64,000 bases of DNA from Shimia sp. R9_2 (GTDB taxonomy: Bacteria; Pseudomonadota; Alphaproteobacteria; Rhodobacterales; Rhodobacteraceae). The position numbers and the translations under genes were made by a program. The notes beneath the pieces are model-generated. The model searched no databases and had not been told where the DNA came from. It was given only the letters and a program-made list of their open reading frames with translations. This document shows positions 1 through 64,000 of the stretch, piece by piece. Position 1 is the stretch's first letter; each line of letters starts with the position of its first letter. The DNA lies in contig NZ_JAGHRO010000001.1 of NCBI RefSeq assembly GCF_017743735.1, forward strand, positions 186,001 to 250,000, written 5' to 3'.

Positions 1-78
1 CACGGATTTCGTCGCCGGCAGAAATCTGGTCCCCATTCCAGCCACCGGAAAAATCGCTTTCGTTACCTTGCGCTGCAT
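1..78 (-). CDS. galU: UTP-glucose-1-phosphate uridylyltransferase, N-terminal fragment
   Basis: Reading the minus strand from the ATG at 76-78 gives 26 codons that run off the left edge. They include the nucleotidyltransferase signature AIFPVAGMGTRFLPATKS, which is the UTP-binding loop of GalU. GalU makes UDP-glucose from UTP and glucose-1-phosphate in the cytoplasm. This fits the following genes for polysaccharide export and nucleotide-sugar modification on the same side of the window. Only the first tenth or so of the protein is present, so length and C-terminal half cannot be judged. The upstream region carries only a weak purine stretch as ribosome binding site. Recognition of the family is firm because the motif is near-invariant. 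Confidence 0.88.
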   Translation of the reverse strand, partial: MQRKVTKAIFPVAGMGTRFLPATKSV

Positions 79-139
79 ATAGAGCTCACTTTCGGTTAAA
101 GTTGTTATCTACCTTCAATCTCAGGCGATCGAAGGCAAT

Positions 140-163
140 CCAAATCAATAAAATATGATTTGG
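140..163. repeat. 8-bp inverted repeat upstream of galU
   Basis: CCAAATCA at 140-147 is the exact reverse complement of TGATTTGG at 156-163, separated by an 8-base A/T spacer. It lies about 60 bases upstream of the galU start, inside the 200-base gap to the next gene. It could be an operator for a dimeric regulator or a leader hairpin. There is no U-tract, so it is not an intrinsic terminator. The function is unknown. Confidence 0.4.
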
Positions 164-276
164 CGATAGCACGAATTGTCCCTGATTTCTACATACCCAG
201 CTCGAAGTTTTCCCAAACGTTGGCAGAATACCTCAGTTGCACCTTCAACATTTTGCGGTGATTGAAAAATCATCTG

Positions 277-1389
277 TCAAAAGACACTGGCAATCGCAAA
301 GAGCGACCCGACCAATGCGATAACCGCTTGCGCAGGTCTGATTGCAGATTCGCTGGCGACCACGATATCGCCGGGCTGGATCTGAAAGGTATTTGCACCA
401 AACAGACTATCGGCCCTTGTCAGATCAAAAGAAAAGACAACGTGCTCGTGGTTAGGGCCACTGTTATCCGGTCTAATATCCTCAGCATCATATTGCCGCA
501 AAACAAACAGACCTTGCGGGTTTGCGCGATCATCATTGAGGCCCCCGAGCATTGTAACTGCTTCCATGGCGGTGATATCTTCTTGGTTAAAAAACACCTG
601 ACGCTCAGATCGGGTCGCCCCTACTGCGATAAAATACCTTTCATCTTCTTCAACGATAATCTGATCGCCACCACGCACAATCACATTTTTTGTAGGGTCT
701 TTGAGCAAGCTATCCAATGGGATTTCATACGATTTTCCCTGACGCTGCAACCGCACCAGTGGATTTTCAACCTGATCACTCACTCCGCCGGACTGGGCCA
801 AAACAGACAAGATAGACACGTTTCGGTCTGTCAAAGGCAACCTCTGAGGCGCAACCACTCCAGTAACCACGTCGACCGAGTTCTGTGGCCCAGGTGTGAC
901 CCCGATTTGAACCTGTGCCGACGGCGCGATAGGGGAGAGCTGCCCCTGGATTTTTTCACGCGCCTGATAAGGAGTCAGCCCCGCGACCATAATGTCATCC
1001 ACATAAGGTACAAAAATTGTACCAGCCTCAGTCACTTCTACAGGCCGCAGCGGCGTGGAGCGTTCTGCAGGCCCCAAAAGCAAAGAATTGTCTTGGTTAT
1101 CCCAAACCGTGAGCGTCACCAGATCGCCCGTTTGGATAATGCGGCTTTTAGGACCCGGCGAGCGCGCAAACCAATGATAGTGGCCATGCCATCCAGTCCC
1201 GGGCCATTCTTCAATATTCTTGGCGCTAATGCGGTCTACAGCAGTGACTTGGATGTCATCCGGTGTGCGGTTCTCACCTACAACTTCTGAAGCGATAGGC
1301 CCGCCACGCGGCAGGGAACAGGCGGACACAATAAAGAGTGTCGCCAACAAAACAAATGTAACCGCTCTGCTCTGCATGACCTGCACCAT
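277..1389 (-). CDS. Polysaccharide export outer-membrane lipoprotein, Wza type
   Basis: The product is a predicted outer-membrane channel component for capsular or exopolysaccharide secretion. From the ATG at 1389 it is about 370 residues. It begins with a short basic segment, a hydrophobic stretch and the lipobox IVSAC, which predicts lipidation and removal of the signal peptide. A Poly_export region follows (about residues 75-160), then SLBB-like segments, and a hydrophobic C-terminal segment comparable to the outer-membrane helix of Wza. The open frame extends 29 codons further upstream, but that extension is polar and would bury the signal peptide. A second ATG lies at 1377; GGAAC just before 1389 slightly favours that start. 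It is transcribed towards galU. No Wzc-like kinase or Wzy is in view. Confidence 0.85.
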   Translation of the reverse strand: MVQVMQSRAVTFVLLATLFIVSACSLPRGGPIASEVVGENRTPDDIQVTAVDRISAKNIEEWPGTGWHGHYHWFARSPGPKSRIIQTGDLVTLTVWDNQDNSLLLGPAERSTPLRPVEVTEAGTIFVPYVDDIMVAGLTPYQAREKIQGQLSPIAPSAQVQIGVTPGPQNSVDVVTGVVAPQRLPLTDRNVSILSVLAQSGGVSDQVENPLVRLQRQGKSYEIPLDSLLKDPTKNVIVRGGDQIIVEEDERYFIAVGATRSERQVFFNQEDITAMEAVTMLGGLNDDRANPQGLFVLRQYDAEDIRPDNSGPNHEHVVFSFDLTRADSLFGANTFQIQPGDIVVASESAIRPAQAVIALVGSLFAIASVF

Positions 1390-1780
1390 AGTTCCAGTTC
1401 TTTTGCTCTCTTTTATGAGCGTTTCGCGCCGGGCCACAACCATTTGTTCAAATTTGTGGTGAAACGTGTGCGCCACACACCACAGGACTTCGGATTTTTT
1501 GAAGGAGAAACTTAACCGCTCATCTCAACTGCCAGCGTCACTCAGCGCACCCAACCAGTTCGCAAGTTGCGCAATTGATAGGCAAAAAGACGCTTTTAGA
1601 GACATCCGAAGTTTGAATTACTCATCCAAACGGGTATAGGAAATACACGTACGCAATTGCACCGCTATTCTACCAAACAACAGAAATTCAATACCTTCGA
1701 GAGCACCGCAGAAACGCCTTCGCGACGTTACTTAAGATCACGAGACCACAAACGCGCATTGATTGCACAACTTAAAGACT
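1390..1780. other. Intergenic region between divergent export lipoprotein and dehydratase genes
   Basis: This gap of almost 400 bases separates two divergent polysaccharide genes and must hold both promoters. It is more AT-rich than its neighbours. The best sigma-70-like match on the plus strand is TTGAAT at 1613-1618 and TATAGG at 1635-1640 with a 16-base spacer, which is weak. I see no gene, RNA or strong repeat here. Confidence 0.4.
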
Positions 1781-3682
1781 ATGCTTTATAATACAATCAC
1801 CTCCCTGTCCCAAGCGCAGAAAGCCAAGATCTTTGTCACGGTTGATTTGATCGCTTTGACATTTGCGCTTTGTATAGCCCAGATTTTCTCAGACGACGCG
1901 CGCGGCCTCTCAGCGCTGGTTTGGCATTTCCCAGTTTTGATCGCTGTCTCTGCCGCAACAATTCACTTTCTCGGCCTCAACCGCATAAAACTAAATGCTT
2001 TTGGCATGGAAGACATCAGCAAAAGCATGACGGTTGCGGGCTTGATGCTTTTGTCCAGCCTCGCTCTGAATTTCGTATTGCGCGATGACGGTTTGGCGTT
2101 TGCGACCCTGGCAGAATTTACAGGCCTGTTCTTGCTGCTCTCGATTTCCTTCCGAGTCATCATGCACAAGATTGTGGAGCGCATCTACGCCTCTCGCACC
2201 TCTCGCCGGCGCGTGTTGATCTACGGCGCAGGTCAGACCGGCCAGCAGCTGGCTGCGGCCCTAGTCACCGATGACGAATTTAAAGCCGCGTGCTTTGTCG
2301 ACGACGACCCAAATCTGCAAAAGCTCACAATCAATGGCCTGAGGGTTCATGCCCCGCGTGAAATCCCCAAGCTCGCAAGACAATCAAAAGTTGATCGTAT
2401 CATTCTGGCAATGCCGTCTGCCGAACACACAGTGCGACAGCGTCTGGCCAGAAAACTATCTGGCCTAGGTTGTGAAGTGCTCGCCCTTCCGTCATTTGCT
2501 GATATTGTTCTACGCGGAGAAGATGTGACCGCTGCTGCCCCTATCACAATGGATAGCCTTCTCGGGCGCGACGCTGTAAAGGACGATCTGCCGGAAACGG
2601 AATCCGCCTACCGTGGTCACCGTATTCTTGTGACAGGCGCAGGCGGCTCCATCGGCGGCGAACTTTGCCGTCAACTTGCGCGCTGCGCTCCTGCAGAGCT
2701 GGTTCTGTTCGATCATTGCGAATTTGCACTCTACAAAATTGCCAAATCCATCAAAGAGAACCTACCAGACACCAAATTCACAGCTGTGCTTGGATCCATC
2801 GGGCATGCCGAGTTGATCGCGGAAACGATTGCCGCCCATAAAATCGATGTGGTCTTTCACGCTGCCGCCTACAAACATGTAGGCCTTGTACAGGACAATG
2901 CCTTTGAGGGCGTGCGTAACAATGTAATTGGCACCCGCATCGTGGCAGAAGAGGCCCTGCGGGCCGGGGTTGAGCGCTTTATTCTGGTCTCTACCGACAA
3001 AGCTGTGCGCCCGACATCCATTATGGGCAGCTCCAAACGCCTTGCGGAACTGGTTATTCAGGATCTGGCCACACGTTCGCAGACCACAAAATTCTCCATG
3101 GTCCGCTTTGGCAATGTGCTTGGCTCTTCCGGCTCGGTGATTCCGCTGTTCCAGCAGCAAATCCGTGAATTGGGCCCGGTGACCGTCACCCACCCCAATG
3201 TCACACGCTTTTTCATGACTATTGACGAAGCCGTCCGCCTGGTTCTGCTTGCAGGAACCTTCTCGCGCGGCGGCGATGTTTTTGTGCTCGACATGGGCAC
3301 ACCGGTCTCAATCTATGAGATGGCCCGCAAGATGATCGAGGCCGCAGGCCATACAGTGCGTGATGAGATGGACCCGAACGGCGACATCCCGATTGTCTTC
3401 ACCGGATTGAAGGACGGCGAAAAAATGCATGAGGAGTTGCTGATTGGCAGCGATATGCTCACCACGCCGCATCCGAAAATCCTGCGCGCGCAGGAAAATC
3501 TTATGTCCGAACTTGAAGTGGCGCTCGCCCTTCAGGATCTGCGCCGCGCCATCGATGAGCGCGATCACACGTTGCTCGCGGCAACCCTGACACGCTGTAT
3601 CGCCGCAGATCAGACCCAGACAGAAGTGGCGACAACCAGCCACGAGGCAAACGCCCCGACACTCACGCTTGTGGGTGAGTGA
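1781..3682 (+). CDS. Membrane-bound nucleotide-sugar 4,6-dehydratase, FlaA1/CapD/WbpM family
   Basis: Enzymes of this family convert UDP-GlcNAc-type sugars to 4-keto-6-deoxy sugars for O-antigen, capsule or glycan synthesis, anchored in the inner membrane. The product (633 residues from the ATG at 1781; an in-frame TTG at 1763 is an alternative) has about four N-terminal membrane helices. A first Rossmann-like domain with GAGQTGQQ (about residue 149) follows, then a catalytic SDR domain with VTGAGGSIGGEL (about 281-292). The usual YxxxK is replaced by Met415 and Lys419 after STDKA, the Ser-Met-Lys arrangement typical of the long membrane-bound members. It stands alone on the plus strand, facing the epimerase gene downstream. 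The family is certain; the exact substrate is not. Confidence 0.9.
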   Translation: MLYNTITSLSQAQKAKIFVTVDLIALTFALCIAQIFSDDARGLSALVWHFPVLIAVSAATIHFLGLNRIKLNAFGMEDISKSMTVAGLMLLSSLALNFVLRDDGLAFATLAEFTGLFLLLSISFRVIMHKIVERIYASRTSRRRVLIYGAGQTGQQLAAALVTDDEFKAACFVDDDPNLQKLTINGLRVHAPREIPKLARQSKVDRIILAMPSAEHTVRQRLARKLSGLGCEVLALPSFADIVLRGEDVTAAAPITMDSLLGRDAVKDDLPETESAYRGHRILVTGAGGSIGGELCRQLARCAPAELVLFDHCEFALYKIAKSIKENLPDTKFTAVLGSIGHAELIAETIAAHKIDVVFHAAAYKHVGLVQDNAFEGVRNNVIGTRIVAEEALRAGVERFILVSTDKAVRPTSIMGSSKRLAELVIQDLATRSQTTKFSMVRFGNVLGSSGSVIPLFQQQIRELGPVTVTHPNVTRFFMTIDEAVRLVLLAGTFSRGGDVFVLDMGTPVSIYEMARKMIEAAGHTVRDEMDPNGDIPIVFTGLKDGEKMHEELLIGSDMLTTPHPKILRAQENLMSELEVALALQDLRRAIDERDHTLLAATLTRCIAADQTQTEVATTSHEANAPTLTLVGE

Positions 3683-3687
3683 AACTA

Positions 3688-3713
3688 CTCAGCCGGTTGA
3701 TAAATCGGCTGAG
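3688..3713. terminator. Hairpin between convergent sugar genes, terminator-like
   Basis: CTCAGCCG at 3688-3695 and CGGCTGAG at 3706-3713 form a perfect 8-bp GC-rich stem with a 10-base loop, six bases after the dehydratase stop and before the convergent epimerase stop. There is no U-tract on either strand, so it may only stabilise the 3' end or act with Rho. Confidence 0.4.
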
Positions 3714-3781
3714 ACTCCAAGATATCGTGCTAATCGAACGGACCGCGGCTTCTTATACGCGATAAAAGCGCCATCACCCCA

Positions 3782-4807
3782 TCAGGCGTCATAAAACTCG
3801 CGATACCAGGCAACAAACTTGGCGACACCCTCCTCAACGGGCGTCGCGGGAATTGTCCCGGTCAACTGCTCCAGAAGCTGGGCCTCCGCCCAGGTTGCAG
3901 GGACATCGCCGGGCTGCATATCCATGAAGTTTTTCTTGGCCTCTTTGCCAAGCGCCGCCTCGATGGCCTCCACAAATTTCATCAGCTGCACCGGTTGACC
4001 GTTGCCGATGTTGACCAAACGCCAGGGGGCCACCGGGCTCAGGCTGTCGCCCGTCAGTGCCGCTTCGCGCTGAGCCACCTGCAAGGGAGCCGCCTCAATC
4101 AGCTGCACAATGCCAGTCACCAGATCGTCGATATAGGTGAAATCGCGGCGCATATCGCCGTGATTGTAGATGTCGATCGGCGCGCCTTCCAAAATCGCCT
4201 TGGTGAATTTGAAGAGCGCCATATCCGGACGTCCCCATGGGCCATAGACCGTGAAGAAGCGGAACATGGTGGTCGGCAGATGGTAGAGATGGGCATAAGA
4301 ATGCGCCATCGCCTCATTGGCCTTTTTGGTCGCCGCATAAAAAGACATCTGGTGATCGGCTTTATGCGTCTCGGCATAGGGCATTTCCGTATTGGCCCCA
4401 TAAGCCGAACTGGTCGACGCCAGCAGCATATGCGCTGGCGGAAAGGTGCGCGCGGCCTCCAGCAGTTCAAACGTACCAACCAGATTGGCCTCCACATAAG
4501 AGCGCGGCGCATCAATGGAGTAGCGCACCCCTGCCTGCGCGGCGAGATGGATCACCGCATCCGGCTTGTGCTCTTCAAACAGGCGCATCAGGGTGCCGGA
4601 GGCTTCCAGGCGTTCTTCCACCGCCTGAAATCCTTGGTGCTGCTTCAAGATTTGATGGCGGCGCTCTTTCAGAGTCACATCATAGTAATCCGTCATGGCG
4701 TCCAGACCGACGACGGCCCAGCCTTCCTGCAACAACCTTTGAGCGGTGTGAAATCCGATAAATCCGGCGGAGCCCGTCACCAGGGCCGTGCGCTGCGTTT
4801 GCGTCAT
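3782..4807 (-). CDS. NAD-dependent epimerase, UDP-glucuronate 4-epimerase-like
   Basis: The predicted reaction is interconversion of UDP-glucuronate and UDP-galacturonate to supply uronic acids for surface polysaccharide. The 341-residue product is an extended SDR. It has the NAD-binding [10 protein letters not shown] (11-20), Ser132-Ser134 in the STSSAYG strand, and catalytic Tyr157xxxLys161. The later [14 protein letters not shown] and [10 protein letters not shown] motifs are characteristic of the UDP-glucuronate 4-epimerase subgroup (LspL/CapI-like). The length is normal for the family. It lies 77 bases downstream of kdsB on the same strand; the gap carries a good ribosome binding site (AAGGGGAGAA) and is AT-rich, so a separate promoter is possible. 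Other UDP-hexose epimerases are a less likely alternative. Confidence 0.85.
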
Positions 4808-4884
4808 AATTCCGGTCTTCTCCCCTTGAAATCGGTGGCTTTCTACCGCCGCAAATTACTCAAATACAGTAATAAATTACAGAC

Positions 4885-5685
4885 TTAGGCAGTCCCCATC
4901 TCGGCCATCATGGCTTCGATCCGCGGCACATCCTCAGGATTGTTCAGCTCCCAGAACTGGCGTCCACGTGCCTCAACTTCTACACAAAGCACCTGCCGCC
5001 CGTGCTCCATAAAGCGCAGCTGCTCCAGCCCTTCAAGTTGCTCCAAAGGCCCGGAAGACCAGCGTGGATAGGCACCCAGCGCGGAGGGGCGATAGGCGTA
5101 AACGCCCACATGGTGAAACACGGGTGTCTCATCTTCATCAGCGTAGGTTTCGCTGGTGAAGGGCACCACTTCCTTGGAGAAATAGAGCGCATGGCGGTCG
5201 GTGGTGAAGACCGCCGTGGTGCCCCCAACACGCCCCGCCTTGCGGTCTTCCAGAAAACCGTTGAGCGCGCGGCCATCGCAGCGCAGCACTGGTGTCGCCA
5301 CTTCCGCCATCGGGTCATTGCGCAGACCAGCCACCAGATCTTCGATGAACCAGGCAGGTGTCAGCGGCGCATCCCCCTGCAGGTTCACCACGATCTCATA
5401 GCCACCGCCCAGCGCATCAAAGGCTTCCGCACAGCGCTCTGTGCCATTGGCGCAGGTTTCAGAGGTCATCACCACTTCCGCGCCAAAGGCTTCGCTCGCC
5501 TCTTTGATCCGATCATCATCCGTTGCCACAACCACGCGGTCGACACCGTTGACCTCACAGGCCGCTTCCCAGCTGCGCTGGATGAGGCTCTTGCTCACCC
5601 CGGTGGCGCCTTTCAGCTCTGCCAGAGGTTTGCCGGGGTAACGCGAAGAGGCGTAGCGTGCGGGAATGACGATCAGAACAGACAT
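4885..5685 (-). CDS. kdsB: 3-deoxy-manno-octulosonate cytidylyltransferase
   Basis: KdsB couples CTP to Kdo, giving CMP-Kdo for lipid A inner core or for Kdo-linked capsule. The product (266 residues) starts with MSVLIVIPARYASSRYPGKP, the nucleotide-binding signature of this family. It continues with VVATDDDRI and NLQGDAPL, the latter carrying the metal-binding aspartate. The length is close to the usual 245-265. Its ATG overlaps the cysQ stop codon by one base, so the two are translationally coupled. Placement in a capsule-like region suggests it could serve a Kdo-containing export polysaccharide rather than, or in addition to, the lipopolysaccharide core. Confidence 0.9.
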   Translation of the reverse strand: MSVLIVIPARYASSRYPGKPLAELKGATGVSKSLIQRSWEAACEVNGVDRVVVATDDDRIKEASEAFGAEVVMTSETCANGTERCAEAFDALGGGYEIVVNLQGDAPLTPAWFIEDLVAGLRNDPMAEVATPVLRCDGRALNGFLEDRKAGRVGGTTAVFTTDRHALYFSKEVVPFTSETYADEDETPVFHHVGVYAYRPSALGAYPRWSSGPLEQLEGLEQLRFMEHGRQVLCVEVEARGRQFWELNNPEDVPRIEAMMAEMGTA

Positions 5686-6503
5686 CAGGCTTCTTTCAGT
5701 TCCACTTTGGGCGCATAAGCGATGAAAAACGGATTGGCGAAGTCTTCTTTGCCATAGACCAGCGGGCTGTGATCATCAAAACGGACCACCTGACCACCTG
5801 CGCCCAGCAAAACAGCGTGACCTGCGGCGGTGTCCCACTCCATGGTGCGGCCCACACGTGGGTAGATGTCCGCTTCGCCGGTCGCCACCAGGCAGAACTT
5901 CAGAGAGCTGCCTGCGCTCTTCATGTCTTTGACGCTGTATTTGTTGATGTAGTCATCAGTCGCCTGATCCCGATGGGATTTGGAGGCCACAACAAACAGC
6001 GCGTCATTGTCGCTGTCGGCCACGTTGATCGGGGTGATGGTGCCCACTTTCTTGGGGTCAAACATGCCGGTTTCCTCAACCGCCTGCCCGTCCGCCTGGG
6101 TGAAGAACATTCGGTTGCGCGCCGGGGCATAGACCACACCGCGCTGTGGCACACCGTTTTCCACATAGGCGATGTTCACGGTGAAATCGCCACGGCGGTG
6201 GATGAATTCCTTGGTGCCGTCCAGCGGGTCAACAATCAGGAAGGTATCGCCTTTGGCTTTGTGGCTGTCGGCCTGCTCCTCAGTCACCAACATCACATCA
6301 GGAAACGCCGCCCGCAGACCTGCAGAGATCAGCGCATCCGCTGCCTCGTCAGCCGCCGTCACCGGGCTGTCATCGCTTTTCACCTTCACGTCAAAATCAG
6401 CCGCCTCATAGATCTCCATGATCTTTGCACCGGCTTCGATAGCCAGCTCACGCATGACGGGAATGAGGATGTCATAATCCAAGGTTTCTCTCCTGAAGGA
6501 CAT
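5685..6503 (-). CDS. cysQ: 3'(2'),5'-bisphosphate nucleotidase
   Basis: CysQ dephosphorylates 3'-phosphoadenosine 5'-phosphate (PAP), the by-product of PAPS-dependent sulfation or sulfate assimilation. The product (272 residues) belongs to the inositol-monophosphatase superfamily. It has the metal-binding EEQAD, the central DPLDGTKEF and the late EWDTAAGHAVL, all expected for this fold. It is first in a two-gene operon with kdsB, overlapping by one base. A small inverted repeat (CCCTTA at 6526-6531, TAAGGG at 6543-6548) lies between it and the divergent permease gene. CysQ next to polysaccharide genes is common in alphaproteobacteria and may reflect sulfated surface sugars, but nothing in the sequence proves that. 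Confidence 0.9.
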   Translation of the reverse strand: MSFRRETLDYDILIPVMRELAIEAGAKIMEIYEAADFDVKVKSDDSPVTAADEAADALISAGLRAAFPDVMLVTEEQADSHKAKGDTFLIVDPLDGTKEFIHRRGDFTVNIAYVENGVPQRGVVYAPARNRMFFTQADGQAVEETGMFDPKKVGTITPINVADSDNDALFVVASKSHRDQATDDYINKYSVKDMKSAGSSLKFCLVATGEADIYPRVGRTMEWDTAAGHAVLLGAGGQVVRFDDHSPLVYGKEDFANPFFIAYAPKVELKEA

Positions 6504-6599
6504 TTGTTGTCTAATTGGGTCCGGCCCCTTATGCTCCCTGTGTAAGGGAACAGCAAGAATTCCATCCTATTCTTTGGGCACACAAAAGCGGCAGAGGCA

Positions 6600-7421
6600 A
6601 TGTTTCAGCAAAGCGCCCCCAAAACGACGCTCGCTTCGGCACTTAACCTGTCTGAGCTGGTGTACCACTCGATTGTGCGCAGCGTGCGAAAAACGCACGG
6701 CAATGCGCTCATGTCGCTGATCATGAACATGTTGCAGACCATCATGTTTGTGATGGTGTTTTATGTGATGTTCTCGGTACTCGGGATGCGGGGAGCTGCG
6801 CTGCGCGGCGACTTCCTCATTTACATCATGTCCGGCGTGTTCCTCTTTATGACCCACACAAAGACCATGGGCGCTGTGGTGGGATCGGAGGGACCATCCT
6901 CGCCGATGATGAAACATGCGCCGATGAACACGATCATCGCCATCCTGTCCGCCGCTTTGGGCACGCTCTACATTCAGGTGTTGTCGCTTATGACGATTCT
7001 GTTTGTCTATCACGTGGCCTTCACACCGTTTGAGATTCATCAGCCCGTGCCTGCCTTTGGCATGTTGCTCATTGCCTGGTTCACCGGGCTTGCAATTGGC
7101 ACGGTCTTTCTGGCGCTCAAGCCGTGGTTTCCCACCTTTGTCAGCATCGCGAACACCATATTTGCCCGCGCCAATATGATTGCGTCCGGCAAGATGTTTG
7201 TGGCCAACACGCTGCCGCCCTTCATGCTTGCAATGTTTGACTGGAACCCGCTGTTTCACTGCATCGATCAGGCGCGCGGGTTTGCCTTTATCAACTATGT
7301 GCCGCGCAATTCCTCTGTCACCTATCCGCTCATTGTTGGCGTCGTGCTGCTGATGATTGGTCTGATGGGCGAATTTTACACCCGCAAGCATGCCTCCGTC
7401 AGCTGGAGCGCACGGCGCTGA
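6600..7421 (+). CDS. ABC-2 type polysaccharide export permease, KpsM-like
   Basis: The 273-residue protein has a cytoplasmic N-terminus and about six membrane helices, in the arrangement of ABC-2 permeases that export capsule or O-antigen. Near the N-terminus are the family's typical amphipathic stretch and basic residues, ending in a short basic tail. GAGG eight bases before the ATG is the ribosome binding site. No KpsT-type ATPase is encoded beside it: the next gene on the strand is a protease. A partner must therefore be encoded elsewhere, which is unusual because permease and ATPase are normally adjacent. The surrounding Kdo, epimerase and Wza-type genes support a capsule role. The substrate cannot be read from the sequence. 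Confidence 0.75.
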   Translation: MFQQSAPKTTLASALNLSELVYHSIVRSVRKTHGNALMSLIMNMLQTIMFVMVFYVMFSVLGMRGAALRGDFLIYIMSGVFLFMTHTKTMGAVVGSEGPSSPMMKHAPMNTIIAILSAALGTLYIQVLSLMTILFVYHVAFTPFEIHQPVPAFGMLLIAWFTGLAIGTVFLALKPWFPTFVSIANTIFARANMIASGKMFVANTLPPFMLAMFDWNPLFHCIDQARGFAFINYVPRNSSVTYPLIVGVVLLMIGLMGEFYTRKHASVSWSARR

Positions 7422-7444
7422 GGTGAGGCAGAGGGGGGCTGCGG

Positions 7445-8323
7445 ATGATGAAACCATTCTCCCGCACCTGCGCCTTTCTGATTGCTCTGCTCTGCGCCCT
7501 GTCTTTTGCGCAGGCCCAAACCACCACCGCGCCCGATGCGGGCCGGCCTGATGCCGGACCACTGGGGGATGATCTCTATGTTCTGCAGCTCGATGCGCTC
7601 TGCGGCGCAGGCACACAGTTGTCTCAGGGCTGTCAGGCCATTCGCGACCGCCAGATGCTGGACGCCTCTGCCGCCCCGTGGCGCGCCATCGGTCGGGTCA
7701 ATTTTGCCAGCACCTCTCAGCGCCAGCATTGCACCGGCGCGCTGGTGTCTGAACGGATCGTGCTGACCGCCTCCCATTGTCTTTACAACTTTGCCCGCAA
7801 AATCTGGATCCCGCCGCAAAGCATCCGCTTTGTCGCGGGCTATCAGCGCAGCACAGCCGTGGCGGTGTCTCAAGTCGCCCGCTACGTGCTGCATGAGGTG
7901 CAAGATCCGCACAGCCGCAACTTCAAGGGGGACTTTCCCCGCGACTGGGCCTTGCTGATTTTGAAAGACCCGATCGGACGTGAAACAGGCTTTCTGGAAA
8001 CGGTCGATATAGGCTCTGTTTCAGCGCAAAACGCAGATTTTGCCCTCGCCGGATATCCCGCGCTGCGGCCTCACGTACTGTCTCTGGCGCAGGACTGCGG
8101 CGCACCGGGATTCAGCACCGACCGGCGGCTGATGTTTCAACGCTGCGCCACCATGCACGGGGATTCCGGCGCCCCCGCCCTTGCCCTGATTGACGGCGCC
8201 CCAAAGGTGATTGGCATCTTCACCGGCGCGGTCTCAAAGCGATCGGAATTCCTGAGCGTCGCGATCCCTCTCAAGAGCTTTGCCGCCGCGCTGGAACTGG
8301 AGCGCAACTGGGAAGGCCAATAG
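7445..8323 (+). CDS. Secreted trypsin-like serine protease
   Basis: This 292-residue protein of the chymotrypsin (S1) clan begins with a clear signal peptide ending near FAQA at residues 21-24. The catalytic triad is visible: His111 in LTASHC, Asp167 in RDWALLIL, and Ser241 in MHGDSGAP. Paired cysteines around the histidine and before the serine could form disulfides, consistent with periplasmic or extracellular location. It resembles the V8/glutamyl-endopeptidase-like branch more than DegP, because no PDZ domain follows. It starts 23 bases after the permease stop, so the two could be cotranscribed. The substrate is unknown. Confidence 0.82.
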   Translation: MMKPFSRTCAFLIALLCALSFAQAQTTTAPDAGRPDAGPLGDDLYVLQLDALCGAGTQLSQGCQAIRDRQMLDASAAPWRAIGRVNFASTSQRQHCTGALVSERIVLTASHCLYNFARKIWIPPQSIRFVAGYQRSTAVAVSQVARYVLHEVQDPHSRNFKGDFPRDWALLILKDPIGRETGFLETVDIGSVSAQNADFALAGYPALRPHVLSLAQDCGAPGFSTDRRLMFQRCATMHGDSGAPALALIDGAPKVIGIFTGAVSKRSEFLSVAIPLKSFAAALELERNWEGQ

Positions 8324-8399
8324 GTGCTCTCAATGGTTGTAATTCCTCCGCGACAGGATCAAGTTACATCCCAGCAACCACCATCGCGGATGACCTTCC

Positions 8400-9125
8400 A
8401 TGCAGAAAACGCTCCTCCTCACTGGCGCCAGCCGCGGCATCGGGCACGCCACTGTCAAGCGCTTCTCAGAGGAAGGCTGGCGCGTGCTGACCTGCTCCCG
8501 CCAGCCCTTTGATCCGCGCTGCCCCTGGCCTGATGGTGAGAAAAACCACATCCAGCTCAATCTTTCTGACCCGGCAGACACCATCAACGCGGTGGAGCTG
8601 ATCCGCGAGCGGCTTGATGGGCCGCTGCACGGGCTGGCCAACAACGCAGGCATTTCCCCCAAAGGCCCCAACGGCGAGCGGCTGAACACCTTCACCACCG
8701 ATCTGATGGACTGGGGCAAGGTCTTTCACGTCAATTTCTTTGCCTCCGTGATCCTTGCGCGCGGCCTGCGCGAGGAACTGGCCGAGGCCAAAGGCTCTAT
8801 CGTAAATGTCTCCTCCATCGCGGGCTCACGGGTGCACCCTTTTGCGGGCGCGGCCTATGCCACCTCCAAAGCGGCCCTGGCGGCGCTGACCCGCGAAATG
8901 GCCCATGATTTCGGCCCGCTGGGCGTGCGCGTCAACGCCATCGCGCCGGGCGAAGTGGAAACCTCGATCCTGTCCCCGGGCACCGAGAAGATCGTCGAAG
9001 CCCTGCCCATGGAGCGCCTGGGTCAGCCCCGCGAAGTGGCCGATGTGATCTACTGGCTGTGCTCGGATCAGTCGAGTTATGTGACCGGTACCGAGATTGA
9101 GATCAACGGCGGCCAGCACGTTTGA
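8400..9125 (+). CDS. Short-chain dehydrogenase/reductase
   Basis: The product is a classical SDR of 241 residues. It has the cofactor-binding TGASRGIGHA near residue 8, the structural NNAG followed by ISPKG, catalytic Ser in VNVSSIAGS, and the YATSK active-site motif. The C-terminal VTGTEIEINGGQHV is typical of family members that act on small alcohols or 3-ketoacyl substrates. The acidic or basic residue that would fix NAD versus NADP preference is ambiguous: the Arg in the glycine motif mildly suggests NADP. It follows the protease gene by 76 bases. The physiological substrate cannot be assigned from sequence. Confidence 0.82.
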   Translation: MQKTLLLTGASRGIGHATVKRFSEEGWRVLTCSRQPFDPRCPWPDGEKNHIQLNLSDPADTINAVELIRERLDGPLHGLANNAGISPKGPNGERLNTFTTDLMDWGKVFHVNFFASVILARGLREELAEAKGSIVNVSSIAGSRVHPFAGAAYATSKAALAALTREMAHDFGPLGVRVNAIAPGEVETSILSPGTEKIVEALPMERLGQPREVADVIYWLCSDQSSYVTGTEIEINGGQHV

Positions 9126-9239
9126 GTGCGACCTAAATAGCCAAGCAGATTAGCCCGTTTCGGCGGAAAAAAGCGGAGCACGAAAGTCCGACCTCTTCCC
9201 CGCTCGACACATTCCTAAGGTTGCGCCTAAGCTGAAGGT

Positions 9240-9647
9240 ATGGATGAGGCGTTCAAAGATTTTTTGAAAGACATTTCCGTATCATTCCTTCAGGGAAATC
9301 TGCCGCTTTGGCGGTCCCGGCTGATCTTGCCCTTAACGATCACGACCAAAACTGAGCACACCATCCTGAGAACCGAAGAGGAAGTGGCCGAAAATTTCGG
9401 GATGTACCTGAAAGTAAGAGATGCCCTGTGTGTGGAAGTCGCCGACCGCATCCCGGTCATGCTGGAACATTCCCCGGACGGCACATGGGTTGGTACATTT
9501 CAAACGCGGTTGCTGCGCAATGAAGCGCTTATTGAAGAGCCTTATACGTCGACAGCGATCATGCAGATTGTCGAGGATCGCTTCCGCATGACCACTTACG
9601 TGAATGCACGTGGGCACAACGAATGGACAGAACACGCCGGCGTCTGA
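9240..9647 (+). CDS. Conserved hypothetical protein, possibly NTF2-like fold
   Basis: The 135-residue product has no signal peptide or membrane helix. Its pattern of an N-terminal helix (DEAFKDFLKDIS), a mid-region with regular charged helices and alternating strands towards the end is compatible with the SnoaL/NTF2-like alpha+beta barrel, but I do not recognise a motif. A frame of this length with good codon use and no overlapping gene is probably real. It follows the SDR gene after 114 bases, so it may have its own promoter. No function is proposed. Confidence 0.55.
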   Translation: MDEAFKDFLKDISVSFLQGNLPLWRSRLILPLTITTKTEHTILRTEEEVAENFGMYLKVRDALCVEVADRIPVMLEHSPDGTWVGTFQTRLLRNEALIEEPYTSTAIMQIVEDRFRMTTYVNARGHNEWTEHAGV

Positions 9648-9744
9648 TCCCATGCATGGCTTGCGCAGCCAGCTATGACCGCACAGCGGTCACTACAACT
9701 GCCTTAGCTTTTTAGAAGGGCTCTCCAATCAGTCGGTCGGAAAC

Positions 9745-10314
9745 TCACTCAGACAATCCGTTTGCCGCACCAAAATCCGAATAGCAGCTTCGGCTCCGCA
9801 GAGGTGCCAAAAGCGCCTCTCCGGCGTGTTTTGGATCAAGATAGTAGCTTGTGATCCCCGTGCCCTCCAAAACCCTGTTCATCATATTGAACAATCCGCA
9901 CACCTGAATGGCGTCAAACAGCGCAGCCTCCGACCAGCCCGCCTCATAGACCGCCTTTGCGTCAGCCTCCGTAGTCCGACTCGGGGCAAGTGTGAGCCCT
10001 TTGCAGAATGCCAGTATTGGCTTGAGCGCCTCATCAATTGGCGCCGTCTCCAAATCGTGCATCATGGCCTCAATCGCATCAACGCTCACGCCAAATGCCT
10101 TTGCATGGACCATATGCGCCCCATGGCAAAACGCGCAGGCATTCAAGCCAGACACATAGGCGGCAATCGTTTCGCGCTCCGCAATAGAGAGGCTGCTGTC
10201 TCCGCGCATCACCCGGTTTTGGTATTCGGCCAAAGGTGCCAGCTTGGACGGAAAGGCCTGATACACGGTGCCAAGCGTGGCATCATCAGGCAAAGATGGA
10301 AAAAGCCGTTTCAT
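9745..10314 (-). CDS. Peroxidase-related alkylhydroperoxidase/carboxymuconolactone decarboxylase-like protein
   Basis: AhpD-like proteins reduce peroxides through a CxxC pair. The 189-residue product from the ATG at 10314 has Cys60 and Cys63 followed by His67 (CAFCHGAH) in the correct helical context, preceded by an ERETIAAYVSGLN segment typical of the peroxidase-related subfamily. The open frame continues 25 codons upstream, but a strong Shine-Dalgarno (TTGGGAGG) sits eight bases before 10314, which decides the start. It lies just downstream of the alkB-like gene on the same strand, so both could belong to a damage-response unit. No AhpC partner is seen here. Confidence 0.75.
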   Translation of the reverse strand: MKRLFPSLPDDATLGTVYQAFPSKLAPLAEYQNRVMRGDSSLSIAERETIAAYVSGLNACAFCHGAHMVHAKAFGVSVDAIEAMMHDLETAPIDEALKPILAFCKGLTLAPSRTTEADAKAVYEAGWSEAALFDAIQVCGLFNMMNRVLEGTGITSYYLDPKHAGEALLAPLRSRSCYSDFGAANGLSE

Positions 10315-10398
10315 CGCAAAACCTCCCAACGCGCAACGTAACAAGGCCCTCAGTGTAGCATCGACACACCCACCGCCAAAGGAGGTCACCCGTTCAGC

Positions 10399-10995
10399 TC
10401 ACCCCTCAACAACCCGCAGTGTCACGTTGATCCGCCCGCCATCCGGCAAAAGTGATGAGCTGCCAAAGCGGATGCGGTCCACGCCGTGATAGGCCAACCT
10501 TGCCTCGCCCCCCATCACCACCAAATCCCCGGAGGTCAGCCAGACCGACTGGGTCTTGCCGCCACGCTCCGTGCCGCCCATGCGGAAAAGCCCGTCGTCC
10601 CCCAGCGAGATCGACAGCACCGGATAGCTGAAATCCACCTCGTCTTTGTCCTGATGCAGCCCCATGCGTGCGCCTTCGCCGTAGTAGTTGATCAGGCAGC
10701 AATCCGGCTGGCGGGTCAGCCCCGTGATGTCTTTCCAGAGGGTCAGAATGCGGTCGGGAATCGGCGGCCACTCCATGCCGTCCGGGTGCTGCGGCCCATA
10801 GCGGTATCCGCGCCGGTCGCTGATCCAGCCCACCCGTCCCGCGCTGGTCATTTTCACACTCATCGGCTTGCCCCAGCGAGTCACCGGCGCGCGCATCGGC
10901 GCAACCTGCGCAATGGCGCGCAAATCCTTAACAAAATCTAACTGCTCCGCCGCACTCAGATGGCTTTTGAACAGCTCGAAACCACCTATTTTCAT
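10399..10995 (-). CDS. alkB: AlkB-like 2-oxoglutarate/Fe(II)-dependent dioxygenase
   Basis: Members oxidatively demethylate 1-methyladenine and 3-methylcytosine in DNA or RNA. The iron ligands are visible: His and Asp in GLHQDKDE, and a distal His in LAYHGVDRI. The arginine in GRINVTLR that binds 2-oxoglutarate is also present. The length from the ATG at 10995 is about 198 residues, close to E. coli AlkB. An ATG at 11025 with AGG upstream is an alternative start. The frame reaches 11061, near the dnaK promoter, so the divergent transcripts start close together. A bacterial AlkB role in alkylation repair is likely, but substrate preference cannot be deduced. Confidence 0.85.
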   Translation of the reverse strand: MKIGGFELFKSHLSAAEQLDFVKDLRAIAQVAPMRAPVTRWGKPMSVKMTSAGRVGWISDRRGYRYGPQHPDGMEWPPIPDRILTLWKDITGLTRQPDCCLINYYGEGARMGLHQDKDEVDFSYPVLSISLGDDGLFRMGGTERGGKTQSVWLTSGDLVVMGGEARLAYHGVDRIRFGSSSLLPDGGRINVTLRVVEG

Positions 10996-11077
10996 GGCTT
11001 GTTCCAAATTCCCGGTCCCCATCGCAAAAAACACCTGAAAAATGTAGCCAAAGGACCACAATCCCTCAATTGAGATG

Positions 11078-11109
11078 CTTGCAGGCTTTTTTCTTGCTCC
11101 CTATATACG
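11078..11109 (+). promoter_or_regulatory. Heat-shock (RpoH-type) promoter of dnaK
   Basis: CTTG at 11078-11081 and CCTATATACG at 11100-11109 are separated by 18 bases. This fits the alphaproteobacterial sigma-32 pattern (CTTG, then CYTATNTNNG), with every defined position of the -10 matching. It lies about 110 bases before the dnaK ATG. Transcription would start near 11115. Confidence 0.65.
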
Positions 11110-11216
11110 CTGCGAAGCGCATTTTGGCTCAGTCGTCAGAATGTCCAATGGATCGAGGCTTGGATGCCACAAAGGGTCCGACCTTGAAATGTCGCCTTAA
11201 GTAGAAGGGATCAAAA

Positions 11217-13139
11217 ATGAGCAAAGTGATTGGTATCGATCTCGGTACAACGAACTCCTGTGTTGCCATCATGGATGGCTCCCAGCCAAAAGTGGTTGAA
11301 AACGCCGAAGGCGCGCGCACCACGCCGTCCATCGTTGCGTTGACAGATGACGAACGCCTCGTGGGCCAGCCGGCAAAACGCCAGGCCGTCACCAACCCGG
11401 AAAACACCATCTTTGGTGTGAAGCGTCTGATCGGTCGTCGTAAAGATGACGCAGCGCTGTCCAAAGACCTCAAAAACATGCCATTCTCCGTGATCAACGG
11501 TGGCAATGGCGACGCATGGGTCGAAGCCAAGGGTGAGAAATACTCCCCATCCCAGATCTCCGCTTTCATCCTCGGCAAGATGAAAGAGACCGCTGAGTCT
11601 TATCTCGGCGAAGACGTGACACAGGCTGTGATCACCGTGCCTGCGTACTTCAACGACGCACAGCGTCAGGCGACCAAAGACGCCGGTAAGATCGCGGGCC
11701 TCGAAGTGCTGCGCATCATCAACGAACCAACCGCGGCCGCGCTGGCCTATGGTCTGGACAAAGAAGACACCCAAACCATTGCCGTGTATGACCTCGGCGG
11801 CGGTACCTTCGACGTGACCATCCTGGAAATCGACGACGGCCTGTTTGAAGTGAAATCCACCAACGGTGACACCTTCCTCGGTGGTGAAGACTTCGACATG
11901 CGCATCGTGAACTACCTCGCGGATGAGTTCAAAAAAGAGCACAACGTCGACCTGACCAAAGACAAGATGGCGCTGCAGCGTCTGAAAGAAGCCGCAGAGA
12001 AAGCCAAGATCGAGCTGTCCTCGGCCAACCAGACCGAAATCAACCAGCCGTTCATCTCCATGGATCCGGCCACCGGCACCCCGCTGCACATGGTCATCAA
12101 ACTGACCCGTGCAAAGCTGGAAAGCCTGGTGAACGACCTGATCAAGGCCTCCATGAAGCCTTGTGCCGCCGCTCTGAAAGACGCAGGCCTGTCCGCAAAC
12201 GAGATCGACGAAGTGGTTCTCGTGGGTGGTATGACCCGTATGCCAAAAGTCATCGCAGAGGTGACCAAGTTCTTCGGCAAGGAGCCGCACAAAGGTGTGA
12301 ACCCTGACGAAGTTGTGGCCATGGGTGCTGCCATTCAGGCCGGTGTTCTGCAGGGCGACGTGAAAGACGTTGTTCTTCTGGACGTGACCCCGCTGTCCCT
12401 GGGCATCGAGACCCTCGGTGGCGTGTTCACCCGTCTGATCGACCGCAACACCACCATCCCGACCAAGAAGTCTCAGATCTTCTCCACAGCCGAAGACAAC
12501 CAGAACGCTGTGACGATCCGCGTCTTCCAAGGTGAGCGTGAGATGGCAGCGGACAACAAGATCCTCGGTCAGTTCAACCTCGAAGATATCCCACCGGCGC
12601 CACGCGGCATGCCGCAGATCGAAGTGACCTTCGACATCGACGCCAACGGCATCGTGTCTGTGGGCGCGTCCGACAAAGGCACCGGCAAAGAGCAGAAGAT
12701 CACCATCCAAGCCTCCGGTGGTCTGTCTGATGCGGACATCGAGAAGATGGTTCAGGACGCCGAAGAGAACGCCGAGGCCGACAAAGAGCGCCGCGAGCTG
12801 ATCGAAGCGCGCAACCAGGCGGAAAGCCTCGTGCACGACACCGAGAAGCAGGTGGCAGAGCATGGCGAGAAAGTGGACCCATCCACTGTGGAAGCCATCG
12901 AGCTGGCTGTGGCCGCGCTGAAAGACGATCTGGAAAAAGACGACATCACTGCTGAGAAGCTGAAGTCCGGCATCCAGAACGTGATGGAAGTGGCGATGCG
13001 TCTGGGCGAAGCGATCTACAAAGCCAACCAGGACGATGCAGGCGCTGCTGACATGCCTGACATGGACGACGCTGGTCCGGCAGCTGACGATGACATCGTT
13101 GACGCCGACTTCGAAGATCTGGACGACAACAAGCGCTGA
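11217..13139 (+). CDS. dnaK: Molecular chaperone DnaK (Hsp70)
   Basis: DnaK is the ATP-dependent Hsp70 that binds exposed hydrophobic peptides with DnaJ and GrpE in the cytoplasm. The 640-residue product has [14 protein letters not shown] at the N-terminus, [17 protein letters not shown] and [14 protein letters not shown] in the ATPase domain, then the [14 protein letters not shown] substrate-domain linker. It ends in an acidic tail. The length is standard. It is followed by a terminator-like hairpin and dnaJ, and preceded by a heat-shock promoter. Its codon use is strongly biased, as expected for an abundant protein. A very long frame on the opposite strand is a coding shadow. Confidence 0.99.
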
Positions 13140-13165
13140 TCCTAGCGCTCCCGGACATGAAAATC

Positions 13166-13197
13166 GGGCCGGTCCGATCTCCGGACTGGCCCTTTTC
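13166..13197 (+). terminator. Intercistronic terminator/attenuator between dnaK and dnaJ
   Basis: GGGCCGGTCCG (13166-13176) pairs, with one G-U, with CGGACTGGCCC (13182-13192), followed by TTTT. Because dnaJ starts only 23 bases later and has no obvious promoter of its own, the hairpin probably reduces rather than ends transcription. That would give more dnaK than dnaJ mRNA. Confidence 0.7.
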
Positions 13198-13219
13198 ATT
13201 CCGACCAAAGGAGTAACCC

Positions 13220-14371
13220 ATGGCAAAACGTGACTTCTACGAGGTGCTTGGCGTCAGCAAAGGGGCTTCGGCGGACGAAATCAAAAAAGCCTACCGTAGG
13301 AAAGCCAAAGAGCTGCACCCGGACCGCAACAAGGACAATCCTGAGGCGGAAGGACAGTTCAAAGAGGCCAACGAAGCCTACGAAATCCTCAAAGACGCAG
13401 AGAAGAAAGCCGCTTATGACCGCTTTGGTCACGCTGCCTTCGAAGGTGGCATGGGTGGTGGCGGAGGCCGTGGCGGCCATCCGGGCCAGGGTGATTTTGC
13501 CTCAGCCTTCTCTGATGTGTTTGACGACCTCTTTGGCGACTTCATGGGCGGCGGTGGCCGTGGTGGCGGCGGGCGTCAGCGCGCCTCCCGTGGTGCCGAC
13601 CTGCGCTACAACCTGCGTGTGACCCTTGAGGAAGCCTACTCCGGCCTTCAGAAAACCATCAACGTCCCGGCCTCCGTGTCCTGTGAGAAATGCTCAGGCT
13701 CCGGTGCAGAGGGCGGCGCTGAGCCGACCACCTGCCCGACCTGCTCCGGCATGGGCAAAGTGCGCGCACAGCAGGGCTTTTTCACGGTGGAACGCACCTG
13801 TCCGACCTGTTCGGGCCTCGGTCAGATCATCAAGAACCCCTGTAAGGGCTGCCACGGTCAGGGCCGCGTCGAGAAAGACCGCGCGCTGTCTGTGAACATC
13901 CCCGCAGGCGTGGAAACCGGCACCCGCATCCGCCTCGCTGGCGAAGGCGAAGCCGGCATGCGCGGTGGCCCCGCAGGCGACCTCTACATCTTCATCGAGG
14001 TGGCGCAGCACAAGATCTTTGAGCGTGACGGTGTGAACCTCTACTGCCGCGTCCCGGTCTCCATGTCCGCCGCCGCCCTTGGCGGAGACATCGAAGTGCC
14101 AACCATCGACGGCGGCCGCTCCCGCGTGAAGATCCCATCCGGCTCGCAATCGGGCCGCCAGATGCGCCTGCGCGCCAAGGGCATGCCTGCCCTGCGCGGC
14201 GGCGGCACCGGCGACATGATGATCGAACTGGCGGTGGAAACCCCGGTGAACCTCACCAGCCGCCAGAAAGAGCTTCTGCGCGAGTTCGAAGAGCTGTCGG
14301 AGGAAAACAACCCCGAAAGCAGCAGCTTCTTCAGCTCCGTGAAGAGCTTCTGGGACAGCATGAAGGGGTGA
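13220..14371 (+). CDS. dnaJ: Co-chaperone DnaJ
   Basis: DnaJ stimulates DnaK ATPase and delivers substrates. The 383-residue product has an N-terminal J domain with the HPD motif (LHPDRN), then a Gly-rich linker. Four zinc-binding repeats follow ([32 protein letters not shown]), then the C-terminal substrate-binding domains. It is a full-length type I DnaJ. GGAG ten bases before the ATG is the ribosome binding site. It is downstream of dnaK on the same strand and ends before a palindrome-rich gap with a strong terminator. Confidence 0.98.
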
Positions 14372-14382
14372 GCGGCGAATGA

Positions 14383-14421
14383 GAATTGCTCCAGTGGAGC
14401 AATTCCGCCGCGAACGGGCGG
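14383..14421. repeat. Tandem hairpins, candidate repetitive extragenic palindrome
   Basis: GAATTGCTCC and GGAGCAATTC (14383-14405) form a perfect 10-bp stem with a 3-base loop. A second small stem (CCGCC/GGCGG, 14407-14421) follows at once. There is no U-tract. Paired palindromes of this kind just after a stop codon resemble REP-like elements. Whether the element recurs in the genome cannot be seen from one window. Confidence 0.5.
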
Positions 14422-14452
14422 AGCCCTAAGCCTGCCAACCAACAAACGTAAG

Positions 14453-14485
14453 AAAGCTCCCGAGGGTCTCTTCGGGAGCTTTTTC
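14453..14485 (+). terminator. Rho-independent terminator of dnaK-dnaJ
   Basis: AAAGCTCCCGA (14453-14463) pairs with TCGGGAGCTTT (14472-14482), and the stem runs into a TTTTT tract. Stem, loop and U-tract are all present, so this is a textbook intrinsic terminator about 80 bases after dnaJ. Confidence 0.88.
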
Positions 14486-14568
14486 GTTGCTGCAAGAGGC
14501 CCATGGCGGCTCCCGCAAAAATGTGTTGAGCACCCAACAAATCTACAACGGCTGTATCCGGTCACCTA

Positions 14569-14631
14569 GACCAGCCCACGACCCTGGGTGGGGGTGAAGC
14601 CCCCTCCCTTGGGGAGGGTCGGGGGCTGGTC
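14569..14631. repeat. Long imperfect inverted repeat of 17-bp arms
   Basis: The arm at 14569-14585 matches the reverse complement of 14615-14631 at 16 of 17 positions. The 29-base centre is itself rich in G and C runs (GGGGGTGAAGCCCCC, CTCCCTTGGGGAG) and can form alternative hairpins. It looks like a mobile palindromic element or a structured RNA rather than a simple terminator, since no U-tract follows. Confidence 0.5.
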
Positions 14632-14714
14632 GGCTTCGCCTCCTGCGCACTGTTGGAGACCGCACGAGCTAGACTTTGCGAGAGGTACGCTTGATGTGAC
14701 GTGACCTGCCGATT

Positions 14715-15245
14715 CTATCGGTTCTCGAATTGGCGAAGCAAACTAGAAACAACCGCAAATTCAGAATCCTCTAAACCGGGTTGATCAACACAGTTTTCCA
14801 GCTCTTTGAGGATGAAATAGTCACTGGCCGTGGTGATCTTCCCTCTCTTGAGAACCTTTCTTATCGTCTTGCTGACCAGTCCCGCTTCAGATTGGAACTC
14901 AAAGCCAGCCTCATTTCGAAAATCCTCTAGGAACTGACGGATATCGGACGAAAGGTCCTCACCGCCCGTATACATCCTGTAGCACAGGTCAAGATACGTG
15001 TGAGAATACCACTGCTGTACGACTTGAAGGATATGACTGTACTGCCCTGCTGCAGCGTCAAAATCCCTAATGAAAGAAGCACTGGGTAAAACGATTTCAT
15101 TCAGATCTTCTTGCTGAACATGTCCGCGCGCGCGTTTGATCCCCGAAATCCTCCAGGCGCGATAGAATTCCAGCCCCTTTAGCAACCGAAGAAGTTCGCG
15201 TCTGGCTGCATCTCTCTTTGTGTCCTGAGGCACGCTTTCTCCCAT
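14715..15245 (-). CDS. Hypothetical protein, unknown function
   Basis: I do not recognise this protein. From the ATG at 15245 it has 176 residues, no signal peptide and no membrane segment. It is mostly predicted helix, rich in aromatic residues (WYSHTYLDLCYRMY) and in Arg/Lys/Glu. Its codon use is less GC-biased than that of the neighbours, and it lies beside a palindrome-rich gap, both compatible with recent acquisition. The start at 15245 is chosen over the frame's first start because MGES follows a plausible GGCTGGGCC region and the upstream extension is only six residues. It could be an accessory or defence-island remnant, but nothing shows that. Confidence 0.55.
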   Translation of the reverse strand: MGESVPQDTKRDAARRELLRLLKGLEFYRAWRISGIKRARGHVQQEDLNEIVLPSASFIRDFDAAAGQYSHILQVVQQWYSHTYLDLCYRMYTGGEDLSSDIRQFLEDFRNEAGFEFQSEAGLVSKTIRKVLKRGKITTASDYFILKELENCVDQPGLEDSEFAVVSSLLRQFENR

Positions 15246-15315
15246 GGCCCAGCCAACCTTCAACTACTCCGCAGCACTAAAACGATCCGGCTCGAGGCTG
15301 CTGTTCCAAAAAATT

Positions 15316-16191
15316 TCAGAACTCAGCCCCCTCCAAATGCCCCAACACCGCCGCCAGAACCTCCTCCGGCTGCTCCTCAATCAGGAAATGCCCCGCTTCA
15401 ACGCCCTTTCCCACGGCATTGGGGAACCACGTCTGCCAGCACTCCAGCGGGTCCACGTGATGGGCGATCACCCCCTTGGTGCCCCAGAGCACCAGACAGG
15501 GCATCTCAAACTGTCGCCCCTCATCCGCGCGGTCATGCTCCAGATCCACACTGGCCCCGGCCGCATAGTCCCCGCACCAGGCGTCCACCACGCTGGGTCT
15601 GCGCGCCGCCACCTCATAGGCCGCCAGAGCCGCTGGGTGAAACATCTCCAAACTGCCTGACAGCCCGACCAGCGCGGAATGCAGATAGAGCACCGGATCG
15701 CTTTTGATCAGCGCCTGCGGCATACCGCCGGGCTGCGCCAGAAAGGTCCAGTGGTAGTAGCGCTTGGCCAGCCAGTCATCCATCGTGCGCCACACATCAA
15801 GCGTGGGCAAAATGTCCATCAAAGCGATGGACTGCACCGCCTCCGGATAATCCAGCACCATGCGATGCGCTGTGCGGGCGCCACGGTCATGGGACACCAC
15901 ATGAAACCGCTCATGCCCCAGCGCGCGCATCACCGCGACCTGATCCTGCGCCATCGCCCGAAACGTGAAATCCGCGTCATGTGCCACAGAATCACCATAG
16001 CCGCGCAGATCCGGCGCGATCACGCGATACCGCACTGCCAGCTGTTCGGCGATGCCGTGCCACATCACATGGGTTTCCGGAAACCCGTGCAACAACAGAA
16101 GCGGCGTGCCTGCCCCGCCCACACGCAGATGAATGCACGCATTGGGCAGGTCAATCTCTTGTGTCTCAAAGCCGGAAAACACGCCGCTCAC
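15316..16191 (-). CDS. Alpha/beta hydrolase, fluoroacetate/haloacetate dehalogenase-like
   Basis: The 291-residue product has an Asp nucleophile (Asp102 in VVSHDRGARTAHR), as in haloacetate dehalogenases and epoxide hydrolases. The residues known to form the fluoroacetate dehalogenase site all have counterparts. These are Asp102, Arg103 and Arg106 for nucleophile and carboxylate binding, Asp126 and His268 for the relay, and His147, Trp148 and Tyr209 for the halide pocket. Oxyanion-hole residues are in HGFPETHVMW. It would hydrolyse a halogenated short carboxylic acid to glycolate plus halide, or a related ester. It is a lone gene, 23 bases before the binding-protein gene on the same strand. 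The family is firm; the dehalogenase activity is inferred. Confidence 0.8.
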   Translation of the reverse strand: MSGVFSGFETQEIDLPNACIHLRVGGAGTPLLLLHGFPETHVMWHGIAEQLAVRYRVIAPDLRGYGDSVAHDADFTFRAMAQDQVAVMRALGHERFHVVSHDRGARTAHRMVLDYPEAVQSIALMDILPTLDVWRTMDDWLAKRYYHWTFLAQPGGMPQALIKSDPVLYLHSALVGLSGSLEMFHPAALAAYEVAARRPSVVDAWCGDYAAGASVDLEHDRADEGRQFEMPCLVLWGTKGVIAHHVDPLECWQTWFPNAVGKGVEAGHFLIEEQPEEVLAAVLGHLEGAEF

Positions 16192-16214
16192 GCCTCTTTT
16201 CTAGTGCAACCGTC

Positions 16215-17054
16215 TCACCGTGGGAGCGGCGCCATGGTGAACATCGCGCGCAGGAAATCTCCCGGCTGAATGCCCGGCAGCGTCGCTTCAAAGACCTTCT
16301 GCATCACCCCGCGCGCATACATTTCAGACAGCAGGCCATCCACCAACAGGCGGAAATCCGTGTCGCCGCGCGCCATGGCCAGCCCGTGCTGCTCCACCGT
16401 CAGGATCGCATTGCTGAGCTTGAGATTGCCGCGATCTTCGCTGCTCAGCCACAGTGCTGCGAGAATCGACTGGTCCGCAAAATAGGCATCCAGCTCGCCA
16501 TTCTCCAACGCCTCCATCGCCGCATCATGATCGGCAAAGCGCACCACCTCGGCAAACAGCCCTGCTCCAGTCAGCGTGTTGGTGAGCGCGGTCTCGGTGG
16601 TGGTGTCACGCCGCACACCCAGTTTCTTGCCCGCCAGATCCGCAAAATTGTCAGAGCCGTTCAGGGGCAGAAGGATCGACGTGCCATCGGCAAAAACCGG
16701 AATGGAAAAATCCACGATCTCGCGCCGTGACAAGGTGATGGTGGCGGCCCCGCACAGCAGGTCAATCTCGCCTGCGGCCACTTTCTCAAACCGGTCCTGC
16801 GCGCCGACCGGGACAAATTCCACATCCAGATTGGGGATCTTAATCGTGTTCAGAATGCCCTGTGCCAGTTCGGCACACACCAGCGGGGTGTAGCCGCTCG
16901 GATTGCCGTCTTCGGCTTGAAAGGACAGCGGCGCGGCATCCACGCGATAGCCCAGTTTGAGCTGCCCGGTTTCCTTTATCCGTTCGATGGTCTGCGCGCT
17001 GGCAGCCCCCGCCAAAAGGGCAGTGGCCATAACAAGGCTCAAAAAGGATTTCAT
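16215..17054 (-). CDS. Amino-acid ABC transporter substrate-binding protein, family 3 (orphan)
   Basis: The 279-residue product from the ATG at 17054 has an N-terminal signal peptide (ending near ASAQT). The SBP_bac_3 fold shows GQLKLGYRVDAAPLSF, DLLCGAATITLSRRE and GKKLGVRRDTTTE, characteristic of polar amino-acid binding proteins. AGGATA seven bases upstream supports this start over the frame's 22-codon extension. No permease or ATPase gene is adjacent; the neighbours are a hydrolase and radC. It may feed a transporter encoded elsewhere or act as a periplasmic enzyme such as a cyclohexadienyl dehydratase-like protein. The binding specificity is not readable. Confidence 0.82.
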   Translation of the reverse strand: MKSFLSLVMATALLAGAASAQTIERIKETGQLKLGYRVDAAPLSFQAEDGNPSGYTPLVCAELAQGILNTIKIPNLDVEFVPVGAQDRFEKVAAGEIDLLCGAATITLSRREIVDFSIPVFADGTSILLPLNGSDNFADLAGKKLGVRRDTTTETALTNTLTGAGLFAEVVRFADHDAAMEALENGELDAYFADQSILAALWLSSEDRGNLKLSNAILTVEQHGLAMARGDTDFRLLVDGLLSEMYARGVMQKVFEATLPGIQPGDFLRAMFTMAPLPR

Positions 17055-17212
17055 GGGGTATCCTGTCTCAAAAATAATTCGTGTTGGCGTTACCTTTCCA
17101 GCTTCCGGGAAGGGCCACAAGCGCGATTTCCGCGCACAAAGGTTAACGAAATTGGCACCGTCGCGTTACAGCCGCGATACCGACGTGCGATTTTGCAGAA
17201 ATCTGACCTTTG

Positions 17213-17227
17213 TTAACCTTTGATTTA
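17213..17227 (+). promoter_or_regulatory. Possible CtrA-like box upstream of radC
   Basis: TTAA (17213-17216), seven bases, then TTTA (17224-17227) matches seven of eight positions of the alphaproteobacterial CtrA pattern TTAA-N7-TTAA. It lies just upstream of radC. GTTAAC also occurs at 17243-17248. Short AT-rich matches are easily found by chance, so this is only a lead. Confidence 0.22.
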
Positions 17228-17250
17228 CCATCTTTGGAGATTGTTAACCC

Positions 17251-18012
17251 ATGTCCAGAGCGAACGACTTTGGGGAACGGCCGTTGCCGCTTTTTGAAGC
17301 GGACGAGGCCGTTGGGTCGCCGCTCAAGACCGGTAAACTACCCTCCTATATTGCGGATCACCGCAAGCGCCTGCGCACCCGCTTCATTAACGGCGGCGCG
17401 CAGGCGCTCCCTGATTATGAGCTGCTGGAACTGGTGCTGTTTCGCGCAATCCCGCGACGGGATGTGAAATCCATCGCACATAAGCTTCTGGAAACATTCG
17501 GAGATTTCAACGCGGTCATCAGCGCGCCCCTGCCACGCCTTGCGCAGGTCAAAGGCGTGGGCGAGGCGGTGATCTGTGAACTGAAGGTGATTGAGGCCGC
17601 CGCCCACCGTCTGGCCCGCTCGCGTGTGATGCACCGCCCGATCCTGTCGAGCTGGGAGGCGCTGCTGGATTATTGCCACACCACCATGGCGCATCGCGAC
17701 ACCGAACAGTTTAGGGTGCTGTTTTTAGACACAAAAAACACGCTGATTGCCGACGAAGCGCAGGCACAGGGCACGGTCAACCACGTGCCTGTCTACCCCC
17801 GTGAGGTCGCCAAACGCGCGCTGGAGCTCAACGCAAGCGCCCTCATTCTGGTGCACAACCACCCATCCGGAGACCCGACCCCGTCAGAGGCGGATATCGC
17901 CATGACCCATCAGATCGAGATGGCCTGTCAGACCCTCGCGCTGACCCTGCATGACCATATAATCATTGGGAAATCCCGCGAGTTGAGCTTCCGCTCCGAA
18001 GGGCTGATTTAG
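17251..18012 (+). CDS. radC: RadC-family JAB-domain protein
   Basis: RadC-type proteins carry a JAB1/MPN metalloprotease-like domain; an original role in DNA repair is disputed and the function is unsettled. The 253-residue product has a helix-hairpin-helix-like N-terminal half (about residues 50-110) with RLAQVKGVGEAVICELK. The C-terminal metal site is HNHPSGDPTPSEADI, with the His, His and Asp ligands. The length is standard. It stands alone, and its stop codon comes one base before the convergent OmpA-fusion stop. Confidence 0.92.
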   Translation: MSRANDFGERPLPLFEADEAVGSPLKTGKLPSYIADHRKRLRTRFINGGAQALPDYELLELVLFRAIPRRDVKSIAHKLLETFGDFNAVISAPLPRLAQVKGVGEAVICELKVIEAAAHRLARSRVMHRPILSSWEALLDYCHTTMAHRDTEQFRVLFLDTKNTLIADEAQAQGTVNHVPVYPREVAKRALELNASALILVHNHPSGDPTPSEADIAMTHQIEMACQTLALTLHDHIIIGKSRELSFRSEGLI

Positions 18013-18013
18013 G

Positions 18014-19573
18014 TCACTTGACCCAAATCTCCACCCGCCGGTTCACCTGCCGCCCCCAGGCGCTGTCATCACAAGCCATGGGCATGGCTTCGCCAAAGGC
18101 ATGCACCTGAATATCCATCCGCTCATGCTTTGCAGTCTCCGCAGCCGTCAGCACAGCCTTGCGCACCGAATCCGCCCGACGTTCCGCAATCTTCTGGTTA
18201 CCCGCCGCCGGGCCGTTACCATCTGAAAAACCTACAAAATACAGGCTTCTTGCGTCATAGACACCGGCCTCGAGCGCCCGCGCCAGCTGTTGCACATTGG
18301 AGCGCGACTGCGCATCCAGCCGTGTGGATCCCGCTTGGAACCGGAAAGAAATCGACAGGCGTTTCATGCCCGAAAGCGTGGATGTCAGGCGCTGTAGATC
18401 CTCAAGCCCGACGTCTTCCCCAGCCACGGAAATCGCATTGGCAAAGCGATCCCCCTGCAAGTTGACCGGCACCTCTTCGGCGGTCTGATCCACAAACCCA
18501 GCCCGCCGGATCACGATCTGCGCGGAGGGGCTGCGGGTATAGCTCAGGAAATCTCGTGCGATTTTGGGCAAGCGACGTGCCGGAAAATAGAGGAACATCG
18601 GGGCGTTAAGCGGATAGTCCTCGGTTTTGATGGTGCGCCGCGATGCCGCCAGAGAAAACCCGCAAGACCCCTGCAAGGTCACAAGCTGCGTGTTGCCGCG
18701 ATCCGCATAAGACGCGATGCCAATGGCAAACGGGTCCCGCTCCACCGCATGGACCAGCGCCTCATTGCGACTGTGGCGCGCCGCCTCCTCATCAGTTCGC
18801 AGATTGGCGCGGAGCATCAACTGATCTTCGACCGCCTGCGCAAAACCGGACTCCTCTGTCATCATGTGAACGGAAATCGGCGCATCCGGGCCGCCAAGCG
18901 CTGCCCAATTGTCTATCTTACCGGCAAAAACCTCAGCGAGCTGCAGCAAGGACATGGACGTGACCGGATTGCCAGCAGCCACGATGGGCACCATCCCGTC
19001 GAGCGCCAGAACGCGGCTGCGGTTGGCGTCTGTCATGTCGCCCAATCCAGCCTCATAGCCCAGCTCTGCCTCCTTGGGGCGGATCTCCCGCAGGGACATG
19101 GCAATGTCCGCCTCATCCGCCAGAAGATCGGCAAACCCTTCTTCCGCGCTGCTGGCATGAAAGCGGAACTTGGCGAGCGTTTCGCCTCCGTTCGGTGCGC
19201 TGAGGATATAGGTAAACCTTTGTTTGCTCTCAGATTCTTTGGCCACTTCATAACCTTCAGCCTGCGCAAAAGCCTCAAGCAGCGCAGGCATCAGAATGTC
19301 GGCCATTGTTGCGGATCCGGAGATCGAAACATCGGCGACGAAGTTGATCAGATTGGGGCAACCGGGGCCTTCGCAGAACACACCGGAGCCATCCACGGTC
19401 AGCTCGCCGTAGATCGTCTGCACACGATAGAACTCTCCATCAAACCCCAAAAGGGTGCCGGAGATTTCAACTTCTCCGTCGTGAGATTTGAGGAAAACGT
19501 CCTGAGAAAGGGCAGATGTAACACCTGCCAAAAGAAGAAGTGCGGCGTAAACCGCCGCACGAAACTGCATCAT
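18014..19573 (-). CDS. PstS-like periplasmic domain fused to an OmpA peptidoglycan-binding domain
   Basis: The 519-residue product begins with a signal peptide ending near ALSQ. The middle (about residues 75-360) resembles a phosphate-binding-protein-like domain: DVSISGSATMADILMPALLEA recalls the start of PstS-type folds, and a serine-rich site follows. The end (about 395-519) is an OmpA-like domain with SISFRFQAGSTRLD, FVGFSDGNG and NRRVEIWV, which binds peptidoglycan. This fusion would tether a ligand-binding domain to the cell wall in the periplasm. A partner gene starts upstream on the same strand with a 21-base gap. Regulation is not visible. The ligand may be phosphate or another small anion; that is inference only. 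Confidence 0.8.
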   Translation of the reverse strand: MMQFRAAVYAALLLLAGVTSALSQDVFLKSHDGEVEISGTLLGFDGEFYRVQTIYGELTVDGSGVFCEGPGCPNLINFVADVSISGSATMADILMPALLEAFAQAEGYEVAKESESKQRFTYILSAPNGGETLAKFRFHASSAEEGFADLLADEADIAMSLREIRPKEAELGYEAGLGDMTDANRSRVLALDGMVPIVAAGNPVTSMSLLQLAEVFAGKIDNWAALGGPDAPISVHMMTEESGFAQAVEDQLMLRANLRTDEEAARHSRNEALVHAVERDPFAIGIASYADRGNTQLVTLQGSCGFSLAASRRTIKTEDYPLNAPMFLYFPARRLPKIARDFLSYTRSPSAQIVIRRAGFVDQTAEEVPVNLQGDRFANAISVAGEDVGLEDLQRLTSTLSGMKRLSISFRFQAGSTRLDAQSRSNVQQLARALEAGVYDARSLYFVGFSDGNGPAAGNQKIAERRADSVRKAVLTAAETAKHERMDIQVHAFGEAMPMACDDSAWGRQVNRRVEIWVK

Positions 19574-19594
19574 TGTGATGTCCTGACCGCGAGC

Positions 19595-20599
19595 TTAGTT
19601 TTTCGCGATTGTCAGGTTTTGGACGAGGTTTTTCAACACCAGAAATTCACCAACAGCGGTACAATCGGGCATCTGCATTTGCAGCTCATGGCGGTCTTTG
19701 ACCTGCCCTTCACGCAGAGCGAGGCTGGAAAGCTGCATGTCCTGATCACAGTTGGCGGCGGTCACCTCAGCTTCGATGCTGATCTGGATTTCGCCACGGT
19801 TCTTCGCAATGCCGGTCGGGAAGGTATAGACCTCCGCCTGCGCCGCTGTCGGGTCGTCAGCCTCGCCAAGAACCATCAGAAAACCGCCCGCGCCACCTGC
19901 AAGCGCGCTCACACTGCGCGGCGCCTCCCGCCACACATGGCCCTTCTCGCCGTAGCTCGCGCCAAACTCACGGGCATGGAGCTCAGGGCCGCTGTCACCG
20001 CGCCACTGCATCACCACTCGGTCATAAAGCGGCAAAGAGTCGATACGTGCGGAAGCCACAGCCCCATCACCATTCTCAAAAGATGCCGCGAATACAGCCA
20101 CTTCCGCCAGACCAGGCACCAGCAGATCCGCGCTGCCGTCAGCAGAAACCTGTGCATGGAATTTCAGCTCTTCGTGCTCAATCAGAACACGCTCGCCGGG
20201 ATGGCACGGCGCGATCAGCTGCAAAGACACCAGCGCGGCGGCATTGGTTTTGGCATGCAGCTCCGGACCACAGCCCAAAGCGGGAATGCTCTCTTCGTTG
20301 GGCAGAAGGCCAACAGGTAGATCATCGGCAACCGCCACCAGCACCTGCTGTGTCGGCAGGCTCACGCCCTGGCCCTGCTCGGCTGGCATGGCCGGCAAAG
20401 ACACAGCCTGCCCCAAGCGCGGGGTCGCAAAATCCTGGGGCAATGACACGCGGTCACGCAAATCACCCTGCGCTGGCGCCTGCGCAACGGCGGGCACAGC
20501 GGCCTCACTTGTTTGCATCACAAACCCAATGCACACTGCCATCGACCCCGTTGCAAAAGCAAGGGCATAGCGGCGGTACATGTTTTTGAGATTCTGCAT
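19595..20599 (-). CDS. Exported protein of unknown function, partner of the PstS-like/OmpA fusion
   Basis: This 334-residue protein begins with a basic N-terminus and a hydrophobic segment (about 10-32) that predicts export or a membrane anchor. A Pro/Gln/Ala-rich low-complexity stretch (about 33-80) follows. The rest looks like beta-rich segments with several isolated cysteines (CGPELHAK, IAPCHPGE, ANCDQDMQ, MPDCTAVG), which could form disulfides. AAGGAG before the ATG is a good ribosome binding site. I do not recognise a family. Its gene is the first of a two-gene unit with the OmpA fusion and lies just after secA, separated by a terminator. It probably acts in the periplasm. Confidence 0.65.
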   Translation of the reverse strand: MQNLKNMYRRYALAFATGSMAVCIGFVMQTSEAAVPAVAQAPAQGDLRDRVSLPQDFATPRLGQAVSLPAMPAEQGQGVSLPTQQVLVAVADDLPVGLLPNEESIPALGCGPELHAKTNAAALVSLQLIAPCHPGERVLIEHEELKFHAQVSADGSADLLVPGLAEVAVFAASFENGDGAVASARIDSLPLYDRVVMQWRGDSGPELHAREFGASYGEKGHVWREAPRSVSALAGGAGGFLMVLGEADDPTAAQAEVYTFPTGIAKNRGEIQISIEAEVTAANCDQDMQLSSLALREGQVKDRHELQMQMPDCTAVGEFLVLKNLVQNLTIAKN

Positions 20600-20648
20600 G
20601 ATGTCTCCTTCTCAGGTGGCAAATCCCGTCCGGACACATTCACAATAG

Positions 20649-20675
20649 AAAAGGGCGCTCATAAGGCGCCCTTTT
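20649..20675 (-). terminator. Rho-independent terminator after secA
   Basis: On the minus strand AAAAGGGCGC (20675-20666) is followed by a short loop and GCGCCCTTTT (20658-20649). It is a perfect 10-bp stem whose arm ends in a U-run, 30 bases after the secA stop. It separates secA from the downstream exported-protein pair. Confidence 0.82.
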
Positions 20676-20704
20676 GATCTTTGTCTGTCGGTGTGACGCT
20701 GAAA

Positions 20705-23431
20705 TCAGGCCAGCTTGCCGTGACAATGCTTGAACTTCTTGCCCGAACCACAGGGACATTGCTCATTGCGCCCCGGATTGCCCCAGGTTGAGGGATTTTC
20801 TTCGTCAAACCCTGCAAGCGCTTCGCCCGCTGGCGGTTGCGCCGCCGCTGCGGCGTCACTGGGCGCAGGTGCCGCGCCCGCCTGAGAGGCGTTCATCATG
20901 GCCTGCTGGCGCTGTGCCATCTCAAGGGCGAGCTGTTTCTGCTCTTCCTCAGAGATCGGACGCACGCGGGAGAGCATGGAAGTCACGTCAATGCGCAGGC
21001 TGTCCAGCATGCTTTCAAACAGTTGGAAGGCTTCGTTCTTATATTCGTTGAGCGGATCACGCTGCGCGTAGCCACGGAAGCCCACAACAGAACGCAGGTG
21101 TTCGAGCGTCAGAAGGTGCTCACGCCACTTGCTGTCGATCGTCTGCAAGAGAACCTGCTTTTCGATCATGCGCATCGCTTCGGGGCCAAAGCTGGTGGCT
21201 TTGGACGCCATCATCTCGTCAGCCGCCTTTTCCAAACGCTCGCGCATGCTGTCGTCATCCACGCCTTCTTCGTCGGCCCATTCAATCACCGGAACGTCGA
21301 CGCCCAGGTGTTCAATGGCCGCAGCATATAGACCCTGCGTGTCCCACTGATCCGCATAGGTTTTTGGCGGCAGATGTTTCTCCACCAGATCGTCGATGAC
21401 CTCGTGGCGCATATCTTGAACGATCTCAGAAAGATCAGCGTTTTCCATGATTTCGCGACGCTGGGAGAAGACCACTTTCCGCTGGTCATTCATCACGTCA
21501 TCAAATTTCAGGAGCTGCTTACGGATGTCAAAGTTGCGGCCTTCAACCTTCGCCTGCGCACGCTCCAGAGATTTGTTGACCCATGGGTGCACGATCGCCT
21601 CACCCTCTTTCATGCCAAGAGTGGAGAGCACCTTGTCCAGACGGTCAGAGCCAAAGATGCGCATCAGGTCATCTTCGAGGCTCAGGAAGAAGGCAGAACG
21701 GCCCGGATCACCCTGACGGCCGGAACGGCCACGCAGCTGGTTGTCGATCCGGCGGCTTTCGTGGCGCTCGGTGGCGAGAACAAACAGACCACCGGCCTTT
21801 TTAACGGCCTCTTCGTCGTCCACGTGTTTGGTTTCAATCTCTGCCCGCAGCGCCGCGTGATCCCCTTCAGGGTTCGCAGCGATGGCCTCAAGCACTTTGA
21901 ACTCGACATTGCCGCCCAGTTTGATGTCGGTGCCGCGGCCCGCCATGTTGGTGGCGATGGTCACCGCACCCAGCTTACCCGCATCCGCAACAATCTGCGC
22001 TTCCTGTTCGTGCTGGCGCGCGTTCAGTACATTGTGCTTTACACCGGCCTTTTCCAGCAGGTTGGACAGGAACTCGGACTTTTCAATCGAGGTTGTGCCC
22101 ACAAGGATAGGCTGCCCTTTTTCATGGGCTTCCTTGATGGTGGTGACGATGGCGTCAAACTTCTCACGTGCGGTGCGATAGACGGCGTCATCTTCGTCGA
22201 TCCGTGCCACGCCGCGGTTGGTGGGCACTTCGACCACGCCAAGGCCGTAAATTTCCTGAAATTCTTCCGCTTCGGTTGCCGCTGTACCGGTCATGCCGCC
22301 CAGCTTGTCATAGAGACGGAAGTAGTTCTGGAAGGTCACCTGCGCGAGTGTCACGTTTTCAGGCTGAATCTGGCAGCCCTCTTTGGCTTCGATCGCCTGA
22401 TGCAGACCTTCAGACAGGCGACGGCCTGCCATCATACGGCCGGTGAATTCGTCAATCAGAACCACCTGACTGTCACGCACGATGTAATCTTTGTCTTTGA
22501 TGAACAGCTTGTGCGCGCGCAGGCCCTGGTTCACGTGGTGTACAATGGTGGTGCTTTCCGGATCATACAGGCTCTGGCCTTCCGGCAGCAGGCCACGTGC
22601 ATGCAGGTGCTCTTCCAAGAACTCGTTGCCTTCATCGGTGAACGTCACGTTTTTGGCTTTTTCATCCAGCGTGTAATGCTCTTCCTGAACATCCGGGATC
22701 AGCTTGTCGATCGCCACATACATGTCTGTGCGGTCCTGCGCAGGGCCTGAGATGATCAGAGGGGTCCGCGCCTCGTCGATCAGGATGCTGTCCACCTCGT
22801 CTACAATGGCGAAATGGTGATCGCGCTGGGACATATCAGCCAATTCGCTTTTCATATTGTCGCGCAGATAGTCAAAACCCAGCTCATTGTTGGTCGCGTA
22901 GGTGATGTCACAGGCGTATGCGGCGCGCTTTTCGTCTTCGGGCTGCTGCGGGTACACCACGCCGGTGGTCATCCCCAAAGCGGCAAAGACATTGCTCATC
23001 CAGTCCGCGTCGCGGCGGGCCAGGTAATCGTTCACCGTCACCACGTGCACGCCTTTGCCGGTCAAAGCATTGAGGTAGGCAGGGAAGGTTGCCACGAGGG
23101 TTTTACCTTCACCGGTTTTCATCTCGGAAATATTGCCCTGATGCAGGAAGATGCCGCCCATCAGCTGTACGTCAAAGGCCCGCAGACCCAGCGCACGTTT
23201 GGCGGCTTCGCGACAGTTGGCGAAGGCTTCGGGCAGCAGTGCGTCTAGCGACTCGCCACCTTTGGCGCGCTCAGACAGCTCTTGTGTTTTGGCCTTCAGC
23301 TCGTCGTCAGAGAGTTTCTCGAATTCCGGCTCCAGCGCGTTGATCTTTTCAACAAGCGGACGCGTTGCTTTGACTTTGCGGTCATTGGGCGTGCCAAACA
23401 CTTTTTTGGCGATTTTTCCGAAACCGAGCAT
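20705..23431 (-). CDS. secA: Preprotein translocase ATPase SecA
   Basis: SecA drives post-translational export through SecYEG. The 908-residue product has [11 protein letters not shown] (Walker A), [13 protein letters not shown] (DEAD-like Walker B), and [14 protein letters not shown] in the second nucleotide-binding domain. It ends in the SEC-C zinc motif [14 protein letters not shown]. The length is typical. The minus-strand promoter candidate at 23534-23562 suits it. It diverges from the parvulin gene, so exported substrate production and chaperone-like folding could be linked, although common regulation is not shown. Long open frames on the plus strand here are shadows. Confidence 0.98.
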
Positions 23432-23533
23432 ATAACTTGTCCTTCGTTGCGCATTCGTGCGTGGCTAATTCTTGCTGTCCCGGCCCTGTGCTCCTAGAAA
23501 CGGGAAACAGCCTGTTTGCCTTGACCTCAAAGC

Positions 23534-23562
23534 GATGTAAGGGGCGTCAGGAACAGTGTCAA
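23534..23562 (-). promoter_or_regulatory. Candidate sigma-70 promoter of secA
   Basis: On the minus strand TTGACA (23562-23557) is followed after exactly 17 bases by TACATC (23539-23534). The -35 is perfect and the -10 is weak. It lies about 100 bases before the secA start and inside the leader of the divergent parvulin gene. Confidence 0.4.
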
Positions 23563-23600
23563 CGCCGCCAGTCCGCGCGGCACCAGCCAAGGACGAAACG

Positions 23601-24470
23601 ATGTCAAAACACCTCAATTTCTTGCGCGCGAGTGCAGTCGCTGTCTGCTTTGCTCTCCCTGCATTTGCACAGGAAGAACCGTCGCTGGACAACATTGTTG
23701 CAACGGTCAATGGCGAGGCGATCACATTGGGTGACATGATCTCGATCCGCGCGGGGCTGCAGCCTCAATACCAGCAGCTGCCACCGGAAACCCTGTTTGC
23801 CAGCATTCTTGAGCAATTGGTGCAGCAAACCGCCCTGTCCCAGGCGCTGGGAGACAATGTTCCACAATATATCGAGATCGCGCTGAATAACGAACGCCGC
23901 ACTCTGATGGCAGGCGAAGCGCTGGAAGCCTTTGTCGCCAGCAACGAAGTGAGCGACGAAGAGCTGCAGACCGCTTATCGGGACCGCTTCGCAAACTTTG
24001 AAGGCGAGGCAGAATACAACGCCAGTCACATTCTCGTGGGCACCGAAGAAGAAGCGGTTGAGATCCGTCAGCAGCTTCAGGACGGGGCCGATTTTGCGGA
24101 AACCGCCAAAGAAAAATCCACAGGTCCGTCCGGGGCTTCCGGCGGCAGCCTTGGCTGGTTTGGCAAAGGTCAGATGGTGAAACCTTTTGAGGACGCCGTG
24201 GCAGAACTCGCCGTGGGCGAAATCTCGCAGCCTGTGCAAACCCAATTCGGCTGGCACCTGATCATCCTGAATGACGCCCGCAAATCCGAAGCCCCTTCCT
24301 TTGAAGAGGCGCGTCAGGAGCTGCTCAATGATGCGCAGCGCAAAGCGGTTCAGGGCTATATCGCCAAACAAGCGGCGGCGGCTGATGTCGACCAAACCGG
24401 TGCTGAAGGCATTGATCCCGCGGTGCTGCAGCGCATCGACCTGCTGAACCCTGTGCGCGTGCAGGAATAA
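23601..24470 (+). CDS. Periplasmic parvulin-type peptidyl-prolyl isomerase
   Basis: The 289-residue product from the ATG at 23601 (AAGGA eight bases upstream) begins with a signal peptide ending near AFAQE. It has a SurA/PpiD-like N-terminal helical region (VATVNGEAITLGD) and a single parvulin domain (about residues 130-235). That domain shows ASHILVG, GGSLGWFGKGQMVKPFED and FGWHLI, all expected for prolyl isomerases of the rotamase family. It would assist folding of outer-membrane or periplasmic proteins. Three bases separate its stop from argJ, so the genes are cotranscribed although functionally unrelated. The frame's upstream extension of 15 codons lacks a signal sequence, so the later start is preferred. 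Confidence 0.88.
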   Translation: MSKHLNFLRASAVAVCFALPAFAQEEPSLDNIVATVNGEAITLGDMISIRAGLQPQYQQLPPETLFASILEQLVQQTALSQALGDNVPQYIEIALNNERRTLMAGEALEAFVASNEVSDEELQTAYRDRFANFEGEAEYNASHILVGTEEEAVEIRQQLQDGADFAETAKEKSTGPSGASGGSLGWFGKGQMVKPFEDAVAELAVGEISQPVQTQFGWHLIILNDARKSEAPSFEEARQELLNDAQRKAVQGYIAKQAAAADVDQTGAEGIDPAVLQRIDLLNPVRVQE

Positions 24471-24473
24471 AAG

Positions 24474-25703
24474 ATGGCTGAAATCACCACCGTGTCCCCT
24501 CTGGCTCCGGAACATTTTCCGGAGCTGCCAACCATCGAAGGGGTGAAATTCGCCGCTGTTGAGGCGGGCGTGAAATACGCCAACCGCAAAGATGTGATGC
24601 TGGCGGAACTGGCACCGGGCACCGCGATGGCTGGTGTCTTCACACGCTCTGCAACACGCTCCGCTGCGGTTCTGGATTGTCAGGAAAAGATCGCGCAGGA
24701 CAGCGACGCAGGTGCGGCGATCCTTGTGAATGCGGGCAATGCCAACGCCTTCACCGGTAAAAATGGCGTCACCTCGGTGAAAGCTGTGACCGATGCGGTT
24801 GCCGCCTGCCTTGATCTGCCGGAAACACGGGTGTTCTCCTCCTCGACCGGCGTGATTGGCGAGCCTTTGCCGCATGACCGGATCACCGGCAAGCTTGAGG
24901 AACTGCGCGGCAAGCTTTCGCCCGATGCGATTGTGGATGCCGCCGAGGCGATCCGCACCACCGACACTTTTGCCAAAGGCGCCACGCGCTCGGCAGAGAT
25001 CAATGGCCAGACCGTCAAGATCGCAGGCATCGCCAAAGGCTCCGGCATGATTGCGCCAGATATGGCCACGATGCTGGTCTATATCTTCACGGACGCAAAG
25101 ATCGCGCGCGCGGATCTTCAGGCCATGGTGTCGTCGCTCAACAACGTCACCTTCAACGCGATCACCGTGGACAGTGACACCTCCACATCCGACACGCTGC
25201 TGGTTGCCGCAACGGGCGCCTCAGGCGTTTTGGTGAGCCCAGAAGATCAGGCGTTCCGCATAGCGCTGCATGAGGTGATGCTGGATCTGGCGCATCAGGT
25301 GGTGCGCGACGGTGAAGGCGCGACAAAATTTGTCGAAATCAACATCACCGGTGCAGCAAGCGCCGAAGATGCCCGCACACACGCCATGGCAATCGCCAAT
25401 TCGCCTTTGGTCAAAACCGCTGTGGCCGGTGAGGATCCCAACTGGGGCCGCATCGTGATGGCGATCGGCAAGTCCGGTGCTCAGGCGGATCGCGATCTCC
25501 TGAGCATACGCTTTGGCGATATTCTTGTGGCGGAAAACGGCTGGGTGTCGCCCGACTATAAAGAAGAGGCCGGCGCCGACTACATGCAACAGCAAGACAT
25601 CACCATCAATGTCGATCTGGGCCTTGGTGACGCACAGGATACCGTTTGGACCTGCGACCTCACCCATGGTTATATCACCATCAACGCGGATTACCGGTCG
25701 TGA
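24474..25703 (+). CDS. argJ: Bifunctional ornithine acetyltransferase/N-acetylglutamate synthase
   Basis: ArgJ transfers the acetyl group from N-acetylornithine to glutamate in cyclic arginine synthesis, and the bifunctional type also uses acetyl-CoA. The 409-residue precursor autocleaves at a conserved Ala-Thr: here MIAPDMATMLV, with Thr199 as the new N-terminal nucleophile of the beta chain. NANAFTGKNG and ALPNGN-like elements plus EDPNWGRIVMAIGKSG near the C-terminal third are diagnostic. The length is standard. It sits between parvulin and mutT genes, with a 4-base overlap to mutT. Confidence 0.97.
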   Translation: MAEITTVSPLAPEHFPELPTIEGVKFAAVEAGVKYANRKDVMLAELAPGTAMAGVFTRSATRSAAVLDCQEKIAQDSDAGAAILVNAGNANAFTGKNGVTSVKAVTDAVAACLDLPETRVFSSSTGVIGEPLPHDRITGKLEELRGKLSPDAIVDAAEAIRTTDTFAKGATRSAEINGQTVKIAGIAKGSGMIAPDMATMLVYIFTDAKIARADLQAMVSSLNNVTFNAITVDSDTSTSDTLLVAATGASGVLVSPEDQAFRIALHEVMLDLAHQVVRDGEGATKFVEINITGAASAEDARTHAMAIANSPLVKTAVAGEDPNWGRIVMAIGKSGAQADRDLLSIRFGDILVAENGWVSPDYKEEAGADYMQQQDITINVDLGLGDAQDTVWTCDLTHGYITINADYRS

Positions 25704-26098
25704 AAACAGTTTTGGTCGCAGCCGTTGTGCTGATCGATGCGGACGGGCGCATTTTGCTGGCGCAACGTCCTGAAGGAAAATCTATGGCAGGCCTCTGGGA
25801 GTTTCCCGGAGGCAAAATAGAAGCGGGGGAAACGCCCGAAGCCGCGCTGATCCGCGAGCTTCAGGAAGAGCTGGGGATCGATACATGGGCAAGCTGCCTC
25901 GCGCCGCTGACCTTTGCGTCCCACAGTTATGATGATTTTCACCTGCTGATGCCGCTCTTTGCCTGCCGCAAATGGGAGGGCATTCCTCAGGCCAAAGAGG
26001 GTCAAACCCTCAAGTGGGTCGCCAGCAAGAACCTGCGTGATTATGAGATGCCACCCGCCGATATCCCGCTCATTCCGATGATTAGAGACTGGGTATAG
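25700..26098 (+). CDS. mutT: 8-oxo-dGTP diphosphatase
   Basis: MutT hydrolyses oxidised dGTP and prevents its misincorporation. The 132-residue product starts at a GTG overlapping the argJ stop (GTGA). The Nudix box is clear: GGKIEAGETPEAALIREL followed by QEELGI. The N-terminal VAAVVLIDADGRILLAQRP is typical of MutT. The frame upstream contains an ATG at 25646, but it would lie inside argJ and would add an unrelated 18 residues. Its position after argJ in one unit is common in Rhodobacterales. Confidence 0.92.
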   Translation: MKTVLVAAVVLIDADGRILLAQRPEGKSMAGLWEFPGGKIEAGETPEAALIRELQEELGIDTWASCLAPLTFASHSYDDFHLLMPLFACRKWEGIPQAKEGQTLKWVASKNLRDYEMPPADIPLIPMIRDWV

Positions 26099-26273
26099 GC
26101 TAGAATCTGCTCAAATTGGGCCAAATCACGCTACTTTGGTAAGCGGTTTGTAAACTTATATTCAACAATAAGCATTGAACAAGGTAGTATGTTGGCCATA
26201 TGACAACTACGCACTAACCGAAAATTAACCAAGTCGATGTTAACAAGGTGTCAATCAAGTGGGGATTTTTGAC

Positions 26274-26399
26274 ATGCTAAAAACTATCACTGTAGGCAGC
26301 TGCGTCTCTATCCAAGGTCCAGTTGTAAGAAGCCTTCCAGATGGGCGCGTATCCATCCGCGTGGGCAACAAGATCTACTCTGGCAAACCGATCTCCTGA
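26274..26399 (+). CDS. 41-residue conserved small protein
   Basis: From ATG 26274 to TGA 26397-26399 a 41-residue frame encodes MLKTITVGSCVSIQG at the start and a basic, valine-rich end (VSIRVGNKIYSG). GTGGGGA before the ATG is a strong ribosome binding site. The frame is followed within 30 bases by an intrinsic terminator, making a compact monocistronic unit with its own AT-rich upstream region. I recall similar short proteins near infB or mutT in other Rhodobacterales, but cannot confirm it. There is no signal peptide or membrane helix. The function is unknown. Confidence 0.6.
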   Translation: MLKTITVGSCVSIQGPVVRSLPDGRVSIRVGNKIYSGKPIS

Positions 26400-26421
26400 T
26401 CGCGCAGAGCAGAACCGGAAG

Positions 26422-26455
26422 AAAAAAGACCGCTCCAAACTGGAGCGGCCTTTTT
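26422..26455. terminator. Bidirectional intrinsic terminator
   Basis: CCGCTCCA and TGGAGCGG (26430-26448) form an 8-bp stem with a 3-base loop, flanked by an A-run on the left and TTTTT on the right. On the plus strand it ends the small-protein transcript; on the minus strand the A-run becomes a U-tract for infB. Confidence 0.85.
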
Positions 26456-26494
26456 CTTTGAATAGCTCGTGCCGCGGAGGCGGCATACGCTGGA

Positions 26495-28996
26495 TTAATC
26501 CAGCGTACGCGTCACTTCTTCGCGCTCGAAGATCTCGATCACGTCGCCAGCGCGGATATCGTCGTAGTTCTCAAACGCCATACCGCATTCCTGACCGGAC
26601 TGAACTTCCGCCACTTCGTCTTTGAAGCGCTTCAGGGTCTTCAGCGTGCCTTCGTGGATCACCACGTTGTCGCGCAGCAGACGCACTCCAGCAGAGCGAC
26701 GCGCCACGCCTTCGGTCACGATACAGCCAGCCACTTTGCCCACACCGGTCACTTTGAACACCTCTTTGATGTTCGCGTAGCCGATGAAGTTCTCGCGGAT
26801 TTCTGCAGACAGCAGACCGGAGGCCGCAGCTTTCACATCATCCACCAGGTCATAGATCACCGAGTAGTAGCGGATCTCCACACCCTTCTGGTTGGCGGTG
26901 TTGCGGGCAGAGGCGTTGGCACGGACGTTAAAGCCCATGATCGGAGCGCCGGAAGCTTCAGCAAGACCAACATCGGTCTCGGTGATCGCGCCCACACCGG
27001 AGTGCAACACGCGCACGCGCACCTCATCGTTGCCGATTTTTTCCATCGCTTGAACGATCGCCTCAGCGGAACCCTGCACGTCAGCCTTAACGAGGATTGG
27101 CAGCTCTGCCATGTTCTCGTCTTCCTTGGCCTTCTGCATCAGCTGCTCAAGCGTGGTAGCCGCACCGGCTGCCGCACGTTTGTCCTTGGCAACCTGTGCA
27201 CGGTATTCCGCGATCTCACGGGCCTGCGCTTCGGTTTCGGTCACGTTCAGAACGTCGCCAGCTTCCGGTGTGCCGTTCAGACCAAGCACCTCAACCGGCA
27301 CAGACGGGCCAGCTTCTTTGACGCGCTCACCCTTGTCGTTGATCAGCGCACGGACCTTACCGTACTGCTCACCCACAACGAAGATATCGCCTTGGCGCAG
27401 CGTGCCTTTCTGAACCAGAACGGTCGCCACAGGGCCACGGCCCACGTCCAGCTGCGCTTCGATCACAGCACCCTGTGCCGCCCGGTCCGGGTTGGCTTTC
27501 AGTTCCAGAATCTCTGCCTGCAGCGCGATGGCTTCCAGCAGTGCATCCAGACCCTGACCGGTGTGTGCGGAAACTTCCACGTCCTGCACTTCACCCGACA
27601 TCGCTTCCACGATCACTTCGTGCTGCAGCAGTTCTGCGCGCACTTTGTTCGGATCGGCGGCTGGCTTATCGATCTTGTTGATCGCCACGATCATCGGCAC
27701 TTCGGCCGCTTTGGCGTGGTTAATCGCCTCAATCGTTTGCGGCATGACCGAATCGTCGGCTGCCACAACCAGAACAACAATGTCCGTCACCTGTGCACCG
27801 CGGGAACGCATGGACGTAAACGCCGCGTGGCCCGGAGTGTCGAGGAACGACAGCGTCACGCCATCATCGGTTTTCACCTGATAGGCGCCGATGTGCTGGG
27901 TGATGCCGCCGGCTTCGCCGGACACAACTTTCGCATCGCGAATCGCATCCAGAAGCGAGGTTTTGCCGTGGTCCACGTGGCCCATGATGGTGATCACTGG
28001 CGGGCGCGCCTGCAGATCGCCTTCATCGTCTTCCACATCGGAGATCACATCTTCCACGTCGGCGTCAGAAACACGCACAACCTTGTGGCCGAATTCTTCG
28101 ATGATCAGTTCCGCTGTGTCCGCGTCGATGGTCTGGTTCTGCGTGACCATCATGCCCATTTTCATGAGCTCTTTCACAACGTCCGCAACGCGCTCGGCCA
28201 TACGGTTGGCGAGCTCAGAGACCATGATCGCCTCTGGCAGCTGCACGTCACGCACAACCTTTTCACGCTCAACAGAGCCACCCATCGCTTTCTGACGCGC
28301 ACGCTCTTGCTTACGCTTCATGGAGGCCATGGAGCGGTGGCGGTTGTTCTCACCACCAGTGGCCTGACCAAGGGTCAGCTTGCCGGAACGGCGGCCATCA
28401 TCACGGCCTTTGCCGCGACCACCGCGCTGTTCGCGCTCACGGTCTGCTTTGCGCTGGGTTGGCTGCGGTGCAGGCTTGTTGGTTGGTGCACCACGGCCCT
28501 GAGGCGCAGCAGCAGAAGAAGGTGCAGGTGCAGCGGCAGCACGTTTGGCTGCTTCTGCGGCTTCCGCCGCTTCTTTTTTCTTGCGCTCTTCTTCTTCGGC
28601 TTTCTTGCGGGCACGCTCTTCAGCTTCACGCTGTTCACGCTCTTTGGCTTCCGCTTCCTGACGACGACGCTCACGCTCTTCGGCGCGGGCCTTTTCCTCG
28701 GCTTCGCGGCGGGCTGCGTCTTCGGCTTCACGTGCCTTTGCGGCCTGAAGCGCCTTCAGGCGGCGTTCCATTTCCGCATCAGAAATGCCAGCGGGGCGGC
28801 GATTGGGATCACCACCGGATTTTGCGCCACCACCGGCACCGGTTTTGGCCGCACCAGGCTTGGGCACCACAACGCGTTTGCGCTTCGTTTCCACCACGAC
28901 ATTTTTCTTGCGTCCGTGGCTGAAGCTTTGCGTCACGTTGCCAGGGCGGTTCCCACCGCGCAGACCCAAGGTTTTTTTACCGTCGTTATCGCTCAT
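26495..28996 (-). CDS. infB: Translation initiation factor IF-2
   Basis: IF-2 is the GTPase that positions initiator tRNA on the small subunit. The 833-residue product has a long charged N-terminal region with Lys/Glu/Arg/Ala repeats (about 70-200). The G domain has [25 protein letters not shown] and [10 protein letters not shown], followed by the C-terminal IF2 domains. Its start overlaps the stop of the upstream YlxR gene by 4 bases. An 840-codon frame on the plus strand opposite it is a shadow caused by biased codon use. No rbfA follows, which differs from many genomes, because the small-protein gene and terminator intervene. Confidence 0.98.
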
Positions 28997-29625
28997 CTGG
29001 CTGTCTTGTCCTTCCCGGAGGCCGCTGCCACCGTTTCTTCGCGTACGCCTTTTAATCTTAGGGCTTCCTCTACAACACGATTTGTGAGTCCGCCAGACGC
29101 AAGCGCTCCATGTATCACAGTTTGTCGCCCAAAAGCCAAACCCAATTCGTCAGCTGTGAGCCAGTCTATGTGGTGACCACCATATGGCGGCCTCAGTTTC
29201 GTTTTCCCGCGCTCCGATCCGTCGCTGGCCTGAAGCAGCACCTCTGCCTCATCCTTGACCAGCCAATCTTTGACCTTCTCAAAGCCAGCCACCGCTGATC
29301 CGGAGCGGCGCGCAAGGCTGATCAGCTCAATCACGCGCTGCCCCAATTGGCGGGACACCTCTTGCACCAGATCCTCAGGCACCTTCACCTGCTGCTTGGC
29401 AGCGCGGGCAAAAACACCTTTCTTGACCGCCTTGCTAAGGGCGGCGGCATTTGCGGTCACCCACATGCCACGGCCCGGCAATTTGCCCATCACGTCGGGC
29501 ACGACCTGCTGGTCCGGCCCGACAACAAATCGGATCAGCCCCTCTTTGGGAGCTGTCGCGCCTATGGCGATGCACTTGCGCTCTGGTTCTTCAGCCCGTT
29601 TGCCCGGACGGCCACCGCGGCTCAT
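28993..29625 (-). CDS. YlxR/DUF448 RNA-binding protein with L7Ae-like C-terminal part
   Basis: YlxR proteins are small RNA-binding factors encoded between nusA and infB; in firmicutes RnpM regulates RNase P. The 210-residue product has the DUF448 signature with PERKCIA near residue 15 and LPGRGMWV about 48-55. A C-terminal extension (about 90-185) follows that resembles the ribosomal-L7Ae-like fold found in alphaproteobacterial versions. It starts 23 bases after nusA and overlaps infB by 4 bases, so all three are translated from one message. Confidence 0.88.
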
Positions 29626-29648
29626 CTGTTGCCCTCTGAGGCCTGAAA

Positions 29649-31268
29649 TCAGGCCTCAGCCTCCTCAGATGTGTCTTCTTCGCCTTCTTCAGCCGCCTCG
29701 GCCTCCAGCTCAGCCGGATCAACCCAGCCCAGCACGACGCGTGCTGTCATCACCATGTCCTGTGCTTCTTCCAGCGACACATCGAAAGGTTCCAGAATAC
29801 CGTCGTCTTTGACGCGCTCGCCGTTCACCGTGGTCCAGCCACCGGCAAGTTCCCAGTCTGCGCAGGTTGCAAAGTCTTCGAGGTTCAGCACGCCATCTTT
29901 GGCCAGTGCTTCGATCATTTGGGGTGTCAGACCCTCAAATGCAACCAGGCTGTCCTGAACACCCAGTTCACGGGCATTATCCAGCGCAGCTTTGTTCTGT
30001 GCATCAATGTAGTCACGCGCACGGGCCTGCAGCTCATTTGCGGTGCCTTCGTCAACGCCGTCGATGACCAGCAGTTCATCCACTTCAACATAGGCCACTT
30101 CTTCGAGGTTGGTGAAGCCCTCAGACACCAGCAGCTGTGCGAAGAACTCGTCCAGATCCAGTGTTTCCATGAAGAGTTTGGTGCGCTCTTCGAATTCTTT
30201 CTGACGACGCTCGGATTCTTCCGCTTCGGTCATGATGTCGATGTCCAGCGCGGTCAGCTGGGACGCCAGACGCACGTTCTGACCACGACGGCCAATCGCC
30301 AGCGACAGCTGCTCGTCAGGCACAACCACTTCGATTTTGCCAGCTTCGTCATCCAGAACCACCTTGGACACTTCTGCAGGCTGCAGCGCGTTCACAAGGA
30401 AGGTGGGCTGATCTTCGTTCCATGGGATGATGTCGATTTTCTCACCCTGAAGCTCGTTCACAACCGCCTGAACACGGGAGCCGCGCATACCCACACAGGC
30501 ACCAACCGGATCGATGGAGCCATCGTGAGAGATCACAGCGATCTTTGCACGGGAGCCCGGATCACGCGCCACGGCTTTAATGTCGATGATGCCATCATAG
30601 ATTTCCGGCACTTCCATTTTGAAGAGCTCGGCCATGAATTCAGGCGCGGTGCGGCTCAGGAAGATCTGGTGGCCACGTGGCTCACGGCGCACTTCTTTGA
30701 TGTAGGCGCGCAGTCGGTCGCCGGAGCGATAGCTCTCGCGGCCAATCTTGTCGTTGCGGCGCAGCACGGCTTCGGCACCGCCGAGATCCACGATCACGTT
30801 GCCAAATTCTTCGCGCTTCACAGAGCCGTTGATGATGGTGCCAGCGCGATCCTTGAACTCTTCATACTGACGATCACGTTCCGCTTCGCGCACCTTCTGC
30901 AAGATCACCTGTTTGGCTGATTGCGCCGCGATCCGGCCCATTTCTACCGGAGGCACTTCTTCCACAAACACATCACCCACTTCCGGGTTTTCCAGATACT
31001 GTTTGGCCTGCTCAACGGTGAACTCTGCCTGATAGTTTTCCAGCAGATCGTCTTCGACAACGGTGCGCACGCGGGTGAAGGTCGCTTTACCGGTCTTGCG
31101 GTCGATAGAAACACGAATGTCCATTTCCGCGCCGTAGCGGCTTTTGGCTGCGCGGGCGAGGGATTCTTCCATCGCTTCAACCACCAGCCCGGGGTCGATC
31201 ATCTTTTCGCGCGCAACGGCTTCGGCGGTCTGAAGCAGCTCAAGTTGGTTTGCAGAAGTGATTGCCAT
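29649..31268 (-). CDS. nusA: Transcription termination/antitermination factor NusA
   Basis: NusA binds RNA polymerase and modulates pausing, termination and antitermination. From the ATG at 31268 (GAGGAGTAAGACA as ribosome binding site) it has 539 residues: an N-terminal domain, an S1 domain, and KH domains with GACVGMRGSRVQ and AIGRRGQNVRLAS. A C-terminal part contains helix-hairpin-helix-like segments and an acidic tail (EAEAAEEGEEDT). The frame's 13-codon extension upstream overlaps the rimP end and is rejected. It follows rimP after four bases. Confidence 0.97.
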   Translation of the reverse strand: MAITSANQLELLQTAEAVAREKMIDPGLVVEAMEESLARAAKSRYGAEMDIRVSIDRKTGKATFTRVRTVVEDDLLENYQAEFTVEQAKQYLENPEVGDVFVEEVPPVEMGRIAAQSAKQVILQKVREAERDRQYEEFKDRAGTIINGSVKREEFGNVIVDLGGAEAVLRRNDKIGRESYRSGDRLRAYIKEVRREPRGHQIFLSRTAPEFMAELFKMEVPEIYDGIIDIKAVARDPGSRAKIAVISHDGSIDPVGACVGMRGSRVQAVVNELQGEKIDIIPWNEDQPTFLVNALQPAEVSKVVLDDEAGKIEVVVPDEQLSLAIGRRGQNVRLASQLTALDIDIMTEAEESERRQKEFEERTKLFMETLDLDEFFAQLLVSEGFTNLEEVAYVEVDELLVIDGVDEGTANELQARARDYIDAQNKAALDNARELGVQDSLVAFEGLTPQMIEALAKDGVLNLEDFATCADWELAGGWTTVNGERVKDDGILEPFDVSLEEAQDMVMTARVVLGWVDPAELEAEAAEEGEEDTSEEAEA

Positions 31269-31272
31269 TGTC

Positions 31273-31851
31273 TTACTCCTCGGACTCTTCGGTCTCGACG
31301 TCGTCAAAATCGTCTTCGTTCAAGATGCCCGCCACTTTGCGAGCTTTCAGCATTTCTTTGATCAGGTCATCGGTCAGCACCAGCTTGGCATCCGCCAGCC
31401 AGTCAAAGTTCAGACCCACAGTCACGGTCTCACCCTGATTGTCGATGTTGATCAGAACATCTTCGCCTTCGATACCAGCCAGCACACCTCTGAAGCGCTT
31501 GCGCCCATCAATCAGCTCGCTGGTTTCGATCTTGGCTTCATAGCCTTCATAGGCTTCAAAATCCTTCAGGCGCGTCAGCGGGCGGTCCACACCGGGGCTG
31601 CCCACTTCCAGTGTGTAGGAATCCGCCAGCGGGTCTTCCACGTCCAGCACCGCGCTGACCGCATTGGAGATCTGCGCGCATTCATCCACTTCGATGCCGC
31701 CACCGGGGCGCTCGGCCATAATCTGCAGGGTGTGGGTTTTCCCACCCATCAGGCGCAGGCGCACCAGCTCAAACCCCATGTCTTCGATCACGGGGCCAAC
31801 AATATCTGCCAGCTTGCGGTCAATCGCCGCTTTGGCAATCAGGTCACTCAT
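31273..31851 (-). CDS. rimP: Ribosome maturation factor RimP
   Basis: RimP assists maturation of the 30S subunit. The 192-residue product shows the N-terminal alpha/beta domain with [43 protein letters not shown] follows, split here as [11 protein letters not shown] and then the SH3-like C-terminal domain. It is first in the rimP-nusA-ylxR-infB operon. Upstream on the same strand are a terminator hairpin and, beyond that, a promoter-like sequence, so the transcript may have an attenuated leader. Confidence 0.95.
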
Positions 31852-31865
31852 AGGCGAGCTCCAAA

Positions 31866-31893
31866 CACAAAAAAACGGGCCCGCGGCCCGTCG
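31866..31893 (-). terminator. Intrinsic terminator in the rimP leader
   Basis: On the minus strand ACGGGC (31891-31886) and GCCCGT (31880-31875) enclose a GC-rich loop and run into a U-tract (31874-31869, then GTGTTT). It sits 15 to 40 bases before rimP. It either ends the upstream binding-protein transcript or acts as an attenuator of the nusA operon. Confidence 0.7.
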
Positions 31894-31946
31894 ATCTTTC
31901 TCGGTGGTGCGTTCGGTGTCAGCCGATCGCGCCGCTGTTGAGAAGG

Positions 31947-31975
31947 CATATACGTGTCAGAAGCTGAGTCTGCAA
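31947..31975 (-). promoter_or_regulatory. Candidate sigma-70 promoter of rimP-nusA-infB
   Basis: On the minus strand TTGCAG (31975-31970), 17 bases, then TATATG (31952-31947) give a plausible housekeeping promoter. Transcription would begin near 31940 and pass through the hairpin at 31866-31893 before reaching rimP. Confidence 0.45.
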
Positions 31976-32006
31976 GCCAGAATGTTGAATCGCGCGTTGC
32001 GCGGCC

Positions 32007-33563
32007 TCAAGCGCGCCACCAGCGTTCGGCAAAGCGCGCATTGTCCATCCCGTAGTGCGCGCCGGTGGCAGGCGGGGTCGCAATCGTCTTGGAGGTGGCC
32101 TGAAGGTGATCGGCAAAGGCCGGAATGATCAGATTTCCCGACTGCGCGACAAGCTGTTGCAGCTCGCCATAGAGCGCCCGGCGCTTGGTGCTGTCCATCT
32201 CAGAGCGCGCGGCACCAAGAAGCGTATCAAACAGCGGATTCTCCCAGCCGCCCCGGTTCCATGTGGCACCCGGCGCAAGATATGTGGCCATCACCCAGTC
32301 TTCCGTGGCACGGCCCGCAGATGTGGAAAGAGACAGCTGGCTTGGTTGCGCAGAGACAGCGATATCCACGCCCACCTGCTTCAGCTGCTTGGCAAAAACT
32401 GTGGCCGCAGCTTGGCCCTGGCCGCCGGACCCGCCAATGAGTCGCAACGACAGCTGATCAACACCCGCAGCGCGCAACAGGTGACGCGCCTGCTCCGGAT
32501 CATGCGCCAGCGCCCCAAGCGTGCCCGCATAGAATGGGTTTGAGGGGCCAACCGGAGTATCGCCCCCCGCCGCGCCATATCCGAGCAACAGTTCATCGAC
32601 AAAGGCCTGACGATCCACCGCATGTTTGAGCGCCCGCTGCACCGCATCCGCGTCTGCCAGGCTGTGACGGCCATCCAATGCGAAACTGAAATGCTGGTTG
32701 CCGCGCAACTGCTGCAGCGTGATGCCTTCAGCCTGTGCGATCTGGGCGGCATAGACCGGCGCGATCTGTGCAACCGCATCCGCCTGCCCTTCCAGCAGAA
32801 GGTTCAACCGCTCTGAAGGCGCATCCACGTTCACAAAATCAAGCGCGTCAAAGAAACCGGCGCGTCCATCCTTGTAGTGTGACGCCACGCGCGTCGCCTG
32901 CAGGCGCTGCCCCGGCTCAAAGGATTGCACACGATAAAGCCCGGTGCCGATCCCGTTGAGCATCGCCAACTCGACATAGCCCGCCGGATAGATCACAAGA
33001 TGGTAATCCGCGAGAAGATAGGGGAAATCCGCGTTGGAGGCCGCCAATGTGAACTGCACCTGATGATCGCCCAGCGCATGGATGCCGGTCACATCCCGCA
33101 GCAAAGGCTGCGCAGGTGATGGGTGCGCTGGATCAAAATGCAGCGCAAAGCTTTCCAGAACATCCTCGGCCACAAAGGGTTTGCCGTTGTGAAAGGTCAC
33201 ATCTTTACGCAGATCAAAGGTCCAGATGCGCGCGTCCTCGCTTGCGCTCCAGCTTTCCGCCAGCTCACCTTTCAGCGCGCCATCCGCTGCAATTTCCGTG
33301 AGGCAATCAAACACCGCACCATGCGCCGCCGCCATCATGAACAGGCTGTCATGATCCCGTGCGTCCCATGTGTCTTGCGCCGTTCCTCCGGTCAGAACAC
33401 CGCGCAACGTCCCGCCGGTTTTGGGCGTGCCTGCCATCAACGCAAGACCAGAGGCCGCCAGCGCACCTGCGGCGGCACCAGAGGTCAAAAGGCTGCGTCG
33501 ACTGATACGGGGCAAAGAAAATCTCCGGTTCTGCGGGCTTTGATCAGACGCGCTCGCCCGCAT
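32007..33563 (-). CDS. ABC transporter substrate-binding protein, peptide family 5, Tat-exported
   Basis: The 518-residue product begins with ISRRSLLTSGAAAGALA, a twin-arginine signal followed by a hydrophobic segment. The body matches the oligopeptide/dipeptide binding fold: ESWSASEDARIWTFDLRKD and VTFHNGKPFVAEDV are typical. No permeases or ATPases are adjacent. It starts 17 bases after the proline iminopeptidase gene on the same strand, so the two probably share a message and a role in peptide use. Tat export is common for this protein family in alphaproteobacteria. The ligand is not inferable. Confidence 0.85.
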   Translation of the reverse strand: MRASASDQSPQNRRFSLPRISRRSLLTSGAAAGALAASGLALMAGTPKTGGTLRGVLTGGTAQDTWDARDHDSLFMMAAAHGAVFDCLTEIAADGALKGELAESWSASEDARIWTFDLRKDVTFHNGKPFVAEDVLESFALHFDPAHPSPAQPLLRDVTGIHALGDHQVQFTLAASNADFPYLLADYHLVIYPAGYVELAMLNGIGTGLYRVQSFEPGQRLQATRVASHYKDGRAGFFDALDFVNVDAPSERLNLLLEGQADAVAQIAPVYAAQIAQAEGITLQQLRGNQHFSFALDGRHSLADADAVQRALKHAVDRQAFVDELLLGYGAAGGDTPVGPSNPFYAGTLGALAHDPEQARHLLRAAGVDQLSLRLIGGSGGQGQAAATVFAKQLKQVGVDIAVSAQPSQLSLSTSAGRATEDWVMATYLAPGATWNRGGWENPLFDTLLGAARSEMDSTKRRALYGELQQLVAQSGNLIIPAFADHLQATSKTIATPPATGAHYGMDNARFAERWWRA

Positions 33564-33580
33564 ATTGTCCAGCAGTTTTC

Positions 33581-34555
33581 CTAGATGCGCGCCAATTGAT
33601 CCATGATGCGCACCAGTTCCGCGCTGATGCCCGGCTCAGAGAGGGCATGACCGGCGTTTCGCACCATGCGCAGATCCGCCATATCCCCCCAGGCTTGGGC
33701 CAGATTATAGGCCGCCCGCGGAGGGCAGATCATGTCATAGCGCCCTTGCACGATATATCCGGGAATGTCTTCCAGAACGTCCATGTTCTTCAGGATATGG
33801 CCATCGGTGTCGAGGAATCCAAGGTTCCGGAAATAGTGATTCTCCAGCCGCGAGAAGGCACGTGCATATTCTGCGGGGGCATCCCCGCCTGCACCGTTGG
33901 AGTAAACCGACGCCAGCGCATTTTCCCAGCCAGCCCAGGCACGGGCGTATTTGATCTCCGTTGCTCGATCACCGCAGAACAGGCGGTGATGGTAGGCCTC
34001 AATCAGATCGTCTTGCTCATCTTCCGGAATCAGCGAGGTGAACCGCGCCCAGGGTTCGGGCCAGAATTGCCCCGCGCCGCCGCCATAAAACCAATCAAGC
34101 TCAGAGCGGGTCATCAGGAAGACACCGCGCAGCACGAGGCAAACCGTGTTTTCGGGATGCGCCTGCGCATACAGCAGCGACAGGGTTGCGCCCCAGCTAC
34201 CCCCAAAAACAATCCATTCGGCAATGCCCAGCGTAGACCGGATATGTTCCATATCAGCGATCAAATGCCACGTCGTGTTGTGCGCCACCTCAGCATGCGG
34301 GCGCGAGTGGCCACAGCCGCGCTGATCAAACAAGATCACCCGATAAACCTTGGGGTCAAAGTAGCGCCGCATCGCCGGGCTGCTGCCGCCGCCGGGACCG
34401 CCATGCACAACAATCACCGGCAGCCCTTGCGGATTGCCCGATTGTTCCACATAGATCGCGTGACCGTCGCCCACGTCCAGCATCCTCTGGTCGAAGGGTT
34501 CGACCGGAGGGTAGAGGTAGTGCACTGCGCGCTTTTGGCCCGAGTTTTTGTCCAT
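33581..34555 (-). CDS. pip: Proline iminopeptidase
   Basis: This cytoplasmic serine peptidase removes N-terminal proline from peptides. The 324-residue alpha/beta hydrolase has HGGPGGGSSP for the oxyanion hole (51-60), FDQRGCGHSRPH, and the nucleophile Ser120 in GGSWGATLSL. The late DMICPPRAAYNLAQ and NAGHAL segments carry Asp and His of the triad. The length is standard. Its position upstream of a peptide-binding protein suggests coupled peptide uptake and degradation. It diverges from ubiG with a 49-base gap. Confidence 0.92.
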   Translation of the reverse strand: MDKNSGQKRAVHYLYPPVEPFDQRMLDVGDGHAIYVEQSGNPQGLPVIVVHGGPGGGSSPAMRRYFDPKVYRVILFDQRGCGHSRPHAEVAHNTTWHLIADMEHIRSTLGIAEWIVFGGSWGATLSLLYAQAHPENTVCLVLRGVFLMTRSELDWFYGGGAGQFWPEPWARFTSLIPEDEQDDLIEAYHHRLFCGDRATEIKYARAWAGWENALASVYSNGAGGDAPAEYARAFSRLENHYFRNLGFLDTDGHILKNMDVLEDIPGYIVQGRYDMICPPRAAYNLAQAWGDMADLRMVRNAGHALSEPGISAELVRIMDQLARI

Positions 34556-34604
34556 GTCCTACCTATAATGGTTGCGACGCCCAAATGAGCATGGAGAGTT
34601 CAAA

Positions 34605-35348
34605 ATGCAAGCCACGAATACCACGGTAGATCCAGCCGAAGTGGCCAAATTCGAGGCCATGGCGGCGGAATGGTGGGATCCGAACGGTAAGTTCAAACCG
34701 TTGCACATGCTCAACCCCTGTCGGCTTGACTACATTACGTCGCAGATTGCGGCAGAGTTCAATCGCGACTTGTCTCAAGCTTTGCCTTTTGCGGGGTTGC
34801 GTCTGCTTGATATTGGCTGCGGTGGCGGTTTGCTGTCTGAACCCATGGCGCGTTTGGGAGCGGATGTTGTTGGCGCAGATGCCGCGGAAGGCAACCTGCC
34901 GGTGGCACGCGTCCATGCGGAGCAATCCGGCCTGACCATCGACTATCGTCACACCACAGCCGAAGCCCTTGCCGAGGCCGGAGAGCAGTTTGACGTGGTT
35001 CTGAATATGGAAGTTGTGGAGCATGTGGCCGATCCGCTGAGCTATCTCACGGCCTGCCAGCAATTGCTGAAACCGGGCGGGCTGCACATCTGCTCCACCA
35101 TCAACCGCAATCCCAAAAGCTTTGCCATGGCCATCATCGGCGCGGAATATGTCATGCGCTGGCTGCCAAAGGGCACCCATGAATGGCACAAATTCATCAC
35201 GCCTGATGAGCTGTTTGGCCTGATCGAGCAATCCGGCCTCACACCGGTGGATCGCAAGGGCTTTGTGTTCAATCCGATCAGCTGGCAGTGGTCGCTTTCA
35301 GATCGCGATCTGAGCGTGAACTACGTGACCGCCAGCATCAAAGACTGA
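34605..35348 (+). CDS. ubiG: Ubiquinone biosynthesis O-methyltransferase
   Basis: UbiG performs both O-methylations in ubiquinone synthesis. From the ATG at 34605 the product has 247 residues. It has [20 protein letters not shown] (the UbiG-specific N-terminal segment), [16 protein letters not shown] as SAM-binding motif I, and [11 protein letters not shown] later. GGAG ten bases upstream supports this start over the frame's 11-residue extension. It is a single gene convergent to marR with a 4-base gap. All alphaproteobacteria with aerobic respiration carry it. Confidence 0.96.
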
Positions 35349-35352
35349 CGGG

Positions 35353-35793
35353 TCAACCGCCGTCTTCCAGCTTGAGGCGCAATTCGCGCAGGATCGGGAG
35401 CGCCGCGCGCACCCGGTCATCCCCAAGCTTGCTCACCATTTCATTGATGATGGGCGCCATGCTGGCCAGCGCCGCATCGCGCGCCTGCCGCCCGGCGGGG
35501 CTGATCGCCACCATCTTGCGCCGCGCGTCATCCCAATCGGGGCGAATGTGCACATAGCCTGCCAACTCAAGCTTGTTGAGCGTGTTGGTCATGGCCCCGC
35601 GCGTGAGGTGAAATGTCTTTGCCAACTGTGCCGGACTGCGCTCTGCGTTGGAGCGGTCCAGATGATTGAGCACAGAAAAATGTGAAAGCTCCATGCCTTT
35701 GGGCAGGACTTTGGACAGGCGGGATCGGGCCAGCTGGTCCACCATGAGAATTTCACCAAACAAGGTGATGGCCAATCCGCTTTTGTCGTTCAT
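35353..35793 (-). CDS. MarR family transcriptional regulator
   Basis: The 146-residue product has a winged-helix region with NAERSPAQLAKTFHLTRGAMTNTLNKLELAGYV, given here as AQLAKTFHLTRGAMTN, followed by the wing IRPDWDDARRKMVAIS. This is the MarR pattern, where dimers bind palindromes and respond to small ligands. It is last in the comF-grxC-nitrilase-marR run; its ATG directly abuts the nitrilase stop. What it regulates is not evident; autoregulation of its own operon is plausible. Confidence 0.85.
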   Translation of the reverse strand: MNDKSGLAITLFGEILMVDQLARSRLSKVLPKGMELSHFSVLNHLDRSNAERSPAQLAKTFHLTRGAMTNTLNKLELAGYVHIRPDWDDARRKMVAISPAGRQARDAALASMAPIINEMVSKLGDDRVRAALPILRELRLKLEDGG

Positions 35794-36624
35794 TTAAGGC
35801 CCGTCAAACTCTCGATCGTGCTGAAGTGCTGGCACCTGCCTGCGGGCTTTTTGAACCAAAGAGAGATCAACATCAACAATCGTGACACCGGCCTCGGTGC
35901 CTGCGTCCGCAAGAACCTCGCCCCAGGGAGCCACCACCATGGAATGCCCATGGGTTCGCCGCGCCTGTCCGCGTGTGGTCGCATGGGTGCCGGTCTGCGC
36001 CGGGGCAATCACAAAACAGCCGGTTTCAATGGCCCGCGCGCGCAGGAGCGTTTCCCAATGCGCTGCCCCTGTCACGTGAGAAAAGGCGGCGGGCACCGTC
36101 AGGATCTGCGCACCAGCCTTGGCAAGCCTGCGATGAAGCGCGCCAAAGCGCACATCATAGCAAATCGTCATCCCGATCGCGCCAAACGGGGTTTCGGCCA
36201 CCACAGCCTTGTCGCCCGGGCGATAGCCATCTGATTCGCGGTAGGTTTCTTCCGGCGTCACATCCACATCAAACATGTGGATTTTGTCATAGCGCGCGAC
36301 GATCTCGCCCTTGTCGGAGATCACAAACGACCGGTTGGCAAAGCGCCCATCCGGATCATGTGTCTTTAATCCAAGACTGCCGATCAGCGCCCACATGCCA
36401 AGCTCAGCGCATAAGGCAGAGAGCGCGGGAAGCGTGGCGTCTTCTTCCTCCAACCGCAGCACCTCGTTCTGGCGACTGCGGCTGGTGGAAAGACAATTCA
36501 TCACCTCCGGCAAAAAGGCGAAGTCTGCCCCTTCAGCTTTTGCCTCGCGCATCATCGCCGACGCAGTGGCCAAGTTTTCCTCTGGCACGTCGGAGGAGGT
36601 CATCTGAAGCAGAGCGGCGCGCAT
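35794..36624 (-). CDS. Carbon-nitrogen hydrolase, Nit1/omega-amidase-like
   Basis: The 276-residue enzyme belongs to the nitrilase superfamily with the Glu-Lys-Cys triad: Glu40 in FLPEVMN, Lys114 in RYDKIHMFD and Cys155 in GMTICYDVRF. The best match in context is the Nit1/Nit2 branch, which hydrolyses deaminated glutathione or alpha-ketoglutaramate. A glutaredoxin gene lies directly upstream, six bases away, which favours deaminated-glutathione amidase. That is an inference from context, and other amidases are possible. Confidence 0.88.
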   Translation of the reverse strand: MRAALLQMTSSDVPEENLATASAMMREAKAEGADFAFLPEVMNCLSTSRSRQNEVLRLEEEDATLPALSALCAELGMWALIGSLGLKTHDPDGRFANRSFVISDKGEIVARYDKIHMFDVDVTPEETYRESDGYRPGDKAVVAETPFGAIGMTICYDVRFGALHRRLAKAGAQILTVPAAFSHVTGAAHWETLLRARAIETGCFVIAPAQTGTHATTRGQARRTHGHSMVVAPWGEVLADAGTEAGVTIVDVDLSLVQKARRQVPALQHDREFDGP

Positions 36625-36630
36625 GGCAGA

Positions 36631-36888
36631 TCAGGCCGCCAGCAGAGGGTCGAGCTTGCCCGCGCGCTCCAGCGCCATCAGATCGTCGCAACCACCCACA
36701 TGGGTCTCGCCAATGAAAATCTGCGGCACGGTGCGGCCACCGTTGGCGCGGGTGATCATCTCTTGTTTGCGTCCTGGGCTGGTCAGCACATCAATCTCTT
36801 TGAAGTTGACGTTTTTCTGTTTCAGCAGGCGTTTTGCGGCGTGGCAGTACCCACAGAGCGGGCTGGTGTAGATTTCGACAGGCTGCAT
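36631..36888 (-). CDS. grxC: Glutaredoxin 3
   Basis: This glutathione-dependent disulfide reductase has 85 residues from the ATG at 36888, preceded by AAAGGAAAG. The redox pair is Cys12-Gly-Tyr-Cys15 (SPLCGYCHAAK). The cis-Pro region (TVPQIFIG) and GGCDDL near the C-terminus bind glutathione. This is the classical dithiol type. It is second in the comF-grxC-nitrilase-marR unit. Confidence 0.95.
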   Translation of the reverse strand: MQPVEIYTSPLCGYCHAAKRLLKQKNVNFKEIDVLTSPGRKQEMITRANGGRTVPQIFIGETHVGGCDDLMALERAGKLDPLLAA

Positions 36889-36926
36889 GATCTTTCCTTT
36901 ATGCACTCAAATTGTTTGTCGGCCAT

Positions 36927-37691
36927 TTAGGAACCCTTTGCAACGCGTGCCAGTGTCAGAACACACACATCTGTGGCATTTGCCTGAAAACAGGCGTCGG
37001 TTGCCGCCTTTAACGTCGCCCCGCTGGTCAAAACGTCATCCACCAGAAGCACATACGCGCCCTTCAAAACTCCGTGATGTTTGGGGTTTGCCACAATCGC
37101 TCCGGCGAGTTTTTTGTGGCGCGCCTCCGCATTCAGCCCTTCCAAACTGCCAAGCCCACGCCGCCGGATCAGCAAATCCGGGCAATAGCTGACTGAGACC
37201 TCACCGGCCAATGCCTCCGCAAGAAGTGCCGCTTGATTGTAGCGCCGCCGCAGCAGTCGCAGACGATGCAACGGCACAGGAGCGATCACAGTCTCAGCCC
37301 TCAACAGCGGGGCAGCGGCGCGGGCGAGCCATTTTGAGGCAGGCCGCACAACCTCGGTGCGGTCCCCGTGTTTGAGTGCCAGCACAAGCCTGCGCCCTGT
37401 GCCCGCATAAAGCAAAGCGGCGCGCGCCTTGCGCCAAGGGGGCCGGTCTTTCAGGCAGGCATCACAGACCACACTGCCCTCCCCCTGCAGACGCGTCACC
37501 GGGGTGGCGCAGGTGTCGCAGACGTCTTCGCCAAGGAAATTTGTATCCGCCCAGCATTCGGCGCATAAGCCGAAGTCACTTTCGACCATTTCACCGCAGC
37601 CGACGCACCGCGGCGGAAACAAAAGATGCAGCGCTGTTTGAAACTTACGGGCGAACAACCTATTTTCCGCGCTATGCAAAACCAACCTCAC
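36927..37691 (-). CDS. comF: ComF family phosphoribosyltransferase-like protein
   Basis: ComF proteins are needed for natural DNA uptake and, in Rhodobacter capsulatus, for acquiring gene-transfer-agent DNA. The protein has N-terminal zinc-finger cysteines (PPRCVGCG, CAECW, CDTCATP, CDACL). A phosphoribosyltransferase-like domain with YNQAALLAEALAG and VLLVDDVLTSGATLKA (the PRPP loop) follows. The start is uncertain: GTG at 37691 or TTG at 37658 give 254 or 243 residues. Both lie within or next to the start of the divergent methyltransferase gene. The open frame continues far upstream but would overlap that gene. Confidence 0.88.
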   Translation of the reverse strand: MRLVLHSAENRLFARKFQTALHLLFPPRCVGCGEMVESDFGLCAECWADTNFLGEDVCDTCATPVTRLQGEGSVVCDACLKDRPPWRKARAALLYAGTGRRLVLALKHGDRTEVVRPASKWLARAAAPLLRAETVIAPVPLHRLRLLRRRYNQAALLAEALAGEVSVSYCPDLLIRRRGLGSLEGLNAEARHKKLAGAIVANPKHHGVLKGAYVLLVDDVLTSGATLKAATDACFQANATDVCVLTLARVAKGS

Positions 37692-38492
37692 CTCACTGAC
37701 AGAGCAGCCCTTGATCGCAACCGCACACGCGCAGATCTGCAGGACGCCATGTTCCTGCATGCGCTGGCGCAGGAGGAGATTCAGGATCGCCTCAGTATGG
37801 TTAACAAAGGGTTTACGCGACCTGCCGTGGTGACCGGCTTTCCAAGCGTTTGGGAGCGTTGTGTGCCCAATGCGAAAGTTGTCGCAGACACAGAGGTGCT
37901 GGCACTGGAAACCGGTGCCCATGATCTGGTGATCCATGCCATGGGGTTGCATTGGGCCGACGATCCGGTAGGTCAAATCATCCAATGCCGCCGCGCTTTG
38001 GAAAATGATGGCTTCTTTCTCGCTGTGTGTTTTGGCGGGCAAACCTTGCATCAACTGCGCGCCTCTCTGGCGCAGGCCGAGGTCGAACTGACCGGCGGCC
38101 TCTCCCCCCGCGTTGCCCCTATGGCGGAAATCCGTGATCTCGGCGGCCTGTTGCAACGGGCGGGGCTGTCATTGCCCGTGGCTGACACCGCGCCACTGAC
38201 CGTGACCTACGAAAGCCCCTGGGCGTTGATGAAAGAGCTGCGCGCCATGGGCGAGGGAAACGCCCTACAAAATCGATTGCGCACCGCGACGTCGCGTTCG
38301 TTAATGATCCGCGCCTGCGAAATCTACGTAGAAAGCTTCATGAAAAATGGTCGCATACCCGCCACGTTCGAATTAATTTATCTGACCGGCTGGGCACCTG
38401 ACGACAGTCAACCCCAACCCCTGCGGCCCGGATCGGCCACCAACCGACTTGCCGACGCGCTCGGCGCCTCTGAAATCAAACTGCCCAAGTGA
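37674..38492 (+). CDS. SAM-dependent methyltransferase, BioC/NDUFAF5-like
   Basis: The 272-residue product from the ATG at 37674 resembles the NDUFAF5-type methyltransferases of alphaproteobacteria: the N-terminal LTDRAALDRNRTRAD and the mid-region AHDLVIHAMGLHWADDPVGQ are typical. A strict glycine-rich motif I is not obvious, so catalytic competence is less certain than for UbiG. It starts with overlap or near-overlap with divergent comF and is followed after 37 bases by hemH, likely in one transcript. The substrate is unknown. Confidence 0.75.
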   Translation: MQNQPHLTDRAALDRNRTRADLQDAMFLHALAQEEIQDRLSMVNKGFTRPAVVTGFPSVWERCVPNAKVVADTEVLALETGAHDLVIHAMGLHWADDPVGQIIQCRRALENDGFFLAVCFGGQTLHQLRASLAQAEVELTGGLSPRVAPMAEIRDLGGLLQRAGLSLPVADTAPLTVTYESPWALMKELRAMGEGNALQNRLRTATSRSLMIRACEIYVESFMKNGRIPATFELIYLTGWAPDDSQPQPLRPGSATNRLADALGASEIKLPK

Positions 38493-38529
38493 TCTTACAA
38501 GTGATCCTACACGGAACGGACCTTCCCCT

Positions 38530-39582
38530 ATGACCCAAGCCACCTGCCCCGCCCACGCCCCTGCGGACCACCCTAAGGTAGCGCGCGGCAAAACCGGCAT
38601 ATTGCTTGCCAACCTTGGCACGCCTGACGACTACACCTATTGGCCCATGCGCCGCTACCTGAACGAATTTCTGTCCGACAAACGGGTGATCGACTATCCG
38701 GCATGGAAGTGGCAGCCGTTGCTGCAGCTGATCATCCTGTCCAAACGTCCGTTTTCCAGCGGCAAAGCCTACGAATCGATCTGGGACAAGGAGCGCGGTG
38801 AAAGCCCGTTGATGGTCATCACCAAGGAACAGACCGCCAAAATCGCAGAAACCCTGACCGCCCGTCACGGCGAGGATGTCATGGTTGATTTCTGCATGCG
38901 CTACGGCAACCCCTCCACACCTTCCAAGGTGCGCGAGATGGTGGCTGCCGGCTGTGAACGCATCCTGTTCTTCCCGCTTTATCCCCAATACGCGGGCGCC
39001 ACGACCGCAACGGCCAACGATCAGTTTTTCCGCGCTCTGATGGAAGAAAAATGGCAACCGGCAGCCCGCACCGTGGAAGCCTATTTTGAGCACCCCGCCT
39101 ATATAGAGGCGCTGGCGCAGTCAGTGGAAAAAGCCTACGCCGCACAGGAGAAGCGTCCGGACCTGCTGGTGGTTTCTTACCACGGCATGCCCAAACGGTA
39201 CCTGCAGGAAGGCGATCCCTATCACTGCCAATGCCAGAAAACCACGCGCCTGCTCAAAGAGCGTCTGGGATGGGAAGACACCGATCTGCGCACCACGTTC
39301 CAATCCCAATTCGGCCCCGAAGACTGGCTGCGCCCCTACACTGTGGACGAAGTGGCCCGCGTTGCAAAAGAGGGAGGCAAGAAAAGCATCGCAGTGATCG
39401 CGCCTGCCTTCTCTGCGGATTGCATCGAAACGCTGGAAGAGATCAACGAAGAGATCAAAGAGAGCTTTGAGCACGCGGGAGGAGAGGATTTCCTCTACAT
39501 CCCCTGTCTGAACTCTGATGAGGCCCATGTTGCCGCGCTTTGTGAGATCATCGACCAGAATCTCGGCGGCTGGATCACCTGA
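38530..39582 (+). CDS. hemH: Ferrochelatase
   Basis: Ferrochelatase inserts Fe(II) into protoporphyrin IX, the last step of heme synthesis. The 350-residue product (ATG 38530) has VSYHGMPKRYLQEGDPYHCQC, given here as SYHGMPKRYLQEGDPYH, with the active-site His. GILLANLGTPDD at the N-terminus and CIETLEEINEE near the end, carrying the conserved Glu, are also typical. It follows the methyltransferase gene and ends in an intrinsic terminator. Confidence 0.96.
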   Translation: MTQATCPAHAPADHPKVARGKTGILLANLGTPDDYTYWPMRRYLNEFLSDKRVIDYPAWKWQPLLQLIILSKRPFSSGKAYESIWDKERGESPLMVITKEQTAKIAETLTARHGEDVMVDFCMRYGNPSTPSKVREMVAAGCERILFFPLYPQYAGATTATANDQFFRALMEEKWQPAARTVEAYFEHPAYIEALAQSVEKAYAAQEKRPDLLVVSYHGMPKRYLQEGDPYHCQCQKTTRLLKERLGWEDTDLRTTFQSQFGPEDWLRPYTVDEVARVAKEGGKKSIAVIAPAFSADCIETLEEINEEIKESFEHAGGEDFLYIPCLNSDEAHVAALCEIIDQNLGGWIT

Positions 39583-39607
39583 TCAGCACGCCTTCCCTGC
39601 ATGGTTT

Positions 39608-39640
39608 ATGCCTCGGGTTCAAACGGCCCGGGGCATTTTT
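39608..39640 (+). terminator. Rho-independent terminator of hemH
   Basis: ATGCCTCGGG (39608-39617) pairs with CCCGGGGCAT (39627-39636; one G-U), followed by TTTT, 25 bases after the hemH stop. It is a convincing intrinsic terminator. Confidence 0.8.
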
Positions 39641-39661
39641 CTTTCAGCCACAGGAAAACGT

Positions 39662-39693
39662 AAAAAAGGCGGAGCCAAAGCCCCGCCTTTTTT
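39662..39693. terminator. Bidirectional terminator between hemH and the small membrane protein
   Basis: AAAAAAGGCGG and CCGCCTTTTTT (39662-39672 and 39683-39693) form an 11-bp stem with an A-run before and a T-run after. It serves the minus-strand small-protein gene and backs up the hemH terminator. Confidence 0.85.
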
Positions 39694-39722
39694 GAATTCG
39701 TAGTTCAGTAAGCTTAAAAAGC

Positions 39723-39908
39723 TTAGCTGCCTGCAGCAACAGCAGCAGCCACAACTGCCAGCAGTACCAGCGGAACCCAAACGCCAGCGCCGGAGCCGTT
39801 TGCGGCTTCTTCGATGACAACAGGCTCAACAACTGGATCAGCCAAGCCGCCAGCCATTGCAGTGGTTGCAGCAGCAGTCAGAGCAGCAGCGATAACGAGT
39901 TTTTTCAT
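39723..39908 (-). CDS. 61-residue exported or membrane small protein
   Basis: From the ATG at 39908, preceded by the near-perfect GGAGGTG, the 61-residue product has MKKLVIAAALTAAATTAMA, a clear signal peptide. A Pro/Val/Glu-rich middle (GLADPVVEPVVIEEAANG) and a C-terminal hydrophobic helix (WVPLVLLAVVAAAVA) follow. The strong ribosome binding site implies high expression. Similar short proteins beside hemH are, to my memory, common in Rhodobacterales, but I cannot check this. The function is unknown; it is probably an inner-membrane or periplasmic peptide. Confidence 0.65.
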   Translation of the reverse strand: MKKLVIAAALTAAATTAMAGGLADPVVEPVVIEEAANGSGAGVWVPLVLLAVVAAAVAAGS

Positions 39909-40055
39909 TTTACACCTCCAGAATTCGCTTGCCACCAATAGGAATGGGCGATGACAAGCACCCAAGACTTACCTCGTAAGTCACGTCTAAACAGTAATTT
40001 TTCGGAATTGCAAACCGAAGTTTACCTTAAACGCGACTCCCGAAACAAAATGTCG

Positions 40056-40652
40056 TCAAATTAGCAACACTTGCGTGCCCACTTTTGTCAACGAAAACAG
40101 CTCTGCGATGTGTTCGTTGTAAAGGCCAATGCAACCATTGGATGAACGACGCCCAATTTTGCGTGTGTCATGGGTGCCGTGGATTCGGTAATAGGTCCAA
40201 CTCAGGTAAAGTGCGTGTGTGCCCAATGGGTTATCCGGACCGGGGCCAACAAAATCAGGCCATTCCGGGTTGCGCTCTTTCATCGACGGCGTTGGACGCC
40301 AGCTTGGTCCCTCAACCTTGCGCACAACTTTGGTGCGGCCAAGACGTGTGAGATCTTCGCTCAAAGGCACTGAAGTCGGGTAGAGTTTATACACCGACTC
40401 ATCTTCTGACCAATAGTGCAGCGCGCGGGACGTGACATCCACGAGAACAGCGCCGTTCTTCAGGTTGTCAAAATACGGCGCCCAGTCCAGCGACCGGAAG
40501 CTCGAAATATTGCGAACGACACGCTCGTCCAGGTCGCGTTCCACCTCAGTGGTTTCAGCTTCGGTTTGTGCCAAAGCCGGCGTGCTCAAAAAGGCGGCGC
40601 TACCTGCCAGAAACGTACGCCGTCCAAACTTATCCGACCGATCTACAGTCAT
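40056..40652 (-). CDS. L,D-transpeptidase (YkuD), Tat- or Sec-exported
   Basis: YkuD enzymes form 3-3 crosslinks in peptidoglycan or anchor proteins. The 198-residue product has GRRTFLAGSAAFLS at the N-terminus, a twin-arginine-like signal. The catalytic segment is HGTHDTRKIG then SSNGCIGLYN, with His and Cys at the expected spacing. GGAG nine bases before 40652 supports the start. It diverges from a CAP-domain lipoprotein gene with a second L,D-transpeptidase beyond it. Confidence 0.88.
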   Translation of the reverse strand: MTVDRSDKFGRRTFLAGSAAFLSTPALAQTEAETTEVERDLDERVVRNISSFRSLDWAPYFDNLKNGAVLVDVTSRALHYWSEDESVYKLYPTSVPLSEDLTRLGRTKVVRKVEGPSWRPTPSMKERNPEWPDFVGPGPDNPLGTHALYLSWTYYRIHGTHDTRKIGRRSSNGCIGLYNEHIAELFSLTKVGTQVLLI

Positions 40653-40820
40653 TATTTTTCTCCAGAAACCAACCTCACGGATCGGTGAGATCATATGGCT
40701 CTAATGCCGCAGTCGCAAATCAATCAATTGTCAGGGTAGCAATGTCACGCCTATGTGGGTTTTCATGGTCACGATGTGCGGGTAGGAGTGCCCCAATCAA
40801 TTAGGTGGGACAGAGACACG

Positions 40821-41390
40821 ATGCGCGTTATTGCACTTTTGCTGGCTGCAGCTGTTGGATTGGCCGCTTGCGGAACCGGAGGCGGTGGCAGCGCCAAGCA
40901 ATACAAGATTTCCTCGGGCAACACCGCCCGCGTTCAGTTTCGCGTACTGGACTCAGTGAATGCGCTTCGTCAGGCCTCTGGCGCACCAGCCGTGGAACTC
41001 AATGCCCAACTGAATGCCGCCGCTGCGACCCATGCGCGGGATATGGCCCTGCAGAACCGCCCATGGCACTTTGGCTCTGACGGTTCCTCGCCGCTCGATC
41101 GAGTCGCGCGTGTGGGCTACACTGGTGTTCTGACCGGCGAAACCATCAGCGAGACCTACGAAACCGAGGTCGAGACCCTGGCCGCCTGGATGGAACAGGA
41201 TGACACGCGCTCTGTGATCCTGGATCGCAATGCGCGCGACATGGGTTTTGCCTGGTTCCAGGAAGACAATGGCAAGATCTGGTGGACCCTTGTGATGGGT
41301 CAACCAAACTCTGCGTCTTTTATTGATGTTGCAGCGACCACCAGCACGCCGGAAGCCAGCGACACAAACCCGTTCTCAACGATAAATTGA
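40821..41390 (+). CDS. CAP-domain lipoprotein
   Basis: The 189-residue product (ATG 40821) begins with a signal peptide and the lipobox LAACG, followed by Gly/Ser residues, so it is probably lipidated. The CAP (SCP/PR1) domain shows ATHARDMALQNRPWHFGSDG, with the first His typical of bacterial CAP proteins, then GETIS and AAWMEQDD. The last residues overlap the convergent L,D-transpeptidase by 15 bases. CAP proteins in bacteria are linked to cell-wall or sterol interactions. Its role here is unknown. Confidence 0.82.
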   Translation: MRVIALLLAAAVGLAACGTGGGGSAKQYKISSGNTARVQFRVLDSVNALRQASGAPAVELNAQLNAAAATHARDMALQNRPWHFGSDGSSPLDRVARVGYTGVLTGETISETYETEVETLAAWMEQDDTRSVILDRNARDMGFAWFQEDNGKIWWTLVMGQPNSASFIDVAATTSTPEASDTNPFSTIN

Positions 41391-41870
41391 GATCGGGGTT
41401 CCGTTTCTGACCATCGCGTAAATGTCGCGCATCTCTTCGTCTGAGACCGCGATACAGCCCGCAGTCCAGTCCTCAACGCCGTTCTGAAACAGTTGCGGCC
41501 GACCGTGGATAAAGATGTCTCCACCGGGGGATTCGCCGATCGAGGCCGCATAGGCGCGGTCCGCGGCGTTGGGATAAGAGATTCCAAGCGACAAATAGAA
41601 GCGGCTGTTGGGATTGCGGCGGTCGATGTAGTAATCGCCCTCCGGCGTGCGGCCATCGCCTTCAACCTGTTTGTGACCGGCAGGAGAAAACCCAAGGCCC
41701 ACGTCATAGGCCTGCAGCACCTGATCATGGTGCATCAGATACATCCGGCGGCTTTCTTTATAAACCAGCACACGGGTGACCTCGGGGCCATTGTATGTGG
41801 TGAATTTCTCGGCGCAGCCTGCCAATCCGAATGCCAGAACGGCAATCATCAATGCGGAGATCCAACGCAT
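41376..41870 (-). CDS. L,D-transpeptidase lipoprotein (YkuD)
   Basis: From the ATG at 41870 the product has 164 residues with lipobox LAGCA. The YkuD domain has IHGRPQLFQNGVEDWTAGCIAVS, given here as GVEDWTAGCIAVS, with the His and the catalytic Cys. It differs clearly from the transpeptidase at 40056-40652, so the two are not recent duplicates. The frame also contains upstream TTG codons (41876, 41873); AGGAAC upstream suits the ATG. It overlaps the CAP gene tail-to-tail. Confidence 0.88.
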   Translation of the reverse strand: MRWISALMIAVLAFGLAGCAEKFTTYNGPEVTRVLVYKESRRMYLMHHDQVLQAYDVGLGFSPAGHKQVEGDGRTPEGDYYIDRRNPNSRFYLSLGISYPNAADRAYAASIGESPGGDIFIHGRPQLFQNGVEDWTAGCIAVSDEEMRDIYAMVRNGTPISIYR

Positions 41871-41961
41871 CAACAAGTTCCTCTTTATATGTCTTCACTG
41901 CCTCTGAGCGTTTCTTAGCAGACCCGCTGGCCATGTGCCGCTCACGCCTGCGTGATACGCT

Positions 41962-43176
41962 CTATTTCCGAACAAATCTTGAAGCCAATTCCACGTGGGA
42001 AGACCAGCGGAATTGATCGACTGTCTGCACCCACTCAAGCGCATAGCCCGCCTGCACCAGCACCGCCGCATCACGCGCAAAGGTCACGGGATTGCAGGAA
42101 ACATAAGCGATTTCAGATATCTGCGATTTAGCGAGCTCTGCCACCTGCGCCTCGGCACCTGCGCGCGGGGGGTCAATGACCGCAAAGTCATAGCGCAGAT
42201 CCTCGGCAATCAGCGGATTGCGAAAAAGATCGCGAGTCTCTGCCGTCACTTTTTTAAGCCCTTTGGCCATGCGCCATCCGGCATCCATGGCTTTGACCAT
42301 GGATTTCTCACCTTCGATGCCGTGCATCATATAGCTCTCTGCCAACGGCAGAGTGAAGGTGCCGCTTCCGGCAAAGAGATCAACACCTGAGTCGCCCTGC
42401 GTGATCGCAGAACGTACAGAGGCCAGCAAAGCCTCCTCGCCCTCTTTGGTCGCCTGCAAAAACGCGCCGGGCGGCGGAACAACTTTGGCTTTCCCAAAGG
42501 CTTGGTAAGGCGCAATCCGTGTTGCGATGACCTCGCCATCCCATGTGAGCCGTGCCAGCTTGTGGCGCTCCACCTCCTGCGCCATGCGCGCCAAGAGCGC
42601 GCCATCGAGCGGTTTGCCGCCTTTCACAGACAGATCAAGCCCGGCATCTGACAGGGTGACGGTGGCGCTGAGCTCGCCTTTGCGCGACCCGGCAATTTGG
42701 GACAAAGCGCCCACGATGTCCAAGGCGGGCATCAGATCCAGATGCAGAAGCTGGCAATCGCTGATGTCGGCAATCACATCCGAGGCGCGGGCATGAAAGC
42801 CGACAAGCGCACCCTTTTTGGTGCGACGGGCAGAAATCACCGCGCGGCGGCGGGACCGCGCGGGGGAGGTCACGATGGGGCGCAAATCGGTTTCCAAGCC
42901 CTGCGCGGCAAGCGCCTGACGCACCACATCAACCTTCCAATCTGCCACAAAGCCATCCGCTGCATGCTGCAACTGGCAGCCGCCGCAGCTTTTGAAATGC
43001 CGGCAAGGTGCCTTCACCCGCTGATCAGAAGGGGTCAAAACCCGTATGTTTTTCAGACGGTTGCCCTCAAGCTCCCCTTCGACAGTTTCGCCGGGAAGGG
43101 TGAGCGGGGCAAAAATCGGGCCGTCGGCGATGCCATCACCGTGCAGGCCCAGTCGCTGGATGTCGATCTGGCTCAT
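41962..43176 (-). CDS. Class I RNA methyltransferase, TrmA/RlmD family
   Basis: Members use SAM to methylate uridine at C5 in tRNA or 23S rRNA. The 404-residue product has an iron-sulfur cluster motif of the RlmD type (Cys58, Cys64, Cys67, and a later Cys near 148) in PCRHFKSCGGCQLQ. A TRAM-like N-terminal part precedes it, and the catalytic motifs are FAGSGTFTLPLA, DPPRAG and VSCNPVTFARD. It follows the ABC exporter gene; a 9-bp hairpin (43177-43201) covers its ribosome binding site. Confidence 0.88.
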   Translation of the reverse strand: MSQIDIQRLGLHGDGIADGPIFAPLTLPGETVEGELEGNRLKNIRVLTPSDQRVKAPCRHFKSCGGCQLQHAADGFVADWKVDVVRQALAAQGLETDLRPIVTSPARSRRRAVISARRTKKGALVGFHARASDVIADISDCQLLHLDLMPALDIVGALSQIAGSRKGELSATVTLSDAGLDLSVKGGKPLDGALLARMAQEVERHKLARLTWDGEVIATRIAPYQAFGKAKVVPPPGAFLQATKEGEEALLASVRSAITQGDSGVDLFAGSGTFTLPLAESYMMHGIEGEKSMVKAMDAGWRMAKGLKKVTAETRDLFRNPLIAEDLRYDFAVIDPPRAGAEAQVAELAKSQISEIAYVSCNPVTFARDAAVLVQAGYALEWVQTVDQFRWSSHVELASRFVRK

Positions 43177-43201
43177 GCCTGTCCCCTAACGAGGGACAGG
43201 C
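43177..43201 (-). promoter_or_regulatory. Hairpin sequestering the methyltransferase ribosome binding site
   Basis: On the minus strand GCCTGTCCC (43201-43193) pairs perfectly with GGGACAGGC (43185-43177), and the start ATG follows immediately. The Shine-Dalgarno AGGGGA spans the loop and the 3' arm. It could also be a stem of the preceding ABC gene's end, 14 bases away, but no U-tract follows. Confidence 0.6.
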
Positions 43202-43214
43202 ACAAGGTCAAACG

Positions 43215-45056
43215 CTACTCTGCCGCCTCATCGGCATTGAGGAAGCCACCGGATTGCCGCGCCCAGAAACCGGCATAGAGTCCATTCTGTGCAAGCAGCT
43301 CTGCGTGGCTGCCCTGCTCCACGATACGGCCTTGATCCATAACCAAAATTCGGTCCATCTCGGCAATCGTCGACAGACGGTGCGCGATGGCGATCACGGT
43401 TTTGCCCGCCATCATGCCGTAAAGCGTGCGTTGAATGGCCGCCTCAACCTCGCTGTCCAAAGCGCTGGTCGCTTCGTCCAAGAGTAGAATCGGCGCGTCC
43501 TTCAGGATCACCCGGGCCAGTGTGATACGCTGACGCTGACCGCCAGAGAGCTTCACGCCCCGCTCGCCAACATGGGCATCATAGCCTTTGCGCCCCTCCG
43601 GATCTTCCAAATCCAGAATGAAATCATGGGCTTCGGCCTTTTTAGCGGCGGCAATCATATCCGCCTCTGTGGCATCAGGCCGACCGTAGAGCAGGTTATC
43701 ACGCACAGAGCGGTGCAGCAGCGAGCTGTCTTGTTGCACCATACCAATGGCATCGCGCAGGCTGTCCTGCGTGACGGTGGAAATGTCCTGCCCGTCGATC
43801 AAAATGCGCCCGGTTTCAACATCATAGAAGCGCAGCAGCAGCTTCACCAAAGTCGATTTTCCTGCCCCGGAACGGCCGATCAGACCCACTTTTTCACCCG
43901 GTTCAATGGTCAGAGAGATCTGGTCCAGCCCGCCGGAGCCGCGGCCGTAGTGGTGCGACAGGCCCTGCAGCTCAATTTTCCCCTGATCAAAATCAAGCTG
44001 CGGTGCTGATTTTTGATCAACCAGATCAATAGGTTGGGCAATGGTTTCCATACCCTCGGCCACAACACCGAGCTGGCGGAAGAAGGAGGTCAGCGCCCAC
44101 ATGATCCAGCCGGTCATCGCATTCAGGCGCAGGCTGAGCGCGGTGGCGGCCGCAACCGCCCCAACAGAAGCCTGCCCCATAGACCAGAGCCAGATGGCCC
44201 AGCCCACAACGCTGACGATCAGCACCCCGTTCAGAAGAACCAGCGCCACATCCATGATGGTGAAAATCCGCATCTCGTGCTGGAAGGTTTCCCGTGAATA
44301 TTCAATGGCTTCCTTGGCATATTCCAGCTCGCGCTGATTGTGGGCAAATAGCTTTACCGAATGAATATTGGTATAGGCGTCCACCACGCGACCGGTGACT
44401 TTGGAGCGCGCGTCAGAGGCGGCCTGAGAGGCTGGGCCGACGCGTTTGACGGTCCACTTGACCAGGAAGCCATAGAGCACCAGCCAGCCAAGCATGGGCA
44501 GCACCAGACGGGGGTCTGCATCGGCCAAAAGGATCGCGGCGCCAATGACATAGGCGATGGAGAAGGTGATCGCGTCAAAGACCTGAAACACGGCTTCCCC
44601 CGCTGCCGGAGGGGTCTGCATAATCCGGTTGGCAATGCGGCCCGCAAAGTCGTTCTCAAACCAGCCAACTGATTGACGCAAAACATGTTTATGGGCTCGC
44701 CACCGGATCAAAGCCCCGAAGTTTGGCAGCACGGTATTGTTCAGCAGGAGCACATCGAGCGCCTGCAGCGCGGGGCGCAGGAAGAGCACAAACAGCACCA
44801 CCAAGATGAACTCGGTGCCGTGGTCTGCCCAAACCGTCGACGGATCACCGGTAAGCAGGTCCACCACGCGGCCCATATAGGCGATCAGGCCGACCTCCAC
44901 CGCCGCCACGATGATGGACATTATCGTAGCAAAAACAAAGACTTTGCGGAACGGCAGCGCATAGTCGCGCATGAAGGGCCACAGCTTGGTGGGCGGCGTA
45001 TCTACTTCGTCGTAGTCGCAATAGGGGTCAACAAGGGTCTCGAAAAACTTGAACAT
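43215..45056 (-). CDS. ABC exporter, fused membrane and ATPase domains
   Basis: The 613-residue half-transporter has six membrane helices (about 30-330). An ATPase domain follows with GRSGAGKSTLVKLL (Walker A), LSGGQRQRITLA (signature) and ILLLDEATSALD (Walker B). It probably works as a homodimer exporting drugs, lipids or peptides. The N-terminal DPYCDYDEVDTPPTKLW segment is characteristic of an alphaproteobacterial subgroup. It lies 38 bases before the RNA methyltransferase gene. The 286 bases upstream of it hold only a promoter region. Confidence 0.88.
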   Translation of the reverse strand: MFKFFETLVDPYCDYDEVDTPPTKLWPFMRDYALPFRKVFVFATIMSIIVAAVEVGLIAYMGRVVDLLTGDPSTVWADHGTEFILVVLFVLFLRPALQALDVLLLNNTVLPNFGALIRWRAHKHVLRQSVGWFENDFAGRIANRIMQTPPAAGEAVFQVFDAITFSIAYVIGAAILLADADPRLVLPMLGWLVLYGFLVKWTVKRVGPASQAASDARSKVTGRVVDAYTNIHSVKLFAHNQRELEYAKEAIEYSRETFQHEMRIFTIMDVALVLLNGVLIVSVVGWAIWLWSMGQASVGAVAAATALSLRLNAMTGWIMWALTSFFRQLGVVAEGMETIAQPIDLVDQKSAPQLDFDQGKIELQGLSHHYGRGSGGLDQISLTIEPGEKVGLIGRSGAGKSTLVKLLLRFYDVETGRILIDGQDISTVTQDSLRDAIGMVQQDSSLLHRSVRDNLLYGRPDATEADMIAAAKKAEAHDFILDLEDPEGRKGYDAHVGERGVKLSGGQRQRITLARVILKDAPILLLDEATSALDSEVEAAIQRTLYGMMAGKTVIAIAHRLSTIAEMDRILVMDQGRIVEQGSHAELLAQNGLYAGFWARQSGGFLNADEAAE

Positions 45057-45342
45057 GAGAAAGCCTGAAAGAACAGAAAGTTAAGTGCATAAATGAAGTG
45101 ACACGCCACAATCGGCCGCCACTGCGGTCCGATGTGGTTATGAAAACCAAATCCCGCGATACATTTTGCACTCCTTCTCATGGTTGAGTGAGGGGATGCT
45201 GCGCTACCGTTGCGTCAAAGTCAACGGGCATTAACCAGCTTTTTGGCATGTCGGTATCGCGTCGGTAAGGCGGCTGTATCGCGGAGGTGCGAAATTTGTG
45301 GTCGGGCAAAGTGTAAGCACAAGGTGCGTTGGCCGTTGCCGA

Positions 45343-46500
45343 TCACTCCGGTGTGTCAAGCAATGCCGCTGCGGTGAGCGTGAACTGTGACTCGATCCAG
45401 CGGGCCTCAAGTTGTTTCAGCCGTTGGCCAAGCGCGGCCCCTTGAAAGCGATCCATCAAATCGGCGGGGCGGATCGGGAAGGTCGCGGCCGCACCGCGCG
45501 CCACCTCAGAGAGCGCATCCGGCATCAAGGGCATCTCCAGCAGAGCCGCGCGCAGCAGCACGATGGGCTGCCCAAGATCGACGCCATGGTAATAGCCAAG
45601 CGCGCCGGGGCTATCGGGGCTTTCCACGCCGTTGCGCAGGGTTTCCAGCTGACGGGCGCGTTTCTTGGAGAGGCGCAACGCTTCGGCCACCTGTTGCCCG
45701 CCCAAGGCCGCAAGGCGGCGCATGGGTTCAGGGGCTAGACCGGCAAGCCCTTCCAGATGCACCAGCGGCGCAAGGGCACGGTCGTCCGTACCTTGGATTA
45801 CGGCGGTGAGCGCGCCAGTGCTGCGCATGGCGGCCACGGCAGGCGCCGGGTCCGGCGCGCCCATGAGTTTGACCATCTCCGCGCCTATGCGCTCTTTGGA
45901 GAGGCTGGCAATGCCCTCGATATTGGCAGCAATGGCGGCCAAGGCCTCCGGGTCCATGCCCTCAGCCGGATCGCCGTAAAAGGCGTGAAAGCGGAAGTAG
46001 CGCAGGATGCGCAGGTAATCTTCGCGAATGCGGTCTTCGGCCACATCAATGAAGCGCAGGCGACGCGCCTTTAGATCGGCGAGGCCGCCAAGCGGGTCGA
46101 CCACGGTGCCGTCAGAGCGGGCATAAAGCGCGTTCATGGTGAAGTCACGGCGGTGGGCGTCATCCTCAACATGATCGGAAAAAGCCACCACGGCGCGGCG
46201 GCCGTCGGTTTCCACATCGCGCCGGAAGGTGGTGATCTCATGGGGGATGCCACCGGAGACCACGGTGATGGTGCCGTGCTCAATCCCGGTGGGGATCGCG
46301 TTCAGCCCCGCCGCTTTGGCCAGAGCCATAACCTTTTCAGGGCGGGCATCGGTGGAGATGTCGATGTCATTGACCGGCGCGCCCAAAAGCGCGTTGCGCA
46401 CGCAGCCGCCCACAAAGAGTGCCTGATGTTTATCAGTCTCTAACATGGCGCAAACCGCCTGAGTGGCGGGTGCGGTCAGCCAGTCTCCGGTGACTTTCAT
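45343..46500 (-). CDS. cca: CCA tRNA nucleotidyltransferase/poly(A) polymerase family
   Basis: The 385-residue product adds or repairs the 3' CCA end of tRNAs. It has LFVGGCVRNALLGAPVNDID, containing the G-G and D-x-D catalytic motif, then RRDFTMNALYAR and EDRIREDYLRILRYFRFH. It is the last gene of hslO-Nudix-cca, overlapping the Nudix stop by 4 bases (ATGA). The length is typical for class II enzymes of alphaproteobacteria. Confidence 0.92.
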   Translation of the reverse strand: MKVTGDWLTAPATQAVCAMLETDKHQALFVGGCVRNALLGAPVNDIDISTDARPEKVMALAKAAGLNAIPTGIEHGTITVVSGGIPHEITTFRRDVETDGRRAVVAFSDHVEDDAHRRDFTMNALYARSDGTVVDPLGGLADLKARRLRFIDVAEDRIREDYLRILRYFRFHAFYGDPAEGMDPEALAAIAANIEGIASLSKERIGAEMVKLMGAPDPAPAVAAMRSTGALTAVIQGTDDRALAPLVHLEGLAGLAPEPMRRLAALGGQQVAEALRLSKKRARQLETLRNGVESPDSPGALGYYHGVDLGQPIVLLRAALLEMPLMPDALSEVARGAAATFPIRPADLMDRFQGAALGQRLKQLEARWIESQFTLTAAALLDTPE

Positions 46501-47111
46501 AGGCGCTCTACCCGTTCGGCCAGACCGCGCAGAATGCGCGCGGTGGCGCCCCAGATATAATAGGGGCCAAAGGGCACAGTGAAGTAGTGGCGGCGCTTGC
46601 CCTGCCAGCGGCGGTATTGCACGGAAAACCGCGCCGGATCGGTGACATGAGAGAGCGGAACAGAGAAGACCTCATCCACTTCGCCAGGCTCGGGGATCAC
46701 GTCAAAAGCGTCTCTAACATGGCCCAAAACCGGAGTGACCGTGAAGCTTGTCACGGTCTCATGGGTGGGAAGCGTACCCAGCACCTCGACATTTTCAGAG
46801 GGCAGGCCGATCTCTTCGCGCGCCTCTCGAAGGGCGGCAGCGATCACATCCGCATCGGCCTCGTCCTGTTTACCCCCGGGAAAGGCAATCTGCCCGGGAT
46901 GGTGCTTCAGATGACTGGCGCGTTTGGTGAGGATGACATGGGGAATGCCGGATTTGATCTCGATCGGGACCAGCACGCCGGCGGGGCGCAGCTTGCGGCC
47001 GGGCGGCAGGATCACATCAGGGTTGAGATCAAAATCAGAAGAGGCCGCACTGTCCAGCGACAGCGCGGCCTTGATGTGGTGGAGCGGATCAGACGCCTGC
47101 GGCATCGGCAC
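46497..47111 (-). CDS. Nudix hydrolase, CoA pyrophosphatase-like
   Basis: The 204-residue product has the Nudix box in FPGGKQDEADADVIAAALRE and AREEIGL. The preceding LTKRASHLKHHPGQIAFPGG segment is specific to the NudL/YeaB group that cleaves CoA and similar nucleotide derivatives. Its start overlaps hslO by 23 bases, and its stop overlaps cca by 4. Placement between a redox chaperone and cca is common in alphaproteobacteria. Confidence 0.87.
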   Translation of the reverse strand: MPMPQASDPLHHIKAALSLDSAASSDFDLNPDVILPPGRKLRPAGVLVPIEIKSGIPHVILTKRASHLKHHPGQIAFPGGKQDEADADVIAAALREAREEIGLPSENVEVLGTLPTHETVTSFTVTPVLGHVRDAFDVIPEPGEVDEVFSVPLSHVTDPARFSVQYRRWQGKRRHYFTVPFGPYYIWGATARILRGLAERVERL

Positions 47112-48105
47112 CGCTGTCTTTGCTGCGGTCCTTGGGGGGCATGCCCACGGAGGCCGGATCCATGTCGTAATGCGCGCCGCAGAACTGGCAATCCGCAGTC
47201 ACGCGGCCTTCCGGTGTGGTCATCTTTTCGATGTCACGGGCGGAGTAGATCGACAACGACTGGCGCACGCGCTCCTCGGAACATGTGCAGCCAAATTTCA
47301 CCGACTGCGCAGCATAGACGCGCGGCTCTTCCTCATGAAACAGGCGCACCAGCAGGTCGGATGGCGGCACGGAAGGGCCGATCATTTCCAGGTCTTCGAC
47401 CGAATCCAGCAGGATATTGGCGCGGCTCCAGTTCTCGGCGTCGTCTTCGTTGACCACATCTTTGGCCAGAAGATAGCCGCTTTCGCCGCTGCCGCCTTCG
47501 CCGGAGACTTCGGGGCTGGCCTTTGGCATGTGCTGCAACATGATGCCGCCTGCGCGCCAATGTTCGCCCACGCCCGGCTCGATGGATTTGCCGAATTTCA
47601 GCGAAAAGCGCGTGGCAAGCTGTTCAGACTGCGCGAAATAGGCTTCTGCGGAGGCCTGCAGAGAGCCGCCAACCAGACCGGAGATGCCCTGATAGGGCTT
47701 CATGCCTTCGCCCTGATCGATCAGAACCGCGAAATAGCCATTGCCGAGCTGCTCAAACGGAGTGCCTTCGGTCAGGCGCTCTTCATCAAAGCTGGCGTAA
47801 GCGCGGATGCGGGCGATCTCGCCCTCGTTTTGCGGCGCGTAGTAATCGGTGGCGATCATGCGCACGGGGCCGTTGGTCTGCACCTGCAGCGACAGCTTCC
47901 AGCGCAAGCTGATGGTCTGGCCGATCAGCGCGGTCAGCAGGGCCATTTCGGCCACCAGCGCCTCGACCGTTTCCGGATAGGCATGTTGTTTCAGCACGCC
48001 CGAGAGCACGCCATCCAGACGCGCCACACGTCCGCGAATATCAGATTTGTCCAGCTGGAACGGCAACACTGTGTCGTCCCAGGCAATTTTACTTGCAGCT
48101 TTCAT
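47089..48105 (-). CDS. hslO: Redox-regulated chaperone Hsp33
   Basis: Hsp33 is inactive when reduced and becomes a holdase under oxidation through a four-cysteine zinc centre. The 338-residue product has the C-terminal FGCTCSEERV and DCQFCGAHYD, giving the CxC and CxxC arms. The N-terminal domain is standard. A plus-strand ACTATATAG at 48142-48150 could be a -10-like element for this gene or the divergent Nudix gene. It is first in hslO-Nudix-cca. Confidence 0.95.
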   Translation of the reverse strand: MKAASKIAWDDTVLPFQLDKSDIRGRVARLDGVLSGVLKQHAYPETVEALVAEMALLTALIGQTISLRWKLSLQVQTNGPVRMIATDYYAPQNEGEIARIRAYASFDEERLTEGTPFEQLGNGYFAVLIDQGEGMKPYQGISGLVGGSLQASAEAYFAQSEQLATRFSLKFGKSIEPGVGEHWRAGGIMLQHMPKASPEVSGEGGSGESGYLLAKDVVNEDDAENWSRANILLDSVEDLEMIGPSVPPSDLLVRLFHEEEPRVYAAQSVKFGCTCSEERVRQSLSIYSARDIEKMTTPEGRVTADCQFCGAHYDMDPASVGMPPKDRSKDSGADAAGV

Positions 48106-48183
48106 GGGGTTTCCTTATCGGCCTTCCCTTGCCATACCGCGACTATATAGGGCCAGCAAGGGCCGGAAAAAGGGGTTTCACGG

Positions 48184-48621
48184 ATGATTCCACGATTTGG
48201 CACACCACCGCGCGCGGACAAACGGTATCGGATGCGTCCCGGGGCCTATGCGGTTCTGCTCAAGGGAGAGCAGATGCTGGTGACCTATCAGAGCGCACCA
48301 CATGATGAATTTCAGCTGCCCGGCGGCGGGATTGATCCCGGTGAAAGCCCTACGGTCGCGCTCTATCGTGAGGTTTTTGAAGAGACCGGCTACCGGATTG
48401 CCAAGCCACGCCGGCTGGGCGCGTTTCGCCGTTTCACCTTTATGCCGGAATATGACCTCTGGGCGGAAAAGCTCTGCACGATCTATGTGGCAACACCAAC
48501 GCTGCGGATCGGCCCGCCAAGCGAGCCGGGGCATACGGCGGTGTGGATGGATATTGAGGATGCGGTGGCGCAGCTGGCCAATGACGGCGACCGCCATTTC
48601 ACGGCGCAATTTCTGCGCTAA
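48184..48621 (+). CDS. Nudix hydrolase, MutT-like
   Basis: The 145-residue product has the Nudix box in PGGGIDPGESPTVALYREV and FEETGYRI, in the right order. The N-terminal RPGAYAVLLKGEQMLVTYQ is typical of small MutT-like enzymes. The substrate is not clear from sequence; it is not the CoA type. It stands alone, divergent from hslO, and ends before the convergent RR-PP2C gene. Confidence 0.85.
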   Translation: MIPRFGTPPRADKRYRMRPGAYAVLLKGEQMLVTYQSAPHDEFQLPGGGIDPGESPTVALYREVFEETGYRIAKPRRLGAFRRFTFMPEYDLWAEKLCTIYVATPTLRIGPPSEPGHTAVWMDIEDAVAQLANDGDRHFTAQFLR

Positions 48622-48684
48622 GCGGTCCGGCGGCGGGCCAATGTGCGCTCTATCGCAGGGAGCACATCAGGCGTGCTGACGCGG

Positions 48685-49953
48685 TCAGCCGCCTTGATAT
48701 TCCAGAAGAATACCGGACACATCGTCCGGGAAGCCTTTGCCACCGGAGAATTCATCGAGCTTCCAGACCAGCGCCTGAAGGGTGTTTTCCAGATCGTGAT
48801 CTTTGAGATCCGCCATCATCGTCTCAAGCCCCTCTTCGCCCAGCATGCCAGTGCCTGTGTCCGGACATTCGGTCACCCCATCTGACAGGAGGAACAGGCG
48901 GTCGCCGGGGGCAAGCTGGATGTCAAACTGCGAGAACTCGGCACCGGGGATGAGGCCGACCGGAAGGCCGCCGGGGCCATCCTGCTCAATCGTGCCATCG
49001 GCGCGCTGCACGAGCGGATGCGGATGCCCCGCCTGCGCCATGATCACCTTGCCGGTTTTCAGATCCACATCGGCCAGCAGCATGGTGAAGTAATGCTCGG
49101 TCTCCATCTCATCTAGAATGATCTCGTTAAGACGCGCCACCACTTCTGCGGGCGGCAGTGGCTGGTGGGTGCCGTCGGGCAACACCTGCATCGCCACATT
49201 ATGCTCCGGCGAGGTCGCGGAAAGATGGCCCGCGAGACGGGCGGTGATCAGGGCAGAGCTGATTCCATGGCCTGAGACGTCAATCGCATAAAGGCCAATC
49301 CGCGTGTCGCTGATCTTGTAGTGGCCAACAAGATCGCCCCCCACATGGCCGGAGGATTGCAGCAACAGCGACACCGCCGCGCCATCAAAGGTGCGATAGC
49401 GTTCTGGCACCAGAGATTGCTGGAGTTTCTTGGCGGCCAGAAGGTCATTATCAAGGCTGTCATAAAGCCGCTGCAGCTCGTCCAGCGTGTCGGTTATGAC
49501 CTTGTTCTTGTCTTTCAGCTCGCGCTGCATGCGCAGGATACGCTCTGCCGCAGAGATCCGGGCGCGCAGCTCATAACCGTTCACAGGTTTGGTCAGGAAA
49601 TCATCGGCACCGGCGTCAAACCCCTGTGCAACCTCGGTTTTTTCGCTCTTAGAGGTCAAGAGGATGAAGTAGCCGTAGGTTTCTGTTTGCAGCTGACGGA
49701 AGGCGACGCAGAATTCGATCCCGGTCATGCCCGGCATCATCCAGTCAGACAGGATCAGATCCGGCGGATCCTCGCGGCAAATCTCCAGCGCTTCCATGCC
49801 AGAGGCAGCCTCGATCACATCATAACCGTCCCGCTTGAGAGACAGGCTGAGAATGCGCCTTTGCACACGGCTGTCATCCACCAGCAACACACGCTTGATC
49901 ACGCCGGTTTCAGGCGCATCATCTTCAGCAGATTGAACAGAGGTGCTCGACAA
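48685..49953 (-). CDS. Response regulator fused to PP2C-type protein phosphatase (RsbU/SpoIIE-like)
   Basis: The product has an N-terminal receiver domain with VLLVDDSRVQRR, the phosphoacceptor Asp in LILSDWMMPGMTG, and the conserved KPVNG lysine. A coiled-coil linker (about 135-195) leads to a SpoIIE-type PP2C domain with GGDLVGHY, IDVSGHG and LLSDGVTE metal sites. A phosphorylated receiver would control dephosphorylation of a STAS-type antagonist. The TTG at 49953 is preferred over 49974; the frame has no ATG there. It diverges from the Hpt gene, and no STAS/kinase pair lies nearby. RbaY of Rhodobacter is the nearest known type. Confidence 0.87.
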   Translation of the reverse strand: MSSTSVQSAEDDAPETGVIKRVLLVDDSRVQRRILSLSLKRDGYDVIEAASGMEALEICREDPPDLILSDWMMPGMTGIEFCVAFRQLQTETYGYFILLTSKSEKTEVAQGFDAGADDFLTKPVNGYELRARISAAERILRMQRELKDKNKVITDTLDELQRLYDSLDNDLLAAKKLQQSLVPERYRTFDGAAVSLLLQSSGHVGGDLVGHYKISDTRIGLYAIDVSGHGISSALITARLAGHLSATSPEHNVAMQVLPDGTHQPLPPAEVVARLNEIILDEMETEHYFTMLLADVDLKTGKVIMAQAGHPHPLVQRADGTIEQDGPGGLPVGLIPGAEFSQFDIQLAPGDRLFLLSDGVTECPDTGTGMLGEEGLETMMADLKDHDLENTLQALVWKLDEFSGGKGFPDDVSGILLEYQGG

Positions 49954-50120
49954 AACTCTGGGGCCTTTGCACAAATTTCGAATTTGGTTACACAGACATC
50001 TAGGAACGTGCGCCTTAACATGCCGTCAAAAGTAAAAATGAGATAGTTCAAATTTTACGGGTTAGGAATTGTTAATACTTTTTTGTCATTGTTAGGTGAG
50101 GAACTGATGAGGAAATGCCC

Positions 50121-50444
50121 ATGATTGACTGGGAACGCGTTGACGAACTGCGTGAAGAGATCGGCGCAGAGGACTTTGATGAAGTTGTGGACCTCTTTCT
50201 CGACGAAGTTGAGGAAGTCATCGGCCGTCTTCAGGACGGTCCGGATCTGGCCAACCTTGAGGCTGACCTGCACTTCCTGAAAGGTGGCGCGCTGAACCTT
50301 GGTTTTCGGGCGTTTTCGCAACTTTGCCAAGCTGGCGAGGCCGCTGCAGCGGCTGGGAAAGCGGACTCCGTCGATCTTGAGGCGATTCTCACGGCCTTTT
50401 CCGAGAGCAAAAACGTCTTTGCTCAAACTCTGGCTGCGGCCTAA
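50121..50444 (+). CDS. Hpt (histidine phosphotransfer) domain protein
   Basis: The 107-residue helical product has the phosphoaccepting His51 in LHFLKGGALNLGF, matching HxxKG. Two ATGs exist (50115, 50121); the second has GAGGA at a correct distance, the first is too close. It stands alone with a strong terminator after it and is divergent from the RR-PP2C gene, so a phosphorelay between them is likely. The donor kinase is not in this window. Confidence 0.85.
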   Translation: MIDWERVDELREEIGAEDFDEVVDLFLDEVEEVIGRLQDGPDLANLEADLHFLKGGALNLGFRAFSQLCQAGEAAAAAGKADSVDLEAILTAFSESKNVFAQTLAAA

Positions 50445-50496
50445 TCGCATACTGAACCTGCGCCTCTGGCGCAAAAACTCAGACGTCCCTCCTCCA

Positions 50497-50533
50497 AAAA
50501 GCGCTGCGCCCACTGATGTGGTGCAGCGCTTTT
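50497..50533 (+). terminator. Rho-independent terminator of the Hpt gene
   Basis: AAAAGCGCTGC (50497-50507) pairs with GCAGCGCTTTT (50523-50533); a further GCCCAC/GTGGT pairing closes the loop. A T-run ends the arm. It lies 53 bases after the Hpt stop. Confidence 0.85.
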
Positions 50534-50607
50534 GCCTTTGTCCCGCTCACAGGTTTGTGACGCCTCTATCGGCATAGACCTGCCGACAGATCCGCCAAAG
50601 CCAAGGG

Positions 50608-51846
50608 TCAGAGCACGTATTGGGCCAGGGTTTCATCATTGGTGATGTCGGTGAAGGTCATCCCCGCGGCCTTGATTCGCTCAAACAGCGCGTCGAAATT
50701 CTCAGACCTTGTGGTTTCAATGCCAATCAGAACCGAGCCGAAGTTGCGCGCGGATTTCTTCAGATATTCAAAACGCGCGATGTCATCTTCCGGCCCAAGG
50801 GTCTCCAGAAAGTCGCGCAGCGCACCGGGGCGCTGCGGCATGCGCAGAATGAAATACTTCTTCACACCGGAGAACCGCTGCGCCCGCTCTTTCACTTCGG
50901 GGAGACGCTCAAAATCAAAATTGCCGCCGGATGTCACGCAGACCACGGTTTTGCCGCGGATTTCGTCGGCCACATCGGTCAGCGCATCCACCGCCAGCGC
51001 GCCTGCGGGTTCCAGCACAATGCCTTCCACATTGAGCATCTCGATCATCGTGGCGCAGATCCGGTCTTCGGGCGCGGCCAGCACATCCTCATGGGAGAGG
51101 CTCGCGAGACGGGCAAAGGTCTTGTCGCCAATCCGGGCCACCGCCGCGCCGTCGACAAAGCCATCAAGATTGGCCAACGTCACCGGGTGCCCGGCATCCA
51201 GAGCCGCGGCCAAGCTCATGCCGCCTTCAGGCTCCACCAGCGTGTAGCGGGTCTGATCGCCAAAATAGCTGTAAACGCCCGACGACAGGCCGCCCCCACC
51301 CACCGGCAGAATGATGTGATCCGGCACGCGGCCCAATTGGGATTCAATTTCGGCTGCGACCGTGGCCTGCCCCTCAATCACGTCTTCATCATCAAAGGGC
51401 GACAGGAAGGCAGCACCAGCCTCGGTGCAATAGGCCTGCGCCGCGGCCAGCGTGTCGTCAAAATAATCCCCGACAAGGCGGATCTCGACATTGTCGCCGC
51501 CAAACACCTGCGTCTTGAAAATCTTTTGCTGCGGCGTGGTCACCGGCATGAAGATCACGCCCTGCACGTCAAAATGCTTGCACATGAAGGCCAAACCTTG
51601 AGCGTGGTTGCCCGCGCTGGCGCAGACAAAAATCCGCTGATCGGGCGTGTTCACACGCCGCTTGCGCATGGCGTTGAACGCGCCGCGCAGCTTGTAGGAG
51701 CGCACGGGCGTGAGATCTTCGCGCTTGAGCCAGATATCGGCGTCAAAGCGGGCAGAGAGGTGGGCATTCAGCTGCAGAGGCGTGGCGGGGAAAACGCTGC
51801 GCATGGCGGCTTCGGCAGTGCGGGCACAGGTACGAAAATCGCTCAT
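50608..51846 (-). CDS. ilvA: Threonine ammonia-lyase
   Basis: This PLP enzyme converts threonine to 2-oxobutyrate, the first step to isoleucine. The 412-residue product has Lys52 in SYKLRGAFNA, the phosphate-binding GGGGLSSG, and a C-terminal ACT-like domain with RMPQRPGALRDFLETLGPED, given here as RPGALRDFLETLG. It is the usual length for the single-ACT type. It is third on the minus strand after an unknown membrane protein, 38 bases apart; feedback by isoleucine is likely. Confidence 0.94.
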   Translation of the reverse strand: MSDFRTCARTAEAAMRSVFPATPLQLNAHLSARFDADIWLKREDLTPVRSYKLRGAFNAMRKRRVNTPDQRIFVCASAGNHAQGLAFMCKHFDVQGVIFMPVTTPQQKIFKTQVFGGDNVEIRLVGDYFDDTLAAAQAYCTEAGAAFLSPFDDEDVIEGQATVAAEIESQLGRVPDHIILPVGGGGLSSGVYSYFGDQTRYTLVEPEGGMSLAAALDAGHPVTLANLDGFVDGAAVARIGDKTFARLASLSHEDVLAAPEDRICATMIEMLNVEGIVLEPAGALAVDALTDVADEIRGKTVVCVTSGGNFDFERLPEVKERAQRFSGVKKYFILRMPQRPGALRDFLETLGPEDDIARFEYLKKSARNFGSVLIGIETTRSENFDALFERIKAAGMTFTDITNDETLAQYVL

Positions 51847-51884
51847 GCGCCTTCAGTGACTTAAGCCGCCCCGTTTGGCAAGGG

Positions 51885-52634
51885 TCAGTCGATGCTGCGG
51901 CCTTCGATGTAGTGCCCATAAAGCGTTGTCAGGATGCTGACATTGAGCAGGGACAGGAAAACGGTTGTGGCTATGGAAACCGGGACACCCAGTATTGGCG
52001 TGATCGCGCCCAGAGTAAACACGGCCGACTGGGTCGCCACCTGACAGCCAACCAAGACCAGAAGCAGCAGAAGGAGCGATCCCCAGGAGCCCGCGGTGGC
52101 GGCAAACGCTTCGCCAAGTGTCGCCGGTTTGCCAATGGCGGCTGCGGGGAGTGTTGTGGAGAGGCGCATGAAGGCCAGCACGGCAAAAATATAGGCGGCA
52201 ATGCCAAGCACAATCCCAGGGATGGGCGCCGTACGCAGCAGCATCGTCACGACAAATACCGCCGGAGCGCCGACCACCAAACCCACCAGAGACAGCTTCA
52301 GGATTTGCCCCCAGTAGGCCAGGATCTGACCGCCGTTGAAGGTGGGTAGCCAACCCTGTGGCATCTCCTCAAGGATCACAAAGCGGTGCCACGCCACAAC
52401 GCACCAGGTTGCCAGCGTCGCAGAAACCACAAACATGCCCAGAAAACCCAGGATAGCGGCGGCTTCAGGAAAGTCTTCAGAGGTGGATTGGGGCAGAATG
52501 GCAAACATCAGCCTGACAATCAGGCCAAGGGCAACAATGCCAAGCAGCGCCGGCACCAGAAAGATGCGCAGCGCCTCGCGCCAGTTGCGCATGACCATGC
52601 CAAAAGCATGTTTGAACAGTTTCCAACCCTGCAT
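51885..52634 (-). CDS. Multi-spanning membrane protein of unknown function
   Basis: The 249-residue product has about six hydrophobic helices, the first at about 25-50, and a basic N-terminus (MQGWKLFKHAFGMVMRNW). No motif is recognised, and charged residues are few. It could be a DUF-type inner-membrane protein of Rhodobacterales. It lies upstream of ilvA by 38 bases, which may mean shared transcription without shared function. A hairpin lies in the gap upstream of it. Confidence 0.65.
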   Translation of the reverse strand: MQGWKLFKHAFGMVMRNWREALRIFLVPALLGIVALGLIVRLMFAILPQSTSEDFPEAAAILGFLGMFVVSATLATWCVVAWHRFVILEEMPQGWLPTFNGGQILAYWGQILKLSLVGLVVGAPAVFVVTMLLRTAPIPGIVLGIAAYIFAVLAFMRLSTTLPAAAIGKPATLGEAFAATAGSWGSLLLLLLVLVGCQVATQSAVFTLGAITPILGVPVSIATTVFLSLLNVSILTTLYGHYIEGRSID

Positions 52635-52711
52635 CTCATCACCTCTAAGTAGCTGCGCAGACGCTATGGTCGCGTTAGAGGTATCTCAAGTCAGAAGCGG
52701 GGCCGTCGGCG

Positions 52712-52755
52712 CAAAGCCGCCCGCGTGATGTATAACATCCACACGCGCGGCTTTG
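52712..52755 (-). terminator. Bulged GC-rich hairpin after the 208-residue gene, terminator-like
   Basis: CAAAGCCG and CGCGTG pair with CACGCG and CGGCTTTG across a 2-base bulge (52712-52755), and ATG/CAT extend the inner stem. It lies about 40 bases after the stop of the minus-strand gene at 52795. There is no clear U-tract, so it may be a Rho-independent variant or a stabiliser. Confidence 0.45.
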
Positions 52756-52794
52756 GGTGCATTGCCCAGTTCTCAGATAGAGGTGCGTTCAGGC

Positions 52795-53421
52795 TCAGGC
52801 CAGAAGCGCGTCGACCTGTGCGCTGCTGGGAATGCCCATGGCGATCAAGGTCGGCTCATTGAGGCGCGCAGGGTTCACGCCGGTGAGGGTAATGCCTTCT
52901 CCGCCGGGGAAAATCAGCACCGCATTGCCGTAACGGTCTGCCCGCACGGCCACATCCTGAACGCTGACCGGCTTGCCACGGGCATCGGTCAACAAAGAGA
53001 CATCCAGCTGGTCGCGATCGGCCCCTTCGATGCGGAAATCCGGCACCACGTCAAAGTCATACTCTCCGGCAAAAGCGAAGGTTTCGGAATCACACATCCA
53101 TTGCACCAGCGTTTCGGTCAGCTCGGCCTGCGGCGGGTGAAGATGGCCAGCAGCGGCCTCCTGCTCCCACGGTTCTTCAAAGCTGAGCACCCGACTACGG
53201 GCCAAGGTCGGAAAGCCGGTGTGATCGTCGGGCACAAAATAGGTTGCGCCGTGATGTTCAAAAAACGCGCCGTCCACCACGCCCAGCGCCGAGCGGTATT
53301 CCACACTGCCCCGGCCAAGCGGCGGATTTTCCTCTGGAAAAATCTGCACTTCCAAAGCCGCGTTTGCAGGTTTGCCAGCTGTCATTGTGTCAAACAGCCA
53401 ATAGCCTTTTACATATGCCAT
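52795..53421 (-). CDS. Hypothetical protein, unknown function
   Basis: The 208-residue product has no signal peptide or helix. It is acidic, with beta-rich character (YVKGYWLFDTM, GATYFVPDDHTGF) and a glycine-rich end (NAVLIFPGGEGITLTGV). I do not recognise a family. It has a hairpin after it and AT-rich upstream sequence, so it is probably a separate unit. Expression and function are unknown. Confidence 0.55.
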   Translation of the reverse strand: MAYVKGYWLFDTMTAGKPANAALEVQIFPEENPPLGRGSVEYRSALGVVDGAFFEHHGATYFVPDDHTGFPTLARSRVLSFEEPWEQEAAAGHLHPPQAELTETLVQWMCDSETFAFAGEYDFDVVPDFRIEGADRDQLDVSLLTDARGKPVSVQDVAVRADRYGNAVLIFPGGEGITLTGVNPARLNEPTLIAMGIPSSAQVDALLA

Positions 53422-53539
53422 CGGTCTTCCCCAAAATAATCCCAGGGACCAGTACGACGCATCAAGGTTAAGAAAGGTTAAACCGAGACCTGCTAAATCC
53501 TTAAATTTTTACAATCACTTGCGCAGATTTATCCGCAGA

Positions 53540-55336
53540 TCACAGCTGTTCCGCCTGCTGTGACCAGACCTGCGGGCCAAGGCCGGATTGATACACATGG
53601 GCCAGCTGCGTGAGCGCTTCAGTGGTGATATCGGCGGTTTGCCAGGCCTTGGCGCTGACGCCAAGCATGCGCGGCATCAGCATCGGCCAGATTTGTGCGT
53701 CTTCGGTGGTGAACTCTGACCAGAAGGTGCCCTGCACCCCTTTGATACGCGCCGCAAGTTCGGGCTCCGGCACAGGCTCCCAGGCGATGGTGTCCGCGAG
53801 AGAGACATAGGCGGCCCAATTGGCACCCCAATCGTCCGGATCATCGGTGTGCGCCATATCGAGATAGACATGCTGCGCCGGGCTCATCACCACATCATAG
53901 CCTGCGCGGGCCGCAGCGAGGCCGGGCCCCTGCCCTGTCCAGCTGAACAGAAGCGCACCGCTGCCGATGCCGCCGTTGTTGCCCTTTGCGGCCTCTTCCC
54001 ACGCGCAGGGGCGAAAGCCGTGCGCGGTGGTTTTGGCGGCGAGCCGCGCGATGGTCCAGCCTTGCAGATCATCGGTGGTCTCCAACCCTTCGCGCGCCAT
54101 CAAATCTCGGGCCAGCGGGCTGCCCATCCAAGTGCCTTCCGGCAGTTCATCGCAGCCAAGATGCACATGACCAAAGGGGAAGAGCGCGCCCACCTCGGCC
54201 ATGATCGTCTCCAGCACCTCCCATGTGCGCTCCAGCGCCGGGTTCACCACATTGCCTCTGTAGCCCTGCACACTGGTTTCCGTGCCGGTGTCCTCAGGAT
54301 CGCGCAGGTCAGGAAACACATGGGTGAGGGCGATGGCGTGGGCAGGCACCTCGATTTCCGGCATCACCTCGATATTGAGCGCCTTGGCATGGGCGATGAT
54401 CGCGCGGGCGGTATCTTTGGAGTAGCTGCCGCCGGAGGTCAGCGCGCCGGAGAACAGCCCGGGCAGCAGATGGCCTTCGCCACAGAAGGCGGTTTTCTGC
54501 CAGAGCTCGGGGAAACTGTCGATTTCCAAACGGAAGGCCTCATCATCGGCAAAATGCCAGTGAAAGCGGTTCATCTTGAGCAGGGCCATCAGATCGAGCA
54601 GCTCACAGATGGTTTCCGGCGCATAATAGTGGCGCGCGGTGTCAAGATGTTGCCCACGCCAGCCAAAACGCGGGGCGTCTTTGAGGGTGCCACAGGGCAG
54701 CGGCCCTTGCTGCAGGAGCGTCAGAAGCGTGATGCCCGCATAAAACACCCCGCCATAATCTCCGGCGCGGATGGTAATGCCCTGCTGTGTGATCTCGATT
54801 TCATAGGCATCTTCGGCAAAGTCTGCGAGCGCAATACTAGTCTCTATTTTACCTTGAAAGCGCCAGTTTTTGCGCTTTGCCAGCGCGGCAACCGCCTCCA
54901 GCGCGGGATGGGTGCATTGGATGCCGTCCAGCGCCAGCGTGCCGCCGGACGGCACCCAGCTTTGCGGCTGCGGCACCAACGGCAGGCCGGGGAACGGGCC
55001 AAGATCCGGCAGCGGTTGCGGGCGGCATCCCGAAGGCGGTTTGGGCAAAGGGATCGCCTCTCCAGCCACTCGCAGAAAAGGGCCCAAAGGCAGCCACGCG
55101 CGGTTGGCGGGGTGAAAACCTTTGGCGTAGCGGATGGTCAGTTCGTAAGGCGTATCGGCCGCCAGGTCGGGCAGCTGGATTTCCGTGTAGCTGCCAAGCT
55201 CCTTGGTCACTGTGCCACCGGACACCACCTCAAACGGCGCCATGCCTGAAAAACAAAACACCGGAGCCGTCAATGCGCGATCCGGTGTGAAGGTGCAGAG
55301 GATTTCCTTGCCAATGAGGCGACTTTCATACTGCAT
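53540..55336 (-). CDS. Beta-N-acetylhexosaminidase, GH20, cytoplasmic
   Basis: The enzyme removes terminal GlcNAc or GalNAc from oligosaccharides. The 598-residue product from the ATG at 55336 has no signal peptide, so it should act inside the cell on imported chitobiose-like sugars. It has a GH20 N-terminal domain (about 115-200), then the TIM barrel with the catalytic Asp-Glu pair in VHLGCDELPEGTW. The C-terminal part includes WGANWAAYVSLADT. The gene follows the GntR regulator by one base and is transcribed with it. Confidence 0.9.
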   Translation of the reverse strand: MQYESRLIGKEILCTFTPDRALTAPVFCFSGMAPFEVVSGGTVTKELGSYTEIQLPDLAADTPYELTIRYAKGFHPANRAWLPLGPFLRVAGEAIPLPKPPSGCRPQPLPDLGPFPGLPLVPQPQSWVPSGGTLALDGIQCTHPALEAVAALAKRKNWRFQGKIETSIALADFAEDAYEIEITQQGITIRAGDYGGVFYAGITLLTLLQQGPLPCGTLKDAPRFGWRGQHLDTARHYYAPETICELLDLMALLKMNRFHWHFADDEAFRLEIDSFPELWQKTAFCGEGHLLPGLFSGALTSGGSYSKDTARAIIAHAKALNIEVMPEIEVPAHAIALTHVFPDLRDPEDTGTETSVQGYRGNVVNPALERTWEVLETIMAEVGALFPFGHVHLGCDELPEGTWMGSPLARDLMAREGLETTDDLQGWTIARLAAKTTAHGFRPCAWEEAAKGNNGGIGSGALLFSWTGQGPGLAAARAGYDVVMSPAQHVYLDMAHTDDPDDWGANWAAYVSLADTIAWEPVPEPELAARIKGVQGTFWSEFTTEDAQIWPMLMPRMLGVSAKAWQTADITTEALTQLAHVYQSGLGPQVWSQQAEQL

Positions 55337-55337
55337 A

Positions 55338-56096
55338 TCAATCCAACCTGAGCTCTGAAACGAAGTCATAAATGTCTGAACGGTACAGTCCGCGCGTCAG
55401 CTCGATCGGGCGGCCCGAGGCGAGGTAGCCGGTGCGCACGATCTGCAAGACCGCGCAGCCCTCAGGCAGCTTCATCAGATCGGCATCAGAGGGCGACAGA
55501 TTGAGCGCGGTCACCCGCTGAATGGCGCGGGTTGGGGCGCTGCCGTCCTTGCGCAGGAGCGTATACAGCGAGGTGTCGATCTGCTCCGGGTCGCGCAGAA
55601 TGTCACGCGGCAGAGAGGAATATTCGAGCGCGATGGGCGTGCCGCCAGCACTGCGCAAGCGGTTGATGCGTGCGACCTTTTCATGCGCCGCCAGCCCCAG
55701 CGTGACCATTTCATCGGGGTTGGGCGAAAACAGCCCGCGCGAAAGCACTTCGCTTGTGGCCTGCATCCCGCGGGCACGCATGGTTTCGGTGAATGACACC
55801 AGTGACGACAGCGACTGCTCCAGACGGGGCGAGGGGATGGCCACAAAGGAGCCTGCGCCGCGCCGCTGTTCAATCAACCCCTCCTCAACCAGCAATGACA
55901 CCGCCTTGCGCACGGTCACGCGGCTGATGTCTGCGGTGTCCGCCAGATCGCGCTCCGGCGGGAGCTGATCACCGGGTTGCAAGCCACCACTGCGGATCTC
56001 TGCGGCGATGTGACGATAGAGCTGCTGATACCGTGGCCCACGTCCGGCGCGGTGCCAGACACTGGGATCATAAAGAGATGTCTCGGTTTCCATCAC
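55338..56096 (-). CDS. GntR/HutC-family transcriptional regulator of the amino-sugar locus
   Basis: The 252-residue product has a winged helix with ISRVTVRKAVSLLVEEGLI, given here as ISRVTVRKAVSLL, and a UTRA ligand-binding domain with VARINRLRSAGGTPIALE. Regulators of this kind (NagQ/NagR types) sense GlcNAc-6-phosphate or related sugars. It is the first gene on its strand and diverges from the ABC genes, with the putative operators between. Its 3' neighbour is the hexosaminidase, so it likely controls both units. Confidence 0.88.
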   Translation of the reverse strand: MMETETSLYDPSVWHRAGRGPRYQQLYRHIAAEIRSGGLQPGDQLPPERDLADTADISRVTVRKAVSLLVEEGLIEQRRGAGSFVAIPSPRLEQSLSSLVSFTETMRARGMQATSEVLSRGLFSPNPDEMVTLGLAAHEKVARINRLRSAGGTPIALEYSSLPRDILRDPEQIDTSLYTLLRKDGSAPTRAIQRVTALNLSPSDADLMKLPEGCAVLQIVRTGYLASGRPIELTRGLYRSDIYDFVSELRLD

Positions 56097-56118
56097 GGGC
56101 CCTCATGTGGTTTCAAAA

Positions 56119-56226
56119 ACAATACCAATTTGCAAAATATACGCAATGAGGCAGACTGAACTCCTTACGAAATGCCTGTTTTTCATAGGTTATTCAAGGT
56201 AATTCTTTTTTGGTATTGTATTGGTA
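56119..56226. promoter_or_regulatory. Candidate operators between the GntR gene and the ABC operon
   Basis: ACAATACCAA (56119-56128) and its exact reverse complement TTGGTATTGT (56210-56219) flank the divergent promoter region. A further TTGGTA follows at 56221-56226. Repeated TTGGTA/TACCAA half-sites are compatible with HutC-family binding of TGGTNN-type dyads. Both copies are in the AT-rich gap. Confidence 0.5.
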
Positions 56227-56269
56227 GCATTTTGGTTTGATTGGGTTAACATATTTGTCATGAATTGAT

Positions 56270-56289
56270 TCGGCTCCCGTAAGAGCCGA
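56270..56289 (+). repeat. Leader hairpin before the ABC operon
   Basis: TCGGCTC and GAGCCGA (56270-56276 and 56283-56289) form a 7-bp stem with a 6-base loop, 20 bases before the first permease start. It could stabilise the leader or modulate translation. Confidence 0.4.
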
Positions 56290-56310
56290 TGAAAACCATG
56301 GGGGATATGG

Positions 56311-57243
56311 ATGGCCGAACTCTCCGCTCAGGCACCACAAGACAGCGCCAGCCTGCGCAGCCGCACTTTGCCAGAGGGGCTCTTTGGCTGGCTGCTGGTT
56401 GGGCCCGCGATGCTTTTCATCGCCGTGATCGTGGCCTGGCCATTGGCGGAAACCATCCGTCTGTCCTTCATGGAGGCCGGACTTGGCGGCGAAAGCTATG
56501 TCGGCCTTGAGAACTATCAGGATCTCGCCGACAGCCGCCGCTTTCACCAAACGATTGTGCGGACGTTCTACTGGATGTTCCTGAGTGTCGGGCTGAAGCT
56601 GGTGCTGGGCCTGATCGGAGCGGTGCTGCTCAATGCGGCCATTCCGGGCCGTGCGCTCTTCCGGGTGCTGGTGATGCCGCCCTGGGTGATCCCGATTGCG
56701 ATTGGCTGTATCGGCTGGATGTGGCTCTATAACGGCTACTTTGGCGTGTTGTCCGGCACTTTGATGAAGCTCGGCATCACCGATGGGCCGTTTGAATTCC
56801 TCGCCTATAAGACGTCGGCTTTCTACTCGGCCATTGTGACCGACGTCTGGGTGGGCACGCCGATGGTGACGCTGTTCTTCCTTGCCGCGATGCAGGGTGT
56901 GAGCCGCGATCTTTATGAGGCCGCCTGGGTGGATGGCGCCGGGCGCTGGTATCGCTTCCGCCGCATCACCATCCCGCAAATCCTGCCGGTGATTGTCTCC
57001 ATGGCGCTGTTGTCCGCGATTTTCACCTTCAACAGCTTTGAGATCATCTGGATTTTGACCGAAGGCGGGCCACGCGGCGCGACGACTACAATGATCGTGG
57101 ACACCTACAAGGTGGCGATTGGCAACTACAAGTTTGGTGAAGGTGCCGCGCGTGCTGTCATCATCGTCCTGCTGCTCGGTATTTTCTCTCTCATCTACTT
57201 GTTCTTCCTGAACAAAGTGAACAAACGCTACGGGGTGAAGTGA
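56311..57243 (+). CDS. Sugar ABC transporter permease, first subunit
   Basis: The 310-residue protein has six membrane helices and the EAA-like loop with EAAWVDGAGRWYRFRRI, typical of MalF-type permeases. GGGGGA five bases before the ATG is the ribosome binding site. It is first in the amino-sugar import operon, with the second permease starting one base after its stop. It likely imports chitobiose or another aminosugar oligosaccharide, inferred from neighbours. Confidence 0.9.
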   Translation: MAELSAQAPQDSASLRSRTLPEGLFGWLLVGPAMLFIAVIVAWPLAETIRLSFMEAGLGGESYVGLENYQDLADSRRFHQTIVRTFYWMFLSVGLKLVLGLIGAVLLNAAIPGRALFRVLVMPPWVIPIAIGCIGWMWLYNGYFGVLSGTLMKLGITDGPFEFLAYKTSAFYSAIVTDVWVGTPMVTLFFLAAMQGVSRDLYEAAWVDGAGRWYRFRRITIPQILPVIVSMALLSAIFTFNSFEIIWILTEGGPRGATTTMIVDTYKVAIGNYKFGEGAARAVIIVLLLGIFSLIYLFFLNKVNKRYGVK

Positions 57244-57244
57244 C

Positions 57245-58087
57245 ATGATGGATCGCTACACAAAGCTGCAACTGGTCGGCATCTACGCCGCGCTTGCTGT
57301 CTTCCTCACCTTCATGCTGCTGCCGTTTTTTGAGATGTTCATGGCCAGCCTGCGCCCGCTGGAGCATCTGTTCCGCAGCCCCTATCAGTTCTGGTCTGAT
57401 GATTTCAGCCTGCGGGCCTATAGCGACATGTGGGTCACCGTGCCTCTGCTCGGCCGCTATATCTTCAACTCGATTTTCATCGCCAGCGCGGTGACGGCGA
57501 TTACCATGGTGTTTGTGGTGCCTGCGGCCTATGCCTATGCGCGGCTGGAGTTTCCCTTCAAAAACATCAGCCTTGGCATCTTCCTCGGCGTGAACATGTT
57601 CACCGGCGCGGTGCTGCTCATTCCGCTTTACCGCGTGCTGCGCACCATGGGGCTGCTCAACACCTATTGGGCAATGATCATTCCCGGTGTCGCCTTCCTT
57701 ATTCCGACCGGCATCTGGCTGCTGCGCTCCTATCTGGAAAAAATCCCGCGCGAGCTGGAGGAAGCCGCTTTTGTGGATGGTGCCAGCCGTCTTTACACCC
57801 TGCGCCGTGTGGTGCTGCCGCTGGCGGTGCCCGGGCTGATCGTGGTGGGCGTTGCGGTCTTTATCGGCGCCTATGCACAGCAATTTTTGTTCGCAATCAC
57901 ATTCAACCAGACCCGCGAGCTGCAGCCGCTGCCTGCCGGTCTTTATGAATTCATCGGATACCAAACGGTGACCTGGAATGAGATGATGGCCGCTGCCTTG
58001 GTGGGCGTTCTGCCCGTCATGGTCATCTTCCTGTTCCTGCAAAAGTATCTCGTCGCCGGCCTCACCGCTGGCGCCGTGAAAGAATAA
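57245..58087 (+). CDS. Sugar ABC transporter permease, second subunit
   Basis: The 280-residue MalG-type permease has six helices and EEAAFVDGASRLYTLRRV, the EAA loop that contacts the ATPase. It begins one base after the first permease stop, implying coupling. The next gene, the binding protein, follows after 20 bases. Confidence 0.9.
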   Translation: MMDRYTKLQLVGIYAALAVFLTFMLLPFFEMFMASLRPLEHLFRSPYQFWSDDFSLRAYSDMWVTVPLLGRYIFNSIFIASAVTAITMVFVVPAAYAYARLEFPFKNISLGIFLGVNMFTGAVLLIPLYRVLRTMGLLNTYWAMIIPGVAFLIPTGIWLLRSYLEKIPRELEEAAFVDGASRLYTLRRVVLPLAVPGLIVVGVAVFIGAYAQQFLFAITFNQTRELQPLPAGLYEFIGYQTVTWNEMMAAALVGVLPVMVIFLFLQKYLVAGLTAGAVKE

Positions 58088-58107
58088 TCAAACAAGGGAG
58101 ACTATTT

Positions 58108-59313
58108 ATGAAAAGCGTAAAACTGACATTGGGCGCGGCCCTTTTGTCCGGCGTGGCAAGCACGGCCATGGCGGCGGACAAAGAAGTTCATTTCATCATG
58201 TGCGGCGGCGAAGTGCGCGCGGCAGACCAAGCGGTGGTCGATCAATTTGAAGCCGACTACGAAGGCGTAAAGGTGAACCTGGAAGCGGTGCCATGGGGCA
58301 CATGCCAGGACAAATCCCTGACTCTCGCCGCAGCCGGTGATCCGCCCTCCATCGCCTATATGGGCAGCCGTACCCTGCGCCAGCTGGCCAAGAATGATCT
58401 GATCGTACCGGCAGAAATCGACCCGAGCACACCTTATCAGCCCGGTGTTCTGAACACTGTGACCGTGGAAGGGACCGCCTGGGGCTATCCGCATGCGTTC
58501 TCCACCAAGGCGCTGTATCTGAACTGTGACATCATCGAAGCCTCCGGTCAGGCCTGTGAAGCGCCAGCGACCTGGGACGCGATGTATGATCTGGCCAAAG
58601 GCGTGGTGGACAACACCGATGCGGCGGGCGTGGGCCTCGCGGGCAAAGACTTTGACAACACCATGCACCAGTTCCTGAACTACCTCTATTCCAACGGTGG
58701 TGCGGTGATCGACAGCGCGTCGGGCGAAAACATGCTCGACAGCAAAGAGACCCGCGAGACGCTGGAATTCTACGGTAAGCTCGTGGATGTGGCGCAGGAC
58801 GGCCCAACCGCATGGGAACGTGACCAGCTGCGTGACCTGTTCAACGACGGCCAGATCGCGATGTATGTCTCCGGCCCATGGGGTCACAACCAGCACAACG
58901 AAGACATCAACCAGAAGGTTGTGCCTGTGCCTGCTGGCCCTTCCGGCACCTCCGGTTCGATCCTGATCACCGACTCCATCGTGGTGTTCAAAGGTTCAGG
59001 TCACGAAGATCTGGCGCAGGAGCTGGCCAAGCGCATCACCTCCGGTGACAGCCAGTATGATCTGGACAGCAGCTGGGGTCTGACCCCGATCCTGGACTAT
59101 TCCAAGCTCGGCAAAGAAGATCTCTACTACGCGGATGGCATCTGGCCGACCTTCACAGCCTCCATCGCGACCGGTGGTCCGGAGCCGCTTGTGGAAGATT
59201 TCAAATCGCTGCAGTCGGTATTCACCAACATGGTGCAGGGCATCATCCTGAAGGATGACACCGTGGACAACCTTGTCACCATCGCCGCTGAAGAGCTCGA
59301 CGACGCGCTCTAA
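58108..59313 (+). CDS. Sugar ABC transporter substrate-binding protein
   Basis: The 401-residue periplasmic protein begins with a signal peptide ending at STAMAAD and has the family 1 sugar-binding fold: AAAGDPPSIAYMGSRTLRQL, then YVSGPWGHNQHNEDINQ. GGGAGA is the ribosome binding site. A hairpin after the stop (59326-59357) probably raises its mRNA level relative to the ATPase, a common arrangement for binding proteins. Confidence 0.92.
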   Translation: MKSVKLTLGAALLSGVASTAMAADKEVHFIMCGGEVRAADQAVVDQFEADYEGVKVNLEAVPWGTCQDKSLTLAAAGDPPSIAYMGSRTLRQLAKNDLIVPAEIDPSTPYQPGVLNTVTVEGTAWGYPHAFSTKALYLNCDIIEASGQACEAPATWDAMYDLAKGVVDNTDAAGVGLAGKDFDNTMHQFLNYLYSNGGAVIDSASGENMLDSKETRETLEFYGKLVDVAQDGPTAWERDQLRDLFNDGQIAMYVSGPWGHNQHNEDINQKVVPVPAGPSGTSGSILITDSIVVFKGSGHEDLAQELAKRITSGDSQYDLDSSWGLTPILDYSKLGKEDLYYADGIWPTFTASIATGGPEPLVEDFKSLQSVFTNMVQGIILKDDTVDNLVTIAAEELDDAL

Positions 59314-59325
59314 GCGGTCTCCCTG

Positions 59326-59357
59326 CTCCGGGCGTGCCTTCTGCGGTGCGCCCGGGG
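59326..59357 (+). repeat. Stabilising 3' hairpin after the binding-protein gene
   Basis: CCGGGCG (59328-59334) and CGCCCGG (59349-59355) form a strong stem within the gap between binding-protein and ATPase genes. No U-tract follows. Such stems often protect the upstream mRNA from 3'-exonucleases. Confidence 0.5.
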
Positions 59358-59406
59358 TGAAATTCCTCCTCTCTATCAATCCCTTCTCAGACAGACGGAC
59401 AGTGCC

Positions 59407-60504
59407 ATGGCGACGCTCAACCTCAATGCAATCAACAAGTCTTTTGGCACCGCCAAAGTGTTGCATGACATCAGCCTCGCAATTGAGGACAAGGAGTTTG
59501 TGGTCTTTGTCGGCCCATCCGGCTGCGGCAAATCCACCTTGCTGCGCATCATTGCCGGGCTGGAAGAAGCCACGTCAGGCTCCATCGTGATTGGCGGCAA
59601 CGACGTCAGCCACGCCGCACCAGTGGACCGCGGCATCTCGATGGTGTTTCAGTCCTACGCGCTTTATCCGCATCTGAGTGTTTATGAGAATATCGCCTTC
59701 CCGCTGCGTGTGCAGAAGATGGCGAAAGCCGAATTGGACGCACGTGTGCAGCGTGCCGCCAAAGTTTTGCAACTCACGGAAAAACTGCAGCTCAAGCCAG
59801 GACAGCTTTCGGGTGGTCAGCGCCAGCGCGTGGCCATTGGCCGCTCGATTGTGCGCGAACCCAAAGTGTTCCTGTTTGATGAGCCGCTCTCCAACCTTGA
59901 CGCCGCACTTCGTGGGGATATGCGCGTCGAGCTGAGCCAGCTGCACCGCGAATTGGACGCCACCATGGTCTATGTGACCCATGATCAGGTCGAAGCGATG
60001 ACCATGGCAGACCGGATTGTGGTGCTGAACGGCGGGCAGGTGGAGCAATTCGGCTCACCGATGGAACTCTACCACCACCCCGCCACAAAATTTGTGGCAA
60101 GCTTCATTGGCCAGCCAAACATGAACTTTGTACCGGCCAAGGTGCTCGACGCCGCAGGCGCGCTGACTGTGGAGCTTGAGGGCGGCCACAAGATGTCGCT
60201 GCCGGTGGAGACCGAGGGCGTCAGCGTTGGTGACACTGTGGAGGTCGGCATTCGCCCCGAACATGTGGCTTTGGGCCAGAATGGTCTCGATATTTCGGTG
60301 AATGTGCTGGAACGTCTGGGCGGTGTGGCGATCACCTATGGCACCATTGGCAATGGCACACGGTTCTGCGCCTCCCTGCCCGGAGATGCGCCGGTGCGCG
60401 AGGGTGAAATCCTGAACCTCACGGTCGCGCCAGAGGACTGCCATGTGTTCCAAAGCAACGGTCAGGTGCTGCGCCGCAAATCCGCGCCTGCGCTGGTGGC
60501 CTGA
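59407..60504 (+). CDS. Sugar ABC transporter ATP-binding protein, MalK/UgpC type
   Basis: The 365-residue ATPase has GPSGCGKSTLLRI (Walker A), LSGGQRQRVAIG (signature), VFLFDEPLSNLD (Walker B) and a C-terminal TOBE/regulatory region (about 240-360). It energises the permease pair and binding protein encoded before it. The next gene, an oxidoreductase, starts after nine bases, so all are probably one operon. Confidence 0.93.
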   Translation: MATLNLNAINKSFGTAKVLHDISLAIEDKEFVVFVGPSGCGKSTLLRIIAGLEEATSGSIVIGGNDVSHAAPVDRGISMVFQSYALYPHLSVYENIAFPLRVQKMAKAELDARVQRAAKVLQLTEKLQLKPGQLSGGQRQRVAIGRSIVREPKVFLFDEPLSNLDAALRGDMRVELSQLHRELDATMVYVTHDQVEAMTMADRIVVLNGGQVEQFGSPMELYHHPATKFVASFIGQPNMNFVPAKVLDAAGALTVELEGGHKMSLPVETEGVSVGDTVEVGIRPEHVALGQNGLDISVNVLERLGGVAITYGTIGNGTRFCASLPGDAPVREGEILNLTVAPEDCHVFQSNGQVLRRKSAPALVA

Positions 60505-60513
60505 GGATTAGCC

Positions 60514-61650
60514 ATGCGTGTTGTGACAGCAGGGATCGGGCTTCGGGCGGGGCATGTGCTCTCCATCCTGAAAGAGGCCATGCCCGAGGTCGAGTTTGTC
60601 GGCTTCTATGATCCCCAGCCCACCCATCTGGAGATGATCGGCACCGATGTGCCGCGGTTTGACGACGTGGAGACCATGCTCACTGAGGCGTCGCCAGACC
60701 TCTTCTTTGTCGGCTCGCCCAACAGCTTCCATCTGGAGCATATCAAGGCGGGACTGGCCGCCGGGGTGCGGATTTTCACCGAAAAGCCCGTGGTCACCAC
60801 CAAAGAGGAGACCATGGAACTGGCCGCTCTCTTGGCAGAACATGGCACAGACAGTGTGATGGTCGGGCTGGTGCTGCGCTATTCGCAACATATGGTGGAT
60901 CTGCGCCGTGTGCTGGATCAGATCGGGCCGATCACCTCAATTGAGGCGAGCGAACATATCGCGCCGTATCACGGAGCATTTTTCATGCGGGACTGGCGGC
61001 GGATGGTGCGCTGGTCTGGCGGCTTCATGCTGGAAAAATGCTGCCATGATCTGGACATTTACAACATGGTGACGGCCTCTCGCCCGAACCGGGTGGCGAG
61101 CTTTGGGGGCCGGCGCTCCTTTGTGCCGGAGTTCGCCCCCACATCTAATGCTGAAAACGAGATCATGCACCGCAAGAAAAGCGTGTGGCAAAGCGTGGAG
61201 GATCCATTTCACAGCGACGGGGATATCATCGACCACCAGACCGCGATCCTGCACTATGAAAGCGGCGCTTCGATGAGTTTTCACACCAATATCAACGTGC
61301 CCGATGAGCACCGCCGCTTCTGTGTGATGGGTGCGCTTGGCATGGTTGAGGGCGATTTTATGCGCGGCTTTGTCAGGGCCACGGCTCGGGATGGCACCGT
61401 GATTGCCGATCACGATTACACCCAGATGGAAGCCGCGCGCGCCTCTGCCCATTACGGCGCGGATCACATGATGGTGGATGACATCGTGGCCTTTTTGAAA
61501 GGCGACAGCGACAGCCTGCCGGTGGGCGTGGTGGACGCGCTTGAGGCCGGGCTTGTGGCCATGGCGCTGGATGAGGCGCGCATCAACGGCAGCATGATTG
61601 ATATGGCCCCGACCTGGGCCGAGTTTGACACATTTGGATTGCGGACATGA
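60514..61650 (+). CDS. Gfo/Idh/MocA family oxidoreductase
   Basis: The 378-residue NAD(P)-dependent enzyme has a variant dinucleotide motif (AGIGLRAGHV), the EKP motif in FTEKPVVTT, and the active-site stretch LEKCCHDLDIYNMV. GAGGATTAGCC is the ribosome binding site. In this family substrates are sugars, cyclitols or glycosides; some members cleave glycosides by oxidation. Its stop overlaps the next gene by 4 bases. Its role in an amino-sugar operon is unclear and makes it the odd member. Confidence 0.85.
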   Translation: MRVVTAGIGLRAGHVLSILKEAMPEVEFVGFYDPQPTHLEMIGTDVPRFDDVETMLTEASPDLFFVGSPNSFHLEHIKAGLAAGVRIFTEKPVVTTKEETMELAALLAEHGTDSVMVGLVLRYSQHMVDLRRVLDQIGPITSIEASEHIAPYHGAFFMRDWRRMVRWSGGFMLEKCCHDLDIYNMVTASRPNRVASFGGRRSFVPEFAPTSNAENEIMHRKKSVWQSVEDPFHSDGDIIDHQTAILHYESGASMSFHTNINVPDEHRRFCVMGALGMVEGDFMRGFVRATARDGTVIADHDYTQMEAARASAHYGADHMMVDDIVAFLKGDSDSLPVGVVDALEAGLVAMALDEARINGSMIDMAPTWAEFDTFGLRT

Positions 61651-62645
61651 CCATGAAAGCGGATGTTCCCGGCGCCTGGATGGCGCAGGAAAGCGCCCAA
61701 GCCCTCAGCGTATTTGCACGCGCGGCCACCCAAGAGGTGACCTTGCCCGACATGGGCGATGTGCGGGCGTTCTACACGATTGCACGCGGCTCCTCGGATG
61801 CGGCGGCCAATATTCTCTCCTATGAGTTCATGCGGGTGCTGGGCGTGCCGGTGACCTCGCTGCCGCCGTCGGTCTTCTCGATTGGCGCGGGCGTACAGCT
61901 GGAGGACGCCGCCGCATTGGTGGTGAGCCAATCCGGCGCGAGCGAAGACCTTGTGCGCAGCGCCAAAGGTGCGCGGGCGCGGGGGGCCAAGGTGCTGGCA
62001 CTGACCAATCAGCCCGACAGCCCGGTGGAGCAGGTTTCCGAGGTCACCGTGCCGATTGGTGCCGGGCCGGAAAACGCGGTGCCAGCGACCAAAACCGTGG
62101 TGGGCTCGATCGCGGCAGGGATCGCACTTTTGGCTGGAATAGAGCCTAAATATGATGCGAAAAGCGCCGCAACAGCGCTGCAGGCTGCGCCCACGGCATT
62201 GCCAAACGGAAACAGCATCCGCGCGGCCTTTCTGCGCGCGCGCAATGTCTATGTGATTGGCCGCGACACCGGCTTTGGGGCGGCCCATGAGGTGGCGCTC
62301 AAACTCAAGGAATGCTGCGCGCTGCATGCTGAAGCTTATTCCGCCTCCGAGGTGCTGCATGGCCCGCTGCAACTGGCGACCAATCCTTTGATGGTGCTGA
62401 TCCTTGATACCGGACAGGCCGACATTCAGGACAGTCTGGATCAGGCAGAGGCACGCTTTGGCGCGGTGGGCTGTGATGTGCATCGGCTGCGGGTTTCCGA
62501 GTTGATCGACGCGCCCCTGACACCCGCCGCCGCAGCCGCCTATCTGCTGGCGCTGATCTATCCCGTGATCCTTGAAACCGCGCTGGCTTTGGGGTTGAAC
62601 CCCGATGCGCCGGAAACGCTTTCGAAAGTGACCCAAACCACATGA
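61647..62645 (+). CDS. SIS-domain protein, glucosamine-6-phosphate deaminase (NagB-II)-like
   Basis: The 332-residue product has two SIS domains. The first (about 40-160) has FYTIARGSSDAAAN and VVSQSGASEDLVRSAK, the second ARNVYVIGRDTGFGAAHEVALKLKE, given here as VYVIGRDTGFGAAHEVA. This arrangement matches the GlmS-related NagB-II deaminases that replace NagB in many proteobacteria. The starting ATG overlaps the oxidoreductase stop. It probably deaminates GlcN-6-P. Confidence 0.85.
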   Translation: MTMKADVPGAWMAQESAQALSVFARAATQEVTLPDMGDVRAFYTIARGSSDAAANILSYEFMRVLGVPVTSLPPSVFSIGAGVQLEDAAALVVSQSGASEDLVRSAKGARARGAKVLALTNQPDSPVEQVSEVTVPIGAGPENAVPATKTVVGSIAAGIALLAGIEPKYDAKSAATALQAAPTALPNGNSIRAAFLRARNVYVIGRDTGFGAAHEVALKLKECCALHAEAYSASEVLHGPLQLATNPLMVLILDTGQADIQDSLDQAEARFGAVGCDVHRLRVSELIDAPLTPAAAAAYLLALIYPVILETALALGLNPDAPETLSKVTQTT

Positions 62646-63703
62646 CCGACTCTCTGAACACCTGGGCCACCTGGCGCGAAATTCACCAACAACCCGCTGT
62701 CTGGCGCGCCTGGGGGGCCGCTCTGGATGTCGCTGGCCTGCGCGCATGGATTGCGGAGCAGGCAGCCGATGAAATCTGGTTCTGCGGCGCAGGCACCAGC
62801 GCTTATATCGGCGACATCATCGCCGCCGCCGTGCCGGGCACGCGCTCTGTGCCCTCCACCGATCTGGTGGCCAACCCGCGCGCCTTTCTGTCTGGCAACC
62901 GCCCGCTGGTGGTGAGCTTTGGCCGCTCCGGCAATTCCACCGAAAGCCTCGGCACGCTAGATGCACTGGACGCTTTGGCACCGGATGCGCCGCGTTTGCA
63001 CATCACCTGTAACCCCGACGGCGCGCTGGCAACCCGCGAAGCGCCCGGACCATTGAAGGTGATCAACCTGCCCGAAGTGACCCATGACGCGGGCTTTGCC
63101 ATGACCAGCAGCTTTTCCACCATGCTGCTCACCGCGCTCGCCCTGTTTGATGCGCCCTGCGATGTGCCTGCGCGATTTGATGCGCTGGCCGATCAGCTCG
63201 ACGCCCTGTTGCCACAGTTTGGCACACCGCGCCCGGAGCGCGCGGTCTATGTGGGCTCTGGCCCCCTCACTTACGCGGCACGTGAAGCGGCGCTGAAGGT
63301 GATGGAGCTGACCGCTGGACAGACGCCTGCGCTGTGGGACAGCAGCCTTGGGTTCCGCCACGGGCCAAAGTCCTTTGTGCGCGGGGAGACCACGATCACC
63401 GTCTTCTCCAGCCCGCACTCGCCAACCCGCGCCTATGACACCGATCTGGTGGCCGAGCTGCGCGCGCAGTTTCCTGAAGCGCGGGTGACAGAGATTGGCC
63501 CGGGGGGTGACATCGACATCCCCATGCCCTTTGGCACCGCCTGGGCCGCACCGCTGTGCATCGCCGCCGCCCAGATCGACGGGGTCAAATGGGCGGCAGA
63601 CCTGAGCCTCAATGTGGATGATCCCTTCACGGGCCAAGGCACGCTCAGCCGGGTGGTGGCCGGGGTGACCCTACACGGGGTTGGCGAGGGAGCAGACGCA
63701 TGA
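62642..63703 (+). CDS. Second SIS-domain protein, AgaS-like
   Basis: The 353-residue product shows EIWFCGAGTSAYIGDIIAA, RPLVVSFGRSGNSTESLGT and a C-terminal half with VMELTAGQTPALWDSSLGFRHGPKSF, given here as LWDSSLGFRHGPKSF. These features fit AgaS-type galactosamine-6-phosphate deaminase/isomerases rather than NagB-II. It starts on the stop of the first SIS gene (ATGA). Two SIS proteins in one operon suggest two different aminosugars, or two steps. Confidence 0.82.
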   Translation: MTDSLNTWATWREIHQQPAVWRAWGAALDVAGLRAWIAEQAADEIWFCGAGTSAYIGDIIAAAVPGTRSVPSTDLVANPRAFLSGNRPLVVSFGRSGNSTESLGTLDALDALAPDAPRLHITCNPDGALATREAPGPLKVINLPEVTHDAGFAMTSSFSTMLLTALALFDAPCDVPARFDALADQLDALLPQFGTPRPERAVYVGSGPLTYAAREAALKVMELTAGQTPALWDSSLGFRHGPKSFVRGETTITVFSSPHSPTRAYDTDLVAELRAQFPEARVTEIGPGGDIDIPMPFGTAWAAPLCIAAAQIDGVKWAADLSLNVDDPFTGQGTLSRVVAGVTLHGVGEGADA

Positions 63704-64000
63704 CCGTCGCCGGCATCGATCTGGGTGGCACCAAATGTGAGGTGCGCCTGTTTGATGAAGACTGGAGCGAGGTCGCACGCCATCGCGCCCCCACGCCCAA
63801 GTCTTACAAAGATCTGGTGGCAACCGTGGTGGATCAGGCCCGCTGGGCCGAAGCGGAGGCAGGCATGGCCGTACCCGTCGGCGTCGGGGCGGCAGGGTTG
63901 ATCAACCCCAAGACCGGCCTTGCGCTGACCGCCAATCTGCCCGCCACGGACCATCCGTTTCCCACCCATCTGAACACCGCGCTGGGACGCCCGATCACCT
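63700..64000 (+). CDS. ROK-family sugar kinase, N-terminal fragment
   Basis: The ATG at 63700 overlaps the preceding stop (ATGA) and gives 100 codons that run off the right edge. VAGIDLGGTKCEVRLFD is the ATP phosphate-binding loop of the ROK/hexokinase-like fold, and VGVGAAGLINPKTG recalls ROK kinases. It would phosphorylate GlcNAc or a related aminosugar after hydrolysis. Since the end is cut, BadF-type kinases cannot be fully excluded. Confidence 0.82.
   Translation, partial: MTVAGIDLGGTKCEVRLFDEDWSEVARHRAPTPKSYKDLVATVVDQARWAEAEAGMAVPVGVGAAGLINPKTGLALTANLPATDHPFPTHLNTALGRPIT

Follow-up and report, generated by a model that had tools for sequence, protein, structure and literature searches.

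The open reading frame (ORF) at 15316..16191 on the minus strand of the 64,000-nt stretch of Shimia sp. R9_2 DNA analyzed here (the window) was found to encode an alpha/beta hydrolase of the fluoroacetate dehalogenase (FAcD) family. This family assignment is well supported, and the product is probably a 2-haloacid dehalogenase. By analogy to assayed relatives, we favor with good confidence the reading that it hydrolyzes small 2-halocarboxylates, most likely fluoro-, chloro- and/or bromoacetate and possibly larger 2-halo acids.

The ORF has a GTG start and an intact reading frame of 291 codons, and its match to Pfam Abhydrolase_1 (PF00561) scored 117.8 bits against a cut-off of 25.8. The GTG at 16182 (codon 4), which would give 288 codons, appears a likelier start than that at 16191, since AGAGG is seen by eye about 10 nt upstream, the resulting N-terminus (MFSGF...) resembles the family consensus MFxGF, and the 288-codon frame of an ortholog has its first start codon there. 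The product is probably cytoplasmic.

The original prediction had listed a full set of FAcD active-site residues at offsets of 8 to 12 from the published enzyme, and both statements held. By HMMER alignment, ORF position and family alignment, residues D102, R103, R106, D126, H147, W148, Y209 and H268 correspond to D110, R111, R114, D134, H155, W156, Y219 and H280 of Rhodopseudomonas palustris RPA1163, with an offset of 8 for the first six residues followed by 10 and 12. An Asp-His-Asp triad is formed by the nucleophile Asp102 (codon 15886..15888, minus strand as for all codons given here), the catalytic base His268 (15388..15390) and the relay acid Asp126 (15814..15816). Two carboxylate-binding arginines, Arg103 (15883..15885) and Arg106 (15874..15876), follow the nucleophile, and the halide pocket is made up of His147-Trp148 (15748..15753) and Tyr209 (15565..15567). 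This residue set is not a matter of chance, as the homology is full-length (3.2e-83 to 3qyj and 5.1e-72 to 3r3u). Within the same genome, the DNA pattern for HDRG[A/G]R (CGN arginines only) was detected at two sites, this ORF and a 118-codon frame on contig C24 that had no match in a protein search of the genome. Among 32 Abhydrolase_1 matches in this genome, three other hydrolases from the protein search (30-36% identical over the matched part) were checked residue by residue, and the eight-residue set was absent from these three.

By homology to RPA1163, H-1 and NOS0089, Arg103 and Arg106 would hold the carboxylate of the substrate while Asp102 makes an SN2 attack on the alpha carbon. The leaving halide would be held by His147, Trp148 and Tyr209. 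A water molecule that His268 activates, Asp126 acting as relay, would then hydrolyze the ester and release the 2-hydroxy acid. The same mechanism is proposed for FA1 and H-1. A homodimer with half-site reactivity is a feature of the FAcD family, and the ORF product may dimerize likewise.

Sequence similarity and predicted fold both place the ORF in this family. Its best match among solved chains was 3qyj, Nostoc Alr0039/NOS0089 (3.2e-83, 283 bits), with scores to other solved FAcDs of 5.1e-72 for 3r3u/RPA1163, 1.9e-70 for 8sdc/DAR3835 and 2.6e-65 for 1y37/FA1; after RPA1163 the order of matches was DAR3835, D4B, a Pseudomonas aeruginosa 'probable epoxide hydrolase', FA1 and a Salmonella 'putative acyltransferase'. 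Assayed FAcDs (FA1, DAR3835, RPA1163, NOS0089) scored 224-283 bits, compared to 66 bits or less for haloalkane dehalogenases, and no family of the HAD superfamily, to which another group of 2-haloacid dehalogenases belongs, was found among the 24 NCBIfam matches of the ORF. An AlphaFold2 monomer model, built from 36 aligned family members (from the window or fetched loci), had a mean pLDDT of 96.1 and a pTM of 0.94. When this model was superposed on entries found by Foldseek, 3qyj gave Z 46.4 (rmsd 1.0 over 285 residues), FA1 (3b12) 45.6 and DAR3835 45.5. The 50 listed entries spanned Z 43.6-46.4; FA1, RPA1163, DAR3835, D4B and Alr0039 are among them, as are the P. aeruginosa and Salmonella proteins, whose function is unproven. 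Entries within one Z unit are tied, so that these figures place the ORF in the FAcD family and not beside any one member.

In PMC11022551, Alr0039 is equated with NOS0089, and DAR3835, NOS0089 and POL4478 are reported to defluorinate difluoroacetate as well as fluoroacetate. As 3qyj is thus Alr0039/NOS0089, the closest solved relative of the ORF is an assayed FAcD. The functional part of the original prediction therefore stood with respect to family membership, on residues, sequence score, predicted fold and closest solved relative, and we infer by analogy that the ORF product may also defluorinate. No assay of this protein or of any member of its branch (see below) was found in the open-access literature, which is weak evidence of absence, and passages of PMC12350541 and PMC8461649 gave no further evidence at residue level.

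Compared in detail, NOS0089 of Nostoc sp. PCC 7120 has the same eight residues (48.9% identity over 278 pairs) but carries Trp and Thr where the ORF has Leu177 and Trp205, respectively. RPA1163 (3r3u and others; 43.2% identity over 280 pairs) shares the catalytic, carboxylate and halide residues and differs at Trp185 (Leu177 in the ORF), Met215 (Trp205), Tyr141 (Val133) and Lys85 (Phe77), with two extra residues after Trp185. FAc-DEX FA1 (1y37, 3b12) has the same fold as the ORF model but a lower similarity (39% identity, 224 bits). D4B of Delftia acidovorans (9c9f), an FAcD by its depositors' naming, has the same eight residues with Arg at the Trp185 position.

How common the residue set and the family are was examined in an alignment of 130 sequences, composed of homologs from 60 relatives, a genome-collection scan, a family survey, two plasmid records and six PDB chains. 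The scan contributed the best 80 of 579 confirmed homologs, and the sample thus leans to near relatives. Three rows were removed before counting, namely a fragment (L034), a duplicate of Actibacterium pelagium (L165, the same place as L035) and one that repeated another result (L022, as L021); a branch match listed with one internal TGA (L163) was retained, as its frame is open over 291 residues. This left 12 sequences in the branch of the ORF and 115 outside it (109 from genomes or plasmids and six PDB chains). The eight-residue set was found in 12 of 12 branch members and, in this sample leaning to near relatives, in 99 of the 109 genome or plasmid homologs outside the branch; the ten exceptions include replacements of the halide His by Trp or Pro, of the relay Asp by Glu and of the nucleophile by Asn. 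Five of the six PDB chains have the set as typed and four have it naturally, since the relay Asp of 4bat was introduced by mutation in place of a wild-type Thr. Homologs at E <= 1e-40 were detected in 20 of the 60 related genomes, that of the ORF included, and 352 of 72,556 plasmid records carried one at E <= 1e-30; the family is therefore not rare in sequence collections, and the rarity that had been suggested for this finding is not supported by these counts. As judged from the alignment, the eight-residue set is a mark of the family and not of the substrate.

Several homologs were also observed in settings of their own. Fifty-eight Klebsiella plasmid records carry an FAcD-family homolog (about 39% identity in rows H80-H88), some annotated as haloacetate dehalogenase H-1. 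Streptomyces cattleya is a fluoroacetate producer, and the homolog on its plasmid pSCAT (L161, 3001-3849) has Leu in place of both the second carboxylate Arg and the halide Trp, as if it were unable to attack fluoroacetate. In a side group (L043, L056, L065, L160 and PDB 4nvr), the His of the halide pocket is replaced by Trp, with Gln at the Trp185 position in L056, L065, L160 and 4nvr; L160 is annotated as haloacetate dehalogenase H-1 and 4nvr as an acyltransferase.

A pocket difference that had escaped the original prediction sets the ORF apart: the Trp typical of the best-studied FAcDs at RPA1163 position 185 is Leu177 (codon 15661..15663). Counts for the cap residues rest on the multiple alignment, as pairwise alignments placed the gap wrongly in at least five sequences. 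By this approach, Leu was found in all 12 branch members, compared to Trp (60), Arg (24) and Leu (11) among the 115 sequences outside. At the position of Trp205 (codon 15577..15579; RPA1163 Met215), every branch member but Dietzia (Ile) carries Trp (11 of 12), which is absent from all 115 others, including the 11 that have Leu at the Trp185 position. In the model, Trp205 lies in helix 199-212, four residues ahead of Tyr209, and from this helix geometry it would face the pocket.

The 12 branch members come from two species of the same genus as the ORF, seven other genera of its bacterial family, Kocuria and Dietzia (53% identity to the ORF, compared to 59-62% for Kocuria); Actibacterium pelagium, one of the same-family genomes with a match of at least 63% identity, belongs to the Roseobacteraceae in NCBI naming. 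In trees built from chosen rows of family members, with no outgroup, the branch was separated from all other rows with an SH-aLRT of 99 (79 rows) and a bootstrap/SH-aLRT support of 100/99 when both trait columns were masked (56 rows). Of the assayed FAcDs, the trees covered NOS0089, RPA1163 and DAR3835 (but not FA1, H-1 and POL4478), and all three lie apart from the branch. The sister group, drawn from the same bacterial family, has Trp in six sequences and Leu in one, and its link to the branch is weak (61/80). On the trees, the Leu177/Trp205 trait is one event with a single ancestor for all 12 members and does not count as repeated evidence. The ORF product is an ordinary member of the family, from a branch that is apparently unassayed.

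The altered pocket may bear on what the enzyme does. A protein with the FAcD fold could have another main reaction (hydrolysis of an ester, lactone or epoxide, or action on a larger carboxylate substrate), with dehalogenation as a side activity. We regard this as rather unlikely, since none of the 12 branch members has lost either carboxylate arginine or any part of the halide pocket, even though Leu occupies the Trp185 position across the whole branch and Trp205 is specific to it. In its favor, a Serratia alpha/beta hydrolase with serine for Asp is described in PMC13230308 as an esterase, deformylase and defluorinase.

The epoxide form of this alternative was considered further. In soluble epoxide hydrolases, the epoxide oxygen is activated by a Tyr/Tyr or His/Tyr pair of the lid, and His147 and Tyr209 of the ORF could in principle serve as such a pair. 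Closest similarity speaks against membership in that group, as the best soluble epoxide hydrolase, 7ac0, scored 100 bits (1.3e-27) and 1ehy 82 bits, against 283 bits for NOS0089. By score, the P. aeruginosa protein of 4b9a and 4b9e is a near relative; it is titled 'putative epoxide hydrolase', although structures of it with MFA exist. The wild type has seven of the eight residues, with Thr at the relay Asp and Met at the Trp185 position, and is thus not an example of the full set under another name. The chain of this protein in our alignment, 4bat, is by its title a T131D mutant, in which the depositors put the relay Asp into a protein that has Thr in wild type 4b9a. On this ground the protein was rejected as an example of the full set in an enzyme called epoxide hydrolase, which slightly weakens the alternative of another main reaction.

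Work on the Trp185 position itself gives a mixed picture for the dehalogenase reading. According to PMC11465415, Trp185 of RPA1163 lies in the substrate pocket and becomes restricted on substrate binding. PMC12955510 reports that smaller residues at this position aided turnover of sterically demanding 2-fluoro acids by RPA1163, whereas the equivalent Trp180 was almost always kept when H-1 was selected on 2-fluoropropionate; Arg at this position is noted in an alignment in the same paper. Given the near-constant Trp180 of H-1, the Leu of the ORF would count against dehalogenation. By PDB title, RPA1163 Trp185Tyr and Trp185Gly variants were solved with 2-fluoro-3-phenylpropanoic acid or a larger analogue. 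Two structures with 2-fluoro-3-phenylpropanoic acid, 21bk (His280Ala) and 9u5x (Lys181Met/His280Ala), keep Trp185, which therefore does not by itself exclude this acid, and as D4B has Arg at the position, Trp185 is not universal among named FAcDs. By analogy, Leu177 would not exclude activity, and an altered substrate range is plausible because substitutions of Trp185 in RPA1163 help with bulkier 2-fluoro acids. Leu177 and the branch-specific Trp205 probably reshape the entrance of the pocket, and the range of substrates may shift as a result. More tentatively, and with the odds against it, the branch may be a natural 'Trp-moved' FAcD subfamily in which Leu opens the pocket mouth and Trp205, one helical turn ahead of Tyr209, partly refills it; such enzymes would be suited to 2-halo acids of the marine environment that are larger than fluoroacetate.

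The haloacetate dehalogenase reading also has a narrower version, with overlapping odds, in which a true haloacetate dehalogenase favors chloro-, bromo- or iodoacetate and handles the C-F bond poorly. Bromo- and iodoacetate are substrates of a marine L-2-haloacid dehalogenase with a different fold, which confers tolerance to the two compounds (PMC8490876), and the genome of the ORF also has a type II 2-haloacid dehalogenase. Nonetheless, the His-Trp-Tyr fluoride pocket is intact in the ORF and assayed FAcDs of the family defluorinate (PMC11022551), and we consider a poor reaction with C-F to be possible but somewhat unlikely. The type II gene, of the HAD type, lies at C18:807243-807845 (L190; 191.5 bits, cut-off 125.4), and an alpha/beta hydrolase match begins about 140 bp beyond it (C18:807983).

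With respect to gene position, the ORF lies within a block, dnaK-dnaJ-(solute-binding protein)-radC, that is stable in the genus. The gene at 13220..14371 (plus strand), which we take to be dnaJ, forms the left border of the insertion, and radC (17251..18012, plus), assigned by ORF, Pfam and genus comparison, forms the right border of the block. Upstream of the dehalogenase gene and co-directional with it, at a gap of 23-32 bp, is a family-3 solute-binding protein gene (16215..17120, minus; Pfam) that is resident in the block. RadC gave a match in 24 of the 25 genus genomes, and the block region was compared in 20 of the 23 other RadC-positive ones. In one region (genome G011) the dehalogenase lies between dnaJ and the solute-binding protein gene, 17 have the solute-binding protein gene only and two match neither gene. 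A conserved pairing of the two genes was rejected, as the solute-binding protein gene is in place without the dehalogenase in 17 of 19 other same-genus regions. In dehalogenase-free regions the spacing between the dnaJ and solute-binding protein matches ranges from about 55 to 1360 bp, and the site is therefore a variable slot. Beside dnaJ, the slot also holds a 182-codon ORF (14715..15263, minus) that has no Pfam match and no counterpart in the G011 region; G011 has instead a 191-codon ORF (L140 2932-3507, minus) that by eye resembles a GNAT acetyltransferase.

The distribution of the gene is patchy. An ortholog was found in 2 of 25 genomes of the genus (that of the ORF counted), with six others having only homologs of 39-44% identity, and a survey of 394 genomes of the bacterial family yielded eight (again including its own) with a match of at least 63% identity. 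Horizontal transfer between phyla is likely because Kocuria and Dietzia share the branch with Rhodobacteraceae-type sequences, and the gene itself probably entered the variable slot between dnaJ and the solute-binding protein gene by horizontal transfer. Between the ORF genome and G011, dS was 0.276 for dnaJ, close to the 0.284 of the dehalogenase, compared to 0.80 for the solute-binding protein and 0.84 for radC, which would fit a single recombination tract, common to the two genomes, that covers dnaJ as well as the dehalogenase.

Inspection by eye of ORF starts in seven other same-family regions and in Kocuria and Dietzia revealed no neighbor common to the branch. No dedicated haloacid or fluoride gene was found by Pfam scan among the five neighboring ORFs, and no fluoride riboswitch was detected in the window at Rfam gathering scores. 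CrcB is present in the genome on another contig (C22) and is common (10 of 14 control genomes). The same Rfam search placed a Ruegeria cis2 sRNA (RF02645) at 7166-7310 (minus; 79.2 bits), which fits a roseobacter-type genome.

Patchiness in the genus and the lack of common neighbors across the branch could also be signs of a decaying, non-functional acquisition. This explanation is highly improbable: dN/dS between the ORF and its 93% identical ortholog in G011 is 0.118, and the gene is thus under purifying selection; the frame is intact, and all 12 branch members keep the eight residues.

The analysis corrects an easy misreading, in that the eight residues tell the family and not the substrate. 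If active, the ORF product would extend the best-studied alpha/beta-hydrolase defluorinases by an enzyme of a branch that is apparently unassayed. It would also offer a natural test of the role of the pocket Trp185, which appears nearly indispensable from the H-1 selections and a gate to bulky substrates from the RPA1163 variants. Should the 'Trp-moved' reading be true, the branch would be the natural counterpart of the engineered RPA1163 Trp185 variants.
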